Origin: Chlorobiota bacterium
Lineage (GTDB): Bacteria > Bacteroidota > Bacteroidia > Bacteroidales > VadinHA17
NCBI GenBank assembly: GCA_013152085.1
Contig: JAADHC010000041.1
Span: forward strand, 1-59,597
Direction: 5' to 3'
Length of the DNA: 59,597 nucleotides
In this document: positions 1 through 59,597 of the stretch, piece after piece
How positions within the stretch are numbered: the stretch's first letter is position 1
Layout of the letters: the number at the start of each line of letters is the position of its first letter
Notes under the pieces: generated by a model
Told to the model about the DNA's origin: nothing
What the model saw: only the letters and a program-made list of their open reading frames with translations
The model's database searches: none
Made by a program: the position numbers and the translations under genes

Positions 1-673
1 GAATATTGAAATTATCCGTTATGGCCTTTTTAATTTTCATACCGATATCTGCCAGTTGGGCTGCATGGCGCTTATCCATGTCCAGGCCCAGTACCTGGGC
101 GTCTGTGAAAGCATAGAATGCCCCTCCGAATGCAACGTCAAAATCCACCCTTCCGATGCCGGGAACTTCTACCGTTTCATCCTGCATCAGGAGAAAAGAG
201 GGAACGTTTCTGAAAGATGAAGAAACTACCTTTCCCTTATTGTCACGGTGACCGATGGCAACAACCCGGCCTGCCGGTGTGTCAATCCTGATTTCCGGAT
301 TCTTTCCACTGCGGTCGATAAACCCGGATTCAAGAACCAGCCTGGTCAGGGCAATAATGGCATGTCCGCACATGGTAGAATAACCTTCATTGTGCAGAAA
401 GATTACCCCGAAATCACCGTCTCCGGTAACCGGTTCCGTAATAATGGCTCCGTACATATCCCGGTGTCCCCGCGGTTCCCATAGCAATGCAGTCCGTATG
501 TTATCGTAATGTTCCTTGAAAAAGCGCCTTTTTTCCAGGATCGTTTTTCCCGGAATATCCGGAAGACCTCCTGAGATAACCCGTAATGGTTCACCGCCGG
601 TGTGCATTTCAATGGTATGTATGATATTGCTTTCTGGCGGCGCCAGTATCCTCATCTTCTTTTTCTTCATCAT
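1..673 (-). CDS. Proline racemase / hydroxyproline epimerase family protein (5' part, cut by window edge)
   Basis: An open frame runs on the minus strand from Met codons at 673, 670 or 655 to the window edge, giving about 220 residues of a family that is normally about 330 long. Near the N-terminus it reads EMHTGGEPLRVI, then EPRGHRDMYGAI, then STMCGHAIIAL; the Cys of MCGH is the first catalytic thiol of proline racemase-type enzymes. The second catalytic position (Cys in racemases and epimerases, Thr/Ser in trans-3-hydroxy-L-proline dehydratases) lies outside the window, so the reaction cannot be fixed. The EPRGHxDMYG motif is common in the dehydratase/epimerase branch. It acts on proline-type imino acids in the cytoplasm. 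It lies head-to-head with the cassette array that starts near 942. Confidence 0.85.
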   Translation of the reverse strand, partial: MMKKKKMRILAPPESNIIHTIEMHTGGEPLRVISGGLPDIPGKTILEKRRFFKEHYDNIRTALLWEPRGHRDMYGAIITEPVTGDGDFGVIFLHNEGYSTMCGHAIIALTRLVLESGFIDRSGKNPEIRIDTPAGRVVAIGHRDNKGKVVSSSFRNVPSFLLMQDETVEVPGIGRVDFDVAFGGAFYAFTDAQVLGLDMDKRHAAQLADIGMKIKKAITDNFNI

Positions 674-899
674 GGCAGGACAGATAAGAAACGGTTTTAT
701 GCTGATCATCATGGTCAGACGAGCAAATTTTACGAAAAAAGAAAGGATTTAGCAAGAAAGATCAGCTACAAACCTGAAATAATTATCTTTCAGGGCAATA
801 TTCTCCGCTGTTTGTCCCAAAGGGTTCCCTGACGTGGAGTTTTCATTTTTCAAAGACCATTGACCGGACAGTCAATACCATCCCGTAGTTGTTTTTCTT

Positions 900-950
900 G
901 GAGTTAAGCGTATTATATGGTATTTTGCGGTATAATATTATGTTATGTGC
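900..950 (+). repeat. Left-flank repeat A of the cassette array, ending in attC-type core GTTATGTGC
   Basis: This 51-bp block matches 5429-5479 at 49 of 51 positions. It is very AT-rich, contains the imperfect dyad TATTATA ... TATAATA, and ends with GTTATGTGC (942-950), the core sequence that also starts the VOC cassette. It sits just upstream of the TonB-receptor gene. It could be part of an attI-like site, half of an old attC, or a promoter carried with cassettes; the sequence does not decide. The rest of 674-987 holds no gene I can support. Confidence 0.6.
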
Positions 951-987
951 ATATAACTAATAAACACCATATTACGATTATCAAAAT

Positions 988-3201
988 TTGTGTTTTACTT
1001 ACAGGAAAAGGGATAGCGTGATAAAAAAAATAACAATCGCAATATTTATATTTATCAATTCAGCCAGTATTATTCTGGCTCAGAATAGTTTTACTGCATT
1101 GGTAAAAGACAAAGAAACAAAAGAACCGTTAATCGGCGTTAACGTTGTTGTGGAAGGAATAACAAAAGGAGCGAGTTCCGATTTAAACGGAAAGCTGACG
1201 ATTCATAACATTCCAAACGGAAAACAAACGCTTGTGTTTTCGTATATCGGGTATGAAACGGTTGAAAAATCATATTTGTTTCCTTTAAACGAAACTACAA
1301 CCATAGTTGTTTATCTGGAACCTTTGCCGATAAGTCTGGGTGAAGTGATTGCCTATTCTACCCGCACCAACAATAGAATCGAAGAAGTGCCGACGCGCAT
1401 TGAGGTGATAGGTCAGGAAGAAGTCCGCGAAGGAAGCGCTATTAATCCGGGCAACATAACCCGGATGCTCGGCGAGAATTCCGGTATTCAAATTCAAAAA
1501 ACTTCTGCTGTGTCCGGGAATGTGAGTCTCAGGATTCAGGGTCTGCCGGGGAAATACACCCAATTGCTGCAGGACGGATTTCCGATGTACGGTGGATTTT
1601 CTTCAGGATTAAGTCTTTTACAAATACCGCCGCTCGATTTGCAACAGGTTGAAATAATAAAAGGTTCTTCATCCACGCTTTACGGCGGAGATGCCATTGC
1701 CGGAATTGTGAACCTGATAACAAAAACACCCTCCGATAAGCCCGAATTTTCTGTGTTATTCAATCAAACGCACAAAGGCGGAACTGATCTTAGTTCTTAC
1801 TTTTCGGGTAAACGCGGGAAATTCGGTTTTACAATGTTAGCTGCTTTCAACGCCCAGCAGGCAAAAGATGTAAGCGGGAATTATTTTACGGATATTCCAA
1901 AATATAACCGCACGGTCATTTCGCCTAAGCTGTTTTACGATTTTGATGAAAACAACCACCTTTTTGTTGGCTTATCTTCGGTTTTTGAAAACAGAATTGG
2001 CGGAAATATGAAAGCAATTAACGATAAAGCGAACAACCCTAATTCTTTTTTTGAAGAAAACAAGACAAAACGATTTAACGGATATTTAAAATATAAACAT
2101 ATTTCGAAGACCGGGAACATTCTGACACTAAAAGGGAATATCGGAAGTTTTGAAAGAAATTTGACAACAAATGTGAATACGTTCAAAGGTTTGCAAACAA
2201 CAGCATTTTCAGAATTATCTTACCTGCTTAATACGGAAAAACAAAAATTCGTAAGCGGAATTAATTTCTATTATGATAATTTCAATCAAAAAGGGTTAGT
2301 GACAAAACAGGCTTTGCTTGATTATGACCATAAAATTGTCGGCGTTTTTTTTCAGGATAACTGGGCGCTTGCAAAAAAAATTTCATTAGAACCCGGTGTG
2401 CGATTTGATTATAATCTTAATTACAGTTGTTTTCTCCTACCCAGATTAGCCGTAAAGTACCATTTTACAGATAATTTTTTTACACGAATCAGCAGCGGCC
2501 TGGGATATAAAATTCCAACGCCTTTTACCGATGATGCCGAAAGAACTCGCTATCAGGATGTGAAGCCCTTGAGCGGATTAGAAGCGGAAAGATCGGTGGG
2601 TGCAAATTGGGACCTAAACTTTAAAATTCCGGTTTCAGACAAATTGTTTTTATCGATCAATCAATCATTTTTTCTGACAAATGTTTACAATCCTGTTATT
2701 GCTAATCCTGATTCACTAATAAATCAAACAGTATTCTGTCAAAATGCAAACGGCGTCATTCAAAGCAAGGGATTGAATACGATTATTAGCGTAACGTTTG
2801 ATGAATTGATTTTTTACGTAGATTATACCTATCTGGATGCACGCAAGACTTATGATGATAACAAACCTCTCGAACTGGCACCGCAAAACAGATTATCAAC
2901 TATGCTTGTTTATGAAGATGAAGATGAAGGCTGGAAAGCCGGTATCGAAGCATTTTACTATGGAGATCAATATCTGGAAAACGGAAGTAAAACGCCAAAC
3001 TACTGGCGTTTTGATGCTATGGCGCAAAAAGAGTTCGATCGGTTTACGATTGCCATGAACGTCGAAAATATTCTGGATGTCAGACAAACAAGATATGAAA
3101 ACATTATTCATCCTCCTTTAAGTAACCCGGTGTTCAATGAATTATATGCGCCATTGGATGGTATTGTCGGGAATATCGTCTTGAAATATGATTTTTATTA
3201 A
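988..3201 (+). CDS. TonB-dependent outer membrane receptor with CarboxypepD_reg-like N-terminal domain
   Basis: A 737-residue outer membrane protein. The signal peptide (IKKITIAIFIFINSASIILA) starts right after a GTG at 1018, a more natural start than the TTG at 988. A carboxypeptidase-regulatory-like beta-sandwich follows (about residues 32-110; LIGVNVVVEG, FSYIGYE), then a TonB plug domain (about 120-240; IKGSSSTLYGGDAIAGIVNLIT) and a 22-strand-type barrel ending in VLKYDFY. It probably imports an iron complex, cobalamin or other large ligand using TonB energy; the ligand is not evident. No TonB box or SusD partner is seen. Base composition is more AT-rich than in the genes after 8 kb. It lies between attC-type cores, so it appears to be the cargo of an unusually large (about 2.46 kb) integron cassette. 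Unlike the other cassettes it leaves 135 bases between its stop and the attC. Confidence 0.93.
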   Translation: MCFTYRKRDSVIKKITIAIFIFINSASIILAQNSFTALVKDKETKEPLIGVNVVVEGITKGASSDLNGKLTIHNIPNGKQTLVFSYIGYETVEKSYLFPLNETTTIVVYLEPLPISLGEVIAYSTRTNNRIEEVPTRIEVIGQEEVREGSAINPGNITRMLGENSGIQIQKTSAVSGNVSLRIQGLPGKYTQLLQDGFPMYGGFSSGLSLLQIPPLDLQQVEIIKGSSSTLYGGDAIAGIVNLITKTPSDKPEFSVLFNQTHKGGTDLSSYFSGKRGKFGFTMLAAFNAQQAKDVSGNYFTDIPKYNRTVISPKLFYDFDENNHLFVGLSSVFENRIGGNMKAINDKANNPNSFFEENKTKRFNGYLKYKHISKTGNILTLKGNIGSFERNLTTNVNTFKGLQTTAFSELSYLLNTEKQKFVSGINFYYDNFNQKGLVTKQALLDYDHKIVGVFFQDNWALAKKISLEPGVRFDYNLNYSCFLLPRLAVKYHFTDNFFTRISSGLGYKIPTPFTDDAERTRYQDVKPLSGLEAERSVGANWDLNFKIPVSDKLFLSINQSFFLTNVYNPVIANPDSLINQTVFCQNANGVIQSKGLNTIISVTFDELIFYVDYTYLDARKTYDDNKPLELAPQNRLSTMLVYEDEDEGWKAGIEAFYYGDQYLENGSKTPNYWRFDAMAQKEFDRFTIAMNVENILDVRQTRYENIIHPPLSNPVFNELYAPLDGIVGNIVLKYDFY

Positions 3202-3336
3202 TGAAATTAAGAGCAAACAATATAGCATATGGTCTTCGTTAAGAATAAAACAATATCGGTAAAGCCTGAAAGGAAAGTGGCTCTAAACCACAAAAAGCAA
3301 AATTCGAAACTGCCAAAACTAAAGAGTATGACTAGA

Positions 3337-3408
3337 CACATAACAAATCGCTGCACCTGACCGCTATTCCGTCACACTCCATAGCAGCAGGTGTGCCAGG
3401 AGTCAGCA
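3337..3408 (+). other. attC-like recombination site 1 (end of TonB-receptor cassette)
   Basis: R'' box CACATAAC (3337-3344) and R'-like box GTCAGCA (3402-3408, with C in place of the second T). The interior folds through CACCTG-ACC-GCTAT against ATAGC-AGC-AGGTG around a short loop. The R'' box is the exact reverse complement of GTTATGTG at the start of the same cassette (942-949), as expected when a cassette integrates as a circle. About 80% identical to sites 2 and 3. Confidence 0.75.
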
Positions 3409-3439
3409 GGCCTCAAATTTGAACAGGAAAGTAATTGAT

Positions 3440-4564
3440 ATGAGAAAAAATATGACAATACTTATTTTAGGCGGATACGGTGGAACGGGGAAAGTGTTTT
3501 GCCGGTATCTTCTGAAAGAAACGAGTGTGAATGTAATCGTCGCCGGAAGGAGACTTGAAAAAGCCGAAGAATTGGCTGAAAAATTGAAAAGGGAATTTTC
3601 ACCGGCCCGAATATCCGCCCGGTATGCGGATGCTTCCGATGTAAAGAGTCTTTACAAGGCATTTCATGACATTGATTTTGTGCTGGTAGCGGCCACTACA
3701 ACAAAATGGGCAAAGCAAATTGCGGAAACGGCACTTGAAATGAACATTGATTACCTGGATATTTACTTTCAGCAGGATGTATATCCGATACTGGAAACAA
3801 TGAAGCAACGGATCGGGCAAGCCGGATGCTGCTTTATCACGCAGGCAGGTTTTCATCCCGGATTGCCGGCAGTCTATATCCGGAAAGGTGCTCAGTATTT
3901 TGATCGGTATGATAAAGCGATCGTTGCATTTGCAATGAATGCAAAGATTGAAAAGGCTGAATCGGTGTATGAAATTATAGATGCCATGGCAGACTATAAA
4001 CCGGGATTTTTCAAGAATGGAAAATGGAAGATCGGAACATACAAGGATGCTATCAAGATTGACTATGGGAACCGGTTTGGCGTTCGGAGCAGTGTGCCCC
4101 TCGATATGGTTGAAATCAAACCATTGCCGGAGATGTTCGGTTTGCGGGAAACGGGCGTTTTTACGACAGGATTCAACTGGTTTATAGATTATCTGGTCTT
4201 TCCGTTCATGATGCTTTCACAAAAGATTAAAAAAGGTTCACTTCGGCATTTCTGGGCTAAGATGTTTATCTTTGGGATAAATAAATTTTCCAGTGTGGAA
4301 GAAGGTGTTGTTTTTTTGCTAAAGGCTGAAGGAGAAAAGGATGCGAAACGCCAAAAAGTTGAAATTATTTCCGAACACGACAATGGCTATGATTTTACGA
4401 TCATACCTGTGATTGCATGCTTGAAGCAATATTTTGATGGTTCGATTCGCAAACCCGGTCTCCGGATGATGGGACTTATCGTGGATCCTGACAGACTGTT
4501 TGACGATATGGAGAAAATGGGGGTCAAAATTCAAACGCTAATCACAAACAAAGATGCCGGTTAA
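3440..4564 (+). CDS. Saccharopine dehydrogenase-like NAD(P)-binding oxidoreductase
   Basis: The N-terminus ILILGGYGGTGKVFCRYL is a Rossmann dinucleotide-binding loop. It is followed by the (V/I)AGRR segment expected after the second beta strand and a conserved block ending in CFITQAGFHPGLPAVYIRK, typical of saccharopine dehydrogenase NADP-binding-domain proteins. The ATG at 3440 is preferred; a TTG at 3419 is in frame upstream. Length 374 residues from the ATG, normal for this family, in which most members have no assigned substrate. A hydrophobic stretch near residues 250-270 (FNWFIDYLVFPFMML) suggests membrane association. The stop codon TAA lies inside the attC R'' box (GGTTAAC), a hallmark of compact integron cassettes. 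The function of this oxidoreductase is unknown. Confidence 0.85.
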   Translation: MRKNMTILILGGYGGTGKVFCRYLLKETSVNVIVAGRRLEKAEELAEKLKREFSPARISARYADASDVKSLYKAFHDIDFVLVAATTTKWAKQIAETALEMNIDYLDIYFQQDVYPILETMKQRIGQAGCCFITQAGFHPGLPAVYIRKGAQYFDRYDKAIVAFAMNAKIEKAESVYEIIDAMADYKPGFFKNGKWKIGTYKDAIKIDYGNRFGVRSSVPLDMVEIKPLPEMFGLRETGVFTTGFNWFIDYLVFPFMMLSQKIKKGSLRHFWAKMFIFGINKFSSVEEGVVFLLKAEGEKDAKRQKVEIISEHDNGYDFTIIPVIACLKQYFDGSIRKPGLRMMGLIVDPDRLFDDMEKMGVKIQTLITNKDAG

Positions 4565-4630
4565 CAAGGCCCTGCACCCGACTGCTATTCCGTTGTGTTC
4601 CATAGCGGCAGGTGAGCATAGACGTTAGCC
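4559..4630 (+). other. attC-like recombination site 2
   Basis: R'' GGTTAAC (4559-4565) and a canonical R' GTTAGCC (4624-4630). Interior arms CTGCACCCGACTGCTAT and ATAGCGGCAGGTGAG pair with mismatches and extra-helical bases. The stop codon of the preceding gene (4562-4564) is embedded in R''. The R'' does not match the start of its own cassette (GTCAGCA), unlike sites 1, 4 and 5. Confidence 0.75.
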
Positions 4631-4668
4631 CGTATATACAATAATAAGGACCGAGCGGTTTTATCAAA

Positions 4669-5301
4669 ATGGACGTAACAGAAAGACTCATTCAACGAGC
4701 CCAAAAGTCACAACACGGATTTTTAGACATTCAGAAAGCAGCAAATGAAGTGGTTGATGAGCAGCCTGTCGAAGATAGCCTTCGCATTGCCAAGCAACTA
4801 TTTACATCAGAGATATACCAGGCTCGCTCATTGGCAACTTTCATTTTTGGTCGGTTAGCGGCCAACTCGAACGAAACCATCGGGTTTCTGAAACGACGTG
4901 TAAGCCAGGATAATGATTGGCGTGTACAAGAGATCCTGGCAAAAGCTTTTGACAGGTATTGCGCTGATGTTGGCTATGAACAAGCTCTCCCGGTCATCAG
5001 GGAATGGTTGGCAGACTCCTCACCTAACGTGCGACGGGCAGTTACAGAAGGTCTTAGAATCTGGACGGGTCGCCCTTTCTTTAATGACCATCCGGAAGTC
5101 GCCATTCTGTTGTTGAGTCAACTTCGCAACGATGAGAGTGAATATGTACGGAAGTCTGTCGGGAATGCGTTACGCGATATAAGTAAAAAGCACAAGGAGT
5201 TGGTAGAAATCGAATTACATCAATGGGATATAACTGATAGGAAAATTAAACAAACTTACAAACTGGCGAGTAAGTTCATTCAAAACAAGGGAGCGGGCTG
5301 A
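4669..5301 (+). CDS. HEAT-repeat protein resembling AlkD-type DNA alkylation repair proteins
   Basis: 210 residues, almost entirely alpha-helical HEAT-like repeats: ARSLATFIFGRLAA, DWRVQEILAKAFDRYCADVGYEQALPVIREWLADSSPNVRRAVTEGLR and SEYVRKSVGNALRDISK. The pattern, including the WRVQE...AF block and NVRRAV/YVRKSVGNALRD repeats, resembles AlkC/AlkD-family DNA glycosylases, which excise alkylated purines. The length is on the short side and I could not confirm the catalytic acidic and aromatic residues, so a DNA repair role is an inference. The start ATG at 4669 lies 39 bases after the attC core. The stop TGA (5299-5301) lies inside the next attC R'' box (GGCTGAC). It fits the usual profile of cassette cargo: small, soluble, stand-alone. 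Confidence 0.75.
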   Translation: MDVTERLIQRAQKSQHGFLDIQKAANEVVDEQPVEDSLRIAKQLFTSEIYQARSLATFIFGRLAANSNETIGFLKRRVSQDNDWRVQEILAKAFDRYCADVGYEQALPVIREWLADSSPNVRRAVTEGLRIWTGRPFFNDHPEVAILLLSQLRNDESEYVRKSVGNALRDISKKHKELVEIELHQWDITDRKIKQTYKLASKFIQNKGAG

Positions 5302-5366
5302 CAAGGCGCTGCACCTGGCTGCTATTCAGTTACACTCCATAGCAGCGGGTGAGCCAGGAGTTAATC
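5296..5366 (+). other. attC-like recombination site 3
   Basis: R'' GGCTGAC (5296-5302), R' GTTAATC (5360-5366). Interior CTGCACCTGGCTGCTAT pairs with ATAGCAGCGGGTGAG. GGGCTGAC is complementary at 7 of 8 bases to GTTAGCCC at the start of the same cassette (4624). The sequence is close to site 1, sharing the segment ACACTCCATAGCAGC. Confidence 0.75.
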
Positions 5367-5428
5367 GTTAAAATATTCGAGAAGTTATGCGTAATTTCAG
5401 GATCATCGTCCGGCATTCGTTTTTGCTT

Positions 5429-5479
5429 GGAGTTATGGGTATTATATGGTATTTTGCGGTATAATATTATGTTATGTGC
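5429..5479 (+). repeat. Left-flank repeat B, copy of 900-950, ending in attC-type core GTTATGTGC
   Basis: Matches 900-950 at 49 of 51 bases and ends at core GTTATGTGC (5471-5479), where the VOC cassette begins. Together with 5367-5428 it forms a 111-bp gene-less segment between attC site 3 and this core. It may be a remnant of a deleted cassette or a carried promoter/attI-like element. Confidence 0.65.
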
Positions 5480-5490
5480 GATAAAAGAAT

Positions 5491-5880
5491 ATGAAAATCA
5501 TCAACATCGACCACATAGTTCTTACCGTCGAGAATATCGAGGCAACAGTTCAATTCTATGAGTCTGTTCTGGGCATGGTAGTAGAGACATTTGGTGAAGG
5601 CAGGGTTGCGCTAAAATTCGGTAATCAAAAAATCAATCTTCACAAGCAAGGTCAAGAGTTTGAACCAAAGGCAAATAAGCCCATTCCAGGTTCAGAAGAT
5701 CTGTGTTTTATCTCTGAAACAAAATTAGAAATTGCCATGGAGCATGTAAAAAATATGGGAATAAATATTCTTGAAGGTCCGGTAACACGAACCGGAGCAA
5801 AAGGTTTAATTATTTCTTTCTATTTCAGAGACCCGGACGGCAATTTAATTGAAGTTGCTAATTATGCAAAAAGCACATAA
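5491..5880 (+). CDS. VOC superfamily (glyoxalase/bleomycin-resistance/dioxygenase fold) protein
   Basis: 129 residues with the paired beta-alpha-beta-beta-beta modules of the vicinal oxygen chelate fold. Likely metal ligands are His8 (IDHIVLTV), His51 (INLHKQG) and Glu121 (GNLIEVANY). The DPDGNLIEV ending is a standard VOC signature. Members include glyoxalase I, fosfomycin-modifying enzymes and ring-cleaving dioxygenases; sequence alone does not choose between them, and the metal or substrate is unknown. The gene begins 12 bases after the attC-type core and its stop TAA overlaps the next R'' box, so it is a minimal integron cassette of about 470 bp. VOC proteins are frequent cassette cargo in environmental integrons. 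Confidence 0.9.
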   Translation: MKIINIDHIVLTVENIEATVQFYESVLGMVVETFGEGRVALKFGNQKINLHKQGQEFEPKANKPIPGSEDLCFISETKLEIAMEHVKNMGINILEGPVTRTGAKGLIISFYFRDPDGNLIEVANYAKST

Positions 5881-5947
5881 CAATGGCACGAACACTGAAG
5901 TAAAAACGCTGGCACGTTTTTACGCCGGTTATTAGTGCCGTTATGTG
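5874..5947 (+). other. attC-like recombination site 4
   Basis: CACATAAC (5874-5881) and GTTATGTG (5940-5947) are perfect inverted repeats. Inside, GGCAC pairs with GTGCC and GTAAAAACG pairs exactly with CGTTTTTAC. GCACATAAC (5873-5881) is the exact reverse complement of GTTATGTGC at the start of the VOC cassette (5471-5479). The VOC stop codon (5878-5880) is inside R''. This is the most symmetrical site of the array. Confidence 0.8.
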
Positions 5948-5990
5948 TAGAATAATGAAGCAAAGGAGAAAAGACAGTTATGAAACGACC

Positions 5991-6038
5991 ATGAAATTTA
6001 ATCTGCTAATTTCAAAAACAAGCATGATTAAATTTCAT
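5991..6038 (+). repeat. 13-bp inverted repeat in the leader of the GyrI-like cassette
   Basis: ATGAAATTTAATC (5991-6003) is followed after 22 bases by its exact reverse complement (6026-6038), between the attC core and the ATG at 6083. It may form a leader stem-loop or be an operator. The cassette's 135-base leader is longer than those of its neighbours. Confidence 0.55.
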
Positions 6039-6082
6039 CGGGAGTTACATACGTTACCCATAAAAACTTAAAATTTAAACGT

Positions 6083-6727
6083 ATGAAACATGAATGGAGA
6101 AAAGACGAAAAAGAAATATATATTCCACAAAACAAACCTGAACGTATTACACTCCCGTCTTTTAAATTTTTTATGATTGTGGGAAAAGGAAATCCGAATG
6201 ATGATTTCTTTGCTGAATATATAGGAGTACTTTACTCGCTGTCTTATGCTATTAAAATGTCGCCTAAAGCCGGAATAGCACCGCAAGATTATTTTGAATA
6301 TACGGTTTATCCGCTGGAAGGAGTATGGGATATATCTGATGAAGCGAAAATGAATTATACCGGCCGTCTCGACAAAAACTTACTCATCTTCAATCTGATG
6401 ATTAGACAACCTGATTTTGTGACAAATAAATTTGCGCAAGATATCATGGAAAGAACAAAAAAGAAAAAACCACATGAATTACTCGAAAGAGTTAAATTTA
6501 GGGCTATTGAAGAAGGGGAATGTGTACAAATGCTGCATTTGGGAAGTTACGATAACGAACCGGAAAGTTTCAGGCAAATGGAAGAATTTTGTAAAGAAAA
6601 CAACTTGATTAGAGAATCGAAGCAACATAGAGAGATATATCTTTCTGATGCAAGAAAAGTAAGTCCTGAAAAACTAAAAACAGTGCTGCGTTTTAAAGTA
6701 AAGAATGGAAATAAACGAAACACATAA
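6083..6727 (+). CDS. GyrI-like small-molecule-binding domain protein
   Basis: 214 residues with the layout of stand-alone GyrI-like/SOUL-type proteins: an N-terminal ITLPSFKFFMIVGKGNPND, a YTVYPLEGVWD segment, and a C-terminal repeat of the fold with VQMLHLGSYDNEPESFRQMEEFCKENNL and YLSDARKV, as in DNA gyrase inhibitor-like (COG4832-type) proteins. Relatives bind small aromatic or lipophilic compounds, and some protect against toxins. There is no DNA-binding domain here. The stop TAA lies inside attC site 5. Ligand unknown. GyrI-like proteins are recurrent integron cassette cargo, which supports the context call. Confidence 0.88.
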   Translation: MKHEWRKDEKEIYIPQNKPERITLPSFKFFMIVGKGNPNDDFFAEYIGVLYSLSYAIKMSPKAGIAPQDYFEYTVYPLEGVWDISDEAKMNYTGRLDKNLLIFNLMIRQPDFVTNKFAQDIMERTKKKKPHELLERVKFRAIEEGECVQMLHLGSYDNEPESFRQMEEFCKENNLIRESKQHREIYLSDARKVSPEKLKTVLRFKVKNGNKRNT

Positions 6728-6787
6728 CAATTTGCTTCAGCGGACATTTTCACTGTGCAAAAACACCGCTGAGCATTGCCGTTAGGT
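6721..6787 (+). other. attC-like recombination site 5
   Basis: R'' CACATAAC (6721-6728) and canonical R' GTTAGGT (6781-6787). GCTTCAGCGG pairs with CCGCTGAGC, leaving one unpaired base as in attC sites with extra-helical bases. R'' is the exact complement of the start of its own cassette (GTTATGTG, 5940-5947). The start AACAATTTGCTTCA closely resembles classical class 1 integron attC sites. Confidence 0.85.
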
Positions 6788-6796
6788 GCAAGAGGT

Positions 6797-6805
6797 TAAG
6801 GAGGT
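6797..6805 (+). promoter_or_regulatory. Strong Shine-Dalgarno sequence before the CPBP gene
   Basis: TAAGGAGGT lies 6 bases before ATG 6812, a near-perfect match to the anti-SD of 16S rRNA. Most Bacteroidota genes, including those elsewhere in this window, lack such a site. This suggests the cassette came from a lineage that uses SD initiation. Confidence 0.75.
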
Positions 6806-6811
6806 ATAAGA

Positions 6812-7774
6812 ATGAAAATAAGCTCAAACTCAATACTGAAATCATTTATGTCAGAAAGAATATGGCCTGTTGTGCGGGTCTCAATTCTGCAAATTGTTTT
6901 GATGGCAGGCTTTCTGGGTAACATCGCCGGCTGGCTTATTCTCGCACTTCTGGTAGATGTCCTGCACTGGTCGGATATTGATTTTCATGGGAAAACGCTA
7001 AACACTATCAGCCCGGAAGGGAAGATCATCGGTATTATCATTTTGTTCAGCGTCAATATTTTGCTCGTGCTGTCAGCGTGGCGTTGGCTTGAACGAAAAC
7101 GACTGCAAGATATGTGGTGGGTGTTTTCCCGAAAGCAATGGAGATACCTTGCAGGTGGGCTTGCCGCAGGCCTGGGCGAAATGCTGCTGGTATTTGGCGG
7201 TATGGTTATCATTGGCGTAGTACAGCCTTCCTGGGGGCTGGCAAGTGTGCCTGCCGGAACAGTTTTTATGGCCTCGGGATGGTTGTTCGCCTCATCTGTT
7301 CTGGGTCCGGTTGTTGAAGAAACCCTGAATCGCGGCTATTGGTTTCAAAACGTCAAACGTGGCTGGGGTGTACTTCCTGCGGTCGTTGTCACTTCGCTTC
7401 TGTTCGGTGGAATGCATCTGCTCAACCCGAATGCCGGACTATTGGGAGCGATTAACATTATGCTCTCGGCTGTCACCTATGCATTGAGCCTGTTGTGGTT
7501 ACGCTCGCTTTGGTTACCCATTGGCTGGCATGCCGGCTGGAACTTTGCGCAGTTTTTTATTGCAGGCTTGCCGAACTCCGGCATTTCAGTTAGCAGTATG
7601 GGATTAGAAGGCACAACGCTGTTTGTGTCGAAATCGCTTGGCCCTCACTGGTTAAGCGGCGGTGAATTTGGTATGGAAGCAAGCCTGATAAGAACGGTTG
7701 TGCTGATTATGGCAATAATCGTATTACTATGGTTGAAGAAGAACAAGCCCGTTCCGGAGGGCGAAGCAGGCTGA
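6812..7774 (+). CDS. CPBP family intramembrane glutamic endopeptidase (Rce1/CAAX protease-like)
   Basis: 320 residues with about eight hydrophobic membrane segments. The family signature is complete: EETLNRGYW (EExxxR; Glu near residues 169-170), FGGMHLLN (FxxxH; His near 201) and HAGWNF (HxxxN; near 240). Relatives cleave membrane-embedded substrates, mature prenylated proteins, or give bacteriocin immunity; the substrate here is unknown. A perfect Shine-Dalgarno precedes the ATG, which is atypical for this genome. The stop TGA is inside attC site 6. CPBP proteins are common integron and phage-borne cargo. Base composition is more GC-balanced than in the TonB and GyrI cassettes, consistent with a separate origin. 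Confidence 0.93.
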   Translation: MKISSNSILKSFMSERIWPVVRVSILQIVLMAGFLGNIAGWLILALLVDVLHWSDIDFHGKTLNTISPEGKIIGIIILFSVNILLVLSAWRWLERKRLQDMWWVFSRKQWRYLAGGLAAGLGEMLLVFGGMVIIGVVQPSWGLASVPAGTVFMASGWLFASSVLGPVVEETLNRGYWFQNVKRGWGVLPAVVVTSLLFGGMHLLNPNAGLLGAINIMLSAVTYALSLLWLRSLWLPIGWHAGWNFAQFFIAGLPNSGISVSSMGLEGTTLFVSKSLGPHWLSGGEFGMEASLIRTVVLIMAIIVLLWLKKNKPVPEGEAG

Positions 7775-7830
7775 CAAAGGCTTCTACACGGCGCCACTTG
7801 CGCGGTATGGTGAAGCCCATGCAGTTAATA
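7769..7830 (+). other. attC-like recombination site 6 (end of array)
   Basis: R'' GGCTGAC (7769-7775) and R' GTTAATA (7824-7830), with GGCTTC paired to GAAGCC inside. At 62 bp it is the shortest site. The CPBP stop (7772-7774) is embedded. R'' only partly matches the start of its cassette (GTTAGGTGC). No further cassette follows. Confidence 0.7.
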
Positions 7831-7922
7831 AGAATGTTGTTCTAAAGTAGTCGTAAATGTCCGGACCGGTTTTTCGGATCATCCCGGTCTGCATCCAGGA
7901 TTCATACAGACACATTTGGAAT

Positions 7923-7958
7923 ATCTACGTAGTTAACTACGTAGTTAACTACGTAGAT
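7923..7958. repeat. Perfect 36-bp palindrome built of a 12-bp tandem unit
   Basis: A self-complementary block made of repeated TACGTAG and GTTAAC units, with no mismatches and no loop. It lies about 90 bases beyond the last attC site and about 120 bases before the convergent lipoprotein gene. It could be a bidirectional transcription barrier, a protein-binding site, or a mark of the array boundary. The rest of 7831-8081 shows no gene. Confidence 0.85.
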
Positions 7959-8081
7959 AAATAATTTATAACATCAGTGTAACAATGCGTTACAGTTTGA
8001 TAGAAATTATTATTATGCCAGATGATCCTTTACCCGGAAGTTTGAAAAAGTGTATTCCCGGAGATACCTGTAGATCGAAAT

Positions 8082-9029
8082 TCAGTCTTGTTTGCCCAAT
8101 TTATAGCTCACAAATGCAATCTTTTTACTGTCCGGTGACCACGAAGGAACATTGATCGTTCCCTGCCCGCCGAAAAGTTTGACCATCACCACCGGTTCAC
8201 CCCCTTCAACCGGCATTTTGCGCAGGCTTACCTGTTTGTTGGCCGGATGTCCTTCCACATCGGGGGCATACGATAGAAATACCAGCCATTTACCATCGGG
8301 GGACGGATGAGGAAACCAGTCATTTAAAGAATCAGAAGTGAGCCGGGTCTGTTCCGACCCGTCGGTTTTCATACGCCAGATCTGCATGGTGCCGGTACGT
8401 ACCGAGTTGAAATAGATATATGTTCCGTCCGGTGAGTAATCCGGACCGTCATCCAGCCCTTCGGCCACCGTTAACCTGGTCTCTTTGCCCCCGGTAACCG
8501 GAATGGCATAAACATCAAAATTCCCGTTTCGTTCGGCACAATAGGCAAGGGTTTTCCCGTCCGTTGACCATCCGTGCAAGTAAGAGGGACCGTTAACGGT
8601 GACAAGTCCGGGTTCTCCGCCTTCCAGCGGCATAACATAGATCCTGGAATGTCCGGTACTGTCGGTATTACTGATGGCAATGCGTCTCCCGTCGGGGGAG
8701 AGGACATGGTCGTTGTTACAGCGGTTTGCGTGCCCGGAAGGGATTATTTCCGCTGATCCGCCTGCTACCGGAACCTTGTATAAATGTCCCCGGCTGTTGA
8801 AAATCAGGTACCGGCCGTCATGTGTCCAGTTGGGTGCTTCAAAAAGTACGGTATCTGAATAGATCACCTGATGTTCCCCCGATGCAATATCCAGCACTTC
8901 CAGAAAACTACGGAGCGCCGGTTCACCGGTTTCTTTTTTATTATGTTTACAGCTGCTTAATGAAATCATTATCAACACGAAGATGGGAATCAGGCTTAAG
9001 CGCCGGGAGATAATCTTTAAATTTTTCAT
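8082..9029 (-). CDS. TolB-like WD40/PD40 beta-propeller lipoprotein
   Basis: 315 residues. A signal peptide with a lipobox (LIMISLSSC; Cys about residue 27) implies lipidation. The mature part is a run of PD40 propeller blades: [74 protein letters not shown] and [16 protein letters not shown]. This resembles the propeller of TolB and periplasmic sugar-associated lipoproteins. It is the last gene of a three-gene minus-strand operon, 24 bases after the kinase gene, so it may serve the disaccharide phosphorylase pathway, perhaps binding substrate at the cell surface. That link rests on gene order alone. Confidence 0.88.
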
Positions 9030-9053
9030 GATGGCAATAATTTTATTGAACTA

Positions 9054-9749
9054 TTATCTTTCTTTCAGGTATTCCCCGGCAGGAACCACCTGATAGCTCT
9101 TATTGACAATCAGGTCGGCTTTTGACTTCAGGGAACTTACGGCACGATGTTCGTGTTCCAGAATTTGCAAACGGAAATCGGTGAGCTCCTCTTTCAGACG
9201 AATAATCTGGTTGATTTTCGTCTCCTGATAGGTCAGGTCAATAAAGATATGCATATCTATGTCAGGGGCATTGATGGCATACAGACCGTCAATGATCAAA
9301 AAGTCAACCTTGCTGAAATCGGTAAAGAGCTTATCTACCTGCTCTGATAATAAATCAATACAGGGGATAACACACTCCTGTTCTTCCTTATAGTCACGAA
9401 TGGTTTTCCGGATTTTCAGCCAGTCATATTCTTCGAGCCCGATTTTATCAAATCCTTTATTACGTCGCCATTCCTCACGTAAAAGGGGTTGAATTTTATA
9501 ATAATCATCTGTATGAATGACCTTTACCCGAACTTTGTTCTTTTTCATTTGAGTCCCCAGAACGTGTGCCAGCTCGGATTTTCCCGATCCCGATTCGCCT
9601 GATATACCAATAATATAACGGTATCTCTCCGGTTTATTTTCCAGATCTTTTTTTACATAAGTGCGGATTGAAGCGGCTGCTTCTTTATGTAAATCATTAA
9701 TTAATAGTACATCTCCAATCATCTCGAGGTTATTTGAGTTTAAATACAT
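9054..9749 (-). CDS. Uridine kinase / phosphoribulokinase-like P-loop kinase
   Basis: The ATG at 9749 (MYLNSNNLEM) is preferred; an upstream start at 9779 would overlap the phosphorylase gene by 50 bases instead of 20. About 231 residues. It has a Walker A loop GISGESGSGKSELAH, the post-Walker VIHTDDYYK of uridine-kinase-type enzymes (a phosphate-acceptor Asp-Asp), a DFLIIDGLYAIN Walker-B-like strand and a lid region RLKEELTDFR. It probably phosphorylates a small sugar or nucleoside in the cytoplasm. Overlap with the beta-phosphoglucomutase/GH65 gene suggests translational coupling and a role in the same pathway. Both the uridine kinase and sugar kinase assignments remain open. Confidence 0.85.
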   Translation of the reverse strand: MYLNSNNLEMIGDVLLINDLHKEAAASIRTYVKKDLENKPERYRYIIGISGESGSGKSELAHVLGTQMKKNKVRVKVIHTDDYYKIQPLLREEWRRNKGFDKIGLEEYDWLKIRKTIRDYKEEQECVIPCIDLLSEQVDKLFTDFSKVDFLIIDGLYAINAPDIDMHIFIDLTYQETKINQIIRLKEELTDFRLQILEHEHRAVSSLKSKADLIVNKSYQVVPAGEYLKER

Positions 9750-12700
9750 GATCTTCTCCCGGCTGTAAATCAGTTTCAAGTTTGCAAATATGTACTTTTA
9801 TTTTCATTTTTTCTCCGTCGAAATATATAATTCTGACTTTATCCGGATTTACGGAAACAACCAGGGCATCGTTCCTGAAACGGAACCGGTAATCCAGGGA
9901 TTCCCAGTGTTCGGGAAACTCCGGACATATGGTTATTTTGTCCTTATTGAGCCTGAGGCCGCCAAAGACCGTCATTACGGCATTTACCGTACCTCCCATT
10001 ACGCCGCAGTGAATCCCCTCGCCTGTTGTTCCTCCCTGGATATCCTCGAGATCACTGTTCAGGGTATCCATGAACATTTTCCAGCCTTCCCGTTTTCGTC
10101 CCAGGTGAAAAGCGATGGTACTGTACACCAGCCGGCTCAGTGTTGAACCGTGTGACGTACGTGCCAGGTAATATTGGTAATTCCTGGCAAGGTAGTTTGC
10201 GGGAGGGGAATATCCCATACTTTGCAGAATACCGGTAACTTCTTCTTCGCCAAGTAGATAAAAAGCCATCAATAGATCTGCCTGTTTCGAAACCTTAAAG
10301 GCATCCGGCGATTTTCCTTCAGCTTTCAGAATCCGGTCCATGCGGTGGATATCGTTATATTTTTTCTTATATTCTTCCAGATCGATCTCTGCCAGGCCGA
10401 AATACCCGGCAAACTGCTCTATGATCCCTTCTTTTGAAATATTGATATTCAGCTTGTTCCTGATCCCGGTCCACGAGTCAATTTCGGCTTTGGTTATGCC
10501 GGTTTTTTTGATAATCCGTTCCAGAACTTCCCCACGCAGATCTTTTGCCAGCCGGACACCCTTATCTAACAGCCAATGTGTTAAAATATTGGTATAGGCA
10601 TTGTCGGTAAGGCCTCCTTCGATACTCCCGGGCAGCTTTTCATGAAACTCATCAGGTCCCATAACCTTATCGATATGATAACGATCATCCCCGGCATCAT
10701 AACGGCAGGCCGATACCCAGAAACGGCACATTTCCAGGAGCATTTCAGCCCCGTACTTTTCCATGAATTCCCGGTCGCCGGTATAATGATAATAGTTCCA
10801 AAGGTTATAACCTATGGCCAGGGAAACATGTCGCTGCAGGGAACTGTAATCTTCGCCCCATTCACCGGAAACCGGGTTCAGGTGAACAACCTGCGTTTCT
10901 TCGCCACCGTCACTGCCACTCTGCCAGGGGAACATGGCTCCCTGGTATCCGTGCTGCCGGGCATATTCCCTGGCTTTGTCCAGACGCCGGTAGCGGTATT
11001 TTAGGACACCTCCGGCTACTTCGGGATAATGAACCAGATAAAACGGAAGGAAAAAGAGTTCATCCCAGAAAATATGGCCCCGGTATGCTTCCCCGTGCAA
11101 ACCGCGGGGTGGAATTCCCACATCCAGGTTTGCCGTATACGGAGAGGCACTGACGAACAGATGATACGTATGCAGGCGTGTGAGTTTCTGTGCGGTACGG
11201 TCACCTTCAATCCGGATATCCGCCTTTTTATGAATTTCTTTCCATACGGCGGCAGAGTTATCGGCCAGGGTTTGGTATTCAGGCAGATGATTTTTCGCAT
11301 CGGTAAAAAAGCTTTCAATTTTATCAAACCCGGGATGCAGGGATATCCCCATGACTACCGTTTTTTCAAATACGATCGTTTGATCCTTTTTCCCGTCAAA
11401 AAGATAAGAGGTAAATACTTTATCGCGTGTTGTTACATGATTGCGTTCAACATACGCCATATTACGAACCCGGTGCTCCGAAACCGCCAGTATATGAATC
11501 GCCGAAGAGGTTGTTTTTGCACGGAGCAATTGCTTATTTTCTAGGGTTTCGCAATTTTCCGTTACCAGGTGTTGCTGGTTTAACTGGCTGTACCTTTCGA
11601 CGCCGGCGTTGATATGGTCAGCAGTCAGACCGGCACGAATGGTAATTTCCCCGCTATAATTAAGCGGTGTAATACGGTAGGCAATGCCTGCAAGATGCGG
11701 ATCATCCATAGAGGCCAGCCGGGACGAGCTGATGCGGGTTTGTCTTCCGAGCCGGTCTTCAACGATCAGTTCCCTGGTAAGTTCTCCGGTACGGAAATCA
11801 AGGCACCGTTCAATCGTCAGGATTTTTTGTGAAGGATCAGGGTCAAAGGTAAACCATGGATCTTTGCCAATGCCGAATGTTACCGGCAACCAGTTAACGG
11901 CATTGACAAAATCTTCATTCTTTATATCCCGGTCACCTACTTTCGAAACAAGCCGGTTATACAATCCTGCGAAATAGGTGGCGGGATAGTTAATTTTGTT
12001 TGCCCTGCTTTCCTCCATTGCCCCGCGAGTGCCAAAATATCCGTTCCCTATCGTAAGCAGGGCTTCTCTGGAACGTTCTTTTGACAGCTCGTAATCGTAA
12101 TACGTAAGATGCCAGTTATCTTCAGGCAGTCCTTTTTCAAACCACCGGTTTATGGTTTCAACGGAAATTTCTTCCAGATCCCCGACCACAATATCCCCGC
12201 CATTGTTTCTGAGTTCCCGGGCATTGTCTTCCCTGGCCACACCAATAACCAGGCCGAAATTTCCTTTTCTCCCGGCCTGTACTCCGGAGACAGCATCTTC
12301 GACAACCACCGACCGGTGATACGATACACCCATCCGGTCGGCAGCAACTGTAAAGATATCCGGTTCGGGTTTCCCTTTCAGATTGATCTCGGCTGAAACC
12401 ACGCCATCAATACGGACTTCAAAAAAATCGATCAAACCTGCTTTCTCCAATACCGGTTTACAGTTTTTGCTTGACGAAGCCACGCCAAGTCTGATACCTG
12501 CATCCTTCAGGTCATGGATCAGATGAATCGTGGCCGGGTAAACTTTAACGCCTTCTTCATCCAGAACGGCATTAAAAAGCAGATTTTTCCGGTTCCCCAG
12601 GCCACAAACGGTTTCTGCATCCGGCGGATCGGAGGGATCACCAAAGGGTATGTTAATTTTCCGTGATTCCAGGAAAGAGGCAACACCCTGGTATCGTGGT

Positions 12701-12879
12701 TTCCCGTCTACATAAGGCAGATAATCACCGGCATGGGTAAATTCCCTGAAAGGTTCTCCGAAGCGCTGCTCCCTCGAACGAAGGTATTCGTCGAACATCC
12801 TTTTCCAGGCGGCACCGTGGACGAGTGCCGTTTGGGTAATTACGCCGTCAAGATCAAAAATTACAGCATCAAAATTCAT
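9730..12879 (-). CDS. Fused beta-phosphoglucomutase (HAD) and GH65 disaccharide phosphorylase
   Basis: 1049 residues in two enzymes. Residues 1 to about 245 are a HAD phosphomutase: FDLDGVI (Asp9, Asp11), ASSSKNC and VVEDAVSGVQAG, the beta-phosphoglucomutase layout. From about 255 on is a complete glycoside hydrolase family 65 enzyme: NGYFGTRGAMEES, GLHGEAYRGHIFWDELFFLPF, and the catalytic Glu744 in GPDEFHE. Such enzymes split trehalose, maltose, kojibiose or nigerose with phosphate, releasing beta-glucose 1-phosphate, which the mutase part would convert to glucose 6-phosphate. Fusion makes both steps one polypeptide. Divergence from a trehalose-6-phosphate synthase/phosphatase favours trehalose as substrate but does not prove it. 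First gene of a three-gene operon. No signal peptide, so cytoplasmic. Confidence 0.93.
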   Translation of the reverse strand: MNFDAVIFDLDGVITQTALVHGAAWKRMFDEYLRSREQRFGEPFREFTHAGDYLPYVDGKPRYQGVASFLESRKINIPFGDPSDPPDAETVCGLGNRKNLLFNAVLDEEGVKVYPATIHLIHDLKDAGIRLGVASSSKNCKPVLEKAGLIDFFEVRIDGVVSAEINLKGKPEPDIFTVAADRMGVSYHRSVVVEDAVSGVQAGRKGNFGLVIGVAREDNARELRNNGGDIVVGDLEEISVETINRWFEKGLPEDNWHLTYYDYELSKERSREALLTIGNGYFGTRGAMEESRANKINYPATYFAGLYNRLVSKVGDRDIKNEDFVNAVNWLPVTFGIGKDPWFTFDPDPSQKILTIERCLDFRTGELTRELIVEDRLGRQTRISSSRLASMDDPHLAGIAYRITPLNYSGEITIRAGLTADHINAGVERYSQLNQQHLVTENCETLENKQLLRAKTTSSAIHILAVSEHRVRNMAYVERNHVTTRDKVFTSYLFDGKKDQTIVFEKTVVMGISLHPGFDKIESFFTDAKNHLPEYQTLADNSAAVWKEIHKKADIRIEGDRTAQKLTRLHTYHLFVSASPYTANLDVGIPPRGLHGEAYRGHIFWDELFFLPFYLVHYPEVAGGVLKYRYRRLDKAREYARQHGYQGAMFPWQSGSDGGEETQVVHLNPVSGEWGEDYSSLQRHVSLAIGYNLWNYYHYTGDREFMEKYGAEMLLEMCRFWVSACRYDAGDDRYHIDKVMGPDEFHEKLPGSIEGGLTDNAYTNILTHWLLDKGVRLAKDLRGEVLERIIKKTGITKAEIDSWTGIRNKLNINISKEGIIEQFAGYFGLAEIDLEEYKKKYNDIHRMDRILKAEGKSPDAFKVSKQADLLMAFYLLGEEEVTGILQSMGYSPPANYLARNYQYYLARTSHGSTLSRLVYSTIAFHLGRKREGWKMFMDTLNSDLEDIQGGTTGEGIHCGVMGGTVNAVMTVFGGLRLNKDKITICPEFPEHWESLDYRFRFRNDALVVSVNPDKVRIIYFDGEKMKIKVHICKLETDLQPGEDHVFKLK

Positions 12880-13014
12880 GTTTTCAGAGATTTAAAGGAA
12901 TGATTTGTACAAGTCGGAAAGGATTAGTACTTTATAGGGTTATATTTACCGAAAATGATCTGCCGCTTTTTTGCCAAAGGTAAAAGGTTTGAATAAATGT
13001 ACAATCGCTCCGTG

Positions 13015-15222
13015 ATGAAACGACTTATCATTGCTTCCAATGAACTACCTGTAAATATAATTAAAGAAGATGGAAACATCCGGATAATTCCGGCTGATGA
13101 GCTGAAATATTCGGGCCTGACTCAATATTACGAACATTTCGATACCTGCTGGGTAGGACATGCCAATGAAAAAGTTGTTTTGACAAAAAGTGATAAAAAA
13201 GATCTTTCTGTCAAGCTGAACGCTTATCATTGTAGTCTGGTAAGTGCCGATTCCGGGATTTCCGACCTGGCAGTGCATGGTTTTGCAGGAAATACTTTAT
13301 GGCCTCTTTTCCATTATTTTACTTCGAATACACAATATGAAGATGAAATGTGGGAAGCCTATGTGAAATTTAACCGTTTGTATGCAGATCAGATTGGCAG
13401 TATGATTTCCAGTGATGATATCCTGTGGATTCATGATTATCATCTGCTGCTTTTACCACAGATGATCCGTGAGCAGAATCCGGAGGTATCCGTCGGTTTA
13501 TTTATCCACATTCCTTTTCCGTCTTTTGAAATATTCCGGTTACTACCCTGGCGGAATGAAATTCTGGCAGGGATGTTGGGTGCTGACCTGATCGGGTTTC
13601 AGGTCTTTGATTATGTCAGGCATATGTTGAGTTGTGTGCGGAGGTTGATGGGGGTCGATACGATCTTTAACAGAGTTATGGTGGGAGCCCGGACAATGAA
13701 AGTGGATGTCTTTCCGAAAGGGATTGATTATGCCCGGTTTACCGAAGAAATCATGCAGTTCCGGCAAGACGGGAATAATGGGAAATCGAATCTTGTCAGG
13801 GAAATGGAAAAGCGTTTTCCGAAAAAAGGAGAGAATAAATATATCCTTTCCATTGATCCGCTTGATTATACGAAAGGAATACCCCAGCGCCTGAAAGCGT
13901 TTGAATTATTCCTTTCCACCTGGCCGGAATACCAGGGCAGGGTTACCCTCTTGTTGATTACACTGCCTTTCGAGAGGCTGGAGGAACGCAATGAAACGAT
14001 TATTTATGAAGTGAATGAACTGGTGGGGCGGATAAACGGCCGGCATGGAACCTTATCTTGGGTCCCTGTGGTTTTTATCAGTCATCCGTATACGCCCGAG
14101 GAATTGGTGGCGCTGTATGCTTATGCGGATATTGCCCTGATTGTACCCTTCCGTGACGGTATGAATATGACTGCCAAGGAATTTGTTGCCGCACACCGGG
14201 ACCTGAACGGGGTATTGATCCTGAGTGAACTTGCCGGAGCCAGCAAAGAGTTACACGAAGCGTTAATTGTAAACCCGAACAATCTTCACGAAGTATCTTC
14301 ATCCATAAAAGAAGCCCTCGATATGGATGACCGGGAACAACGCAGGCGGATGGTAGTGATGAACACCCGGTTGAAAAAATATCCCGTTACCCGTTGGGCA
14401 AAAGAATTTATATCTTCACTCGAAGGGGTGAAAGAATTGCAGCAAACACATCTGACCAAAAGGATAACTCCGGAAAAAACCGGTCAGATTCACAACGCTT
14501 ATGAAAAAGCTGCCCGCCGGATTCTCTTTCTGGATTATGACGGAACATTGTCTGCATTTAAGAAGAATCCCGAAGATGCCCGGCCGGATAAAGAGCTGTA
14601 TAATATCTTAAAAAAGTTAACCTCTGACCCTAAAAACCGGATTGTGATCATCAGTGGCAGGGACAAGGAAACACTGAGCCGTTGGTTTTCAGTCGAATGG
14701 CCGATTCATTTTGTCGCCGAACATGGTGTCTGGCTTAAAGAGCCCGGCGGAGAATGGTATATGATGGAACCCATGGACCGGGAATGGAAAAATGAAGTAT
14801 TGCCTTTACTGGACTATTATATTGATCAGACACCAAAAGCATTTATTGAAGAAAAGAATTTTTCCCTGGTCTGGCATTACCGGAAATCGGATCCTGACCT
14901 GGGAATACAGCGGGCATGGGAACTGAAAGAACAGTTACGTAATCTGACAGCCAACCTGAACCTTGAGATTTTAGATGGAGATAAAGTCCTGGAAATAAAA
15001 TATTCGGGCATCAACAAGGGTAAAGCGGCATTACAAAAACTCAGTCAGGATGATTATGATTTTATACTGGCCATTGGTGACGACTGGACGGACGAGTATA
15101 CATTTGATGCAATGCCCCCCGAATCCTATACCATAAAGGTTGGGACAAAAACCACCAAAGCAACCCTTTTTGTCGAAGGGGTGGAGGATGTAAGAAAATT
15201 GTTGTCGGTACTTTCGGGTTAA
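13015..15222 (+). CDS. Bifunctional trehalose-6-phosphate synthase/phosphatase-like protein (GT20-HAD fusion), atypical GT20 site
   Basis: About 735 residues from the ATG at 13015 (another ATG at 12997 is in frame). The N-terminal GT20 domain has WIHDYHLLLLP, IHIPFPSFEIF, DYTKGIPQRLKAFELF and FRDGMNMTAKEFVAA. The C-terminal trehalose phosphatase HAD domain has FLDYDGTLSAF (nucleophile near residue 507 of this protein), VIISGRD and GDDWTDE. It would make trehalose 6-phosphate from a sugar nucleotide and glucose 6-phosphate and then dephosphorylate it. Odd points: the usual SNRLPV is SNELPV, the usual SxGGL loop is replaced by LKYSGL, WxGW is WVGH, and DRLDYTKG is DPLDYTKG. The arginines that bind glucose 6-phosphate and the nucleotide phosphates in E. 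coli OtsA (Arg9, Arg262) therefore look replaced. Specificity may differ. It is transcribed divergently from the phosphorylase operon. Confidence 0.9.
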   Translation: MKRLIIASNELPVNIIKEDGNIRIIPADELKYSGLTQYYEHFDTCWVGHANEKVVLTKSDKKDLSVKLNAYHCSLVSADSGISDLAVHGFAGNTLWPLFHYFTSNTQYEDEMWEAYVKFNRLYADQIGSMISSDDILWIHDYHLLLLPQMIREQNPEVSVGLFIHIPFPSFEIFRLLPWRNEILAGMLGADLIGFQVFDYVRHMLSCVRRLMGVDTIFNRVMVGARTMKVDVFPKGIDYARFTEEIMQFRQDGNNGKSNLVREMEKRFPKKGENKYILSIDPLDYTKGIPQRLKAFELFLSTWPEYQGRVTLLLITLPFERLEERNETIIYEVNELVGRINGRHGTLSWVPVVFISHPYTPEELVALYAYADIALIVPFRDGMNMTAKEFVAAHRDLNGVLILSELAGASKELHEALIVNPNNLHEVSSSIKEALDMDDREQRRRMVVMNTRLKKYPVTRWAKEFISSLEGVKELQQTHLTKRITPEKTGQIHNAYEKAARRILFLDYDGTLSAFKKNPEDARPDKELYNILKKLTSDPKNRIVIISGRDKETLSRWFSVEWPIHFVAEHGVWLKEPGGEWYMMEPMDREWKNEVLPLLDYYIDQTPKAFIEEKNFSLVWHYRKSDPDLGIQRAWELKEQLRNLTANLNLEILDGDKVLEIKYSGINKGKAALQKLSQDDYDFILAIGDDWTDEYTFDAMPPESYTIKVGTKTTKATLFVEGVEDVRKLLSVLSG

Positions 15223-15236
15223 TCATCATTTATAAA

Positions 15237-15263
15237 AAAAAGCGCCTTTAAGGGGCGCTTTTT
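15237..15263. terminator. Bidirectional Rho-independent-type terminator
   Basis: AAAAAGCGCC (15237-15246) pairs exactly with GGCGCTTTTT (15254-15263) around a 7-base loop. A-tract and T-tract on opposite sides make it serve both the trehalose gene (plus) and the convergent secreted-protein gene (minus). Confidence 0.85.
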
Positions 15264-15282
15264 CCATTGGTTGCAGAAATCA

Positions 15283-17850
15283 TTAATGTTGTATGATCAC
15301 CGAAGTAACACCGGTAATTTCTGTTCCGGTAACCCGCAGGTAATACATTCCGGCAGGTTGTTCAGAGAGATCAATACGGAGTTGCTGCAATCCGTTTTTA
15401 ACGGATATCCGGCGTACCACCTTACCCTGGTTGTTAAAGACCGTAACAGATTCAATATCCCCTTTGGTAAAGGTAAGTTCGAGTAATCCGGCCGTGGGAT
15501 TCGGCCATACTTTCAGGGCTGCAATATCCGATTTGGGAATATCAACCCGGGAGGCAGTATTTACCAATACTTCAGTTTCTGAAACAAGGAAGTCCAACCC
15601 TGAAATCACATTGCCCGTAACGGAAACAGTATAGGTCGAATCCATGGGTAAACCCGGAATATCAACAATAATCGAATAATTGCCATCGGGAACATTCTGA
15701 AATACATATTTTCCCTGATCATCGGTATACACCCATGCAATGACATTCTGTGTGGATTTTTCGGTACCGATCAGAATTACCTTGACTTTCTTAACCGGTT
15801 CGCCGGTTATGGATGCCGTAGACTTTACAGTAGTGCCGGCATACTCGATTAATCCTTCAATGGTACCGTTCCCGTCAAGAGGAACGGTAAGTTCGGTAAG
15901 CTGAATATCCAATGCCGAAAGTGTGTCCTGTAAGGCATGTACAGTATCGGCAAGCTCCCAGGAAATCTCATCACCGTAATAAGTACCGATTGCATCGGGA
16001 TAATTGTTGGTATCGGCAAATGCATAGATCAGATAATCATCATAAGTAAAGTCACGGAACTCGTAAGAACCGTCCTGCCGGATCATTACCGAATCTTCTA
16101 CCGGTGCCTGACCTGACCGTTCAAGTTTATATAAATATACATATCCACTGTCAACAGGGGACATGGAAGCATCACTTACGATCCCGTTCATACGTGTAAG
16201 ATAGGCCAGGCGCGCAAGAAACAGATTATCCGAATAATTAGGGATCAACGATACATTGTTGATCTGCATATCGGCGGTAAAATTGCCTGACAGAATCAAA
16301 TGAGCGTGACCGTCATAATCGATGGTATACGGCCCGACATATCCATAATCCAGAACTTCGAGCGTATTTCCGTAAAAGGCAGTACCATTGTTTGTAAATC
16401 CAAGTATCAGAGCAGGTGTGGATAACCCGTTGTTGGTAAACGATACGGAATCGATCTGAAATGTAACATTCAGATTGGTAAAAATATAAAGCTTATCATT
16501 TTCATCTATAGTTGCTGCAGGGGGTTGCCCATCCCAGTTCGGGATGCCTTTGGCCCAGTCATAATCACCGTTACTCAAATATTTTACAACCAGGTTGTCA
16601 CTGCCCTGTGTATTTAATAATGTATCCCCGGGGAAGATTAAAGTGTCATTTGAAAACCAGGTTGTCAGATATATATTATCCTGGCTGTCAAGGAGAATCA
16701 AATTCGGTTGTTCCGTGGGAGCCTGCGCTTTCGATTTCCCCTTTTTGCCTAAACCATAGTTTTCCGTGGCGACCATATGTGCCCACAGGGGTGTGCCGTC
16801 AGTTCCGAACTTTACCACAAAATTATTATCGGCACCGCTGGTATCCGTAAACTCCATAGCTCCGAAACGTAATGTATCAGTCATAAATGTTCCGGACAAG
16901 ATCACGTTATCCTGGCTGTCGGTGATCAGATGGGCAAGTATGGGGTAGGATTGTCCTTCACTGAAGGTCGCCCAACTAAAATTGCCGGTATTATCAAAAT
17001 GGGTCAGAAATACATTCGCGGATTGCAACGTTTTTAAAGTATCCGTACCAAAAACCGGATAAATGCCAAGCCCGTCATAAGTGGCGGCAAGAGTAATATT
17101 GCCATTATTGTCGATCGTCACAATAGGTTGCATGAAATCAATAAATTCGCCAATTCCCGAATTGTGTGATGATGTCGCCCATACGGGAGTTCCTGAAGGA
17201 TCAAAATAAGCCAGAAATAACGAAGACCATCCTTTTTCTACCGCAAGACCGATATTCCCGAATGCCAGGGTGTCCCCATCCCAAAAATTGATTCCGGTTA
17301 TCGCTAAATTTCCCTGGTCATCCCAGGTGCCATATTCGATGTTGAAATCCGTGGCAGGAAGCGGTTCTGCAAGGAAAGAAAAATTTAAAACATTTCCGTC
17401 TTTATCCAGGATCAGGTAATAATTGGCATCATATAAGCCGGATGGTTTAAATAAGGTATCACCGGCGATTGCTACCGTATCACCGTTAAAGGAACCTATG
17501 ACCCTTGATGTACCATCCTGATCAACATGAAAGTTAAGGAGATAAATATAATTATTGGTTGTAAATTGTTGTACCCAGTTAGCCTGCCCATCGGAACCAA
17601 AGCTGGCAATATAGACATTGCCCCGGGTACCCCCGGTTAGGGATAATGAACCCAGATTCATCGTGGCTCCGGAATATCTGCCTGCCTGATAAATATTTCC
17701 GGCATTGTCCACCTGTACTATGGGGGCAAAAACCGTATAATCACCTCCACTACCGGTGATCCATTCTCCCTGTAGTGTTTGTCCGTGGACGGAAACTTCA
17801 GCAATCCATAACCACAAGACCAAACTCGTAAACAGTAAAATTTTTTTCAT
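15283..17850 (-). CDS. Secreted SBBP/beta-propeller-like protein with T9SS type A C-terminal sorting domain
   Basis: 855 residues. An N-terminal signal peptide (ILLFTSLVLWLWIAEVSVHG) is followed by many blade-like repeats of the form GNIYQAG, SFGSDGQANWV, KFGTDGTPLWAH and DSQDNVYL, a beta-propeller style often annotated as SBBP repeats. From about residue 560 there are carboxypeptidase-regulatory-like beta-sandwich segments (GSYEFRDFTYDDYLIYAFAD; GKYVFQNVPDGNYSIIVDIPG). The end is a type IX sorting domain: LKVWPNPTAGLLELTF ... GMYYLRVTG. It is therefore exported by Sec, then passed through the outer membrane by T9SS and attached or released. No catalytic motif recognised. Apparently a single-gene unit. 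Confidence 0.88.
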   Translation of the reverse strand: MKKILLFTSLVLWLWIAEVSVHGQTLQGEWITGSGGDYTVFAPIVQVDNAGNIYQAGRYSGATMNLGSLSLTGGTRGNVYIASFGSDGQANWVQQFTTNNYIYLLNFHVDQDGTSRVIGSFNGDTVAIAGDTLFKPSGLYDANYYLILDKDGNVLNFSFLAEPLPATDFNIEYGTWDDQGNLAITGINFWDGDTLAFGNIGLAVEKGWSSLFLAYFDPSGTPVWATSSHNSGIGEFIDFMQPIVTIDNNGNITLAATYDGLGIYPVFGTDTLKTLQSANVFLTHFDNTGNFSWATFSEGQSYPILAHLITDSQDNVILSGTFMTDTLRFGAMEFTDTSGADNNFVVKFGTDGTPLWAHMVATENYGLGKKGKSKAQAPTEQPNLILLDSQDNIYLTTWFSNDTLIFPGDTLLNTQGSDNLVVKYLSNGDYDWAKGIPNWDGQPPAATIDENDKLYIFTNLNVTFQIDSVSFTNNGLSTPALILGFTNNGTAFYGNTLEVLDYGYVGPYTIDYDGHAHLILSGNFTADMQINNVSLIPNYSDNLFLARLAYLTRMNGIVSDASMSPVDSGYVYLYKLERSGQAPVEDSVMIRQDGSYEFRDFTYDDYLIYAFADTNNYPDAIGTYYGDEISWELADTVHALQDTLSALDIQLTELTVPLDGNGTIEGLIEYAGTTVKSTASITGEPVKKVKVILIGTEKSTQNVIAWVYTDDQGKYVFQNVPDGNYSIIVDIPGLPMDSTYTVSVTGNVISGLDFLVSETEVLVNTASRVDIPKSDIAALKVWPNPTAGLLELTFTKGDIESVTVFNNQGKVVRRISVKNGLQQLRIDLSEQPAGMYYLRVTGTEITGVTSVIIQH

Positions 17851-17993
17851 AAGATATACATTTTAAGTGTTGATTTTATACAAACTATTCAATACGCAAA
17901 ATACGGAATATTGACCACAAAGTCAAGTTTAAGTGTTTTCCGAATGGTAACTTTTGATTAAATCAGACTTTTAGTCTGGATATTCCGCTTTCA

Positions 17994-19331
17994 TTATAAC
18001 CTGGTAACATTTAGATTTCCGGGAGAAGAATGAGCGGTTGATCCGATTTTCCCGAGCGTTTCCTGTATTTTTTTAAATTCCTGCGTATTGGGAAGAAGAA
18101 TATGGTGGCTGCCAAGATCATCCAGCTTTTCCATCACATAGGCAACCGTGATTTTATGAGGGTCCAGGGCAGGTTGCCAGGCCCGTTCACGCGGATTGTC
18201 AGTGGTCAATTCAGAGAGAATGCCACTATCGGTAAGGTCAAAAAGTACCCTCCGCACCAATCGTACCGGCAGTTTCAGTTCCACTGCGATTTTGGTGGCA
18301 GTGAGCGCTTTTTCTCCGGCAATAAACCGTTTGGTAATGAGAGAAACAATATAAAGGGCAAACTGTTTAAAAAGATTTCTGCTCAGATTTTCGATATCCG
18401 CTTCAAATTCATAACGGGTTACATTCTGGTAAGCAAACGACAGTTCGGCCCCGAACAATACTACCAGCCAACTGATTTGCAGCCAGATCATGAAGAGGGG
18501 TATGGCGGCAAAACTTCCGTAGATGGCGTTGTACCGGGAAACACCGACCTGGAAATAGATGTATCCCCATTGAATGAACTGGAACATTGTCCCTGCTACA
18601 ATTCCCGCAACCAGCGCTCCGCTGAATCGCACTTTTGTATTGGGCATGGTCATGTAAATAAAGGTAAACAGTAACCAGATCATTACATAGGGGGACAATT
18701 TTAGCAGTGACATGATCAGTGGTCCGATATATCCCAGTACCGTATTCCCTTCGGAAATATTGCTAACCTGCGAAGAAATAAAAACGGTCACACTGCTTGA
18801 TACAAATACGAGTACCGGAGCAATGAGTAATACGGAGAGATAATCGCTGAGTTTACGAAAGAAAGATCTTGATTTCTGAATCTGCCATATGTTGTTAAAC
18901 GCCCCTTCAATATTCCCCAGAACTTTCATGACGGCCCAGAATAACAACAGCAGGCCCAATCCGGCAACAAATCCCCCTTTGGTAGTATCCAACATACGAT
19001 GCGCAAAACTAATAACCCAGTTCAGTACTTCTTTCTGGCCCTGAAAATTACGCATTAACTCTTCCGTAATCTTATTTTCAATCCCGAAACCTTTGGCAAC
19101 ACCAAAGATCATGGCCAGCACCGGGACAATGGATAACATCGTGTAATAGGTGAGGGCGGAGGCACGCAATTGTATTTTATCTTCAAAAAAACCTCTGAAA
19201 GCCAGTATGATGATCCTGATCTGCCTGTAAATAAATGATTTCTTCCTGGGCAAATCTGCAAGCTGAACACGCCAGATATCATGCGTCAGAAACTGGGCAA
19301 TATCCTGAAGTATGATCTTTATTTTTTTCAT
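17994..19331 (-). CDS. YihY/BrkB-family inner membrane protein
   Basis: 445 residues with six hydrophobic segments. It has the family hallmarks RASALTYYTMLSIVPVLAMIFG near the N-terminus, NNIWQIQKSRSFFRKLSDYLSVL in the middle, and the GxYxAIPLFMIWLQISWLVVLFGAELSFAYQN block near residue 300. Relatives were once called ribonuclease BN; that activity is not accepted, and a transport or envelope role is likelier. A C-terminal soluble part (about 320-445; LVRRVLFDLTDSGILSELT) looks like a winged-helix domain, as in many Bacteroidota members. It is transcribed divergently from comB, with 95 bases between the two start codons. Confidence 0.88.
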   Translation of the reverse strand: MKKIKIILQDIAQFLTHDIWRVQLADLPRKKSFIYRQIRIIILAFRGFFEDKIQLRASALTYYTMLSIVPVLAMIFGVAKGFGIENKITEELMRNFQGQKEVLNWVISFAHRMLDTTKGGFVAGLGLLLLFWAVMKVLGNIEGAFNNIWQIQKSRSFFRKLSDYLSVLLIAPVLVFVSSSVTVFISSQVSNISEGNTVLGYIGPLIMSLLKLSPYVMIWLLFTFIYMTMPNTKVRFSGALVAGIVAGTMFQFIQWGYIYFQVGVSRYNAIYGSFAAIPLFMIWLQISWLVVLFGAELSFAYQNVTRYEFEADIENLSRNLFKQFALYIVSLITKRFIAGEKALTATKIAVELKLPVRLVRRVLFDLTDSGILSELTTDNPRERAWQPALDPHKITVAYVMEKLDDLGSHHILLPNTQEFKKIQETLGKIGSTAHSSPGNLNVTRL

Positions 19332-19426
19332 GTAATAAAAATGCTTATGATTTAGTAAAAATACATAATATCCTTTACTTGTCTGATGAATTGGTTAATT
19401 TTAACGTTTTATCCGGAATCAGGATC

Positions 19427-20116
19427 ATGCACATTCATCATTTCGAATTGGTTGAAGGAGCCAGGCATGCCACCGGTTTAACGGTGGTTATTGATGTATT
19501 CAGAGCTTTTTCCACGGTCTGCTATTTGTACGGACAAGGTGCTGAAAAGGTTCTGGCAGCCGCTACTCCTGAAGATGCATTTGCTTTCCGGAAACAAGAT
19601 CCCCGCGTTATCCTCGCCGGAGAACGGCAGGAAAAAAAAATTACGGGTTTTGACTTCGGAAACTCCCCGTCAGAAGTCCTGAAACATGATCTCACCGGCC
19701 GAACGGTTGTCCTGACGACCAGTGCCGGAACCCTGGGACTGGTAAGTGCGGGAAATGCTTCCGGATTGTTAACGGGTAGCCTGGTCAATGCAGGTGCGAT
19801 CGTGCAGTATATAAGACAAAAGAATCCGGAAACCGTCAGCCTGGTAGCTATGGGTTACAATGCGGTGATCCCTGCTGATGAAGACAGGATGTGTGCCCGG
19901 TATATTGAAGCAAAACTGATGAAGAGCCAGGTGCGCCCGGATCTTATGGAACAGTCGATCCGGAATGGTACGGGCAGCCGGTTTTTTGACCCGGAAAACC
20001 TGAACTCTCCCGAAGAAGATTATCATCTCTGTCTTGATATTGACCGGTTTCCTTTTGTACTTGTTTGTGAAAAATCAAATAAATATTTATTCCTGAAAAA
20101 AATTGACATGCCATGA
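19427..20116 (+). CDS. comB: 2-phosphosulfolactate phosphatase family protein (ComB-like)
   Basis: The ATG at 19427 (MHIHHFELVEG) is preferred to an in-frame TTG at 19379; about 229 residues, normal for ComB. Conserved blocks: VVIDVFRAFSTVCYL, AGERQEKKITGFDFGNSPSEV, VLTTSAGTLGL, SLVAMGYN and PADEDRMCARYIEAKL. ComB removes phosphate from 2-phosphosulfolactate to give sulfolactate, known from coenzyme M synthesis in methanogens; in bacteria it may feed sulfolactate or sulfonate metabolism. No comA- or comC-like gene is visible. Its stop overlaps the start of the next gene by four bases (ATGA), so the two are probably co-translated. Confidence 0.88.
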   Translation: MHIHHFELVEGARHATGLTVVIDVFRAFSTVCYLYGQGAEKVLAAATPEDAFAFRKQDPRVILAGERQEKKITGFDFGNSPSEVLKHDLTGRTVVLTTSAGTLGLVSAGNASGLLTGSLVNAGAIVQYIRQKNPETVSLVAMGYNAVIPADEDRMCARYIEAKLMKSQVRPDLMEQSIRNGTGSRFFDPENLNSPEEDYHLCLDIDRFPFVLVCEKSNKYLFLKKIDMP

Positions 20117-21246
20117 ATACAGCTGCTTTTTACGACCTGATTACTGTTCCGACCATGGTGCTGCGTGAAGCAGTGATCAGAAAAAATATTAACCGTATGA
20201 CGGAGAAGATCACCGCCGGGGGAGCAACATTCCGTCCCCATTTCAAAACCCACCAGTCATTAGAGATCGGACAATGGTTCCGGGATGCGGGAACAGATAA
20301 AATTACCGTTTCAAGCCTTGAAATGGCTGCTTATTTTGCATCGGACCACTGGGAGGATATAACCGTGGCATTTCCGGTAAACCTCAGGCAACATACACTG
20401 ATCAATAAACTTGCAGGAAAAATCAGGCTGGGTTTAGTGGCTGAAGATGCCGGTGTTATTAACGCTCTTGACCATTTGATGCTTCACCGGGCCGGTATCT
20501 GGCTTAAAATCGATACCGGATACCACCGGACGGGGATTCCATGGGATCATTTTGAAAAAATTGAACAGTGTATTGATACTTTGAATAAGACCGGGCATTT
20601 GTTCTTTCAGGGATTATTGTCCCATTCCGGGAACACCTATCAAGCAAAAGGAACTGCTGAAGTCTTTTCGCTGCACGAACTTGCCAAAACCCGCATGCTG
20701 AAACTCAGGGACCATTTCCGGAGTAAAGCGCCTGACTTCAAAACATCCATGGGGGACACACCGTCCTGCAGCATCGCCGATGATTTTTCCGGCATAGACG
20801 AATGGCGTCCCGGAAACTTTGTATTTTATGATCTTACCCAGGTCTCCATCGGATCATGCCGTTATGATGATATTGCCGCCATAGTAGCCTGTCCCGTGGT
20901 GGCTATACATCCTGAACGGCTCGAAGCCGTGATTTACGGAGGTGCGATACATTTTTCCAAAGACCGCCTGGTAAGAAATAACCAGGAAATTTTCGGACAG
21001 GCGGTAAGGCTTAACGGAAATGGCTGGAGTACTGCGCCATTGGATATTGTAATTCGAAGCTTGTCGCAGGAGCACGGTATTGTACAATTCAAAAGTGTTA
21101 CAGATATGTCCGGATATCAACCCGGAGGGCTGATAGGTTTTTATCCGGTTCATTCCTGCCTTACGGCAAACCTGCTCAGGGAGTACCTGACCACTACAGG
21201 CCGTCAGATCAGCCACCTCCCGGGATTGGCAAAACCTGCCTTCTAA
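20113..21246 (+). CDS. PLP fold-III enzyme of the D-threonine aldolase / D-serine dehydratase family
   Basis: 377 residues. The N-terminal alanine-racemase-type barrel carries the PLP lysine Lys45 in RPHFKTHQS. Conserved blocks: VSSLEMAAYFAS, LKIDTGYHRTGI, GLLSHSGNTY and MGDTPSCS. The C-terminal domain ends with PVHSCLTANLL (His347, Cys349), the metal-ligand pair of D-serine dehydratase and metal-activated D-threonine aldolases. It acts on a D-3-hydroxy amino acid or a similar substrate. It is translationally coupled to comB upstream, which makes a sulfonate-type substrate conceivable, but this rests on gene order only. Confidence 0.9.
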   Translation: MNTAAFYDLITVPTMVLREAVIRKNINRMTEKITAGGATFRPHFKTHQSLEIGQWFRDAGTDKITVSSLEMAAYFASDHWEDITVAFPVNLRQHTLINKLAGKIRLGLVAEDAGVINALDHLMLHRAGIWLKIDTGYHRTGIPWDHFEKIEQCIDTLNKTGHLFFQGLLSHSGNTYQAKGTAEVFSLHELAKTRMLKLRDHFRSKAPDFKTSMGDTPSCSIADDFSGIDEWRPGNFVFYDLTQVSIGSCRYDDIAAIVACPVVAIHPERLEAVIYGGAIHFSKDRLVRNNQEIFGQAVRLNGNGWSTAPLDIVIRSLSQEHGIVQFKSVTDMSGYQPGGLIGFYPVHSCLTANLLREYLTTTGRQISHLPGLAKPAF

Positions 21247-21310
21247 GACTCTGTATCCATTGCCCGTCCGGAAAATCTTTATTATCTTGGTTCAAAACCA
21301 AAGTAATGGA

Positions 21311-22036
21311 ATGATGAAAAAAAGTGACGTTCGTAAAGCATTCATATACACCGGGATATTTGCGATAGCCATGGGATTCCTGGAGGCAGTTGTCGTCGTA
21401 TATCTCCGTGAATTGTATTACCCTGAAGGGTTTCATTTCCCGTTACGGGTTTTTTCGCAGAAAATCTACGGCATCGAAATCATCAGGGAAGCCTCAACGC
21501 TGGTAATGCTCCTTATGGTAGGTGTGCTGACCGGAAAGTCCTTCCATGAACGTTTTGCGTTTTTTCTCTACAGTTTCGGTGTTTGGGATATTGTGTATTA
21601 CATCGCGCTTAAGCTCTTCCTGGATTGGCCGCCGGGAATCCTTTCCTGGGATATTCTGTTTTTAATTCCCATTACCTGGATCGGTCCGGTGCTTGCCCCT
21701 GTTATCTGTTCGTTAACGATGATCACATTATCCGTTGTTCTGGTCTCAGTGCACAAACGAAGAAACATCCGGCTCCTGGGAACACGCGAATGGAGTCTGC
21801 TGCTTTCCGGATCTTTACTGGTTTTCCTCGCTTTTATCCGCGATTTTACCTTACTGATGATCCGTAACGGCTATGCCCGTTCACCTGATAATCTTTTCCA
21901 AAATGATTCATTTGTCAGAACTATTGAGTCTTTTATCCCGCAAACATTCGGATGGCTGCTTTTCGGAACGGGAGAGGTACTGCTCATCCTGGGCATTATC
22001 CTTATTATTACCAGACACAAACGTAAAACAACCTGA
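21311..22036 (+). CDS. Integral membrane protein of unknown function
   Basis: The start is placed at ATG 21311 (MMKKSDVRKAFIYTGIF); an upstream ATG at 21260 is less likely. About 241 residues with roughly six to seven hydrophobic helices: AFIYTGIFAIAMGFLEAVVVVYL, ASTLVMLLMVGVL, FFLYSFGVWDIVYYIALKLFL, DILFLIPITWIGPVLAPVICSLTMITLSVVLV, LLLSGSLLVFLAFIRDF and TFGWLLFGTGEVLLILGIILIIT. An acidic residue in the first helix (FLEAVVVVYLRELYYPEGF) and the motif GVWDIVYY stand out. I do not recognise the family. It begins 64 bases after the PLP enzyme and may belong to the same transcript. Confidence 0.8.
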   Translation: MMKKSDVRKAFIYTGIFAIAMGFLEAVVVVYLRELYYPEGFHFPLRVFSQKIYGIEIIREASTLVMLLMVGVLTGKSFHERFAFFLYSFGVWDIVYYIALKLFLDWPPGILSWDILFLIPITWIGPVLAPVICSLTMITLSVVLVSVHKRRNIRLLGTREWSLLLSGSLLVFLAFIRDFTLLMIRNGYARSPDNLFQNDSFVRTIESFIPQTFGWLLFGTGEVLLILGIILIITRHKRKTT

Positions 22037-22264
22037 CGATCCGGATATAAACGAAGCCAGTACTTTTATGAGAGCTTGTACGAAATTCCGGCTTTAACCC
22101 GGGGTTATTCATTTTCAGATACTTAAATTAAAATAGATTTAGAATTTATATAGTATTCCGTAAATCAGAGCAGCACAATAATACATATATGTAATAAATC
22201 AGGGAGCCGTTGTTTCACCGTGCCGTACCCTGACACATCCTGCAGTCCGGGAATAAATTATTAT

Positions 22265-23851
22265 CTATTTACCTGTTCCGGTATCCTCTTTCCCCGTGCT
22301 CCAGTTTATCCGGGGTGACCGGTAAAAGTTTACATCCATCACGGTCAGGCGGGTTCCCTGACAGGCAAGACGGGATCTGAAGTCGTCCCATGAACGAAGT
22401 TTTGCCGGTGTCCAGCCTACTTCGGCCAGGGCAATAATCCGCGGGAAAACCATATATTCAATATCTTTGATATCGGTAATCGTTTCTGACCAGAGCGGAG
22501 CTTCAATTCCGATAATATCATCCCGGCCGATACCTTCGACCAGATGTGCCGGATCCCAGCGATAAGCCGTATCAACCTCTATATAACCGGCCCAGTGCAG
22601 GCCCAGAGCCGTAGTTGAATCGTATTGCATATCCAGGTAAGTGCGGTTTGCAGGTGACATCAGTACCTTGGCACCCTGTTTAACCCCTTTCAGGGCATTT
22701 TCCTTTTCAGCCCAATAATGAACGGTTGTATTCGGCGCTAAAGTTGCATTGGCGATCTCATCCCAACCGATCACCTTTTTGCCATGTTTCCGTACGATTT
22801 GCTGTACGCGGTTTTCAAAAGGAATATAATCTTCCATTGGCGTGGCATGCGATTCATCCCCACCGATATGAATGTATGGCCCTGGTGTTAGCGAAGCCAG
22901 TTCACCAACCACATCATCAATAAATTTATAAACAATTTCCTTTCCGGTACACAGGGTACTGAACCCGACATTGGTACCGGTATAAAGATCACGGGCTTTG
23001 CCGTCGCAATTCAGCTCTGCATAGGATGCCAGGGCGGCATTGGTATGGCCGGGCATGTCAATTTCCGGAACGATAGTGATAAAGCGGTTCATGGCATATT
23101 GTACCAGATCGCTGTACTGTTCCTGTGTATAAAAACCGCCTTCACCACCACCCACTTCGGTCTTTCCACCGATTTCCGTGAGTTTGGGCCAGGATTTGAT
23201 CTCTATTCGCCATCCCTGGTCATCGGAAAGATGAAGATGCAGGAAGTTCAATTTGTACAGGGCAATCAGGTCAATGAAGCGCTTCACTTCATCGACATGA
23301 AAAAAATGGCGCGACACATCCAGCATAGCCCCCCGGTAACCATACTCCGGCTTATCGGTGACTATACCGGTTGGCAGTATCCATGGGCCGGGCTGAACGG
23401 AAGATTCTTCGATTTCCGGAGGTAATATCTGCCGGAGTGTTTGTATCCCGTGAAAAACACCGGCAGGCGTTCCTGCCGTGATGGTAACCTGTTTCCTTGT
23501 AATATCCAGCTCATACCCTTCCGTACCGTATTCAGCATCGTTTTCCGATACGACCAGAACAATACTGCCCTTGTGTACTGCTTTTTCAACCGGAAAAGGA
23601 TAACCGGTAGCAGGTTTCAGGAGGCCGGCAAGGTATTCACCAACCCTGACCAGGGCGGTATCTCCGTCAGGAGCAACAATATTAGTGCGTTTGGTAAGAC
23701 GGAATGCTTCTCCGTCAGCTGAAACCGACAGCGGTTTGGGGATAATACATGACTGTGTAAGATCTGTCGGCCCGGTTTTCGTGCAGGATTGAAAAGGAAA
23801 AACGAGTGTCAGCAAGAGTAACAGTGTCCCTGATAATGTGATGGTTTTCAT
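22265..23851 (-). CDS. Beta-N-acetylhexosaminidase, glycoside hydrolase family 20, lipoprotein
   Basis: The start is set at the Met at 23851, giving a lipoprotein signal (MKTITLSGTLLLLLTLVFPFQSC); upstream in-frame codons to 23947 do not look like signal sequence. About 528 residues. An N-terminal GH20b domain (GYELDITRKQVTITAGTPAGVFHGIQTLRQIL) precedes the GH20 barrel: YRGAMLDVSRHFF, LHLHLSDDQGWRIEI, PEIDMPGHTNAAL and the catalytic pair Asp332-Glu333 in HIGGDESHATP, then GWDEIANA and PLWSET. It removes terminal GlcNAc/GalNAc from glycans or chitin oligomers by substrate-assisted catalysis. It is probably anchored at the outer membrane or in the periplasm. No SusCD pair is adjacent. Confidence 0.94.
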   Translation of the reverse strand: MKTITLSGTLLLLLTLVFPFQSCTKTGPTDLTQSCIIPKPLSVSADGEAFRLTKRTNIVAPDGDTALVRVGEYLAGLLKPATGYPFPVEKAVHKGSIVLVVSENDAEYGTEGYELDITRKQVTITAGTPAGVFHGIQTLRQILPPEIEESSVQPGPWILPTGIVTDKPEYGYRGAMLDVSRHFFHVDEVKRFIDLIALYKLNFLHLHLSDDQGWRIEIKSWPKLTEIGGKTEVGGGEGGFYTQEQYSDLVQYAMNRFITIVPEIDMPGHTNAALASYAELNCDGKARDLYTGTNVGFSTLCTGKEIVYKFIDDVVGELASLTPGPYIHIGGDESHATPMEDYIPFENRVQQIVRKHGKKVIGWDEIANATLAPNTTVHYWAEKENALKGVKQGAKVLMSPANRTYLDMQYDSTTALGLHWAGYIEVDTAYRWDPAHLVEGIGRDDIIGIEAPLWSETITDIKDIEYMVFPRIIALAEVGWTPAKLRSWDDFRSRLACQGTRLTVMDVNFYRSPRINWSTGKEDTGTGK

Positions 23852-24018
23852 CTTATTTATATATTTAATGGTTTTCGATTCATGCTGATATCGTAAATTT
23901 AATTGAACAAAACCCTGTAAAATTAATAAAATACCGACTTCAAACACCGATAGTCATGAAGCAAAATACCATTATTTCGTTGTCCGTAACCAACAGTGCA
24001 GATATTGGAACCTGCTTC

Positions 24019-24807
24019 TTATTCTTCGTGAGCCAGTTCCTTTTCCAAGACCAGGTCAGGATTAAGATGCAGGTATTTTGTTAAGTGTTTTACACCTATA
24101 TAAAAAGGTATTGTATCCAAAAGGGCGGCAACCATCTTGTATACATAATTTGAAAAGATAAGGATCAGCAGGGTATGGACAGCTGATTGTCCCGGGCGGA
24201 TGTGCAGGGCACTGCCGGCGTAAAAATAGGTGATTGTGATAACCGAAACGGAATCAACCATCTGGCTGGTAAGTGTTGATCCGTTATTTCTGAGCCAGAG
24301 CATCTTCCCTTTGGTCATTTTACGGATAAAATGAAACAGATGGACATCCACAAACTGTGCGGCAAGATAAGCAATCATAGAAGCTACGGTTGCGCCGAAA
24401 GTCCACTGCCTGATCTGGAAGAAGGTATGGTCATGACTGGTGATATCAGGCAACCCGTTAGGGCCCAGAACAGGATGGGGTGGCAGTTTTCCGCCGAGCC
24501 ATAAAATAAAAAGAACCCATATATTCAATGCAAGTCCAACCCAAACCACCATGTTTGCACGTTTTTTTCCGTATAACTCACTGATGAAATCCGTGCACAA
24601 AAAAGTGATCGGATAAGGAAGTACGCCTACAAATACAATAAAAGGTATCCTTTCACCAAAAAGAGTAAAGGAAAAATCTATTTGTCTTGAAATACCAAGA
24701 ATATTCAGAATTCCCAGCGTGCCCAGAAAAAAACCGGATAAAATCAGAAAGACAACTTCCCTTCTCCGGCTGATGGTCTTACTTACCTGATCACCAAAGT
24801 CGAACAT
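24019..24807 (-). CDS. Queuosine precursor transporter (YhhQ/VUT family)
   Basis: 262 residues with about six membrane helices and the family signature PYPITFLCTDFISELYGKKRANMVVWVG. Other typical segments are FGATVASMIAYLAAQFVDVHLFHFIR and LTSQMVDSVSVITITYF. YhhQ-family proteins import 7-deazaguanine precursors (preQ0/preQ1) or related bases for queuosine modification of tRNA. The protein is longer at both ends than E. coli YhhQ, with a charged N-terminus and a C-terminal tail ending KELAHEE. It is divergent from the translocase-like gene at 24973 with 165 AT-rich bases between; I looked for a preQ1 riboswitch there and saw none. Confidence 0.9.
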   Translation of the reverse strand: MFDFGDQVSKTISRRREVVFLILSGFFLGTLGILNILGISRQIDFSFTLFGERIPFIVFVGVLPYPITFLCTDFISELYGKKRANMVVWVGLALNIWVLFILWLGGKLPPHPVLGPNGLPDITSHDHTFFQIRQWTFGATVASMIAYLAAQFVDVHLFHFIRKMTKGKMLWLRNNGSTLTSQMVDSVSVITITYFYAGSALHIRPGQSAVHTLLILIFSNYVYKMVAALLDTIPFYIGVKHLTKYLHLNPDLVLEKELAHEE

Positions 24808-24972
24808 ACGGATGTAAATATAGAAACTTTTAAATAACTGATTGTTATAGATTGTAAATTAATTGATAAAAATCATTGTTTATCCCTAAAGCTTATTTTT
24901 TAAAAAGATATTTCATAACTTTAATCCGAAAATTAGTTAAGGTAAAGTCCGAGGCTTGCAATAAACGTATTT

Positions 24973-27900
24973 ATGCAAAAAGGTTTATTCCGTTTTCTTA
25001 ATGTTGAGAAAGATGAACAAAGCCGGGTCGGATTGTTGCTTCTGCAATCTCTTTTTCTGGGTTTTTTTTATGGCACACTCGATATCGGGGCACATGCTTT
25101 ATTCCTGAGCGAATTTTCCGAACACATGTTGCCTCATGCATTTGTTATATCCGGGCTGGTAGGAATATTGCTGACAACCATATATTCGCATTTACAGAGC
25201 CGGTTTTCCTTTTCCGGACTTTCGCTGGGAAACCTGGTTTTCGTACTGGTCTGTATGATCCTGCTATGGCTTGGATTTAACTGGGCCGATCACAGAACCT
25301 GGGTATTTGTCCTTTTTGTGATGATGGGACCGCTTAATATTGTTGCCATGATTGGTTTTGGCGGTACTACCAGCCGCCTCTTTACCTTAAGGGAAGGGAA
25401 GAGGGTCTTCGGGCTGGTTGATGCCGGTCAGATCCTTGGTATTATCATAAGCAGTTATGCCATCCCTTTTATACTCTCACTCAATGTTCCTACAACCGAT
25501 CTTATATTATTCAGCGCTATCAGCATCCTGTTAGCATTTCTTACGCAGGTTTTCATTGTCCGTATATTTGATCTTAAAGTGAAGCAAATGCCTGTGGCAA
25601 AAGAGAAACCTGCCAGGAAAACCCGGTTTACAGATCTTTTTAAGGACCGGTACACTTTTATGATGTCCAGTTTTGTCGGCTTTTCCGTGATCGTTGCTTT
25701 TCTTATCCATTATACTTTTATTGCCGTAACCAATGCACAGTATCCCGAAAACCGCGAACTGGCAAAGTTCCTGGGTTATTTTATGGGTACGCTTACGGTA
25801 TTCACCCTGTTGTTTAAAACGCTTGTGTACGGCAGGCTGACCAAAACCTATGGATTAAAAGTTACTTTACTGATCTCTCCTGTACTGATCACCATACTGA
25901 CTATTGCCGCCGCACTTATCGGAAGCCTGATGGGATATACCACGGCTTCGGCAAGTTTCACCTTCTTTTTCCTGATCATTGCCCTGACCAAGCTCTTCTC
26001 CAAAGCATTGAAGGATTCCATTGAAGTTCCTTCGTTTAAGGTTCTTTATCTTTCACTTGATGAGCGTATCCGTTATGATGTACAGGCACGTGTCGACGGA
26101 ACGGTCAATGAAGTTTCTGCCGTATTGTCCGGTTTGGTAATGTCAGGACTGGCAGCACTAAGTTTTATCCGTTTGATACATTTTAACTATGTCCTGCTCG
26201 TTTTTGTAGTAATATGGATTTTTGTCGGTTTCAGGTTATATACATTTTATCAGAAATCACTGAGTGATGCATTAACAGGCCTGAAAAAAACCGTTTCGGA
26301 TGATTACACCGGCATGGGTACTCTGAAACAAAATATACTTTCGGCATGCCTGAATGTAAAACCGGATCTATTTACACGGTTTTTCAGTTCCACAATTCCA
26401 TTTACAGAGGAAGATTCCGGGAAATGGCTGGCAGAATCCCTGCAGCATTGTGATTCACAGCATCAGATACTGCTTCTTGAGTTTATCAGAAATGAGAACA
26501 GGATTGACCTGTTACCCCACCTGCAGGAATGGCTGAAGCACCATGATCCGGATCATACGGTTCGCTCCCTGGCTGACGAAGTCATCCGGAATGTACAAAA
26601 AAACAGCCGGAAATATACTGCACTTAACCCGGATGAATGTTTGAGAAATCCCGATATTACTGAAAAGAGAACGGCTTTCAGATATATTGCAGAGAATGAT
26701 CAAAATTTTTCTTCCCTGCATATTCAAACTGCGTTACGTGACACGGACCACCGAATCCTGCGGGAAGCAATATCCCTGGCCGGTCGTGTGAAAGATACCG
26801 ATGTGATTCCTGTACTGGTGGATCATCTTAATAAACCCGAAACATTTATTTATGCATTCAATGCGTTGATCAATATCGGGACCGACGGGCTGGAACACCT
26901 CGAACGTGCATTTTATAAAACAGAACTGGAAGTCGCTGTCCAGCGCAGGATTATCCGGGCTGTCGGAAAAATCGGAGGGGAGCAGGCAGAACAATACCTG
27001 CTCAATAAAACCGGGAATCACCTGCGACCTGTTGTCCTTGAAGTAATCCGGGCGCTGAAACAATGCGGGTATCAACCCGACAGTGAAGCAAGGTCTCACT
27101 TTTTCAACCTGATCGAGGATTCGGTGCGGATTTTTGCATGGAATCTTGCAGCCGAATCCAGTATACACGGAGAAAATGTTACTCCCGGATTTGAAAAAGC
27201 AATCCGGGATGAATTAAACAGCAGTCTCAATTTTATCTATGAACTCCTGAGCATTACCTACGATCCGCAAACTATTAATCATATTCGTCAGAACCTTGAA
27301 CACGGCTCTGCCGAAGCGGTAAATTTTGCCCTTGAATTGCTCGACCTGGTAATCGATGAGGAGATCAAACCGTTTCTCTTTCCTGCTCTTAATGACATTT
27401 CTCCTGATGATAAAATCAGGGAATTGCAAAATTTCTTTCCGGTGAATAAAACGGATGTGGAAACCCTTATACTGAATGTCCTGAACAGGGATGCAAATTT
27501 TATAAGTGCCATGACAAAAACATATGCACTGCTGAATCTTATCGATCATAAACCCCGAAAGGTCTATGATGATATTATTGCACAGATGTTTCATCCCGAT
27601 CCTGTTTTAAGTGAACTGGCAGGAAGGCTGATTTATGAAATGGACCGTGATAAATTTGAAGGATGTTTTTCCAGGTTAAATCAGGAGCAAAAGGATCATT
27701 TCCGTTATCTGATTCAACCCGATGAGGTTGTTCCCGGACCCAGACCTGTTGACCGGATACATCTTTTGCAAAATGTGCCTGTATTTAAGGATATGTCCGG
27801 GAGAAGTATTTATACACTCTCATCATTTATCAGGTTTGACGGCATTAACGTTCCCCGGAACGGGGAATCCCTGTTTCCCGATTTTTACTGGCAGCCTGAT

Positions 27901-28065
27901 GCGGCGCTGAAAAACGAACTGCATTGCAGTGATCAATGTATTTTACCGGGGATGAATATCCTCGAAACGCTCTTTGATGAACCGGAGGATTTTTCTATTT
28001 TTATATCCGGCCTGAACCAAATGCCCGATTATGCTGTCGAACCTGCCGATGAATTACAGACATAA
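24973..28065 (+). CDS. ATP/ADP-translocase-like (NTT/MFS-type) membrane protein with C-terminal HEAT repeats and degenerate cNMP-binding-like end
   Basis: 1030 residues. Residues 1 to about 430 form about twelve membrane helices; the segments GTLDIGAHALFLSEF, FGGTTSRLFTLREGKRVFGLVDAGQILGI and VDGTVNEVSAVLSGL resemble NTP/NDP exchange transporters. About 450-900 is helical and HEAT-like (RTAFRYIAENDQNF, HRILREAISLAGRVKDTDVIPVLVDHL, AVGKIGGEQAEQYL). The last 110 residues begin LLQNVPVFKDMSGRSIYTLSSFIRF, which looks like the start of a cyclic-nucleotide-binding domain, but the phosphate-binding cassette is not recognisable. Such fusions occur in Bacteroidota; the transported substrate is unknown. 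It heads a plus-strand series, with the SpoIIE phosphatase starting 50 bases after its stop. Confidence 0.82.
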   Translation: MQKGLFRFLNVEKDEQSRVGLLLLQSLFLGFFYGTLDIGAHALFLSEFSEHMLPHAFVISGLVGILLTTIYSHLQSRFSFSGLSLGNLVFVLVCMILLWLGFNWADHRTWVFVLFVMMGPLNIVAMIGFGGTTSRLFTLREGKRVFGLVDAGQILGIIISSYAIPFILSLNVPTTDLILFSAISILLAFLTQVFIVRIFDLKVKQMPVAKEKPARKTRFTDLFKDRYTFMMSSFVGFSVIVAFLIHYTFIAVTNAQYPENRELAKFLGYFMGTLTVFTLLFKTLVYGRLTKTYGLKVTLLISPVLITILTIAAALIGSLMGYTTASASFTFFFLIIALTKLFSKALKDSIEVPSFKVLYLSLDERIRYDVQARVDGTVNEVSAVLSGLVMSGLAALSFIRLIHFNYVLLVFVVIWIFVGFRLYTFYQKSLSDALTGLKKTVSDDYTGMGTLKQNILSACLNVKPDLFTRFFSSTIPFTEEDSGKWLAESLQHCDSQHQILLLEFIRNENRIDLLPHLQEWLKHHDPDHTVRSLADEVIRNVQKNSRKYTALNPDECLRNPDITEKRTAFRYIAENDQNFSSLHIQTALRDTDHRILREAISLAGRVKDTDVIPVLVDHLNKPETFIYAFNALINIGTDGLEHLERAFYKTELEVAVQRRIIRAVGKIGGEQAEQYLLNKTGNHLRPVVLEVIRALKQCGYQPDSEARSHFFNLIEDSVRIFAWNLAAESSIHGENVTPGFEKAIRDELNSSLNFIYELLSITYDPQTINHIRQNLEHGSAEAVNFALELLDLVIDEEIKPFLFPALNDISPDDKIRELQNFFPVNKTDVETLILNVLNRDANFISAMTKTYALLNLIDHKPRKVYDDIIAQMFHPDPVLSELAGRLIYEMDRDKFEGCFSRLNQEQKDHFRYLIQPDEVVPGPRPVDRIHLLQNVPVFKDMSGRSIYTLSSFIRFDGINVPRNGESLFPDFYWQPDAALKNELHCSDQCILPGMNILETLFDEPEDFSIFISGLNQMPDYAVEPADELQT

Positions 28066-28114
28066 CATACTATGAATACTAATTTTTATATGCTAACCTT
28101 TTAATAAAAAACCT

Positions 28115-30079
28115 TTGAGCAGATATACCACAATTTTCAAGCAATTAATTCTCAATGTAATTATTCCCGCATTGATAGCACTGTTTTTTCTGGCAGGATA
28201 CAATTATATTACCAAAAAGAAACTTCTCAAAGAAGCATATTATGACAAACATGTCCTGATCTCGGATGAGCTGATAAATATTATGGAATTTCAGGACAAA
28301 ACCTTTGAAATCCTTTCAGAAAAAATGGCCCTCCGGATGAAAGCCCTGAGTGATAAGCTTGTCCATAAATATTTTGCCGGTACGGTAAATGTTGAACAGG
28401 CCGATTTGATAGCGATCAGGAAACAACTGAAAATGGATCCTGAAATGGAAGACATTTATGTCATAAACAGGGACGGGATTGTTGTCAATACTACTTTCAG
28501 CAAAGACCTGGGAATGAACCTTTTCAGGTTGGGTGAGGAACACAAAAAACACCTCCTGCATATCCTTGATTCAGGCCAGTTCAGTGATGAGCGATTTACC
28601 GTTGAGAAAATAACCAACCGGATTAAAAAGTACTCTTACCAGCCTACACTTGATAAAAAATATATTATCGAACTGGGCTTTTATTCCAAACAGGCTGAAG
28701 ATTATCTTGATTTTATACGAAAATCTGAAGAAAATATCGTTCGAAATCAGAAAGATATCGTCAATGCCGAAATGTTTTTTATGGTAGATAATGTCCCTTA
28801 TTCTTTTGATAAAAATGCGGTTCTTGAAGAAAAACACCGTGATGCCCTGATGAATGCCTTCAAAACCAAAGGGAATGTTTCCCTGGAGGAACACCAGAAT
28901 GGCAAATGGTTGCATTATGAATATACTTATAAAATCAGGAACAAAACCAGCCTTTATAAAGATGCCGTTATCAGGGTCGTTTCAGACCGCACAAAGGAAA
29001 AGCTGCTTCTAAGAAGAGAATTCCTCCGTTTCCTGATCCTGCTGATAGTAACTTTAATGGTCGTTACCTTCCTGATTTACAGGAAAACCAAGGTAATTAC
29101 AAGTCCTATCGAAAGACTGGTAAACAGTGTAAACAGAATATCCAACGGACATCTTGATGAAAGAGTGGAAGTCATCGGGAATAATGAAATTACCACGCTT
29201 TCACAAAAGTTCAATCTGATGATCGAACAGCTGGAGGTTCTTTATACCGAACTGGAAGAAAAAGTTAAGGAACGGACTGCCGAAGTTGTGAAACAAAAAG
29301 AGGAAATTGAGGAACAACAGCGAAGGATCACCGACTCGATCAAGTATGCAAAGAGAATTCAGACAGCCATTCTTCCGCCGCAAACATATGCTAAAACGGT
29401 TCTTAAAGATTATTTTATCCTATACAAACCCAAAGATATTGTTAGCGGAGATTTCTACTGGATGGAAAAGAAAGACAACCTGGTGATGGTGGCGGCCGTG
29501 GACTGTACCGGACATGGTGTGCCGGGGGCATTTATGTCTATCGTGGGTAATACCCACCTGAGCTTTGCCGTAAATGTGAAAAAGGCCAGAACGGCTGCTC
29601 GTATCCTGAACGAACTTAACCACGGTGTCACGGAAACACTGCGTGAGAAACATGGTACGGGAACGGTAAAAGACGGTATGGACATAGCCCTTTGTGTAAT
29701 AGATAAGAAAAACATGACACTCGATTTTGCCGGGGCAAATAACCCGTTATGCCTTATTCGGAATAAAGAGCTGACCCTTTATAAAGGTGACCGGTTTGCT
29801 ATCGGGGCTTTTTTGGATGGAGCATTACCCTCTTTTACAAACCACCGTATTGATATTAAAACCGGCGATACAATTTATTTGTTTTCCGACGGATATGCCG
29901 ATCAGTTCGGTGGCCCGAAAAATAAAAAATTCCTGGGCAAGAACCTGCGGAATTTATTGGTTGAAATCAGTATCGAAAGTATGGAACATCAAAAAGATAT
30001 CCTCGAAAAAACATTTATCGAATGGCAGGGAGAAAATGAGCAAATTGATGATATACTGGTTATGGGCATCAGATTTTAA
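28115..30079 (+). CDS. Membrane HAMP-coiled-coil-SpoIIE (PP2C-type) serine phosphatase
   Basis: 654 residues, starting at TTG 28115. First helix VIIPALIALFFLAGYNYI, then an extracytoplasmic sensor region to about 300, second helix FLRFLILLIVTLMVVTFLIY, a HAMP domain (SPIERLVNSVNRISNGHLDERV), a coiled coil to about 400, and a SpoIIE/RsbU-type phosphatase: DSIKYAKRIQTAILP, YKPKDIVSGDFYW, VAAVDCTGHGVPGAFMS and YLFSDGYADQFGG. The aspartates that bind the catalytic metals (SGDFYW, VDCTGHG, SDGYADQ) are present. Such proteins dephosphorylate anti-anti-sigma factors or regulatory proteins. No STAS or anti-sigma partner lies nearby. Together with the downstream nSTAND cluster it could transmit an envelope signal. 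Confidence 0.92.
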   Translation: MSRYTTIFKQLILNVIIPALIALFFLAGYNYITKKKLLKEAYYDKHVLISDELINIMEFQDKTFEILSEKMALRMKALSDKLVHKYFAGTVNVEQADLIAIRKQLKMDPEMEDIYVINRDGIVVNTTFSKDLGMNLFRLGEEHKKHLLHILDSGQFSDERFTVEKITNRIKKYSYQPTLDKKYIIELGFYSKQAEDYLDFIRKSEENIVRNQKDIVNAEMFFMVDNVPYSFDKNAVLEEKHRDALMNAFKTKGNVSLEEHQNGKWLHYEYTYKIRNKTSLYKDAVIRVVSDRTKEKLLLRREFLRFLILLIVTLMVVTFLIYRKTKVITSPIERLVNSVNRISNGHLDERVEVIGNNEITTLSQKFNLMIEQLEVLYTELEEKVKERTAEVVKQKEEIEEQQRRITDSIKYAKRIQTAILPPQTYAKTVLKDYFILYKPKDIVSGDFYWMEKKDNLVMVAAVDCTGHGVPGAFMSIVGNTHLSFAVNVKKARTAARILNELNHGVTETLREKHGTGTVKDGMDIALCVIDKKNMTLDFAGANNPLCLIRNKELTLYKGDRFAIGAFLDGALPSFTNHRIDIKTGDTIYLFSDGYADQFGGPKNKKFLGKNLRNLLVEISIESMEHQKDILEKTFIEWQGENEQIDDILVMGIRF

Positions 30080-30323
30080 TTCAATGGGGTTATATATGGT
30101 AAAAGTACAAGGCACAATAAAATCATTAAGTCGAACTGATCCCGGATGTGAAGCATGCCGGAAACTTACAGGGTCATATTCCCCGGCGTTTACGGCGTGC
30201 AGGATAATGCAGAACATCTTTAAGATACCTTGCTGTTTACTCCGGGGAGGTTTCAACGCTCTGTTGATGTAAATTTATATTAATCAAAATACGCTGGCCT
30301 GTGCAGTATTTAAAACAATATTC

Positions 30324-33300
30324 ATGAAAAAATCAGGAAAACTTTTTAATCCTTTTCCCGGTTTGCGGCCTTTCAGAAATGAAGAAAGCCACCTTTTCTT
30401 CGGCAGAAAAGGACAAAGCGAAGCGGTAATGGAGAACCTGGTCAGCAAAAGATTTGTTGCCGTAATCGGGGCATCCGGCAGCGGGAAATCATCATTGATT
30501 TTCTGCGGATTATTACCCCTGCTCGAAAAGTCAACCCAAAATACACAGTGGCAGGTCGTTCATCTGAGGCCCGGAAATGAACCTGTCGGAAACCTCGCTG
30601 CTGCACTTAATGAAGAGTTACATGGGAACAAACAAAACACATCCGGACATCATACTGGGGAAATAAGAAAATTCCTGGATCAGGGCCCGACGGGTTTGGT
30701 CGATTACCTCCGGACACTGAATCATAGTAAATCCGAAAACTTCCTGGTGCTTATCGACCAGTTTGAAGAGCTGTTCAGGTACAGAAGCAGCAGAAAAAAC
30801 CAGGAGGGACCTGATGAATCGGAATTGTTTGTACAACTTCTTGTTGAAGCGGTAAGGCAAACGGATGAACCTGTTTACGTTGTCCTGACCATGCGGTCGG
30901 ATTTTATCGGAGAGTGCTCCCGTTTTCAGGAGCTTACCGGGTTGATCAACAACAGCAACTATCTGGTCCCCCAGATGACGCGTGAAGATTTCAGGGAAGC
31001 AATCACCGGACCTGTGGCTGTGGGAGGAGCAAAGATCGACGAAGCTCTTGTTCAACAGTTGCTTGTTGAGGTAGGGGATGACCCAGACCAACTTCCCATA
31101 CTGCAGCATGCCATGATGCGTACATGGGATTACTGGGCAGGGTTAAGCGATCCCGACAGGCCTGTTGGCCTCAGTGACTATGAAGCTGTCGGTACCATGA
31201 AAAAGGCCTTGTCCATTCATGCCAATGAAGCTTTTGATGAGCTTTCACTTGAAGGGAAACAGGTATGTGAGCACCTCTTTAAAACCATTACTGAAAAAGG
31301 GAATGATAACCGTGGAATAAGACACCCGACCAGGGTGGAGGTTATCGCCGAAATAGCAAAAACCGATATTGCCGGTGTGATTGCCGTGGCAGATACATTC
31401 AGGTCCCCGGGACGCTCATTTATTGTTCCTGCGCAAAATATTGATCTTGACCGGGACTCGGTAATCGATCTTTCGCACGAAAGTCTTATGCGTATCTGGG
31501 ACAGGTTGAGAATCTGGGTTGAGGAAGAGGCCCAGGCGGTAAATATGTATTTGCGTCTGGCAGAAGCTGCCCGAATGTATCAGGAAGGGAAAACCGGCCT
31601 GTGGCGACCACCGGACCTCCAGCTTGCCCTCAACTGGAAGATGAAACAACAACCTACGCTTACCTGGGCACAACGCTATGACCCGGCATTTGAAAGGGCT
31701 ATGGTTTATCTGGAAACTTCCGAAAAGGAGTTCCATGCTGAGGAAGAAAATAAAATCAGGATGCAGCGACGGGCGCTGAGAAGGACACGTATTACGGCAT
31801 TGGTGCTGGGTGTGGCCGCTATTTTATCCATCGGTTTTATGCTCTTTGCTCTCGACCAACGTGTAAAAGCAGAAAAACAAAGACTTTTTGCTGTTGAAAA
31901 ACAGGCCGAAGCAGAAAAACAAACCAAACTGGCTCAGGATAATTTTAATCGTGCCGAAATGGAAAAAGCCAAGGCCGAAAAAAGTGCCGAAGAAGCCCGC
32001 AGACAAAAAGAAGCTGCAGACAGTGCAAAAATAGTTGCACAGGAACAGCAAAAAGTGGCTGAACTCAATGCCAATATAGCCAAACGCCAGACCAAAATTG
32101 CCAATAATAAAACAAAGGAGGCCGAAGCTCAACGCCAGATCGCTCTGACGAATGAAAAAATCGCAACTATGGAAAGGGAAAAAGCTACTAATTTAAGATT
32201 TCTTTCCATCGCAAAGTCCATGTCTGTAAAATCTCAGCAAATTGACGATGATATCGATCTGAAAAACTTACTCGCTTACCAGGCTTATCTCTTTAACCGT
32301 GATTATGGCGGCACGCCTTTTAATGCAGATATTTATACCGGCCTTTATTTTGCACGCAAAAGTCTGGACAGTTTGTCATACAACATTTTCAACGGTCATT
32401 CTGATGCCGTGAATGATGTTTTGTTTCTGGACAACTACCACTTTATTACTTCGGGAAGTGATGGTACCGTCAGGAAATGGGATATCCGGTCTCCGGGAAA
32501 TCATTCCGGTATTTTATTGAACGATGGTACGATCAATTATTTTCTGGCGCTCAGTAGTGATAAAAAATGGTTGGCATGCGGAACGGGGAACCAGGGAATT
32601 ATTCTGGTGGACCTCAATCATCCGGGACAACCTCCGAAATCTCTGAATGATAACCAGGGGAAAATAAAAGCGCTCGCGTTTTCACCGGTGTCAGGTCAGC
32701 TTTACTCTGCCGGTACGGATACCCGGATTGTTACATGGAATCCTGAAACGGGTATTGCCGTAGAGTTTGATGCTCCCGGGAGTATCGTTAATACCCTTGC
32801 ATTTTCACCTTCCGGAGAGGTGTTGGCCGCGGGCACCCGCGACGGCCGCATTTTGTTGTATGACCCTGCCGGTGGAAATCCTCCCACGCGGTTTTATCAG
32901 GAGCAGAACAACCCTGTACACGTGTTAACCTTTAACCATCAGGGCAACTTATTGCTTGAAGGAAACCAACTGGGCATTGCCCGGATATGGGATCTGCAGA
33001 CAAAAAATGTGCTCAATATCCTCAGGGGACATACTGCCCGGATTACCGACGCACAGTTTAGTAACAATGACAGCCTTATTCTTACCTCCAGTATGGACGG
33101 AACCATCCAGCTCTGGGATGCCAATGACCTTAACACCCAGCCGGTAACATATAAGGATAATGACGGATTTGTCTTTGCCGTGGCATTCAGTCAGGATAAT
33201 CAATCGTTTGTTTCAGGAAGTACCCAGGGAGATTATGTAGTGGCACGCCCCACGCATGCGGAATCCCTGGTACAAAACCTGTGCAGCAACCTGCATCGTA

Positions 33301-33401
33301 CAATGACTCACGAAGAATGGGCTGTATTCGTAGGAAAAGATATCCGGTATGAAAATACATGTCCTGATCTTCAATCTTCAACCGACGTAATGAATAAGTA
33401 A
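30324..33401 (+). CDS. nSTAND NTPase - transmembrane - coiled-coil - WD40 protein
   Basis: 1025 residues. The N-terminus FPGLRPFRNEESHLFFGRKG is the classical nSTAND1 entry motif. Walker A is GASGSGKSS (49-57), Walker B-like LVLIDQFEELF (141-151), followed by LTMRSDF and a winged-helix region ending in IDLSHESLMRIWDRLRIW. A single membrane helix (about 490-511; ITALVLGVAAILSIGFMLFAL) is followed by a long Ala/Lys/Glu/Gln-rich coiled coil (about 515-640) and a WD40 propeller from about 690 (GHSDAVNDVLF ... SGSDGTVRKWDI; GHTARITDAQFSNNDS ... SSMDGTIQLWDA). STAND proteins are ATP-driven switches whose sensor repeats trigger oligomerisation; the effector here is not an obvious nuclease, protease or TIR. 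The next gene starts 3 bases after the stop, so coupling to the outer membrane cluster is tight. The 245 bases before it hold no gene. Confidence 0.92.
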   Translation: MKKSGKLFNPFPGLRPFRNEESHLFFGRKGQSEAVMENLVSKRFVAVIGASGSGKSSLIFCGLLPLLEKSTQNTQWQVVHLRPGNEPVGNLAAALNEELHGNKQNTSGHHTGEIRKFLDQGPTGLVDYLRTLNHSKSENFLVLIDQFEELFRYRSSRKNQEGPDESELFVQLLVEAVRQTDEPVYVVLTMRSDFIGECSRFQELTGLINNSNYLVPQMTREDFREAITGPVAVGGAKIDEALVQQLLVEVGDDPDQLPILQHAMMRTWDYWAGLSDPDRPVGLSDYEAVGTMKKALSIHANEAFDELSLEGKQVCEHLFKTITEKGNDNRGIRHPTRVEVIAEIAKTDIAGVIAVADTFRSPGRSFIVPAQNIDLDRDSVIDLSHESLMRIWDRLRIWVEEEAQAVNMYLRLAEAARMYQEGKTGLWRPPDLQLALNWKMKQQPTLTWAQRYDPAFERAMVYLETSEKEFHAEEENKIRMQRRALRRTRITALVLGVAAILSIGFMLFALDQRVKAEKQRLFAVEKQAEAEKQTKLAQDNFNRAEMEKAKAEKSAEEARRQKEAADSAKIVAQEQQKVAELNANIAKRQTKIANNKTKEAEAQRQIALTNEKIATMEREKATNLRFLSIAKSMSVKSQQIDDDIDLKNLLAYQAYLFNRDYGGTPFNADIYTGLYFARKSLDSLSYNIFNGHSDAVNDVLFLDNYHFITSGSDGTVRKWDIRSPGNHSGILLNDGTINYFLALSSDKKWLACGTGNQGIILVDLNHPGQPPKSLNDNQGKIKALAFSPVSGQLYSAGTDTRIVTWNPETGIAVEFDAPGSIVNTLAFSPSGEVLAAGTRDGRILLYDPAGGNPPTRFYQEQNNPVHVLTFNHQGNLLLEGNQLGIARIWDLQTKNVLNILRGHTARITDAQFSNNDSLILTSSMDGTIQLWDANDLNTQPVTYKDNDGFVFAVAFSQDNQSFVSGSTQGDYVVARPTHAESLVQNLCSNLHRTMTHEEWAVFVGKDIRYENTCPDLQSSTDVMNK

Positions 33402-33404
33402 ATA

Positions 33405-34475
33405 ATGAAAACTGTCTTCTCATTTCACCGGCTTATCCGCCTGTTTTTAATCCTGTTAATCCTGGGAACATCCACCTCCTTATTCTCTCAGGATTGTGTC
33501 CTGAAACTTCGCGAAGCACAGCGCCTGTACGAACAGGGGCAGGTGGAAAAAATCCCTGAGATACTTGCTTCCTGCATAAACAAGGGATTTACCCGAGAAG
33601 ATAAACTAACGGCCTACAAACTCCTTATTCAGGCATATCAATTCGATGACAATATGGCAAAAGCGGAAGAAATCCTGTTGGACTTTCTTGGTCTGTTTCC
33701 GGAATACCAGACTACGCCCGCCGATCCGCCGGAATTTGTGCAACTTCTGAATACGTTTGAAGTAATTCCCCGTTTTTCTGCGGGCGTACACGCCGGTACC
33801 GGATACACCCTGATTCAGGTAACCGGAAAATATGATGCCCAGGGGAACAGCAGGGACTATGGAAATTATTCATCAAAAGGGATTCCGCTGAATTTGGGTG
33901 TATTTGTCAACTTCTTTCTTGCCCGGCAATGGCAACTTTGCCTGGAAGCTGACTTCAGTTCGTTCAAATTTTCATACGATGACAATACATTTCTCGGAAT
34001 CGGTCGTCTGAGTTATGAAGAGACGCAAAACAAGCTGTCAGTACCGGTTACGGCTACTTATGAATTTATCAATAATACAAAATGGACGCCATTTCTGCGG
34101 GGTGGTCCCGGCATAAATATATTATTGTTATCTCAGTCTCAAACAAGTTTGCAATACACCGGATTGGAGCATGATCCCCGCACCGGCGAAAGCCTGAACC
34201 GTACGTTTAACCGCAACCGCCTTTCAGGGTTTGCTGTCCTTGGTGGCGGAATAAAATATAAATTGTCTAAAGGATATCTCATTGCCGACCTCAGATTTAA
34301 TCCCGGATTCACCAATCAAACCAAAATCGCTAACCGGTATGCCTCACCGGATGGAAATCTTACCGGTAATGATATAAACTGGTATTACCTTTTTACAGAT
34401 GATAATTTTTTCATTCATAATCTTGATTTCACCGTAGGTTATGTAAGAAAATTTTATGTCGCGAGAAAAAAATAA
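33405..34475 (+). CDS. Outer membrane beta-barrel protein with N-terminal TPR-like region
   Basis: 356 residues with a Sec signal peptide (LIRLFLILLILGTSTSLFS). Residues 28-115 are helical and TPR-like (LREAQRLYEQGQVEKIPEILASCINKGF; AYKLLIQAYQFDDNMAKAEEILLDFLGLFP). From about 120 on, alternating beta strands with aromatic ends (FSAGVHAGTGYTL, LCLEADFSSFKFSYDD, FLRGGPGINILLL, DFTVGYVRKFYV) suggest an eight- to ten-strand outer membrane barrel of the PorT/OmpA-like beta-barrel type. It is packed between the nSTAND gene (3 bases upstream) and the lipoprotein gene (14 bases downstream). The TPR part would face the periplasm and could contact the lipoprotein or the PKD protein during export. Confidence 0.85.
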   Translation: MKTVFSFHRLIRLFLILLILGTSTSLFSQDCVLKLREAQRLYEQGQVEKIPEILASCINKGFTREDKLTAYKLLIQAYQFDDNMAKAEEILLDFLGLFPEYQTTPADPPEFVQLLNTFEVIPRFSAGVHAGTGYTLIQVTGKYDAQGNSRDYGNYSSKGIPLNLGVFVNFFLARQWQLCLEADFSSFKFSYDDNTFLGIGRLSYEETQNKLSVPVTATYEFINNTKWTPFLRGGPGINILLLSQSQTSLQYTGLEHDPRTGESLNRTFNRNRLSGFAVLGGGIKYKLSKGYLIADLRFNPGFTNQTKIANRYASPDGNLTGNDINWYYLFTDDNFFIHNLDFTVGYVRKFYVARKK

Positions 34476-34489
34476 ATTCATACCCGTAT

Positions 34490-35719
34490 ATGAAAAAGTA
34501 TATTTATATCTTAATTACAACACTGTTTTTTACTGCCTGCAGTAAAGAGAAAATCCTTCCCGGTCAGGCTGATTCATTTATGAAGTTTTTCGGGAATGCT
34601 TTTTTGGATACGGGTTCGGATGTAAAACAAACTCCGGACAAAGGCTATATTGTTGTAGGTACCCTTGTCACAGTAAATGAAGACGAGTACAGAAAAACAC
34701 CTGAAGACAGGGATATTTACATTGTAAAAACCGATCCTTACGGAAATAAGATTTGGGATAAGCAGATTGGTGGACCATTTGATGATTATGGGAATGCCGT
34801 TCAATTAACATCTGACGGAGGGTTCATCATCGCCGGAACGACATTTGACACAACATCTGCGGGAAATCAGGTAAGCAATTGCCTTTTGGTAAAAATTTCC
34901 GGTGACGGTACCATACAATGGAATAAAAGTTTTGGGGGGATCGACAACCAGGAAGGGAATTTTGTAACCATAACCGGAAGCGGCGATTATCTGGTGGCAG
35001 GTAATACAACGGCAAGCAGGGTAGCCGGGGGTGGCTTCGAGGGGAATCCCGCCGGGGAAAAAGATATTTTTATTATGAAAGTAAGTACATCCGGAGACAG
35101 CCTCTGGTCTGAAGCTTTTGGATTTGCCGGTGATGATGTGGCGAATTGTATACGGGAAAAGTCCGACGGAGGGCTGATCATCCTTGGTACTACCGACCAC
35201 TCCGAAGCAGGTCAGGATAAAAATAACCTGATTATCATTTCTACAAACAGTACGGGGAAAGGACCCGTAAACAAAACTTTCGGTGGCGAAGGAGATGATT
35301 ATGGCCATGATCTCCGGGTTCTTCCTGACGGATACCTGATTACAGGTACGTATGAAAGGAACGGTGTTTCGAATGCCTACCTGGCTAAACTCAAAACAAA
35401 TATTTTTGATACACCTTCTTTTGAAAAATATTTTGGTGATGCAACCATTACATCAGGTAATGCAGTCTTTGTTAAACAGGATGGCACGATCGCTATTTGC
35501 GGCTCATCCGGAATAAATGGAAATCGTAATATCCTGTTTATAAAAACAGATACTTCCGGTGAACTGATTACAATGGAAACCTATGGAGGGGCTGGCGACC
35601 AGTGGGCTTCAGCCTTGGATGGAACCGCTGATGGCGGCTTTGTCATTGCCGGAAGCAATGAATTTGACGGCAATGCCTTGATCACATTACTCAAAATCTC
35701 CGGCGATGGTTCGCTTTGA
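34490..35719 (+). CDS. Beta-propeller-type lipoprotein
   Basis: 409 residues. A lipoprotein signal (YIYILITTLFFTACSKE; Cys about residue 18) is followed by six to seven repeats of the form DVKQTPDKGYIVVGT, AVQLTSDGGFIIAGT, SGSGDYLVAGNT, REKSDGGLIILGTT, VKQDGTIAICGSS and GTADGGFVIAGSNE, each preceded by an aromatic FGG/YGG turn. This is a propeller with one strand pattern per blade, similar to uncharacterised Bacteroidota surface lipoproteins. No enzyme motif. It lies 14 bases after the beta-barrel gene and 33 bases before the PKD giant, and likely works at the same envelope site. Confidence 0.85.
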   Translation: MKKYIYILITTLFFTACSKEKILPGQADSFMKFFGNAFLDTGSDVKQTPDKGYIVVGTLVTVNEDEYRKTPEDRDIYIVKTDPYGNKIWDKQIGGPFDDYGNAVQLTSDGGFIIAGTTFDTTSAGNQVSNCLLVKISGDGTIQWNKSFGGIDNQEGNFVTITGSGDYLVAGNTTASRVAGGGFEGNPAGEKDIFIMKVSTSGDSLWSEAFGFAGDDVANCIREKSDGGLIILGTTDHSEAGQDKNNLIIISTNSTGKGPVNKTFGGEGDDYGHDLRVLPDGYLITGTYERNGVSNAYLAKLKTNIFDTPSFEKYFGDATITSGNAVFVKQDGTIAICGSSGINGNRNILFIKTDTSGELITMETYGGAGDQWASALDGTADGGFVIAGSNEFDGNALITLLKISGDGSL

Positions 35720-35752
35720 TCTCCGCCGTTTGGGATTAGAAAACCAACGATT

Positions 35753-38700
35753 ATGAAAGCATTAAAATATGTATCCTTCATCATTCTGACACTCTTTGTC
35801 TCATATGCTGGCAAAGGACAAACACCTGATTTTTCTGCTGATATTACTTCTGTATGTCTGAACGGAACGGTAACTTTTACAAACGCATCCACCGGTTTCA
35901 GTGGCAGCGAAACTTACGCATGGGATTTTGGCTCCGGCGCATCTCCTGCAACCGCCACCGGTGCAGGGCCTCACGCGGTTATCTACACGACCTCGGGATC
36001 CAAGACAGTTTCACTGACGGTAACCGAAGGTACAGACTATACTGAAACGAAGATAGATTACATTTTGGTTTATCCTGATCTTACCGCTGGTGATATAACG
36101 GGGTCTACAACACCTATTTGTTATAATGCCGACGAAGGAACCCTGACGGCCAACCCGGCGGGCGGAGACGGAAGTTACACTTATTTATGGTATAAGAATG
36201 GTGTTTCCACAGGGATAACTACGCAAACCTATGCTGCCGGTAACCTGACGGCTACAACTGACTTTTATTATGAAGTAACTTCTTGCAGTCAAACGAAACA
36301 AAGCCTCACGGTTACCGTTACGGTTTATCCGGATCTGGCAGCAGGAAATATAACAGGCTCTACCTCGCCGATTTGTTACAATGTCGATGAAGGAACCCTG
36401 ACTGCCAATCCAACGGGCGGAGACGGAAGCTATACCTATTTATGGTATAAAGACGGTGTTTCCACAGGGATAACTACGCAAACCTATGCGGCAGGGAATT
36501 TAACCACAACCACAAATTATTATTATGAAGTAACGTCGTGCAGTCAAACGAAACAAAGTCCCATTCTTACCGTTACGGTTTATCCTGACCTGGCAGCAGG
36601 AAACATAACGGGTTCTACAACACCTATTTGTTATAATGCCGACGAGGGAACACTATCGGCCAACCCAACGGGCGGAGACGGAAGCTACACTTATTTATGG
36701 TATAAAGACGGTGTTTCCACGGGGATAACTACGCAAACCTATGCGGCAGGAAATTTAACGGCAACCACAAATTATTATTATGAAGTAACTTCGTGCAGTC
36801 AAACGAAACAAAGCCCCACACTCACCGTTACGGTATCTCCCGATCTGGTGGCAGGAACTATTTCCGGAGCTACGTCCCCGATTTGTTATAATACCGATGA
36901 GGGAAGTCTTACCGCCAATCCGTCAGGAGGTGATGGATCTTATTCCTATCTCTGGTATAAAAACGGAACCTCTACCGGTGTTACTACCCAAACGTATAAT
37001 GCAGGAAATCTTACGTCAGATGCATCCTTTTATTATGAGGTAACTTCATGCAGCCAGACAAAGCAGAGTGCAACCGTTAATATTACGGTTAATCCCAAGC
37101 CTGTTGCTTCTTTCACGGCTTCTGAAGAATGCCTCGGCTTTTCAACCACATTTGATGCGGGGAGCTCAAGTATTACCTCGGGTTCTATCGTTCAATATGA
37201 ATGGGACTTTGACAACAACGGCTCTTATGAAGATAATGCCGGTAGTAATACAACCAGAACGTACAGCTTTGGATCTTCCGGTACCTACACGGTAGGATTG
37301 CGTGTAACCAGTGATCAGGGGTGTATAGATATTACTACCAATACGGCCACCGTAAATCCGAATCCTGTTGCCGGGATTACCCCGGATCCGGCAGAAGTAT
37401 GCTCAGGTGCGGATCTGGTTCTCAACGGGAATCCCTCAGGTGGATCCGGTAGTTTTACGAACCATCTGTGGACTGGCGATACAGGTCCATTAAGTTCCAC
37501 AACTGTAATAAATCCAACATTTAACAAGGTTGATGTTTTAAAAACCGACTATAATTTAACTTATAAGGTTACAGATGATAAAGGCTGTACAGGTACTGAT
37601 AATATTACAGTAAGTAATTTTCCCATACCTTCCAACAGCCTCGTTGTAAGTGATCCGGTAATCTGCCTGAACGAAACAGCTACAATAACAGTCAGCAATA
37701 CGGAATCGGGAATACAATACCAACTCCGGTTGGATGCAGATAACTCAAATGTTGGTTCGTTTAAAACCGGGAACGGTGGTGACCTGACTTTTGATGTTAC
37801 ACCTTTAGCTTCTACTACTTATAATGTCCTTGCGTATTGGCCAGGTCCCGGATGTGATGTGGAATTGCTCGATAAATCCACAGTAACAGTCAATCCCCTG
37901 CCTGATCCTTATGAAGTTATCGGCGGTGGAGCCTATTGTGCCGGGGATGTCGGGAAAGAGGTCTTTCTGGCCGGCTCCGAGACAGGGATTAATTACCAGT
38001 TGAGACTTAACGGTTCTGACACGGGAAGTCCCGTTCCGGGTACAGGTTCTTCCCTTAATTTCGGGAACCAGACGGTTGCAGGAAATTATACGGTTTATGC
38101 TGTCAACAGTACTACCTTATGTAATAATTCTATGAACGGCTCCGTAGCTATTACGGTAAATCCTTTACCTTCAGGCTATGATTTGGGCGGTGGTGGAAAT
38201 TATTGTTCAGGGGGTGCGGGAGTGGAAATTACTCTGTCCGGCTCAGAATCCGGTATTGATTACCAACTGGAAAGAGACGGAAGTAATACAGGCAGTCCTA
38301 TATCCGGAACCGGTTCTCCATTTAGTTTTGGGAATCAGACCGGCACGGGAACTTATACTGTTTTAGCAACCAATCAAACGACGGGTTGCACTAATAATAT
38401 GAATAATTCGGTAAACGTTTCTGTTAACCCTATTCCCTCTGCTGCGTTTTCAGGTAATCGTGTATGCTACGGCTTATCAACTGAAGTCGATGCCGGCAGT
38501 TCAACTGTATCATCAGGGTTCTTAGTTAAGTATGAATGGGATTTTGATAATGACGGGATTTTTGAAACCGACGCCGGAAGCAATATCATCTCTTCACACA
38601 TCTTTGCTTCTGCTGACACTTTTACGGTTGGTCTGCGGGTAACAAGTGATAAAGGATGCCAGGATACTGGTATCAATTCGGTAATTATTGATCCTCTGCC

Positions 38701-41700
38701 TGTTCCGTCTTTTACATCAACAGAAGAATGTAATGGGACTGCTACCGGTTTTGACGCCGGTGGATCATCAATAACTTCAGGATCCTTAACTACCTATGAA
38801 TGGGATTTTGATAATAATGGAACTTATGAAACGAATTCAGGCAGTAATACTTCAGAGACCTTTACTTTTCCTGGCGCCGGAAATTATACGGTAGGTTTGC
38901 AAATAACAAGTGACAGGGGATGTAAACAAAACACCAGCAATGCGGTAACGGTTGATCCGAATCCTGTAGCCTCTTTTACAGCCAACGAAGTATGTCTCGG
39001 GATGAAAACGGATTTTGATGCAGGGAGTTCTTCCGTTGCTACGGGGAGCATTGTGAAGTATGAATGGGATTTTGATAATGACGGGGTTTTTGAGACCGAC
39101 TCGGGAACTGTTTCCACGGCATCATTTACTTTTGCTGGTGCCGGTAATCATACCGTTGGTTTACGTGTTACCAGTGATAAATCTTGTCAGAATACAATTA
39201 CAGGGACAGTTACAACGGATCCGATTCCTGTTGCCTCCTTTAGCTCTGACAGGGTCTGTTTTGGCAATTCAACAAAATTTGATGCAGGGGGATCAAATAT
39301 TACTACGGGTACTATAATCCAATATGAATGGGATTTTAATAATGACGGGACATATGAGACAAACTCAGGTAGCAATACAATCTCCGGGTACACTTTTGAT
39401 CCTGCCGGTAATTACACGGTTTCTCTCCGTGTAACCAGTGATCATGGATGTATTGATCAAATATCCGGAACAGCTATAGTTGATCCGCTTCCAACTGCCA
39501 CCCTGAGTGGTGACGCCACTATTTGTCAGGGAACATCAACAGATCTTTCCGTTACCTTGTCCGGATCTCCGGTCTGGTCTGTCACTTTGCTCAACAACGG
39601 AGTATTTTTCCAAACGGTTGATACAATAACCGTACAACCGTTACATTTCCCCGTTACAGATAATGGAATATATACATTGTCTTCAGTTTCCGATAATACC
39701 GGATGTTCCGGTACGGCAGGCGGATCGGCAACGATTGATTATTATCCCGCAGCATCGTCCTCGATAAGCGGGAGTTCCGAAATCTGCCAGGGTGATTCTG
39801 CTGCAATCGAGATTAACCTGTCGGGAACAGCTCCCTGGTCTCTGACATACCAGCGTGATCTTGCCAACGACGTTCCCGTTACAGGAATCCTCTCCAGCCC
39901 GTATATCTTTTATGCCAAAGAAAACGGGTCATATACTGTATCTCAAATATCTGATGTAAATTGCCAGGGTACCGTCTCCGGGGCATATAATCTTACCGTA
40001 CATTCACTTCCTGTTGTTAATATCACGGGATTGAATTCCGCCTATAATGTTGCAGGCAATCCGGTTACCCTTAATGCGACTCCTGCAGGCGGACTGTTTA
40101 GCGGGCCGGGTGTCGTAAATTTTCCTGATCCGCTTTTCTATCCCGATATCGCCGGAACAGCCAACTCACCACATACCATTTTTTACAACTATACGGACAT
40201 TAACGGTTGTTCCAGTTATGACAGTGCCTTGGTCAAAGTTATTCAGGCCGATGGCAGTATTACCCTGCCGGGTTTGGTCTTCTGTCATACCGACGATACA
40301 CTGTTGGTAAAAGGGGAAAATGTTACCGGAACCCCAGGAAAATTCAGCATTTCCGGTGGAACAGGATTATCGGACCTGCTGAATGACAGGGCAATCATCG
40401 ACCCGTCGCTGTTACCAGGCAATACCTATACCATTACTTATAGCTATATCGATGTTGATACTTTCTATATATATAAAGATTTTACGATAGAGGAGCTGGG
40501 ACCGGTAGATTTTGTCGATTTTACACAATCGGAAAATTGCCGCAACCATCCTGCATTCAATCTGAAAGGGACTGTGCCAACCGGTTTTTACTCAGGTGGT
40601 AAAGGTATATTCTCCGGTAATGGGATTCAGGGGGATACCCTTTCCGGTTTTGAATTTAATCCTGCCCTTGCTTCAATAGGCAATAATCCGGTTCAGTATA
40701 TCTACACTTCTGATAATGGATGCTCTTCATCTGTCAGTCGAAACGTAACCGTTTATGCCCTTCCGTCTATAGATTTTGCAGTAGCAGACCAGTGCCTGAA
40801 CGGACTGGATTCTACCATATTCATCAATCAGACAGTTTCCTCCGATCCGGTTGCTAACTGGGAGTGGGCTTTTGATGATATTATCAGTGGAACTGAAAAC
40901 TATAGTAATCTGACAAATCCCAAACATCTCTATCCGGCATTCGGTCGAAGAAGTATTGAACTTATTGCTGAGACAGACAAAGGATGCCTCGATACCCTGG
41001 TAAAGGATATAGATTTCGAGGATAAACCCGTTGCCGGTTTCACCTGGGATAATGAATGCTTCGTTGCCAATAAGTCCATCCATTTCAACGATGTGTCATT
41101 TTACAATTCTCCCATCACAAAATATACATGGAAATTTTTCGACACGAATAATCTTTTGCTGGACAGCCTGGATACCAAAGAAGTCGACTATCTGTTTCCT
41201 GCTCTTGCAAACTATACCGCTGAACTGAGAATTGAAACCGGAAACGGATGTTCAGATACAATCAGAAAAGCGGTTCAGCTGAGGCCAACCATCAGCCTTA
41301 AAGACGGTGCCTATTTTCAGGATTTCGAGAATAGCTCCGGCGACTGGGCTGCTCATTCCGCTTCCGGGTCATCGTATAGCTGGCAGATGGGTACACCTGC
41401 CGGAAACAGGATTAACACCGCCGCTTCAGGATCGATCGCCTGGGTAACCTCGCTTAGTGGTAACCATCTGGATAACGAAAATTCATGGGTAGAGGGTCCA
41501 TGTTTTGATTTTACCGGAACAAAACGTCCCATGTTCAGTATGGATTTGATTACGGTTACGGAACCTGATCGTGACGGTGCCGTTTTACAGTTTTCTTCCG
41601 ACAACGGTATCAACTGGCAGAGAGTTGGCACTTTTGATGATGGCAGGGGAGTAAATTGGTTTAATTCTGCAGGAATATTGGGTGAGCCCGGAGCACAGCA

Positions 41701-42817
41701 ACAGGGTTGGTCGGGAAACAGTAATCCGGAGTGGAAAAATGTACGTCATGATCTGGATGCCCTGAAAGATCTGCAGGGAGTACGGTTCAGAATAGCTTTC
41801 GGCTCGGATGCCAGTTATAATGAAGAAGGCATCGCTTTTGACAATGTATGTATCGGTGAGCGTGAAAAAACGGTACTGCTCGAGCATTTTTCCAACCTGA
41901 ATGCTTCCGGCAGTCCGGCTGCCGATCAACAGGTTGCCGCAATATCAGATGCGGATTCCCTCGATGTCGTTGATCTGTATTACCATACAAATTTCCCCGG
42001 TAACGATGTGCTGAACGGCTTTTACCCTCAGGGACCCAGCGCCAGATCGCTGATTTATCAAGTGTCACAAATACCTTATTCCGTCATGGACGGACTTGAA
42101 ACGTATAGCTGGAATGATCCTTCTGCCGAATGGAATCAAGCAGACCTCATTCAGCGTGCACTTTATGATCCGGGCGTGTCCATGCAAATGTCCGGACAAT
42201 TGATTAACGGCAATCATATTACCCTGAATATAAGAATTGACACAACCGGTGTCCCGTTACAGGGCGATCAGGTAACCCTCTATGTCATAGCCGTTGAAGA
42301 CCATGTGGCTGTTCAGGAAACGGTTTACAGAAATGTTGTCAGGAAAATGATCCCTGACGAAGGGGGTACGCAGATTTATGATGATCTTGTCAATAAAGGT
42401 TATGCAGAAATAACATTAAACTGGGATTTCAATCCTTCAGAGATTCAGGCATCAAATCTGAAGATAGTGGCTTTCGTTCAAAATGAAACAACACGCGAAG
42501 TTTACCAGTCCGGCCTGATGGATTATGATCTGTTAACCGGGATTGGTCAGCGCGGTATACAACAACCTGTCCTGCTAACCCTCTATCCAAATCCGGCCGT
42601 ATCGTATATTACTTTAGCCCTGAATAAACAGATTAAAGGAAATGCTGTAATCCAGGTGTATTCATCCACAGGCATACTACTTGAAAACAGGAAACTCGGA
42701 AAGGGAGAACAGATATCGACACTTCCCCTTGAGAAGTATCTTTCCGGTATCTATTTCATTCGGATTACCAGTCAAAACCGGTTAATCAGCCAGGCAGTAT
42801 TTACCGTAATAAAATAA
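35753..42817 (+). CDS. Giant PKD-repeat surface/secreted protein with T9SS type A sorting domain
   Basis: 2354 residues. Signal peptide (YVSFIILTLFVSYAGKG), an initial PKD-like domain, then four nearly identical 85-residue repeats (about 109-448; PICYNADEGTL ... YLWYKNGVSTG ... YYEVTSCSQTKQS). Several PKD domains follow (VASFTASEECLG ... YEWDFDNNG ... YTVGLRVTSDQGC) and Ig-like gliding-type modules. Near 1850-2040 is a jelly-roll MAM-like domain (YFQDFENSSGDWAAH ... AFDNVCIGE), then an Omp28-like thioredoxin-fold domain (VLLEHFSNLNASG) lacking the CxxC cysteines, and the sorting domain LTLYPNPAVSYITLAL ... SGIYFIRI. It is exported through T9SS and probably surface-attached as an adhesin or matrix protein. 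Last gene of the nSTAND cluster, ending 10 bases from the convergent dnaE. Confidence 0.92.
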   Translation: MKALKYVSFIILTLFVSYAGKGQTPDFSADITSVCLNGTVTFTNASTGFSGSETYAWDFGSGASPATATGAGPHAVIYTTSGSKTVSLTVTEGTDYTETKIDYILVYPDLTAGDITGSTTPICYNADEGTLTANPAGGDGSYTYLWYKNGVSTGITTQTYAAGNLTATTDFYYEVTSCSQTKQSLTVTVTVYPDLAAGNITGSTSPICYNVDEGTLTANPTGGDGSYTYLWYKDGVSTGITTQTYAAGNLTTTTNYYYEVTSCSQTKQSPILTVTVYPDLAAGNITGSTTPICYNADEGTLSANPTGGDGSYTYLWYKDGVSTGITTQTYAAGNLTATTNYYYEVTSCSQTKQSPTLTVTVSPDLVAGTISGATSPICYNTDEGSLTANPSGGDGSYSYLWYKNGTSTGVTTQTYNAGNLTSDASFYYEVTSCSQTKQSATVNITVNPKPVASFTASEECLGFSTTFDAGSSSITSGSIVQYEWDFDNNGSYEDNAGSNTTRTYSFGSSGTYTVGLRVTSDQGCIDITTNTATVNPNPVAGITPDPAEVCSGADLVLNGNPSGGSGSFTNHLWTGDTGPLSSTTVINPTFNKVDVLKTDYNLTYKVTDDKGCTGTDNITVSNFPIPSNSLVVSDPVICLNETATITVSNTESGIQYQLRLDADNSNVGSFKTGNGGDLTFDVTPLASTTYNVLAYWPGPGCDVELLDKSTVTVNPLPDPYEVIGGGAYCAGDVGKEVFLAGSETGINYQLRLNGSDTGSPVPGTGSSLNFGNQTVAGNYTVYAVNSTTLCNNSMNGSVAITVNPLPSGYDLGGGGNYCSGGAGVEITLSGSESGIDYQLERDGSNTGSPISGTGSPFSFGNQTGTGTYTVLATNQTTGCTNNMNNSVNVSVNPIPSAAFSGNRVCYGLSTEVDAGSSTVSSGFLVKYEWDFDNDGIFETDAGSNIISSHIFASADTFTVGLRVTSDKGCQDTGINSVIIDPLPVPSFTSTEECNGTATGFDAGGSSITSGSLTTYEWDFDNNGTYETNSGSNTSETFTFPGAGNYTVGLQITSDRGCKQNTSNAVTVDPNPVASFTANEVCLGMKTDFDAGSSSVATGSIVKYEWDFDNDGVFETDSGTVSTASFTFAGAGNHTVGLRVTSDKSCQNTITGTVTTDPIPVASFSSDRVCFGNSTKFDAGGSNITTGTIIQYEWDFNNDGTYETNSGSNTISGYTFDPAGNYTVSLRVTSDHGCIDQISGTAIVDPLPTATLSGDATICQGTSTDLSVTLSGSPVWSVTLLNNGVFFQTVDTITVQPLHFPVTDNGIYTLSSVSDNTGCSGTAGGSATIDYYPAASSSISGSSEICQGDSAAIEINLSGTAPWSLTYQRDLANDVPVTGILSSPYIFYAKENGSYTVSQISDVNCQGTVSGAYNLTVHSLPVVNITGLNSAYNVAGNPVTLNATPAGGLFSGPGVVNFPDPLFYPDIAGTANSPHTIFYNYTDINGCSSYDSALVKVIQADGSITLPGLVFCHTDDTLLVKGENVTGTPGKFSISGGTGLSDLLNDRAIIDPSLLPGNTYTITYSYIDVDTFYIYKDFTIEELGPVDFVDFTQSENCRNHPAFNLKGTVPTGFYSGGKGIFSGNGIQGDTLSGFEFNPALASIGNNPVQYIYTSDNGCSSSVSRNVTVYALPSIDFAVADQCLNGLDSTIFINQTVSSDPVANWEWAFDDIISGTENYSNLTNPKHLYPAFGRRSIELIAETDKGCLDTLVKDIDFEDKPVAGFTWDNECFVANKSIHFNDVSFYNSPITKYTWKFFDTNNLLLDSLDTKEVDYLFPALANYTAELRIETGNGCSDTIRKAVQLRPTISLKDGAYFQDFENSSGDWAAHSASGSSYSWQMGTPAGNRINTAASGSIAWVTSLSGNHLDNENSWVEGPCFDFTGTKRPMFSMDLITVTEPDRDGAVLQFSSDNGINWQRVGTFDDGRGVNWFNSAGILGEPGAQQQGWSGNSNPEWKNVRHDLDALKDLQGVRFRIAFGSDASYNEEGIAFDNVCIGEREKTVLLEHFSNLNASGSPAADQQVAAISDADSLDVVDLYYHTNFPGNDVLNGFYPQGPSARSLIYQVSQIPYSVMDGLETYSWNDPSAEWNQADLIQRALYDPGVSMQMSGQLINGNHITLNIRIDTTGVPLQGDQVTLYVIAVEDHVAVQETVYRNVVRKMIPDEGGTQIYDDLVNKGYAEITLNWDFNPSEIQASNLKIVAFVQNETTREVYQSGLMDYDLLTGIGQRGIQQPVLLTLYPNPAVSYITLALNKQIKGNAVIQVYSSTGILLENRKLGKGEQISTLPLEKYLSGIYFIRITSQNRLISQAVFTVIK
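36077..37096 (+). repeat. Four tandem 255-bp repeats inside the giant PKD gene
   Basis: Unit boundaries recur at 36077, 36332, 36587 and 36842. The period is exactly 255 bp (85 codons), so copy-number change keeps the frame. The first three units are highly similar at DNA level, including synonymous sites; the fourth is more diverged. The pattern fits recent duplication or gene conversion. Confidence 0.9.
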
Positions 42818-42827
42818 TATATTTCAG

Positions 42828-45767
42828 TCAATACCTTGGATCCGGCTTTACAGGTAAACGTGTCATTTTTTCAACTTCGAGGCTGGGGAAACCGAATTCC
42901 TCGATAACTTTACCGTAGAGTAGATAAACACCGTAACCGCGGAAGGGGCAGGATCTGAGTACCTGTGGAAAATGTACGGTATCAAAAAATTCTCCTTCAT
43001 CATCCAGCCATGCGGCAAAGTGCATCCATGCTTTCTTTACGGTTCTGACATATTTTATGTTTACAAGCTGACCCACTATACGCACCTGTTTCCCTTTATT
43101 CTTCATTAGGTCACGGGATTTGATCTCATCACGGGAAGCGGTTTTTACCAGGTCAAACCATGTCAGTGTCACCGGAAATCCAAGGAGTTCAATCTCATCA
43201 TAGGCATCTTCCAGTGTGTTTTCTTTAAGCCGGGGTAAGCTGAAACGGGTTTCCGGAACCTGATAAAGCGGGTAGGAGCATACCTCTTTTTTCCTGCCGG
43301 CCAGGAGGCGATGTGCTTCCCAGAGCAGTTGTTTTTTTCCCTTTGCGGTAAACCGGAGTGCCCCGGTGCGAATCAAAACCACAGCCTGTTCAATGCCAAG
43401 TGACACCCGTTGCAGAAAATCCTCAAGGCTCCGGAATGGCCCGCCCCGTTCCCGTTCCGCCGGGATCGCTTTTACCCATCCGGATTCCAGGTTTTTGATG
43501 TGCACAAACCCCAGGTAGATCGTTTTTCCCGTGATCCGGGTCTTTGCATGGCTGTGATTTACACAGGGTAGCTCGATGTCAGCGCCATAACGCCGGGCTT
43601 CGTTTACATACACCCATGTCTTGTAAAATCCCCCGAAGTTGTTGATCACGGCTACTATAAATTCGCGGGGATAATGGGCTTTGAGATAGAGGCTCTGGAA
43701 GCTCTCTGCCGCATACGAGGCCGAATGTGCCTTGGAAAACGAATATCCCGCAAAACTCTCGATTTGCCGCCACACCTCGCGGGTAATCTCTTCGGGATAT
43801 CCCCGTTGCCGGCAGTTGGTAAAAAATTTATCTGCAATCCGCACAAATTCCTTTTTCGAACGGAACTTACCGCTCATGACACGCCGCAGGACATCGGCAT
43901 CGGCAAGGTCAAGGCCGGCAAAATGATGACATACCTTCAGCACATCCTCCTGGTAAACCATCACACCATAGGTCTCTTCCAATTGCTCTTTCATTACCGG
44001 ATGAAGGTATTTGAAATCATCCGGATGATGGAACCTGCGGATGTACTCGCGCATCATCCCCGAACGGGCGACACCGGGACGTATGATCGAACTGGCAGCG
44101 ACCAAAGCCGGATAGGTCTCACACCGGATCTTTTTCAGTAAACCCCGCATAGCCGGACTTTCGATATAAAAACACCCCAGTGTTTCCCCGTTTTTCAGGT
44201 GCTCCTTTACTTTCGGATCTTCCTTGAAGCGGCAAATATCATGCACGTCAATCGTTACATTCCGGTTCCCGCGAATGATCGCTACGCTTTCACGAATGTG
44301 TCCGATACCCCGCTGGCTGAGCACATCCAGTTTTTCTAACCCGATATCCTCGGCGACATACATATCCCATTGAGTCGTCGGGAAGCCCTTCGGCGGCAGA
44401 TCGAGTGCGGCATAGGCTGTAACGGGTTCTTCAGAGATCAGTACCCCGCCGGCATGGATGGTCCGCAGATTGGGAAAACCGGCAAGTTTTTGCCCGATAC
44501 GGAAGATTGTCTGCGTGATCTGATTTTGGTTTCCGGGTGACGAAGGGCTTTCTATCAAGCTGTCAATCTCAGTCTTCGGCAGGCCGTAAACCTTTCCGAG
44601 TTCACGGATCACAGACTTCCCCTTAAAGGTGGATGTTGCTCCCAGCAGGGCTGTATGCTTTCTGCCATATCGCTTAAAAAGATAATCCAGAACCTCGTCC
44701 CGTTCTTTCCACGAATAGTCAATGTCAAAATCCGGAGGGCCGGTTCGTTTCGGATTGATGAAACGTTCAAAATAAAGGTCCAGTTCGATCGGGTCGACGT
44801 CGGTAATTTTGAGGCAGTAGGCAACCACCGAGTTGGCACCACTGCCACGCCCGACATGGTAGAATCCCCGCGACATCGAATAACGGATCATATCCCAGGT
44901 AATCAGAAAATAGGAGGCAAAACCGAGGTTATATATGATATCCAGTTCATGACGGATACGTGCAGCTGCTTCTTTGTTGTCCCTTCCATACCGGCATTGC
45001 AGCCCGTCGTTGGCAAGCTTTGTCAGCAGAAGCTGGTCGTCATGCCTGCTCCCCGTAAAGGTTTTCCTGTTTTTGTAGAGCGAGAAATTAAAATCGAATG
45101 TACAACTGTCCAGTAATTTTTCAGTATGACGTATGCAGTCGGGGAATGATGAAAATGCTTCCCGCAGGAAACCCGGAGAATACAGTATTTCGTCATCGCC
45201 GGCCAGACTGGAAGGATCGAGTTTGCCGAGTAATGTATTGTGCCCGATAGCCCTCAGGTGACGGTGAATGACTTTGTGTGATTCATGTCCGAAGGTTACC
45301 GGCTGTGCAATAACCACCTTTCCGGGTGGAAACGGCAGGTCACGGACGGCATACCGGCGGCGTTGGGATAGCCTGATCCCGGTATATTCGTATGCTTCGG
45401 GAGATCGTTTGGGACAATTCTCCGGTGGATAAATGACGAAAACATTTCGCAACTCCGGGGCATAACGGGGCAGGGGGGTACGTGACAGATTATGCCGCGT
45501 AAGCAGGGCGTTGATCTCCTGAAACCCTGACAGGTTCCGTGCCAGCAGAATATAACGAAGTTTGTCACCGGTACGGATCTCAGCACCTGCTATGGGACGT
45601 ATACCCTGTTCCAGGCACTCCTTTGCAAACGGAAAAATGCCCATCGTAGTGTTGATGTCGGTCAGAGCCATGGCTTTGATACCAAAGGCGGCAGCACGTT
45701 CTGCCAGTTCCTCAACCGGCATGGTGCCGTATCGCAAACTGTAATATGAATGAACTTGCAGGTACAT
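42828..45767 (-). CDS. DnaE-type DNA polymerase III alpha subunit, compact (error-prone type)
   Basis: 979 residues, shorter than replicative DnaE (about 1150 or more) and close to damage-inducible DnaE-type polymerases. N-terminal PHP domain (LQVHSYYSLRYGTMPVEELAERA; ALTDINTTMG; PIAGAEI). Polymerase core with VGRGSGANSVVAYCLKITDVDPIELDLYFERFINPKRTGPPDFDIDYSW; the aspartates of PDFDID are catalytic metal ligands. Later QEDVLKVCHHFAGLDLADADVLRRVMSGK and FSKAHSASYA. A C-terminal OB-fold (KQVRIVGQLVNIKYV) is present, but no tau-binding tail is evident. It sits with a DinB polymerase and an S24 regulator, so it is probably a translesion/mutagenic polymerase. The start codon abuts the heptamer repeat at 45768. 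Confidence 0.93.
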   Translation of the reverse strand: MYLQVHSYYSLRYGTMPVEELAERAAAFGIKAMALTDINTTMGIFPFAKECLEQGIRPIAGAEIRTGDKLRYILLARNLSGFQEINALLTRHNLSRTPLPRYAPELRNVFVIYPPENCPKRSPEAYEYTGIRLSQRRRYAVRDLPFPPGKVVIAQPVTFGHESHKVIHRHLRAIGHNTLLGKLDPSSLAGDDEILYSPGFLREAFSSFPDCIRHTEKLLDSCTFDFNFSLYKNRKTFTGSRHDDQLLLTKLANDGLQCRYGRDNKEAAARIRHELDIIYNLGFASYFLITWDMIRYSMSRGFYHVGRGSGANSVVAYCLKITDVDPIELDLYFERFINPKRTGPPDFDIDYSWKERDEVLDYLFKRYGRKHTALLGATSTFKGKSVIRELGKVYGLPKTEIDSLIESPSSPGNQNQITQTIFRIGQKLAGFPNLRTIHAGGVLISEEPVTAYAALDLPPKGFPTTQWDMYVAEDIGLEKLDVLSQRGIGHIRESVAIIRGNRNVTIDVHDICRFKEDPKVKEHLKNGETLGCFYIESPAMRGLLKKIRCETYPALVAASSIIRPGVARSGMMREYIRRFHHPDDFKYLHPVMKEQLEETYGVMVYQEDVLKVCHHFAGLDLADADVLRRVMSGKFRSKKEFVRIADKFFTNCRQRGYPEEITREVWRQIESFAGYSFSKAHSASYAAESFQSLYLKAHYPREFIVAVINNFGGFYKTWVYVNEARRYGADIELPCVNHSHAKTRITGKTIYLGFVHIKNLESGWVKAIPAERERGGPFRSLEDFLQRVSLGIEQAVVLIRTGALRFTAKGKKQLLWEAHRLLAGRKKEVCSYPLYQVPETRFSLPRLKENTLEDAYDEIELLGFPVTLTWFDLVKTASRDEIKSRDLMKNKGKQVRIVGQLVNIKYVRTVKKAWMHFAAWLDDEGEFFDTVHFPQVLRSCPFRGYGVYLLYGKVIEEFGFPSLEVEKMTRLPVKPDPRY

Positions 45768-45843
45768 GGTTCTCGGTTCTCGGTTCTCAGTTCTCGGTTC
45801 TCAGTTCTCAGTTCTCGGTTCTCAGTTCTCAGTTCTCAGTTCT
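45768..45843. repeat. 7-bp tandem repeat (RGTTCTC, about 11 copies) directly before the dnaE start
   Basis: Ten full copies and six bases of an eleventh of the heptamer GGTTCTC or AGTTCTC, beginning one base from the dnaE ATG. On the coding strand the leader is therefore repeated GAGAACY. A unit of seven bases is prone to slippage. Copy change would alter the leader, not the reading frame, because dnaE begins after it. Confidence 0.95.
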
Positions 45844-45994
45844 ATTTTGTGTATTAACCCTCCGAAGTCTTGGCGAAAGAGGACTTCTTTTTTCTTCTGC
45901 ACTGACGACTCTCCTGCGGTTCGTGTCAGTATCTGCGACCTTCTGCCTTATCAACTTTAGTGTCCGGTTTTTTTCATCGTTCATCGTTCCAGCT

Positions 45995-47296
45995 TCATCC
46001 TGCCGGACGGTATCCGTTGCGTCTGTCGGTAAACCAGCGGGAGAGGTTTTCCGACTCTTGTTGTGCTTTCTGTTGTTTCTCCCCCGGGTATGCATTCCAT
46101 TCTTCGGGTGGGGGAATCCCTACCGCCCGCTGTACGGCCTGTGAGCCAAACCGTTTGCGCAGGCTGTCCATGGTCAGGTAAAGGTTTACCATCTCCGGGG
46201 TATCCTCAAAAAGGTTCAGTTGCCGGACACCCTGTATCAGATGACTGAACCGGACCCCGATCAGGCGGATACGTATCCTGCGCCGGTAAAGCCTGCCGAA
46301 AAGTTCGCGTACCGTTTCGATCAGGACATGGTCAAACGAGGTATAGGGAATCCGTTTCTGCAGGGTATGGGTGTCAAAATTGGCATAGCGGATCTTTACC
46401 GTGACACAGGAGGTGAGTTTCTGCCGTTTCCGCAGGGTAAAGGTGATCTTCTCAACCATACTTATCAGGATATGGTTCAGGTGTACAAGGTCGGTGGTAT
46501 CCTGGTCAAAAGTACGTTCGGTGCTTATAGATTTTTTCTCGTATTCATTGACAACCGGGGTATCATCAATCCCGTTTGCTTTTTTCCAGATAACCATGCC
46601 GTTTTTTCCCATGATACTCTCGAGCATATCCGGCGGGATGCGGCTGAGGACATCAATAGTGGTCACCCCCATCGACCGGAGCAGGTGATACGTTTTGTCG
46701 CCGATCATGGGTATCTTCCTGATCGACAGCGGTGCAAGGAATGGCTTTACCCTGGGTGCCGGAACATCCAGCTCTCCGTTGGGTTTGGCTTCGCCGGTGG
46801 CAATCTTTGATACGGTCTTGTTGACCGACAAGCCAAAGGATATGGGTAACCCCGTTTCGCGGGTGATCAGCCGGCGCAACTCGTGTGTCCACTTCAGGGT
46901 GCCGAAAAAACGGTCCATTCCGGTCAGGTCCAGGTAATGTTCGTCAATTGAGGCTTTCTCATATACCGGGGCACGTTCTTCAATAATCTCCGTTACCGTA
47001 TTTGAATATTTGCTGTATAGTTCCATATCCCCCCGGATCACCATCGCACCGGGGCAAAGGTTACGGGCCATCTTCATCGGCATAGCCGAGTGAACACCAT
47101 ATTGCCGTGCTTCGTAACTGCAGCTGGCTACCACACCCCGCTCCGAAACCCCGCCAATGATAACCGGTTTTCCCTTCAGCCGGCTATCCTGCAAACGCGC
47201 TACCGATACAAAAAAGGCATCCAGGTCGAGGTGGGCAACCTGTCGCCCTGTGCTTCCTTCCGTCATATATCTCCTTACCGGATTACTCATTTCCAT
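45995..47296 (-). CDS. dinB: Y-family DNA polymerase (DinB / Pol IV-like)
   Basis: About 433 residues (Met at 47296 preferred; 47320 or 47266 also possible). Palm motifs HLDLDAFFVSVARL and YEKASIDEHYLDLTG carry the catalytic acidic residues (DxD-like Asp and the Asp-Glu pair of SIDE). ASCSYEARQYGVHSAMPM belongs to the fingers. The HhH region is PLSIRKIPMIGDKTYHLLRSMGV, followed by the little-finger domain. The C-terminal QLNLFED is a beta-clamp-binding motif. It performs translesion synthesis. It lies upstream of the dnaE-type gene on the same strand, 227 bases away, and divergent from the S24 regulator. Confidence 0.94.
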   Translation of the reverse strand: MEMSNPVRRYMTEGSTGRQVAHLDLDAFFVSVARLQDSRLKGKPVIIGGVSERGVVASCSYEARQYGVHSAMPMKMARNLCPGAMVIRGDMELYSKYSNTVTEIIEERAPVYEKASIDEHYLDLTGMDRFFGTLKWTHELRRLITRETGLPISFGLSVNKTVSKIATGEAKPNGELDVPAPRVKPFLAPLSIRKIPMIGDKTYHLLRSMGVTTIDVLSRIPPDMLESIMGKNGMVIWKKANGIDDTPVVNEYEKKSISTERTFDQDTTDLVHLNHILISMVEKITFTLRKRQKLTSCVTVKIRYANFDTHTLQKRIPYTSFDHVLIETVRELFGRLYRRRIRIRLIGVRFSHLIQGVRQLNLFEDTPEMVNLYLTMDSLRKRFGSQAVQRAVGIPPPEEWNAYPGEKQQKAQQESENLSRWFTDRRNGYRPAG

Positions 47297-47353
47297 CACC
47301 TTTCCGAAAAAAATCCGCAAAAAACTTGTTTATTAAAAATTCTTGTTTTAATT

Positions 47354-47394
47354 TTGATTAGTTTTTAATCAATTTTGTGATTATAATATAATCA
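47354..47394. promoter_or_regulatory. Tandem operator: two copies of TGATTA-N5-TAATCA
   Basis: Site 1 at 47355-47371 and site 2 at 47378-47394 have identical half-sites and the same 5-base spacer length, with centres 23 bases apart (about two helix turns). They lie in the divergent dinB/regulator promoter region. Likely the binding sites of the XRE/S24 repressor at 47565. Confidence 0.75.
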
Positions 47395-47564
47395 TTTTAT
47401 AAAAAACAACAAAGACCTTTGATTTTTTATGACAGATATTTTTCATTGACCTGAAAATCTGCAGAACGACCTGCCGCAAAGGAAATCTGAACAGACTCTT
47501 GGTGCAACCTGGTGCTTTGGTGTCTTCGTGGCAGAAACAGATAAATACGGTAAAATTGCATACT

Positions 47565-48395
47565 ATGAAAAAGAACGGCACAAAAGAGATGAAGTATTTC
47601 AGCAGCAACATCAAGTTTCTCCGGAAACGTCGGGGCAGGACACAGGATGATGTGGCCTTTGCCCTGGGGATGAAGCGCCCGACACTCAGCGGATACGAAA
47701 ACGGCATCGCCGAACCGGGGATGGATGCCCTTGTGGCGTTTTCCGGTTACTACCGGATCGCCATTGACACCCTGATCCGTGTGGATATCTCTGCATTGTC
47801 GGAAAGCCAGCTGTCTCAGCTTGAACGGGGTGCTGATGTTTACATCAAAGGCAGTAAACTTCGTGTTCTGGCAACCACTGTAAACCCTGAAAATGAGGAA
47901 AACATCGAACTGGTATCCGAAAAAGCCAAGGCAGGATACCGCACCGGCTATGCCGATCCGGAGTTTATCAGTCACCTGCCTGCATTTCAGCTACCCTTTC
48001 TTTCACCCGACCGTAAATACCGCACCTTTCAGATCAAAGGTGATTCCATGCTTCCCATTCCGGACGGCTCCTGGGTGACCGGGGAATTTCTACAGGACTG
48101 GAATACCCTCGTGAACGGACAGGCTTACGTGATTTTTACCCTGGATGATGGGATTGTATTTAAAATTGTTGAGAATCTGATGAAAAAACACGGCGTACTG
48201 CGGCTGTATTCCCTGAATCCCGTTTACGAACCGTATGATGTTCCTGTGCAGGATATCCGTGAAATATGGAAATTCGTACATTACATCAGTGCCGAAATAC
48301 CCGAACCGGCCATTCCCGAAAACCATCTTTTATCAATGGTGGCCCGGTTGAAAAAGGATGTGGACCGTTTAAACAGGGAAGTACACCACTCTTAA
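47565..48395 (+). CDS. XRE-family regulator with S24 (LexA-like) self-cleaving peptidase domain
   Basis: About 276 residues from ATG 47565 (ATG 47589 is also possible). N-terminal HTH (IKFLRKRRGRTQDDVAFALGMKRPTLSGYENG), linker, and a C-terminal S24 domain. Catalytic Ser161 is in IKGDSMLPIPDGSWV and catalytic Lys200 in DGIVFKIVEN. A candidate Ala-Gly cleavage site lies in EKAKAGYRTG about 38 residues before the Ser, the LexA-like order and spacing. It probably represses the divergent dinB and dnaE genes and itself, and is inactivated by RecA-stimulated self-cleavage after DNA damage. Bacteroidota often use such XRE-S24 proteins beside polymerase genes. A C-terminal helix (LSMVARLKKDVDRLNREV) could assist dimerisation. 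Confidence 0.9.
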   Translation: MKKNGTKEMKYFSSNIKFLRKRRGRTQDDVAFALGMKRPTLSGYENGIAEPGMDALVAFSGYYRIAIDTLIRVDISALSESQLSQLERGADVYIKGSKLRVLATTVNPENEENIELVSEKAKAGYRTGYADPEFISHLPAFQLPFLSPDRKYRTFQIKGDSMLPIPDGSWVTGEFLQDWNTLVNGQAYVIFTLDDGIVFKIVENLMKKHGVLRLYSLNPVYEPYDVPVQDIREIWKFVHYISAEIPEPAIPENHLLSMVARLKKDVDRLNREVHHS

Positions 48396-48506
48396 AATAT
48401 CATATTCTGACCGTACCGAACAGCCATTACGCGAAATGTATGTTCATATGTAGTAGCTGTTTTCCATGAATTTCATTATTTTTAGGACAATCTTTTCCCT
48501 GATCCT

Positions 48507-51500
48507 ATGAAAAACATCTTTTTGTATTGCTATGATCCTGATGAGAAAATGTTAAAGGAAATTAACAGGCTTGTCAGGGATTCAGGTTTTACGGCCCGGA
48601 TAATTTCATTGCATACTCCGGAAGAACTCGAAAAAACGCAACCTGAAAGCCATTATTCTGTTTTCCTGCTTTTCCGACGCAATGAGGATTCTGTTTTATT
48701 ATCGTTGATCAGAAAAGTCCGGCAAAAATCACCATGGGTTCCCTCCGTTATTATTGGAGAACCATGTACCGGTGATGAAGTAGCCCGCTGGATAAGGGCA
48801 GGAGCGGGCAGTTATCTGGAATATTCCCGTTTACGTAATTTGCCGACGGTTACCAGTCAGCTGCTGTTGGAAGATCCCCTGAAAGATCTGTCACCGGATG
48901 CTATGCTTGCCCATTATGATTTTTTGTTAAATATTTCCGGAAACCAGCTTTCCATGATTGACCGGAATTATACTTACCTGGCCATTAACGAAGCCTTTTG
49001 TAAAGCCCATCATTTATTGCGGAATGAAGTTATTGGAAAAACTCCCGAAATGATATGGGGTAAAAAAGCCTGCCGTGAAATCATATACCCCAATCTTGAA
49101 AAATGTTTTTCAAGCGAAAAAGTCCATTACCGGGCCTGGTTTGACCTGAAGGAGCAGGGAAAACGTTTTTTTGAAGTAACTTTCTTTCCACATACCGGTA
49201 CGAATGGCAAGGTGGATTACCTGGTCGTTGAGACCCGGGATATCACATCTGACGAAGCCGTAAAAGAAGACCTCCGGGCCAGAAATGAAGATCTTCAGCT
49301 TTTGAATCACTTAAGCAGCATGCTTAATGAAGGAGCTTCAGCAGAGAGTATAGGAAATTATATATGTGAGCAGCTGATTAATATCTATAATAGCTTTACT
49401 GCCAACCTTTATTTTTTCGATGCACAAAATAACCGGCTGAAACCTGTTCGATTTATGCTGGAAGAAGAGGTGGTCAGGGAAATTGAGAAAATTACCGGCC
49501 CGGAAATAAGACAGATTCGTTCCGGCTATTCCGGTTCTTCTCTGCTTGTACAAACCCTTAACGCCGGTAAAATCAGACATATTAATAATACCGGCCGGAT
49601 AAAGAAAATTATAAGTGAATTATCACCTGATAATAAATCCTTACTTGAAAACCTGGACAGGATTTTGGAGATTTTTCCTATCCGTGGTGTGCTGCTGGTT
49701 CCGCTTATCCGGGGAGATGAAAAACTGGGTATGCTGACATTAACACACTTTAAACCATTTGGTAAAGAGGAAATTTCCAGGATTAAGAATATCTCTGTTC
49801 AGTTTACGATTATTCTGCAAACACACAGGGAAGAAGAAGAAAAAAAAGAACAAACCGAAAAGTTACGTCTGCTTTTTGACCAGGCCATGGATGCCATTTT
49901 TCTGCTTGAAAATAACCGGTTTATCGATTGTAATCCCCGGACACTGGACATGTTTAAGGTTAAACGAAATGAGATTATCGGGTGCACTCCTGTTGTTTTT
50001 TCCCCCCGGCTCCAACCCGGTGGGGAAAAATCAGATGAACTTGCCCGGCAATATATACGGAAAGCATTGGCCGGAGAACCACAGGCGTTTGAATGGTTGC
50101 ATATCCGGGGAGATGGTTCTCCGTTTTATGCGCTGGTAAACCTGAACAAAATGGTCATCGGCGAAAAAAAATACCTGCAGGCGATTGTTCGTGATATTGA
50201 TGATTTGAAGAAAGCCTTTATTGAACTTGGCAACAAGGAAAAAGCCCTTCGTGAAGCACAGGAAATCGCACTCATCGGCAGCTGGGATCTCAACCTGATA
50301 ACGGGTGACCATAACTGGTCAGAACAGGTGTATAAGATTCTTGAATATTCCCCGGAAACCGTTCAGCCTTCAAGGGCACATTTATTTACGAGGGTTCATC
50401 CTGAAGACCGAAATAGAATAAAGAACAAAATTGCCGAATCCGTAAATACCGGCAGTAATTATGAAGAATATTTCAGATTGAAAATGCCGGACGGAAGAAT
50501 TAAATACATCCATGGCAAAGGAAAAGTTGAAATATATAATAATAAACCGGTGAGGTTCAAGGGAACAATACAAGATATATCTGTATTGAAAAAAGCCGAG
50601 ATTGAGATCAGGGATCATTCAGCGCAACTGAATATTATTAACCGGGTGAATGCGGATATTAACCACGGAAAATCGATCCGTCAGATTGTCAGGAATATGC
50701 GGCAAAATCTCGCCAAACATTATCCGATTTCTCATATTGCCATTTTTACAAAGGATCTTATTCCGAACTCCTTTTCTTTACTGGCCCATTCGTTTACCAA
50801 TTCCATCCGGAAAAAAGCCGTAGGGGTTATCGGTAGAACTGTACGTAATTTTCAGGTACCTGAGAATGACAGCAACAGTGTTGCGCAGTATTTTTATCAT
50901 CCACGCCTCGGTGTTATTAATGAACCGGAAAAAATTCAACGGTTTTTTGATGATTTTCTTATCCTGTTAGGCGCTAATATTCCCGGCAGGATATTAAACC
51001 GGATCCTGGGAATCCGTTCCCTCATGCTTTATCCGGTAACTGAAGACAAAATGATGAAATATCTGGTGGTCATTACCAGCAAGCAAACGATCTCAGGAGA
51101 AATTGCCGAAAAACTGATTACGCTTACAGAACAGTTACAGGTAGCCATCCGGAAAAAACTGGATGAAATGGAAATGTACCGGCTCTATACTGCGATCGAA
51201 CAAATGGATGAAATTATGTTTATTTCCACCACGGAGGGTTCGATACTTTATATGAATCCGGCAGGACATAAAATTACGGGTATTCCGGTAAAAAATTACC
51301 TTGGAAAAAATACGCGTGATTTCAGACATCCGGATGTTGAGCCAAGCCGGTATGAACAGATCTGGAAAACTGTATTGGCCGGGGAAACCTGGCAGGGAGA
51401 ACTTAAATTACAGTCAAAGGATGAAAAGATCTTATTTGTCCATACCATCATCACGCCTGTTAAAGATGAGCAGGGCAGGGTGATGAATTTTGTGACGTTG

Positions 51501-52262
51501 ATGCGTGATGTTACCCGGGAAAAGGAGATGCAGCATTTTATGCAGCGATCGCAAAAACTGGAGATGATCGGTCGTTTTGCCGGTGGCCTTGCACATGACT
51601 TTAACAATATCCTGGCCACCATGATGGGCTACAGTGATATGGTAAGGGATGAACTTTCCGGGGACAATAAAGCTGTGGAATATCTGAAAAAACTGAAAAA
51701 TTCCGGAATTAAGGCAAGAGAGCTGATACAACAGTTACTTGCATTTAACCGCGGCATAGAGCCGCAAAAAACCAGATTTTCACCATTACAGATAGTGCAG
51801 GAATCATTGGATTTGTTAAAACCTCAGATTTCAAAACAGATACAGATTGATGTCGCTGGTATTGATCAGGATGTTATGCCGGAGGCAGACCCCGTACAAT
51901 TCAAACAGGTTGTCTTAAATCTGCTCACCAATGCCGTGTATGCCGTTGAAAAGAAAAAGGATGGGATAATCCGGATAACCGGAAACCTTGTAGTGGCAGG
52001 CCCGTCCTCAACTGTCAAAGGTCTCGGGGAAGAAAAGGGTTTATTTTATTGTTTTGCGGTAGCCGATAATGGTGTCGGTATGGAAAAAAACATGCTGGAA
52101 CAAATTTTCGAACCGTTTTTTACCACCCGCCCGGTCGGAAAAGGATCGGGAATGGGTTTATCTGTAGTTTATGGAATCATTGCCACCCATAACGGGAAGA
52201 TATTTGTTGATAGTAAACCCGGAAATGGAACCGCTTTCACCGTTTGTCTTCCTTATCATTAG
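48507..52262 (+). CDS. Multi-PAS/GAF hybrid-type sensor histidine kinase
   Basis: 1251 residues without a clear membrane helix, so cytoplasmic. An N-terminal receiver-like domain (1-125) lacks a convincing phospho-Asp. Then PAS (about 145-260; IDRNYTYLAINEAFCKAH), GAF (about 270-445), PAS (455-575), PAS with PAC (590-710; GSWDLNLITGDHNWSEQVYKILEYSPE), GAF-like (725-900) and PAS (910-1020; GSILYMNPAGHKITGIP). HisKA H-box RFAGGLAHDFNNILATMMGY has its phospho-His near 1030; HATPase_c has NLLTNAVYAV, DNGVGM and GKGSGMGLSVVYGI. It senses several intracellular cues (ligands, redox or light cannot be told apart). The single-domain response regulator starting 138 bases later is the likely partner. 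Confidence 0.92.
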   Translation: MKNIFLYCYDPDEKMLKEINRLVRDSGFTARIISLHTPEELEKTQPESHYSVFLLFRRNEDSVLLSLIRKVRQKSPWVPSVIIGEPCTGDEVARWIRAGAGSYLEYSRLRNLPTVTSQLLLEDPLKDLSPDAMLAHYDFLLNISGNQLSMIDRNYTYLAINEAFCKAHHLLRNEVIGKTPEMIWGKKACREIIYPNLEKCFSSEKVHYRAWFDLKEQGKRFFEVTFFPHTGTNGKVDYLVVETRDITSDEAVKEDLRARNEDLQLLNHLSSMLNEGASAESIGNYICEQLINIYNSFTANLYFFDAQNNRLKPVRFMLEEEVVREIEKITGPEIRQIRSGYSGSSLLVQTLNAGKIRHINNTGRIKKIISELSPDNKSLLENLDRILEIFPIRGVLLVPLIRGDEKLGMLTLTHFKPFGKEEISRIKNISVQFTIILQTHREEEEKKEQTEKLRLLFDQAMDAIFLLENNRFIDCNPRTLDMFKVKRNEIIGCTPVVFSPRLQPGGEKSDELARQYIRKALAGEPQAFEWLHIRGDGSPFYALVNLNKMVIGEKKYLQAIVRDIDDLKKAFIELGNKEKALREAQEIALIGSWDLNLITGDHNWSEQVYKILEYSPETVQPSRAHLFTRVHPEDRNRIKNKIAESVNTGSNYEEYFRLKMPDGRIKYIHGKGKVEIYNNKPVRFKGTIQDISVLKKAEIEIRDHSAQLNIINRVNADINHGKSIRQIVRNMRQNLAKHYPISHIAIFTKDLIPNSFSLLAHSFTNSIRKKAVGVIGRTVRNFQVPENDSNSVAQYFYHPRLGVINEPEKIQRFFDDFLILLGANIPGRILNRILGIRSLMLYPVTEDKMMKYLVVITSKQTISGEIAEKLITLTEQLQVAIRKKLDEMEMYRLYTAIEQMDEIMFISTTEGSILYMNPAGHKITGIPVKNYLGKNTRDFRHPDVEPSRYEQIWKTVLAGETWQGELKLQSKDEKILFVHTIITPVKDEQGRVMNFVTLMRDVTREKEMQHFMQRSQKLEMIGRFAGGLAHDFNNILATMMGYSDMVRDELSGDNKAVEYLKKLKNSGIKARELIQQLLAFNRGIEPQKTRFSPLQIVQESLDLLKPQISKQIQIDVAGIDQDVMPEADPVQFKQVVLNLLTNAVYAVEKKKDGIIRITGNLVVAGPSSTVKGLGEEKGLFYCFAVADNGVGMEKNMLEQIFEPFFTTRPVGKGSGMGLSVVYGIIATHNGKIFVDSKPGNGTAFTVCLPYH

Positions 52263-52400
52263 ATCATTTATCGGTTAGTCATAAAAAAAACGGTTTTGAC
52301 GCTTTTTAACAGGATGTTGATAAAAAATATATTTTTATTAAGATGTTTAACTTGCATTAACCCTATTTCCTGATTATTTTGCAGGAGATAAACGATAATC

Positions 52401-52769
52401 ATGTCACGGATTTTAATTATCGAAGATGATCCTGATTTCAGGGAAATGCTCAGGGAAATGCTGGAACGCTCCGGATACAAGGTTAGCATTGCGGTAGATG
52501 GATCGGATGGTGTCAGGAGGGCCGAAATGGATATGTTTGACCTGGTCATCACCGATATCATCATGCCCGAAAAGGAGGGTCTTGAGACCATTCTTGAATT
52601 GAGGAAAAGAATTCCCGGTTGTAAAATATTTGCCATCTCAGGCGGTGGACGATCGTCTGCCGGAAATTATCTCAAAACGGCAGAGTATTTCGGGGCACTC
52701 AGGACATTTCAAAAACCGTTCGACAGGGAGGAATTGCTCGAAGCCATCAGAATGGTACTTGGAAACTAA
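52401..52769 (+). CDS. Single-domain response regulator (CheY-like receiver)
   Basis: 122 residues, one receiver domain only: acidic pair in IIEDDPDF, phospho-acceptor Asp52 in LVITDIIMPEKEG, switch Ser in FAISGGG and Lys in TFQKPFDREEL. No output domain, so it acts by protein contact or as a phosphate shuttle. It follows the large histidine kinase on the same strand. Its 3' end overlaps that of the convergent P-loop gene by 23 bases. Confidence 0.92.
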   Translation: MSRILIIEDDPDFREMLREMLERSGYKVSIAVDGSDGVRRAEMDMFDLVITDIIMPEKEGLETILELRKRIPGCKIFAISGGGRSSAGNYLKTAEYFGALRTFQKPFDREELLEAIRMVLGN

Positions 52770-53319
52770 GACGGCCTTTTTTTAACCATTGCCTCAATAT
52801 TCTTTCCACGGATTTTCTTTCCTTTATTAATTTTGAGAAAGACAGGATAATCTCTTTTTCCGAAGAAGCATCCGCTGTTCTCTTACCTTTATTTTTTACA
52901 TGATCCGGTTCCATGATAAATAATAAGCCGGGGTTCAGCCTGCGGGCCAGCACAGATGATTCACAAACCAGGACATGATTTCGCCGAAGTTGTTTATACA
53001 GGCAATTAAACGCTTCCGTCATATGCGTATCTGTAGATAGGATAAGATAGGCATCTTTGCTGCCTGCATCCAGCATACGGGCTGTATCTTTGCCGCTTTT
53101 CCTGTCAGTTTCTCTTACGATCAGATAATCCGGCCGATGATCTGCAAGAATTTTAGTTTTGGAAGATAGTTGATGAAAATGAAGCGAGGTTTTTATGCCT
53201 GTCACCAGTATTTTGTCGGATAAAAAACGGATAATCGCCTCGGCAAGCGTGGTTTTACCGCAGTTTTGTCCCGTGCCGGAAATAAGAATCATCTCCGGGA
53301 TATACAAAGGCCCAACCAT
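52747..53319 (-). CDS. MobB-like P-loop NTPase
   Basis: 190 residues from 53319, or about 181 from the internal ATG at 53292 (MILISGTGQNCGKTT). Walker A variant SGTGQNCGKTTLAEAI, then VTGIKTSLHFHQ and the segment DRKSGKDTARMLDAGSKDAYLI, which resembles the GKDTxRxxxAGA block of MobB (molybdopterin-guanine dinucleotide synthesis protein B). The rest is diverged, with a basic C-terminus. No molybdenum cofactor genes are nearby, so the role is uncertain. Its start overlaps the stop of the FAD oxidoreductase by one base (TGATG), suggesting co-translation. Confidence 0.75.
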   Translation of the reverse strand: MVGPLYIPEMILISGTGQNCGKTTLAEAIIRFLSDKILVTGIKTSLHFHQLSSKTKILADHRPDYLIVRETDRKSGKDTARMLDAGSKDAYLILSTDTHMTEAFNCLYKQLRRNHVLVCESSVLARRLNPGLLFIMEPDHVKNKGKRTADASSEKEIILSFSKLIKERKSVERILRQWLKKGRLSFQVPF

Positions 53320-54446
53320 CAGAGATTTGTTTTGTATAATAGCCGGTATATATAATTTGCCATACTTAGTGATGCCGTTAAACCCGGTGATTCAATCCCC
53401 AGGAGATTTACAAAGCCGGGGTTTCCGCGCTCCCTTTCCTCCCTGATGATAAAATCTTTCCATGGATCTCCAGGCTTTTGAAGTTTGGGGCGAACTCCAG
53501 CCTGATCAGGCGTGAGATCTTCAGGTTCGATGAAGGGTAAAAACCGGCGTACGGATTCATGGAAACTGGCTGCATGGGAAGGATCAACTGAGAATTCGGG
53601 AATACTGCTTTCAAGGTAGATGGCGTTGGGACCCAACCGCATCCTTCCGTAAGTATCAGGTGTGGTATGAATACCTAACCCTGTTGTATCGGGTTCAGGT
53701 GCCTGGTAAACCAGCCTGCTTATCATTTTATGCTTGCCATGGATCAGGGTGAAATATTCACCTTTCCAGAAATACTGTCTGTAAGTTTTGTCCGAAATTC
53801 CGGCAAGAGCAGCAGTCTTACCGGCGTTCAGCCCCGAAGCGTTGATCACTTTTGCCGTCGTAAACGAAAATGGAGTATCGTCAGCCTGAACAACCGTAAT
53901 TTCATACCCTCCCCGTAACGGACGTATTCCCGTAACTTCATGCGCATAGGCAAATTCAACGCCCTGGCTTATGGATTCCCTTTCAAGAGACTGCATGAAT
54001 GCATGCGAATCTATGATTCCGGTTGTCGGAAACCAGGCGGCAAAATCACCGGAAACATGAGGCTCGAGTTCATGAAGCTCATCATGGTGTATCAACCTTG
54101 CGTCGGTTACTCCGTTGATTGTTGCCTGTTGCACAATCTTTTGGATCTGAGGAACCTGGGATTCATCACAGGCGACAATTAATTTGCCACATTTACGATA
54201 GGGGATATCATGCTGTTCACAATATTGATACAGCCATTTTTTTCCTTCAAGACACAATCGCGCTTTCAGGCTCATTTTCGGATAATATATTCCGGAGTGT
54301 ATGACCTCGCTGTTCCGGCTGCTGGTTTCCTGCCCGAATTTCTTATGTTTCTCTACCACAATGACCGGTGAAATATCCCGTGAAAGTCTGGCGGCAACGG
54401 CCAGTCCGATAACACCTGCGCCAATAATCGTTACTTCTGCGTCCAT
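53319..54446 (-). CDS. FAD-dependent oxidoreductase (DAO family; L-2-hydroxyglutarate/glycerol-3-phosphate oxidase-like)
   Basis: About 375 residues; the Met at 54446 (MDAEVTIIGAGVIGLAVAARLS) is the natural start; 54470 is also in frame. FAD-binding GxGxxG (IIGAGVIGLAVA) with VVEKHKKFGQETSSRNSEVIHSGIYYP following, the pattern of LhgO/YgaF-type 2-hydroxyglutarate oxidases. C-terminal GVRPKLQ and NLLGIESPGLTASLSMANYI complete the family. It would oxidise a 2-hydroxy acid or amine and pass electrons to quinone or oxygen. It is coupled to the MobB-like gene. The 160 bases upstream show no gene. Confidence 0.87.
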   Translation of the reverse strand: MDAEVTIIGAGVIGLAVAARLSRDISPVIVVEKHKKFGQETSSRNSEVIHSGIYYPKMSLKARLCLEGKKWLYQYCEQHDIPYRKCGKLIVACDESQVPQIQKIVQQATINGVTDARLIHHDELHELEPHVSGDFAAWFPTTGIIDSHAFMQSLERESISQGVEFAYAHEVTGIRPLRGGYEITVVQADDTPFSFTTAKVINASGLNAGKTAALAGISDKTYRQYFWKGEYFTLIHGKHKMISRLVYQAPEPDTTGLGIHTTPDTYGRMRLGPNAIYLESSIPEFSVDPSHAASFHESVRRFLPFIEPEDLTPDQAGVRPKLQKPGDPWKDFIIREERERGNPGFVNLLGIESPGLTASLSMANYIYRLLYKTNL

Positions 54447-54630
54447 ATGAATCATAACCTTTATTGTCACGAAGATACTAAGAAACCGTTGCCCTGGAAA
54501 GAAGAAAAATCAGATTCGGCGAATTCACGGAAACTGATGCATTTTCAGGAAGTCCAATGAATTATTGGAACTTTGCCTTATTCCACCGGATCAGACTAGC
54601 GAGATTATGATTTTCTAAGACGAAACAACA

Positions 54631-54915
54631 TTACTTTACAAATAATAAGTCCAGTTTCTGATAAAATAATTTCATTTCATTTTTCAGATCAGGGCTGCCA
54701 GGTGCAGGCAGGTCGCTGGAAATCATACCGCTAATCGATCTATGTAACTGTCTTTCAAGTGATTTTCCACTCCGTGTATCTCCTTCTTTGGTAGTTCCTT
54801 CGGGCCTTTCAGTAGGATGTTGGTTCTGACAGGTAATGGTGAAATAGTTGAGTGCTTTTTCTTCCTCTCCCTGTTTCCACATAACAAATCCGGCAAGAAG
54901 ATTTGATACGTACCG
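54631..54915 (-). pseudogene. In-frame extension or gene remnant after the CRTAC1 stop codon
   Basis: The reading frame of the CRTAC1-like gene continues past its TAA (54919-54921) without another stop for about 95 codons (RYVSNLLAGFVMWKQGEEEKALNYF ... LDLLFVK). The first part looks like a TPR helix pair; an internal ATG at 54882 would allow an 83-residue protein. It may be a C-terminal domain cut off by a nonsense mutation, a readthrough product, or a small separate gene. I do not recognise a family. Confidence 0.45.
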
Positions 54916-54918
54916 TAA

Positions 54919-56583
54919 TTAGTCAGGGATTATTCCTGTGCCTTCAAGGATTGTATGATACTGATCAACCACCGGATTTTGTATTACATCTGTTTTCCCA
55001 TCGGACCATTGGATTACAATCTTATCAACTGTTCTATTCCGGCCAAGGCCGATATGTACCCGGGGATCATTATTGGTCAGGTAGCTGGTCGCCCATTGGT
55101 TAATATGGACTTGTTTCTTTCCCCCGTAATAAACCGTTACCCTGGCGCCGATGGTTGCTGCGGGACCGTTTTTCCCTGCCAGTTTTAACCCGAGCCAATG
55201 ATTGATATTACCACCATCATTCCGCAGAAGTGTAGCAGTGGCCTGAAGGTCAACATGTGATATGATGATATCCAGATCACCATCGTTGTCATAATCCCAA
55301 ATAGCTGCTGCCCTGCCTGATCGCTTTGTGGAAAAGTATTTGCTCTTTTCAGGCCCGACATTGTAAAAATGTCCCGTGCCATCATTTTCCATTAATAACG
55401 GGTATTGTAATTTCAGTTCCTCCGCTGTTCCGTTTGCCGAGAAAAAATCGAGGTCGCCGTCATTATCATAATCGAAAAGAGCGGCAGCCCAACCTCCCTT
55501 TCCCGCCAGTGCTCCGGCGATACCACTTTCTTCGGTAATATCCTCAAAGATTCCGTTGCCTGTATTATGATACAATGCACCGTACCGGAGGTCACTGACG
55601 AATAAATCAATCAATCCGTCACCATCAATGTCACCAATGGTCCCATGCATGGAACCGGTAGGAATGCCATTGCTGTTTGCAGCAACACCACTGGCCACGG
55701 CGACATCGGTAAATTTAAGACGATCGTTCCTGAAAAGGAAATTTAACTGATGGTCATTCCCCTGAAATATATCCAGGTCTCCGTCATTATCATAATCGTA
55801 TATGGTCAAACCCATACATTTCGAATCAGGGAAAAACAATCCGTATTCTTTAGTTACATCTACAAATTTTCCATTTGCCTGTTGCTGATATAATATGGTC
55901 GCCTGACCTTTATATTCAGAAGGATGCGGCATCATGTTTGGTGTAAGCGGTGAAACATAATCAGGGTCAAAGGCAAGAAAATTACCTACCATGGCATCTA
56001 ACCTGTTGTCGCTGTTAAAATCCCAGAAAGCGACACCAATACTCCATTTTATAAAACCGTTTAACTTTTCCGGACCCCGGAGTCCTGTTTTTTCCGTAAT
56101 ATCACTAAATGTTCCGTCTCCGTTATTACGATAAAAAACATTCGGTCCATAATTCAATACATATAAATCTGCATCCCCGTCATTATCGTAATCAATAGCT
56201 CCGGCTGCCATCCCCCAGTGCGGATCATCAACACCGGCTTTCCGGGATACCTCGGTAAATGTGCCATCACCATTATTTTTATAGAGTTTATTCCGTGTAT
56301 TCTTAAATACTTTTCCCTCCGGATCAGAGATGCCTTCAATATAGGTGCCGTTAAGCATATACAAATCGGGAAGATCATCATTATTATAATCAAATACGGT
56401 AATACCGGAACCACTGCTTTCCAGAATGTTTTCGTAAGTAAAATCCCCGAAGGTATATTTGAAATCAATCCCGGCCCGGGCGGTCACATCAGTAAAATGA
56501 ACCTTGCTGCCCTGGGCGGAGGTATGTATTGCATCGGATAAAAAGAAAGCAATAAATAAAGAATAATAAAACCACTTTGTCAT
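54919..56583 (-). CDS. CRTAC1 family protein: FG-GAP/VCBS repeats with ASPIC/UnbV domain
   Basis: 554 residues with a signal peptide (MTKWFYYSLFIAFFLSDAIHTSAQG). The N-terminus HFTDVTARAGIDFKYTFGD begins the CRTAC1 pattern. At least six FG-GAP/VCBS blades carry calcium-type DxDxDG loops: FDYNNDDLPDLYMLNG, IDYDNDGDADLYVLN, YDYDNDGDLDIFQGN, IDGDGLIDLFVSD, FDYDNDGDLDFFSAN and WDYDNDGDLDIIISH. The UnbV/ASPIC domain follows (NHWLGLKLAGKNGPAATIGARVTVYYGGK; VHIGLGRNRTVDKIVIQWSDG). A secreted or periplasmic calcium-stabilised propeller, ligand unknown. Its reading frame continues after the stop. Confidence 0.92.
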   Translation of the reverse strand: MTKWFYYSLFIAFFLSDAIHTSAQGSKVHFTDVTARAGIDFKYTFGDFTYENILESSGSGITVFDYNNDDLPDLYMLNGTYIEGISDPEGKVFKNTRNKLYKNNGDGTFTEVSRKAGVDDPHWGMAAGAIDYDNDGDADLYVLNYGPNVFYRNNGDGTFSDITEKTGLRGPEKLNGFIKWSIGVAFWDFNSDNRLDAMVGNFLAFDPDYVSPLTPNMMPHPSEYKGQATILYQQQANGKFVDVTKEYGLFFPDSKCMGLTIYDYDNDGDLDIFQGNDHQLNFLFRNDRLKFTDVAVASGVAANSNGIPTGSMHGTIGDIDGDGLIDLFVSDLRYGALYHNTGNGIFEDITEESGIAGALAGKGGWAAALFDYDNDGDLDFFSANGTAEELKLQYPLLMENDGTGHFYNVGPEKSKYFSTKRSGRAAAIWDYDNDGDLDIIISHVDLQATATLLRNDGGNINHWLGLKLAGKNGPAATIGARVTVYYGGKKQVHINQWATSYLTNNDPRVHIGLGRNRTVDKIVIQWSDGKTDVIQNPVVDQYHTILEGTGIIPD

Positions 56584-56659
56584 GTTTGCATCATTTAGAA
56601 AAAAATCACGGGGATTATTAAAATTATATGAAAATCAGGAGAAGAGATATTAACAGGTT

Positions 56660-57328
56660 TCAGGAATGTACTGTTTTCGGACCGTCCAAAATGATTTCGG
56701 CAGTAATCCTTACGGCTTTTCGTACTACGGAGCTACATATACTGGTTGCACCTGCCTCCTGGAAACACTTAAGTTCTTCGGGATTGGTTAAATGAAAACA
56801 TTTCCCGAATTTTTGTTTTTGGATGTTGCAACACATTGTGCTGCCGTACTCTTTTTCAAAACGATTACAAAATTCGCCGGAGGGTACAAGTGATTGTCTG
56901 TAGGTTTCCCAATCATTCAATCTGTTTTTTCCACGGCCATAGATCAGCCCGAAACACATCAGCGAACCGATGACAGCTCCGCATGTTTCTCCCCGTTCTG
57001 CTATGCCGGTTAAAGGGGTCAGGGCTTTTAATACACCTGCTCCCTGAAGGCCAAACTGCTCTTTTAATGCCAGAAAACTACTTTGCGCGCAATTAAAGGA
57101 GATCTGCATATACTGATCAACTTTCTGATCAAGGATTTTCATAACCAGTTCTCTGGGCATTTCCCTGTTTTTTGAAATGCTGTTCTGCGATGTCGTCAAA
57201 ACAGGATTCTCAACCGTTTGGCTGATCCCTTCTTTTTTCCCGCTTATACACGATCCCAGCGTTACACTTCCGATAACCGCTGCCGTAAACTTTCCTAAAA
57301 AATTGCGACGTTGCAGCTTGTGTGTCAT
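56660..57328 (-). CDS. C_GCAxxG_C_C family redox protein with Tat-type/lipoprotein signal
   Basis: The Met at 57328 (MTHKLQRRNFLGKFTAAVIGS) is preferred over 57361. About 222 residues. The signal has a twin-Arg RRNFLG and a lipobox-like TLGSC. The mature protein carries the family cysteines: ISFNCAQSSFLAL, GETCGAVIGSLMCFGL, EFCNRFEKEYGSTMCCNIQKQKFGKC, EELKCFQEAG and TSICSS. Such proteins are thought to carry redox-active cysteines or metal clusters, but their reaction is unknown. It lies upstream of the CRTAC1 gene on the same strand (76 bases) and may be co-transcribed with it. Confidence 0.85.
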   Translation of the reverse strand: MTHKLQRRNFLGKFTAAVIGSVTLGSCISGKKEGISQTVENPVLTTSQNSISKNREMPRELVMKILDQKVDQYMQISFNCAQSSFLALKEQFGLQGAGVLKALTPLTGIAERGETCGAVIGSLMCFGLIYGRGKNRLNDWETYRQSLVPSGEFCNRFEKEYGSTMCCNIQKQKFGKCFHLTNPEELKCFQEAGATSICSSVVRKAVRITAEIILDGPKTVHS

Positions 57329-57529
57329 TTTAATCCCAATTAAAACAAAACAATAAATCAAAGATTGATGCTCATGGGTTACAAAGTTAGAAAATATTCA
57401 TCAGCTCAACAGTTTTTTTCTATCCTTGTCAATTATGTGTACCTTTATATATATTAACAGAGAAGAAAATCTCCAATTGAAAATTTCAAAATTGAACTGT
57501 TTTATTCTTTCGCATGAGCATTTTTATTA

Positions 57530-57557
57530 ATTTATTATTGATGAATCAATAATAAAT
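57530..57557. repeat. 28-base AT-rich inverted repeat (13-bp arms, 2-base loop)
   Basis: ATTTATTATTGAT pairs perfectly with ATCAATAATAAAT around GA. It lies in the 517-base region between the redox gene and the SusC gene, 10 bases before the LacI-type palindrome. A regulator-binding site is likelier than a terminator because no T-tract follows. Confidence 0.7.
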
Positions 57558-57567
57558 ACGGGTTAAA

Positions 57568-57581
57568 TGCAATCGATTGCA
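57568..57581. promoter_or_regulatory. Candidate LacI-family operator
   Basis: TGCAATCGATTGCA is a perfect 14-bp palindrome with the central CG and GCAA/TTGC arms typical of LacI/PurR-type operators. It is about 265 bases before the SusC start. Elsewhere in 57329-57845 I see only AT-rich sequence. Confidence 0.55.
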
Positions 57582-57845
57582 ATAAAAGTAACAAGCAGTA
57601 TTACAGACCGATAGTTCTTATTTGTAATGTTTCTAAATTAATCGATGATTTTCATTTTATATGAATATATTTTTTTTTCATTTGAAAATATAGTAAACTT
57701 GTGATAAGTAAAATTAACGGAATTGTGTATGCAATTGATATTATATGGCTTGTTTATCTGGAAAAAGAATCTTTCATCATATAAGAATTGTTATTGTAAT
57801 TATCTGATTATCAATCCTTAAATACTAACCTAAATTAACCTAATT

Positions 57846-58826
57846 ATGCGAACTTTGCGAAATTCTCTATCATGGAAGAGAAGTATTTTATTTCTTTTCC
57901 TTTTGAGCTTTATGCTCAGCTTTGCCGCCGCTCAGGAAAGAACGGTTACAGGTAAAGTAACTTCTGAAGAGGGACCGCTCCCCGGAGTTAACATTTTAAT
58001 CCAGGGAACCATGCAGGGTACTGTATCAGATGCTGATGGTAATTACAGTCTTCTGATTCCCGGGCCGGATGCAGTTCTGGTATTCTCTTCAGTCGGATAC
58101 GCTACGCAGTCGATAGTTGTTGGGAATCAAACCACTATTGACGTCGTACTGGCACCCGAGTTAAAATCATTGGATGAGATCGTTGTGATCGGCTATGGTA
58201 CGCAGAAAAAGAAAGAGCTTACCAGTGCCATCTCAAATGTGAAAGCTGATGAATTTAATAAGGGGAATGTAAACAGTCCCGCACAATTGATCCAGGGTAA
58301 GGTAGCCGGATTGTCTATAAGTAAACCCGGCGGAAACCCCAATGCAGATTATACCATACGGCTTAGGGGTTTAAGTACCATTGGCGCCAATACCCAGCCA
58401 TTGGTTGTGATCGATGGCGTAGTAGGCGGATCCCTGGATAATGTCGACCCAAATGACATCGAAACCATAGATGTATTAAAAGACGGTTCGGCCGCTGCTA
58501 TTTATGGTACCAGGGGGTCGAGTGGTGTGATTATGGTAACCACCAAACAAGGAAGAAAGGGTACCGCACAAATTGACTATAACGGCTATGTTACCGTTGA
58601 GACTGTTGCCAAATTCCCGGATGTGATGAATGCCGATGAATGGAGGGCATTATCACAGGAGACCGGATTAGGCACCGACTTTGGTGCAAATACAGACTGG
58701 TTTAAGGAAACCACCCGTGCGGCACCTACCCAGGTGCACAATATTTCCATGTCAGGCGGGAATGACCTGACCACCTACCGCGCTTCATTTAATGTTCGCG
58801 ATGGTATGGTAAGGGAATTGCTCTGA
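57846..58826 (+). CDS. SusC/RagA-family TonB-linked outer membrane protein, N-terminal part (ends at a frameshift)
   Basis: 326 residues to a premature TGA. A signal peptide (SILFLFLLSFMLSFAAAQE) is followed by a carboxypeptidase-regulatory-like domain (VTGKVTSEEGPLPGVNILIQGT ... SDADGNYSL), the SusC-type spacer LDEIVVIGYGTQKKKELTSAIS, and the plug: QLIQGKVAGLSISKPGG, RLRGLSTIGANTQPLVVIDG and VLKDGSAAAIYGTRGSSGVIMVTTKQGRKG. SusC proteins import oligosaccharides or peptides with a SusD lid lipoprotein. The end RDGMVRELL is not a natural terminus: a -1 shift at about 58811-58814 restores KGIALNTGF and the barrel. One A appears to be missing, from mutation or sequencing error. The upstream LacI-type palindrome suggests sugar-dependent control. 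Confidence 0.93.
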   Translation: MRTLRNSLSWKRSILFLFLLSFMLSFAAAQERTVTGKVTSEEGPLPGVNILIQGTMQGTVSDADGNYSLLIPGPDAVLVFSSVGYATQSIVVGNQTTIDVVLAPELKSLDEIVVIGYGTQKKKELTSAISNVKADEFNKGNVNSPAQLIQGKVAGLSISKPGGNPNADYTIRLRGLSTIGANTQPLVVIDGVVGGSLDNVDPNDIETIDVLKDGSAAAIYGTRGSSGVIMVTTKQGRKGTAQIDYNGYVTVETVAKFPDVMNADEWRALSQETGLGTDFGANTDWFKETTRAAPTQVHNISMSGGNDLTTYRASFNVRDGMVRELL

Positions 58827-59597
58827 ATACGGGATTTTCCCAGCTTAACGGCAGACTTAACCTGACACAAAAAGCCCTCAAAAACAAACTGACCATGAAT
58901 GTTATCCTGGGCGCCACCCAGCGAAAATCACAGTTAGGTTTTAATGAAGCCTTCCGTTATGCTACCATATATAACCCTACGGCACCGGTCAAAGATAGCG
59001 ATCCGAAATTTGATATCTATGATGGTTATTTCCAGCAGGTGTTGTTCGATTATTACAATCCGGTACAAATCCTCGAAGAAGATAAAAATGACGATGCGGA
59101 CAAAATAATTAATATATCATTAAAAGGGAGCTATGAGATCGTTAAAGGGTTGTCCGTTGATGCTTTTTATTCCGTACAGAGAGGAAGCTGTATCGGAGGC
59201 CAGTATTATGATAAAAACAGTTATTGGGTAGGTATGGACCGTAACGGTCTGGCTGATCAACGCATGGATAATTCCTCAAGCCGCCTGTTTGAATCTACTG
59301 CACACTGGGATGGACAAGTAGGAGGAGCAAACCTGACCGTCCTGGGAGGCTATACCTATCAGGATTTCACTAATGCAGGTTTTCATGCCAGAGGCGGTGA
59401 CTTTATTACGGATGCATTTTCTTACGATAATCTGAGTGCCGCACTTGATTTTAATAATGGTAAAGGTACCGTTCAGAGCTATAAAAACTCATCCAAACTG
59501 ATCGCTTTTTTCGGACGTGTTAACCTGAATGTTACGGACAACTGGTTTTTAATGGCCAGTGCCAGGTACGAAGGTTCATCCCGGTTTGGTGAAGACC
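58814..59597 (+). CDS. SusC/RagA outer membrane protein, barrel part in shifted frame (cut by window edge)
   Basis: Starting with GIALNTGFSQLNGRLNLTQ, this frame stays open to the end of the window (about 261 codons) and reads as the first third of a SusC barrel (LTMNVILGATQRKSQLGFNEAF; WDGQVGGANLTVLGGYTYQDF; WFLMASARYEGSSRFGED). It has no start of its own and continues the gene at 57846 after a single-base frame change. The rest of the receptor and any susD lie beyond the window. Confidence 0.9.

Follow-up and report, generated by a model that had tools for sequence, protein, structure and literature searches.

In the window, the whole stretch of DNA analysed (59,597 nucleotides), a regulator gene and a dinB-dnaE2 gene pair very likely form a self-contained DNA-damage mutagenesis switch, as judged from sequence and a predicted structure: an S24 repressor acting on a paired operator, RecA-triggered cleavage of that repressor, and translesion synthesis by DinB and DnaE2. 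The predicted link between operator, regulator and polymerases is strong because comparative data across relatives underlie it, and the error-prone polymerases of these bacteria are very probably made only upon DNA damage. The initial annotation had described a LexA-like S24 regulator beside mutagenesis genes with a private paired operator, a description now backed by the domains, the register of the pair and its order-wide association; its coordinates for the module, 42828-48395, are correct.

The regulator gene and the dinB-dnaE2 pair diverge, with both palindromes in between. The open reading frame listed for the regulator spans 47499-48395 on the plus strand; from the start shared by the family (ATG 47589) the gene occupies 47589..48395 and encodes 268 aa, an S24/HTH_3 repressor of the non-canonical LexA type. 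The Y-family polymerase gene dinB runs on the minus strand from 45995 to about 47290 (a longer ORF with a TTG start reaches 47320), and the gene for a dnaE2-like (dnaE-like) C-family polymerase occupies 42828-45767 of the same strand. The gap between dinB and dnaE2 is 227 bp and holds a 75-bp tandem repeat, so that co-transcription of the two genes is not assured.

The two TGATTA-N5-TAATCA palindromes, first noticed as lying 23 bases apart, are both exact in the divergent intergenic region. Operator 1 (spacer GTTTT, TGATTAGTTTTTAATCA, 47355-47371) and operator 2 (spacer TAATA, TGATTATAATATAATCA, 47378-47394), neither assigned to a strand, have 0 mismatches each and are separated by 23 bp start to start. 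A genome scan, as the initial annotation had suggested, returned these two copies alone in 3.38 Mb; the pair is found once, with no replication of it within the genome. Sites with one mismatch occur at 12 more places. Most of them (10/12) are flagged inside ORFs, one (L153) only at the first codon of its ORF, and the remaining two lie upstream of a PBP-like/GCV_H protein and of a DEAD-box helicase, which led to the rejection of a wide regulon for this genome. The best site at the genome's own recA locus has 3 mismatches, as does that at its SRAP locus. The upstream dyads GATAC-N7-GTATC and GACAC-N7-GTGTC were discarded, since they fall on dinB-start codons of a conserved DAFFVS-type stretch.

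Both operators appear to cover promoter elements. The putative regulator promoter (47326..47356, plus strand) comprises TTG at 47326-47328, N20 and TAATTTTG at 47349-47356, and is of the -33/-7 Bacteroidetes type, the consensus being that given in the accessible part of PMC7366714; operator 1 overlaps its -7 box. A candidate dinB promoter on the minus strand (47383..47412), with TTG at 47412-47410, N19 and TATATTAT at 47390-47383, is a weaker -33/-7 match, and the nearly invariant spacer of operator 2 may be the dinB -7 element on that strand. A sigma-70 promoter scan gave nothing above chance (3 found vs 3.4 in shuffles). Among 34 aligned loci, filtered to DNA less than 80% identical and all selected for carrying the pair, a TAnnTTTG -7 box is present in all (34/34), always in the same place and overlapped by operator 1, and 31 have TTG at -29/-28. 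This overlap is a repressor position. It argues against a regulator that activates, which PMC8565304 leaves possible for its own proteins, non-cleavable mutants being lacking.

The pair is also held in a constant register. Among 72 homologous upstream regions, several of them from the same organisms so that the counts overstate independence, 46 carry the pair at offset 23 (≤3 mismatches of 24) and four at offset 24, whereas the remaining offsets between 17 and 44 have 0 to 3 each, and shuffled sequences (20 per region) average 0 at every offset. A scan of the whole intergenic region in 43 loci, filtered to proteins less than 93% identical in an unaligned residue-by-residue comparison, showed the pair at 22-24 bp in 38 and no recognisable pair in the other five. 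Loci L078 and L081, whose starts are missing, were left out. A register fixed at 23, sometimes 24, bp across homologous loci speaks against two sites that serve two promoters independently and without cooperativity; this reading and that of an activator are together very unlikely.

In the regulator, the only S24 match in the genome, Pfam recognises HTH_3 (PF01381, E 3.6e-13) and Peptidase_S24, and no winged HTH of canonical LexA at E ≤ 0.001. The AlphaFold model (pLDDT 85.2, pTM 0.57) places the HTH at about residues 1-67 and a terminal helix at 244-267. Its structural matches include LexA (Z 13.3), the C-terminal domain of lambda repressor (Z 10.3-11.0) and the P22 c2 HTH (Z 9.9), residues 1-67 aligning with P22 c2 and ImmR at a Z of about 10. 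The dyad first given as Ser161 and Lys200 holds if translation starts at ATG 47565; with the family-shared start these residues become Ser153 and Lys192, which are invariant in 78/78 aligned sequences (the window regulator plus 77 picked for spread from the remaining 111 rows of the tree). The proposed Ala-Gly cleavage site corresponds to Ala115-Gly116, a candidate scissile bond conserved in 90% or more of the same sequences, and the regulator is probably self-cleaving. In a quick tree of 112 homologs (144 rows before filtering, proteins under 215 aa having been removed beforehand), the window regulator and the genes with a CTAA-N5-TTAG box fall on separate branches (SH-aLRT 87, 93), the forks around both being weak or open and the named published reference proteins being absent from the tree. 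GGA-N5-TCC gave few, scattered hits among the homologs and no clade tied to the motif. Neither GGA-N5-TCC nor CTAA-N5-TTAG occurs in the 400 bp that precede the window regulator, and in the homolog comparison, where several loci of one organism again inflate independence, the recognition helix varies between operator classes.

The best sequence match of the HTH among solved structures is ImmR, the repressor of ICEBs1, and a single promoter is marked by the pair in this genome. Both would suit a captured phage or ICE repressor that controls dinB locally and responds to a signal other than RecA/DNA damage. The conservation of the S24 dyad and of Ala-Gly makes this quite unlikely, as do the distribution of the regulator and the order-wide targets, which are translesion and SOS-associated genes including SRAP. 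A regulator homolog is present in 31 of the 35 other genomes of the family and in 128 of the 295 genomes sampled from the order, and therefore looks like an old resident gene.

The 295 sampled genomes were searched with a 40-bp pair pattern (≤3 mismatches), to which 24-bp registers are invisible; 81 were positive, and three with the reversed pattern. The pair tracks the regulator, being found in 78/128 regulator-positive and 3/167 regulator-negative genomes (Fisher's p = 8e-33, which assumes independent genomes, and these are not independent). In two of the three regulator-negative, pair-positive genomes (G636, G639) the pair precedes dnaE2. No pair at ≤3 mismatches was found in 50/128 regulator-positive genomes, although some of the 128 carry distant homologs (down to 34% identity). 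The search yielded 104 pairs, 90 of them outside one odd genome (G501), and 69 of these, the matches listed, were classified: in 66 cases the pair stands before the regulator, dinB, dnaE2 or SRAP (that of G418 fronts dinB), 43 being classed from flanking DNA and 23 by distance to the regulator alone (<700 bp), while three lack an explanation (G563, G556 C33, G648 C468). Here dinB, dnaE2 and SRAP were accepted as pair-fronted up to 900 bp away, and the two listed places in G489 overlap. The pair-fronted genes include some unlinked to the regulator gene. On the strength of this association with regulator and polymerase genes, the comparison suggests a damage switch that is old, centred on mutagenesis and served by an operator class of its own.

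Genome G501 carries 14 pairs, 13 of them away from the regulator with unrelated flanks and, among the neighbours scanned, non-SOS genes; the pair is thus not always an SOS operator. These dispersed copies, and the hairpins that AT-rich dyads could form, would fit bidirectional terminators or structural repeats rather than operators. Such elements would have to explain a position fixed relative to promoter boxes, and the way in which the pair follows both the regulator gene and the 5' ends of dinB and dnaE2 where these are unlinked, and they are an extremely improbable account of the palindromes. Exact single sites in other genomes of the family (18 among the matches listed) share no gene downstream (10 neighbours scanned). 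Ten of the 18 fall within ORFs, among them one in the coding sequence of recA (L211, the only recA among the fetched loci from L157 on). A DNA alkylation repair gene lies 245 bp beyond one exact single site (L202), which itself falls in an ORF; this case, from one genome, speaks against a strictly mutagenesis-only reading.

DinB, the sole Y-family (PF00817) match in the genome, keeps the SIDEHYLD active-site motif, looks catalytically active, and carries the clamp motif QLNLF and a tail resembling the RecA N-terminus. The QLNLF-type pattern is found by a strict expression in 26 of 71 DinB homologs, a count that likewise overstates independence, and many others have QLNMF or similar. The dnaE2-like protein is the genome's second DnaE (979 aa, vs a 1168-codon open frame for the other); it retains the PDxD and KLD positions, has Gln in place of the first PHP His (LQVH) and scores 504 bits with the error-prone NCBIfam model PRK05672, below its cut-off of 939. 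The Bacteroidetes form of DnaE2 is marked by a short core, a degenerate PHP and the lack of a tau-binding CTD. The single PF00154 match in the genome is RecA itself (the profile may miss a diverged ImuA), and no imuA-like ORF lies between or beside dinB and dnaE2.

In the proposed damage switch, the CI-like S24 repressor would occupy both palindromes as two dimers 23 bp apart. Because the palindromes would cover the predicted -7 elements of two promoters that overlap and face each other, the repressor's own and that of dinB-dnaE2, one bound pair would silence both. When DNA is damaged, the repressor would cut itself at Ala115-Gly116 via Ser153/Lys192, prompted by the RecA filament, and both promoters would open. 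DinB would then dock on the clamp, perhaps also on RecA via its RecA-like tail, and perform translesion synthesis with DnaE2.

The E. coli and Gram-positive SOS boxes differ in sequence from TGATTA-N5-TAATCA, as the initial annotation had pointed out, but the arm-N5-arm layout is that of published Bacteroidetes boxes. Non-canonical LexA proteins of Bacteroidetes have two main operator motifs, GGA-N5-TCC and CTAA-N5-TTAG, and both ortholog groups are stated to be absent from Bacteroidales (Sanchez-Osuna et al., 2021, PMC8565304); a relative in E. anophelis, encoded opposite an error-prone polymerase gene and mitomycin-inducible, binds its own palindrome, TTAC-N5-GTAA. The window regulator shares with these proteins a CI-like HTH, the S24 Ser-Lys dyad, Ala-Gly, a terminal helix absent from LexA and CI, and arm-N5-arm palindromes at its own promoter, which in those proteins are autoregulatory and in some cases present twice or more; in those genomes dinB frequently shares an operon with a Pol III alpha gene. 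In contrast, its operator differs from all three motifs, its recognition helix is different, its order-level group is called Bacteroidales in many records, where that study saw neither group, and the accessible part of the study does not describe fixed-register pairing over face-to-face promoters.

The parallel to lexA-imuA-imuB-dnaE2 cassettes, with DinB for ImuB and no ImuA, also stands: both have an S24 regulator, a Y-family protein and a second DnaE, whereas the window has no ImuA found, an active-looking Y-family protein and a regulator without the winged-HTH LexA domain. This arrangement is already published, in PMC8565304 and, in the portion available, as a putative PolY2-DnaE2 mutasome of Bacteroidetes without ImuA (Timinskas and Venclovas, 2019, PMC6511836), with which the window shares an active-looking Y-family polymerase beside DnaE2, the lack of ImuA and a RecA-NT-like tail motif; that portion is about the polymerases and does not cover the regulator and operator. 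FddR of Francisella, as the available text presents it (2026, PMC13148647), is likewise a phage-like S24 repressor of itself and a divergent gene, dinB in two species, but it has the motif GTG-N11-CAC, is classed there among the lambdoid repressors and not with the regulators of Bacteroidetes, and is an analogue. No description of the TGATTA-N5-TAATCA operator was found in open-licence literature (the supplement of PMC8565304 might list it). The regulator type and the polymerase pair are already known; the operator sequence and its order-wide pairing appear to be new.

Lambda OR1-OR2 is a phase-locked double operator. It seems reasonably probable that in Bacteroidales the damage response has shrunk to inducible mutagenesis: a phage-type repressor, captured and provided with a third class of SOS box and a double operator of that phase-locked kind, would control only itself and dinB, dnaE2 and sometimes SRAP, with recA and repair genes outside and unlinked genes each keeping their own double operator. 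A regulator of the type described in PMC8565304, accompanied by a paired operator distinct from those known, occurs widely in the order of the window, whereas that paper reports both ortholog groups to be absent from Bacteroidales. Nearly all classified pairs among the matches listed mark translesion or SOS-associated genes, giving a directly testable regulon. The system illustrates a joint change of operator and recognition helix, and may be a natural example of inducible mutagenesis split from inducible repair.

In the window, a bidirectional control region (47290-47589) separates dinB and dnaE on its left from the HTH_3/Peptidase_S24 regulator on its right. The dinB gene runs on the minus strand down to 45995 and is followed on that strand by dnaE (42828-45767). 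The two TGATTA-N5-TAATCA palindromes that the initial annotation placed in this divergent promoter region are both exact (operator 1, 47355-47371; operator 2, 47378-47394) and form a 40-bp double palindrome, the pair, with its sites 23 bp apart from start to start. A scan of the 3.38-Mb genome returned zero exact copies beyond these two and 12 more sites with one mismatch, 10 of which are flagged inside ORFs. The genome encodes one S24 protein, one Y-family polymerase, one RecA-family match, two DnaE proteins and one SRAP protein, where the best operator-like site is no better than 3 mismatches. Between dnaE2 and dinB, adjoining the dnaE2 start codon, lies a GTTCTCA heptamer array (10.7 copies, 45769-45843) that could influence the expression level of dnaE2 or separate it from dinB. 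Directly 3' of the regulator and co-oriented with it, a gene at 48507-52262 encodes a 1251-aa multi-PAS sensor histidine kinase.

The operators coincide with putative promoter elements. Among 34 filtered homologous loci, TAnnTTTG starts at -6 relative to operator 1 in all 34 and TTG occurs at -29 or -28 in 31, matching the Bacteroidetes -7 and -33 promoter elements described in the available part of PMC7366714. In the window, these -33/-7 type elements of the putative regulator promoter are TTG at 47326, N20 and TAATTTTG at 47349. The operator 2 spacer is nearly invariant in the 34 loci, its other strand reading TATATT[A/G], and a minus-strand TTG is present at +57/+58 in 21 of them, in the window 19 nt from the spacer element. 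We infer that these two elements may constitute the dinB promoter, more tentatively than for the regulator half; if so, the two promoters would face and overlap each other, and a single repressor pair would cover the -7 elements of both.

The spacing of the pair is conserved. In 72 loci whose regulators share at least 56% identity, a pair (at most 3 mismatches of 24, within 200 bp of upstream sequence) occurs at exactly 23 bp in 46 and at 24 bp in 4, the remaining offsets having 0 to 3 loci each and shuffles 0. When the entire dinB-regulator gap is scanned (regulators of at least 58.5% identity), 56 of 66 loci carry it, 50 at 23 bp and 6 at 24, or 38 of 43 once near-copies are removed. Of the remaining 10 loci, two are on contigs broken off too soon and another six carry a degenerate pair (4-5 mismatches), which leaves L056 and L067 as the two that appear truly different. 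A TGATTG variant occurs in Prolixibacteraceae, its best register being 24 bp. A divergent dinB within 900 bp of the regulator is found in 54 of 74 loci (at least 50% identity, 1400 bp upstream), and dnaE follows the divergent dinB in 18 of the 31 loci having 3500 bp upstream.

The catalytic dyad was initially annotated as Ser161/Lys200, a numbering that holds if translation starts at ATG 47565; with the start common to the family, ATG 47589, the protein has 268 aa and the dyad is Ser153/Lys192, both residues being invariant in a 78-sequence alignment of homologs. The candidate Ala-Gly cleavage site proposed alongside it is conserved in the same alignment, Ala115 and Gly116 each being present in at least 90%. 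An AlphaFold model (pLDDT 85.2, pTM 0.57) predicts a helical HTH domain and an S24 domain, with a helix at the terminus (244-267). For the S24 part, Thermotoga LexA aligns at Z 13.3 (rmsd 2.5 over 119 residues) and the C-terminal domain of lambda repressor at Z 10.3 (rmsd 3.6 over 94 residues); for the N-terminal part, P22 c2 aligns at Z 9.9 (rmsd 1.5 over 65 residues). HTH, S24 dyad, Ala-Gly and terminal helix are traits listed for Bacteroidetes non-canonical LexA in the accessible portion of PMC8565304.

Across homologs, recognition helix and operator sequence appear to vary together, in a comparison that ignores kinship. The helix is mostly KR[SP]T[LIY]SGYEN in TGATTA-N5-TAATCA regulators, KRSTLNNYEN in Prolixibacteraceae, mostly KRSL[VIL]GAYEE in the CTAA-N5-TTAG group and SRVRY[SA]KYED in 3 of 4 GATAC-N5-GTATC regulators; some SGYEN-helix homologs have no site in the 300 bp examined. 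On a quick homolog tree with many open forks, operator labels require 21 changes vs a shuffled mean of 53. In family f28, CTAA-N5-TTAG boxes upstream of the regulator are paired at 22-23 bp (L173, L182, L185, L186, L188, L191), and therefore operator pairing may be widespread among regulators of this kind. GATAC-N5-GTATC is a further operator form, seen with three f29 regulators (L141, L174, L187), the first two having two copies 33 bp apart. In Natronoflexus (L068), a DUF1508 (PF07411) protein is divergent from the regulator homolog.

The 979-aa dnaE product, aligned to Taq DnaE, keeps the polymerase Asp positions and has Gln in place of the first PHP His. It scores below the cut-offs of the replicative and error-prone NCBIfam models alike, so that DnaE2-like is the safe label. 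DinB retains the SIDEHYLD active-site motif and the QLNLF clamp motif; a strict clamp-motif expression matches 26 of 71 homologous dinB loci. Its tail, LYLTMDSLRKRFG, resembles the N-terminus of RecA from the same genome, LQLTIDKIEKGFG, an equal score being reached by 1 of 2000 shuffles, and among 71 homologous loci, a set that includes redundant entries, an expression for this tail matches 67. Timinskas and Venclovas (available part of PMC6511836) report both this RecA-like motif and, in Bacteroidetes, a PolY2-DnaE2 pairing that lacks ImuA.

The 40-bp pattern (at most 3 mismatches, 23-bp register) was searched in 295 genomes of the window's order and is present in 81, vs 3 for the reversed pattern. 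A regulator homolog (E <= 1e-20), in some cases distant (34-50% identity), is encoded by 128 genomes; the pair occurs in 78 of these vs 3 of the 167 regulator-negative genomes. The 104 pairs in the order-wide table include 14 in one genome, G501. Among the 69 listed pairs outside G501, 65 front regulator, dinB, dnaE2 or SRAP, or 66 with the G418 pair, which fronts dinB. Away from the regulator, dnaE2 alone accounts for 9 listed pairs, dinB alone for 6, or 7 if G418 is counted, and SRAP alone for 2; Pfam confirmed 3 dnaE, 3 dinB and 2 SRAP among 8 sampled regulator-unlinked neighbours. At L163, SRAP (PF02586, E 7e-42) replaces dinB as the divergent partner, behind a one-mismatch pair. No recA was found at the 43 of 69 listed pair loci examined. 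This distribution suggests that the pair marks a trans-regulon. A mutagenesis-only regulon holds as a statement about pairs and leaves single operators outside its scope, because a family genome (L202, site 1821) has an exact, unpaired operator within the ORF that precedes a DNA alkylation repair gene (PF08713), 245 bp ahead of that gene.

In G501 (L247-L260), 13 of the 14 copies of the bare double palindrome lie away from the regulator. Twelve of these loci have the pair at 1501-1540, and the flanks of the 13 are unrelated, similarity stopping near the edges of the 40-bp motif. Neighbours include SmpB, ATP synthase A and a carbamoyltransferase, with no SOS genes among the 7 Pfam-matched of 10 neighbours scanned. 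The congeneric G599 has one pair. The G501 copies have the look of an operator-like repeat that is dispersed, or of a regulon that has expanded.

The kind of regulator, the divergent layout and the polymerase pair are already published; searches of open-licence PMC papers turned up neither the TGATTA-N5-TAATCA operator nor its fixed-register pairing, nor any mention of it in the window's order. Both ortholog groups of non-canonical LexA are reported absent from the order Bacteroidales, according to the available text of PMC8565304. Relatives of the window regulator include many "Bacteroidales bacterium" records, plus Prolixibacteraceae and Marinilabiliaceae (NCBI: Marinilabiliales), names that suggest a place for the window within Bacteroidales sensu lato. 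At the window locus, operator binding, regulator cleavage and damage induction are predicted from sequence.
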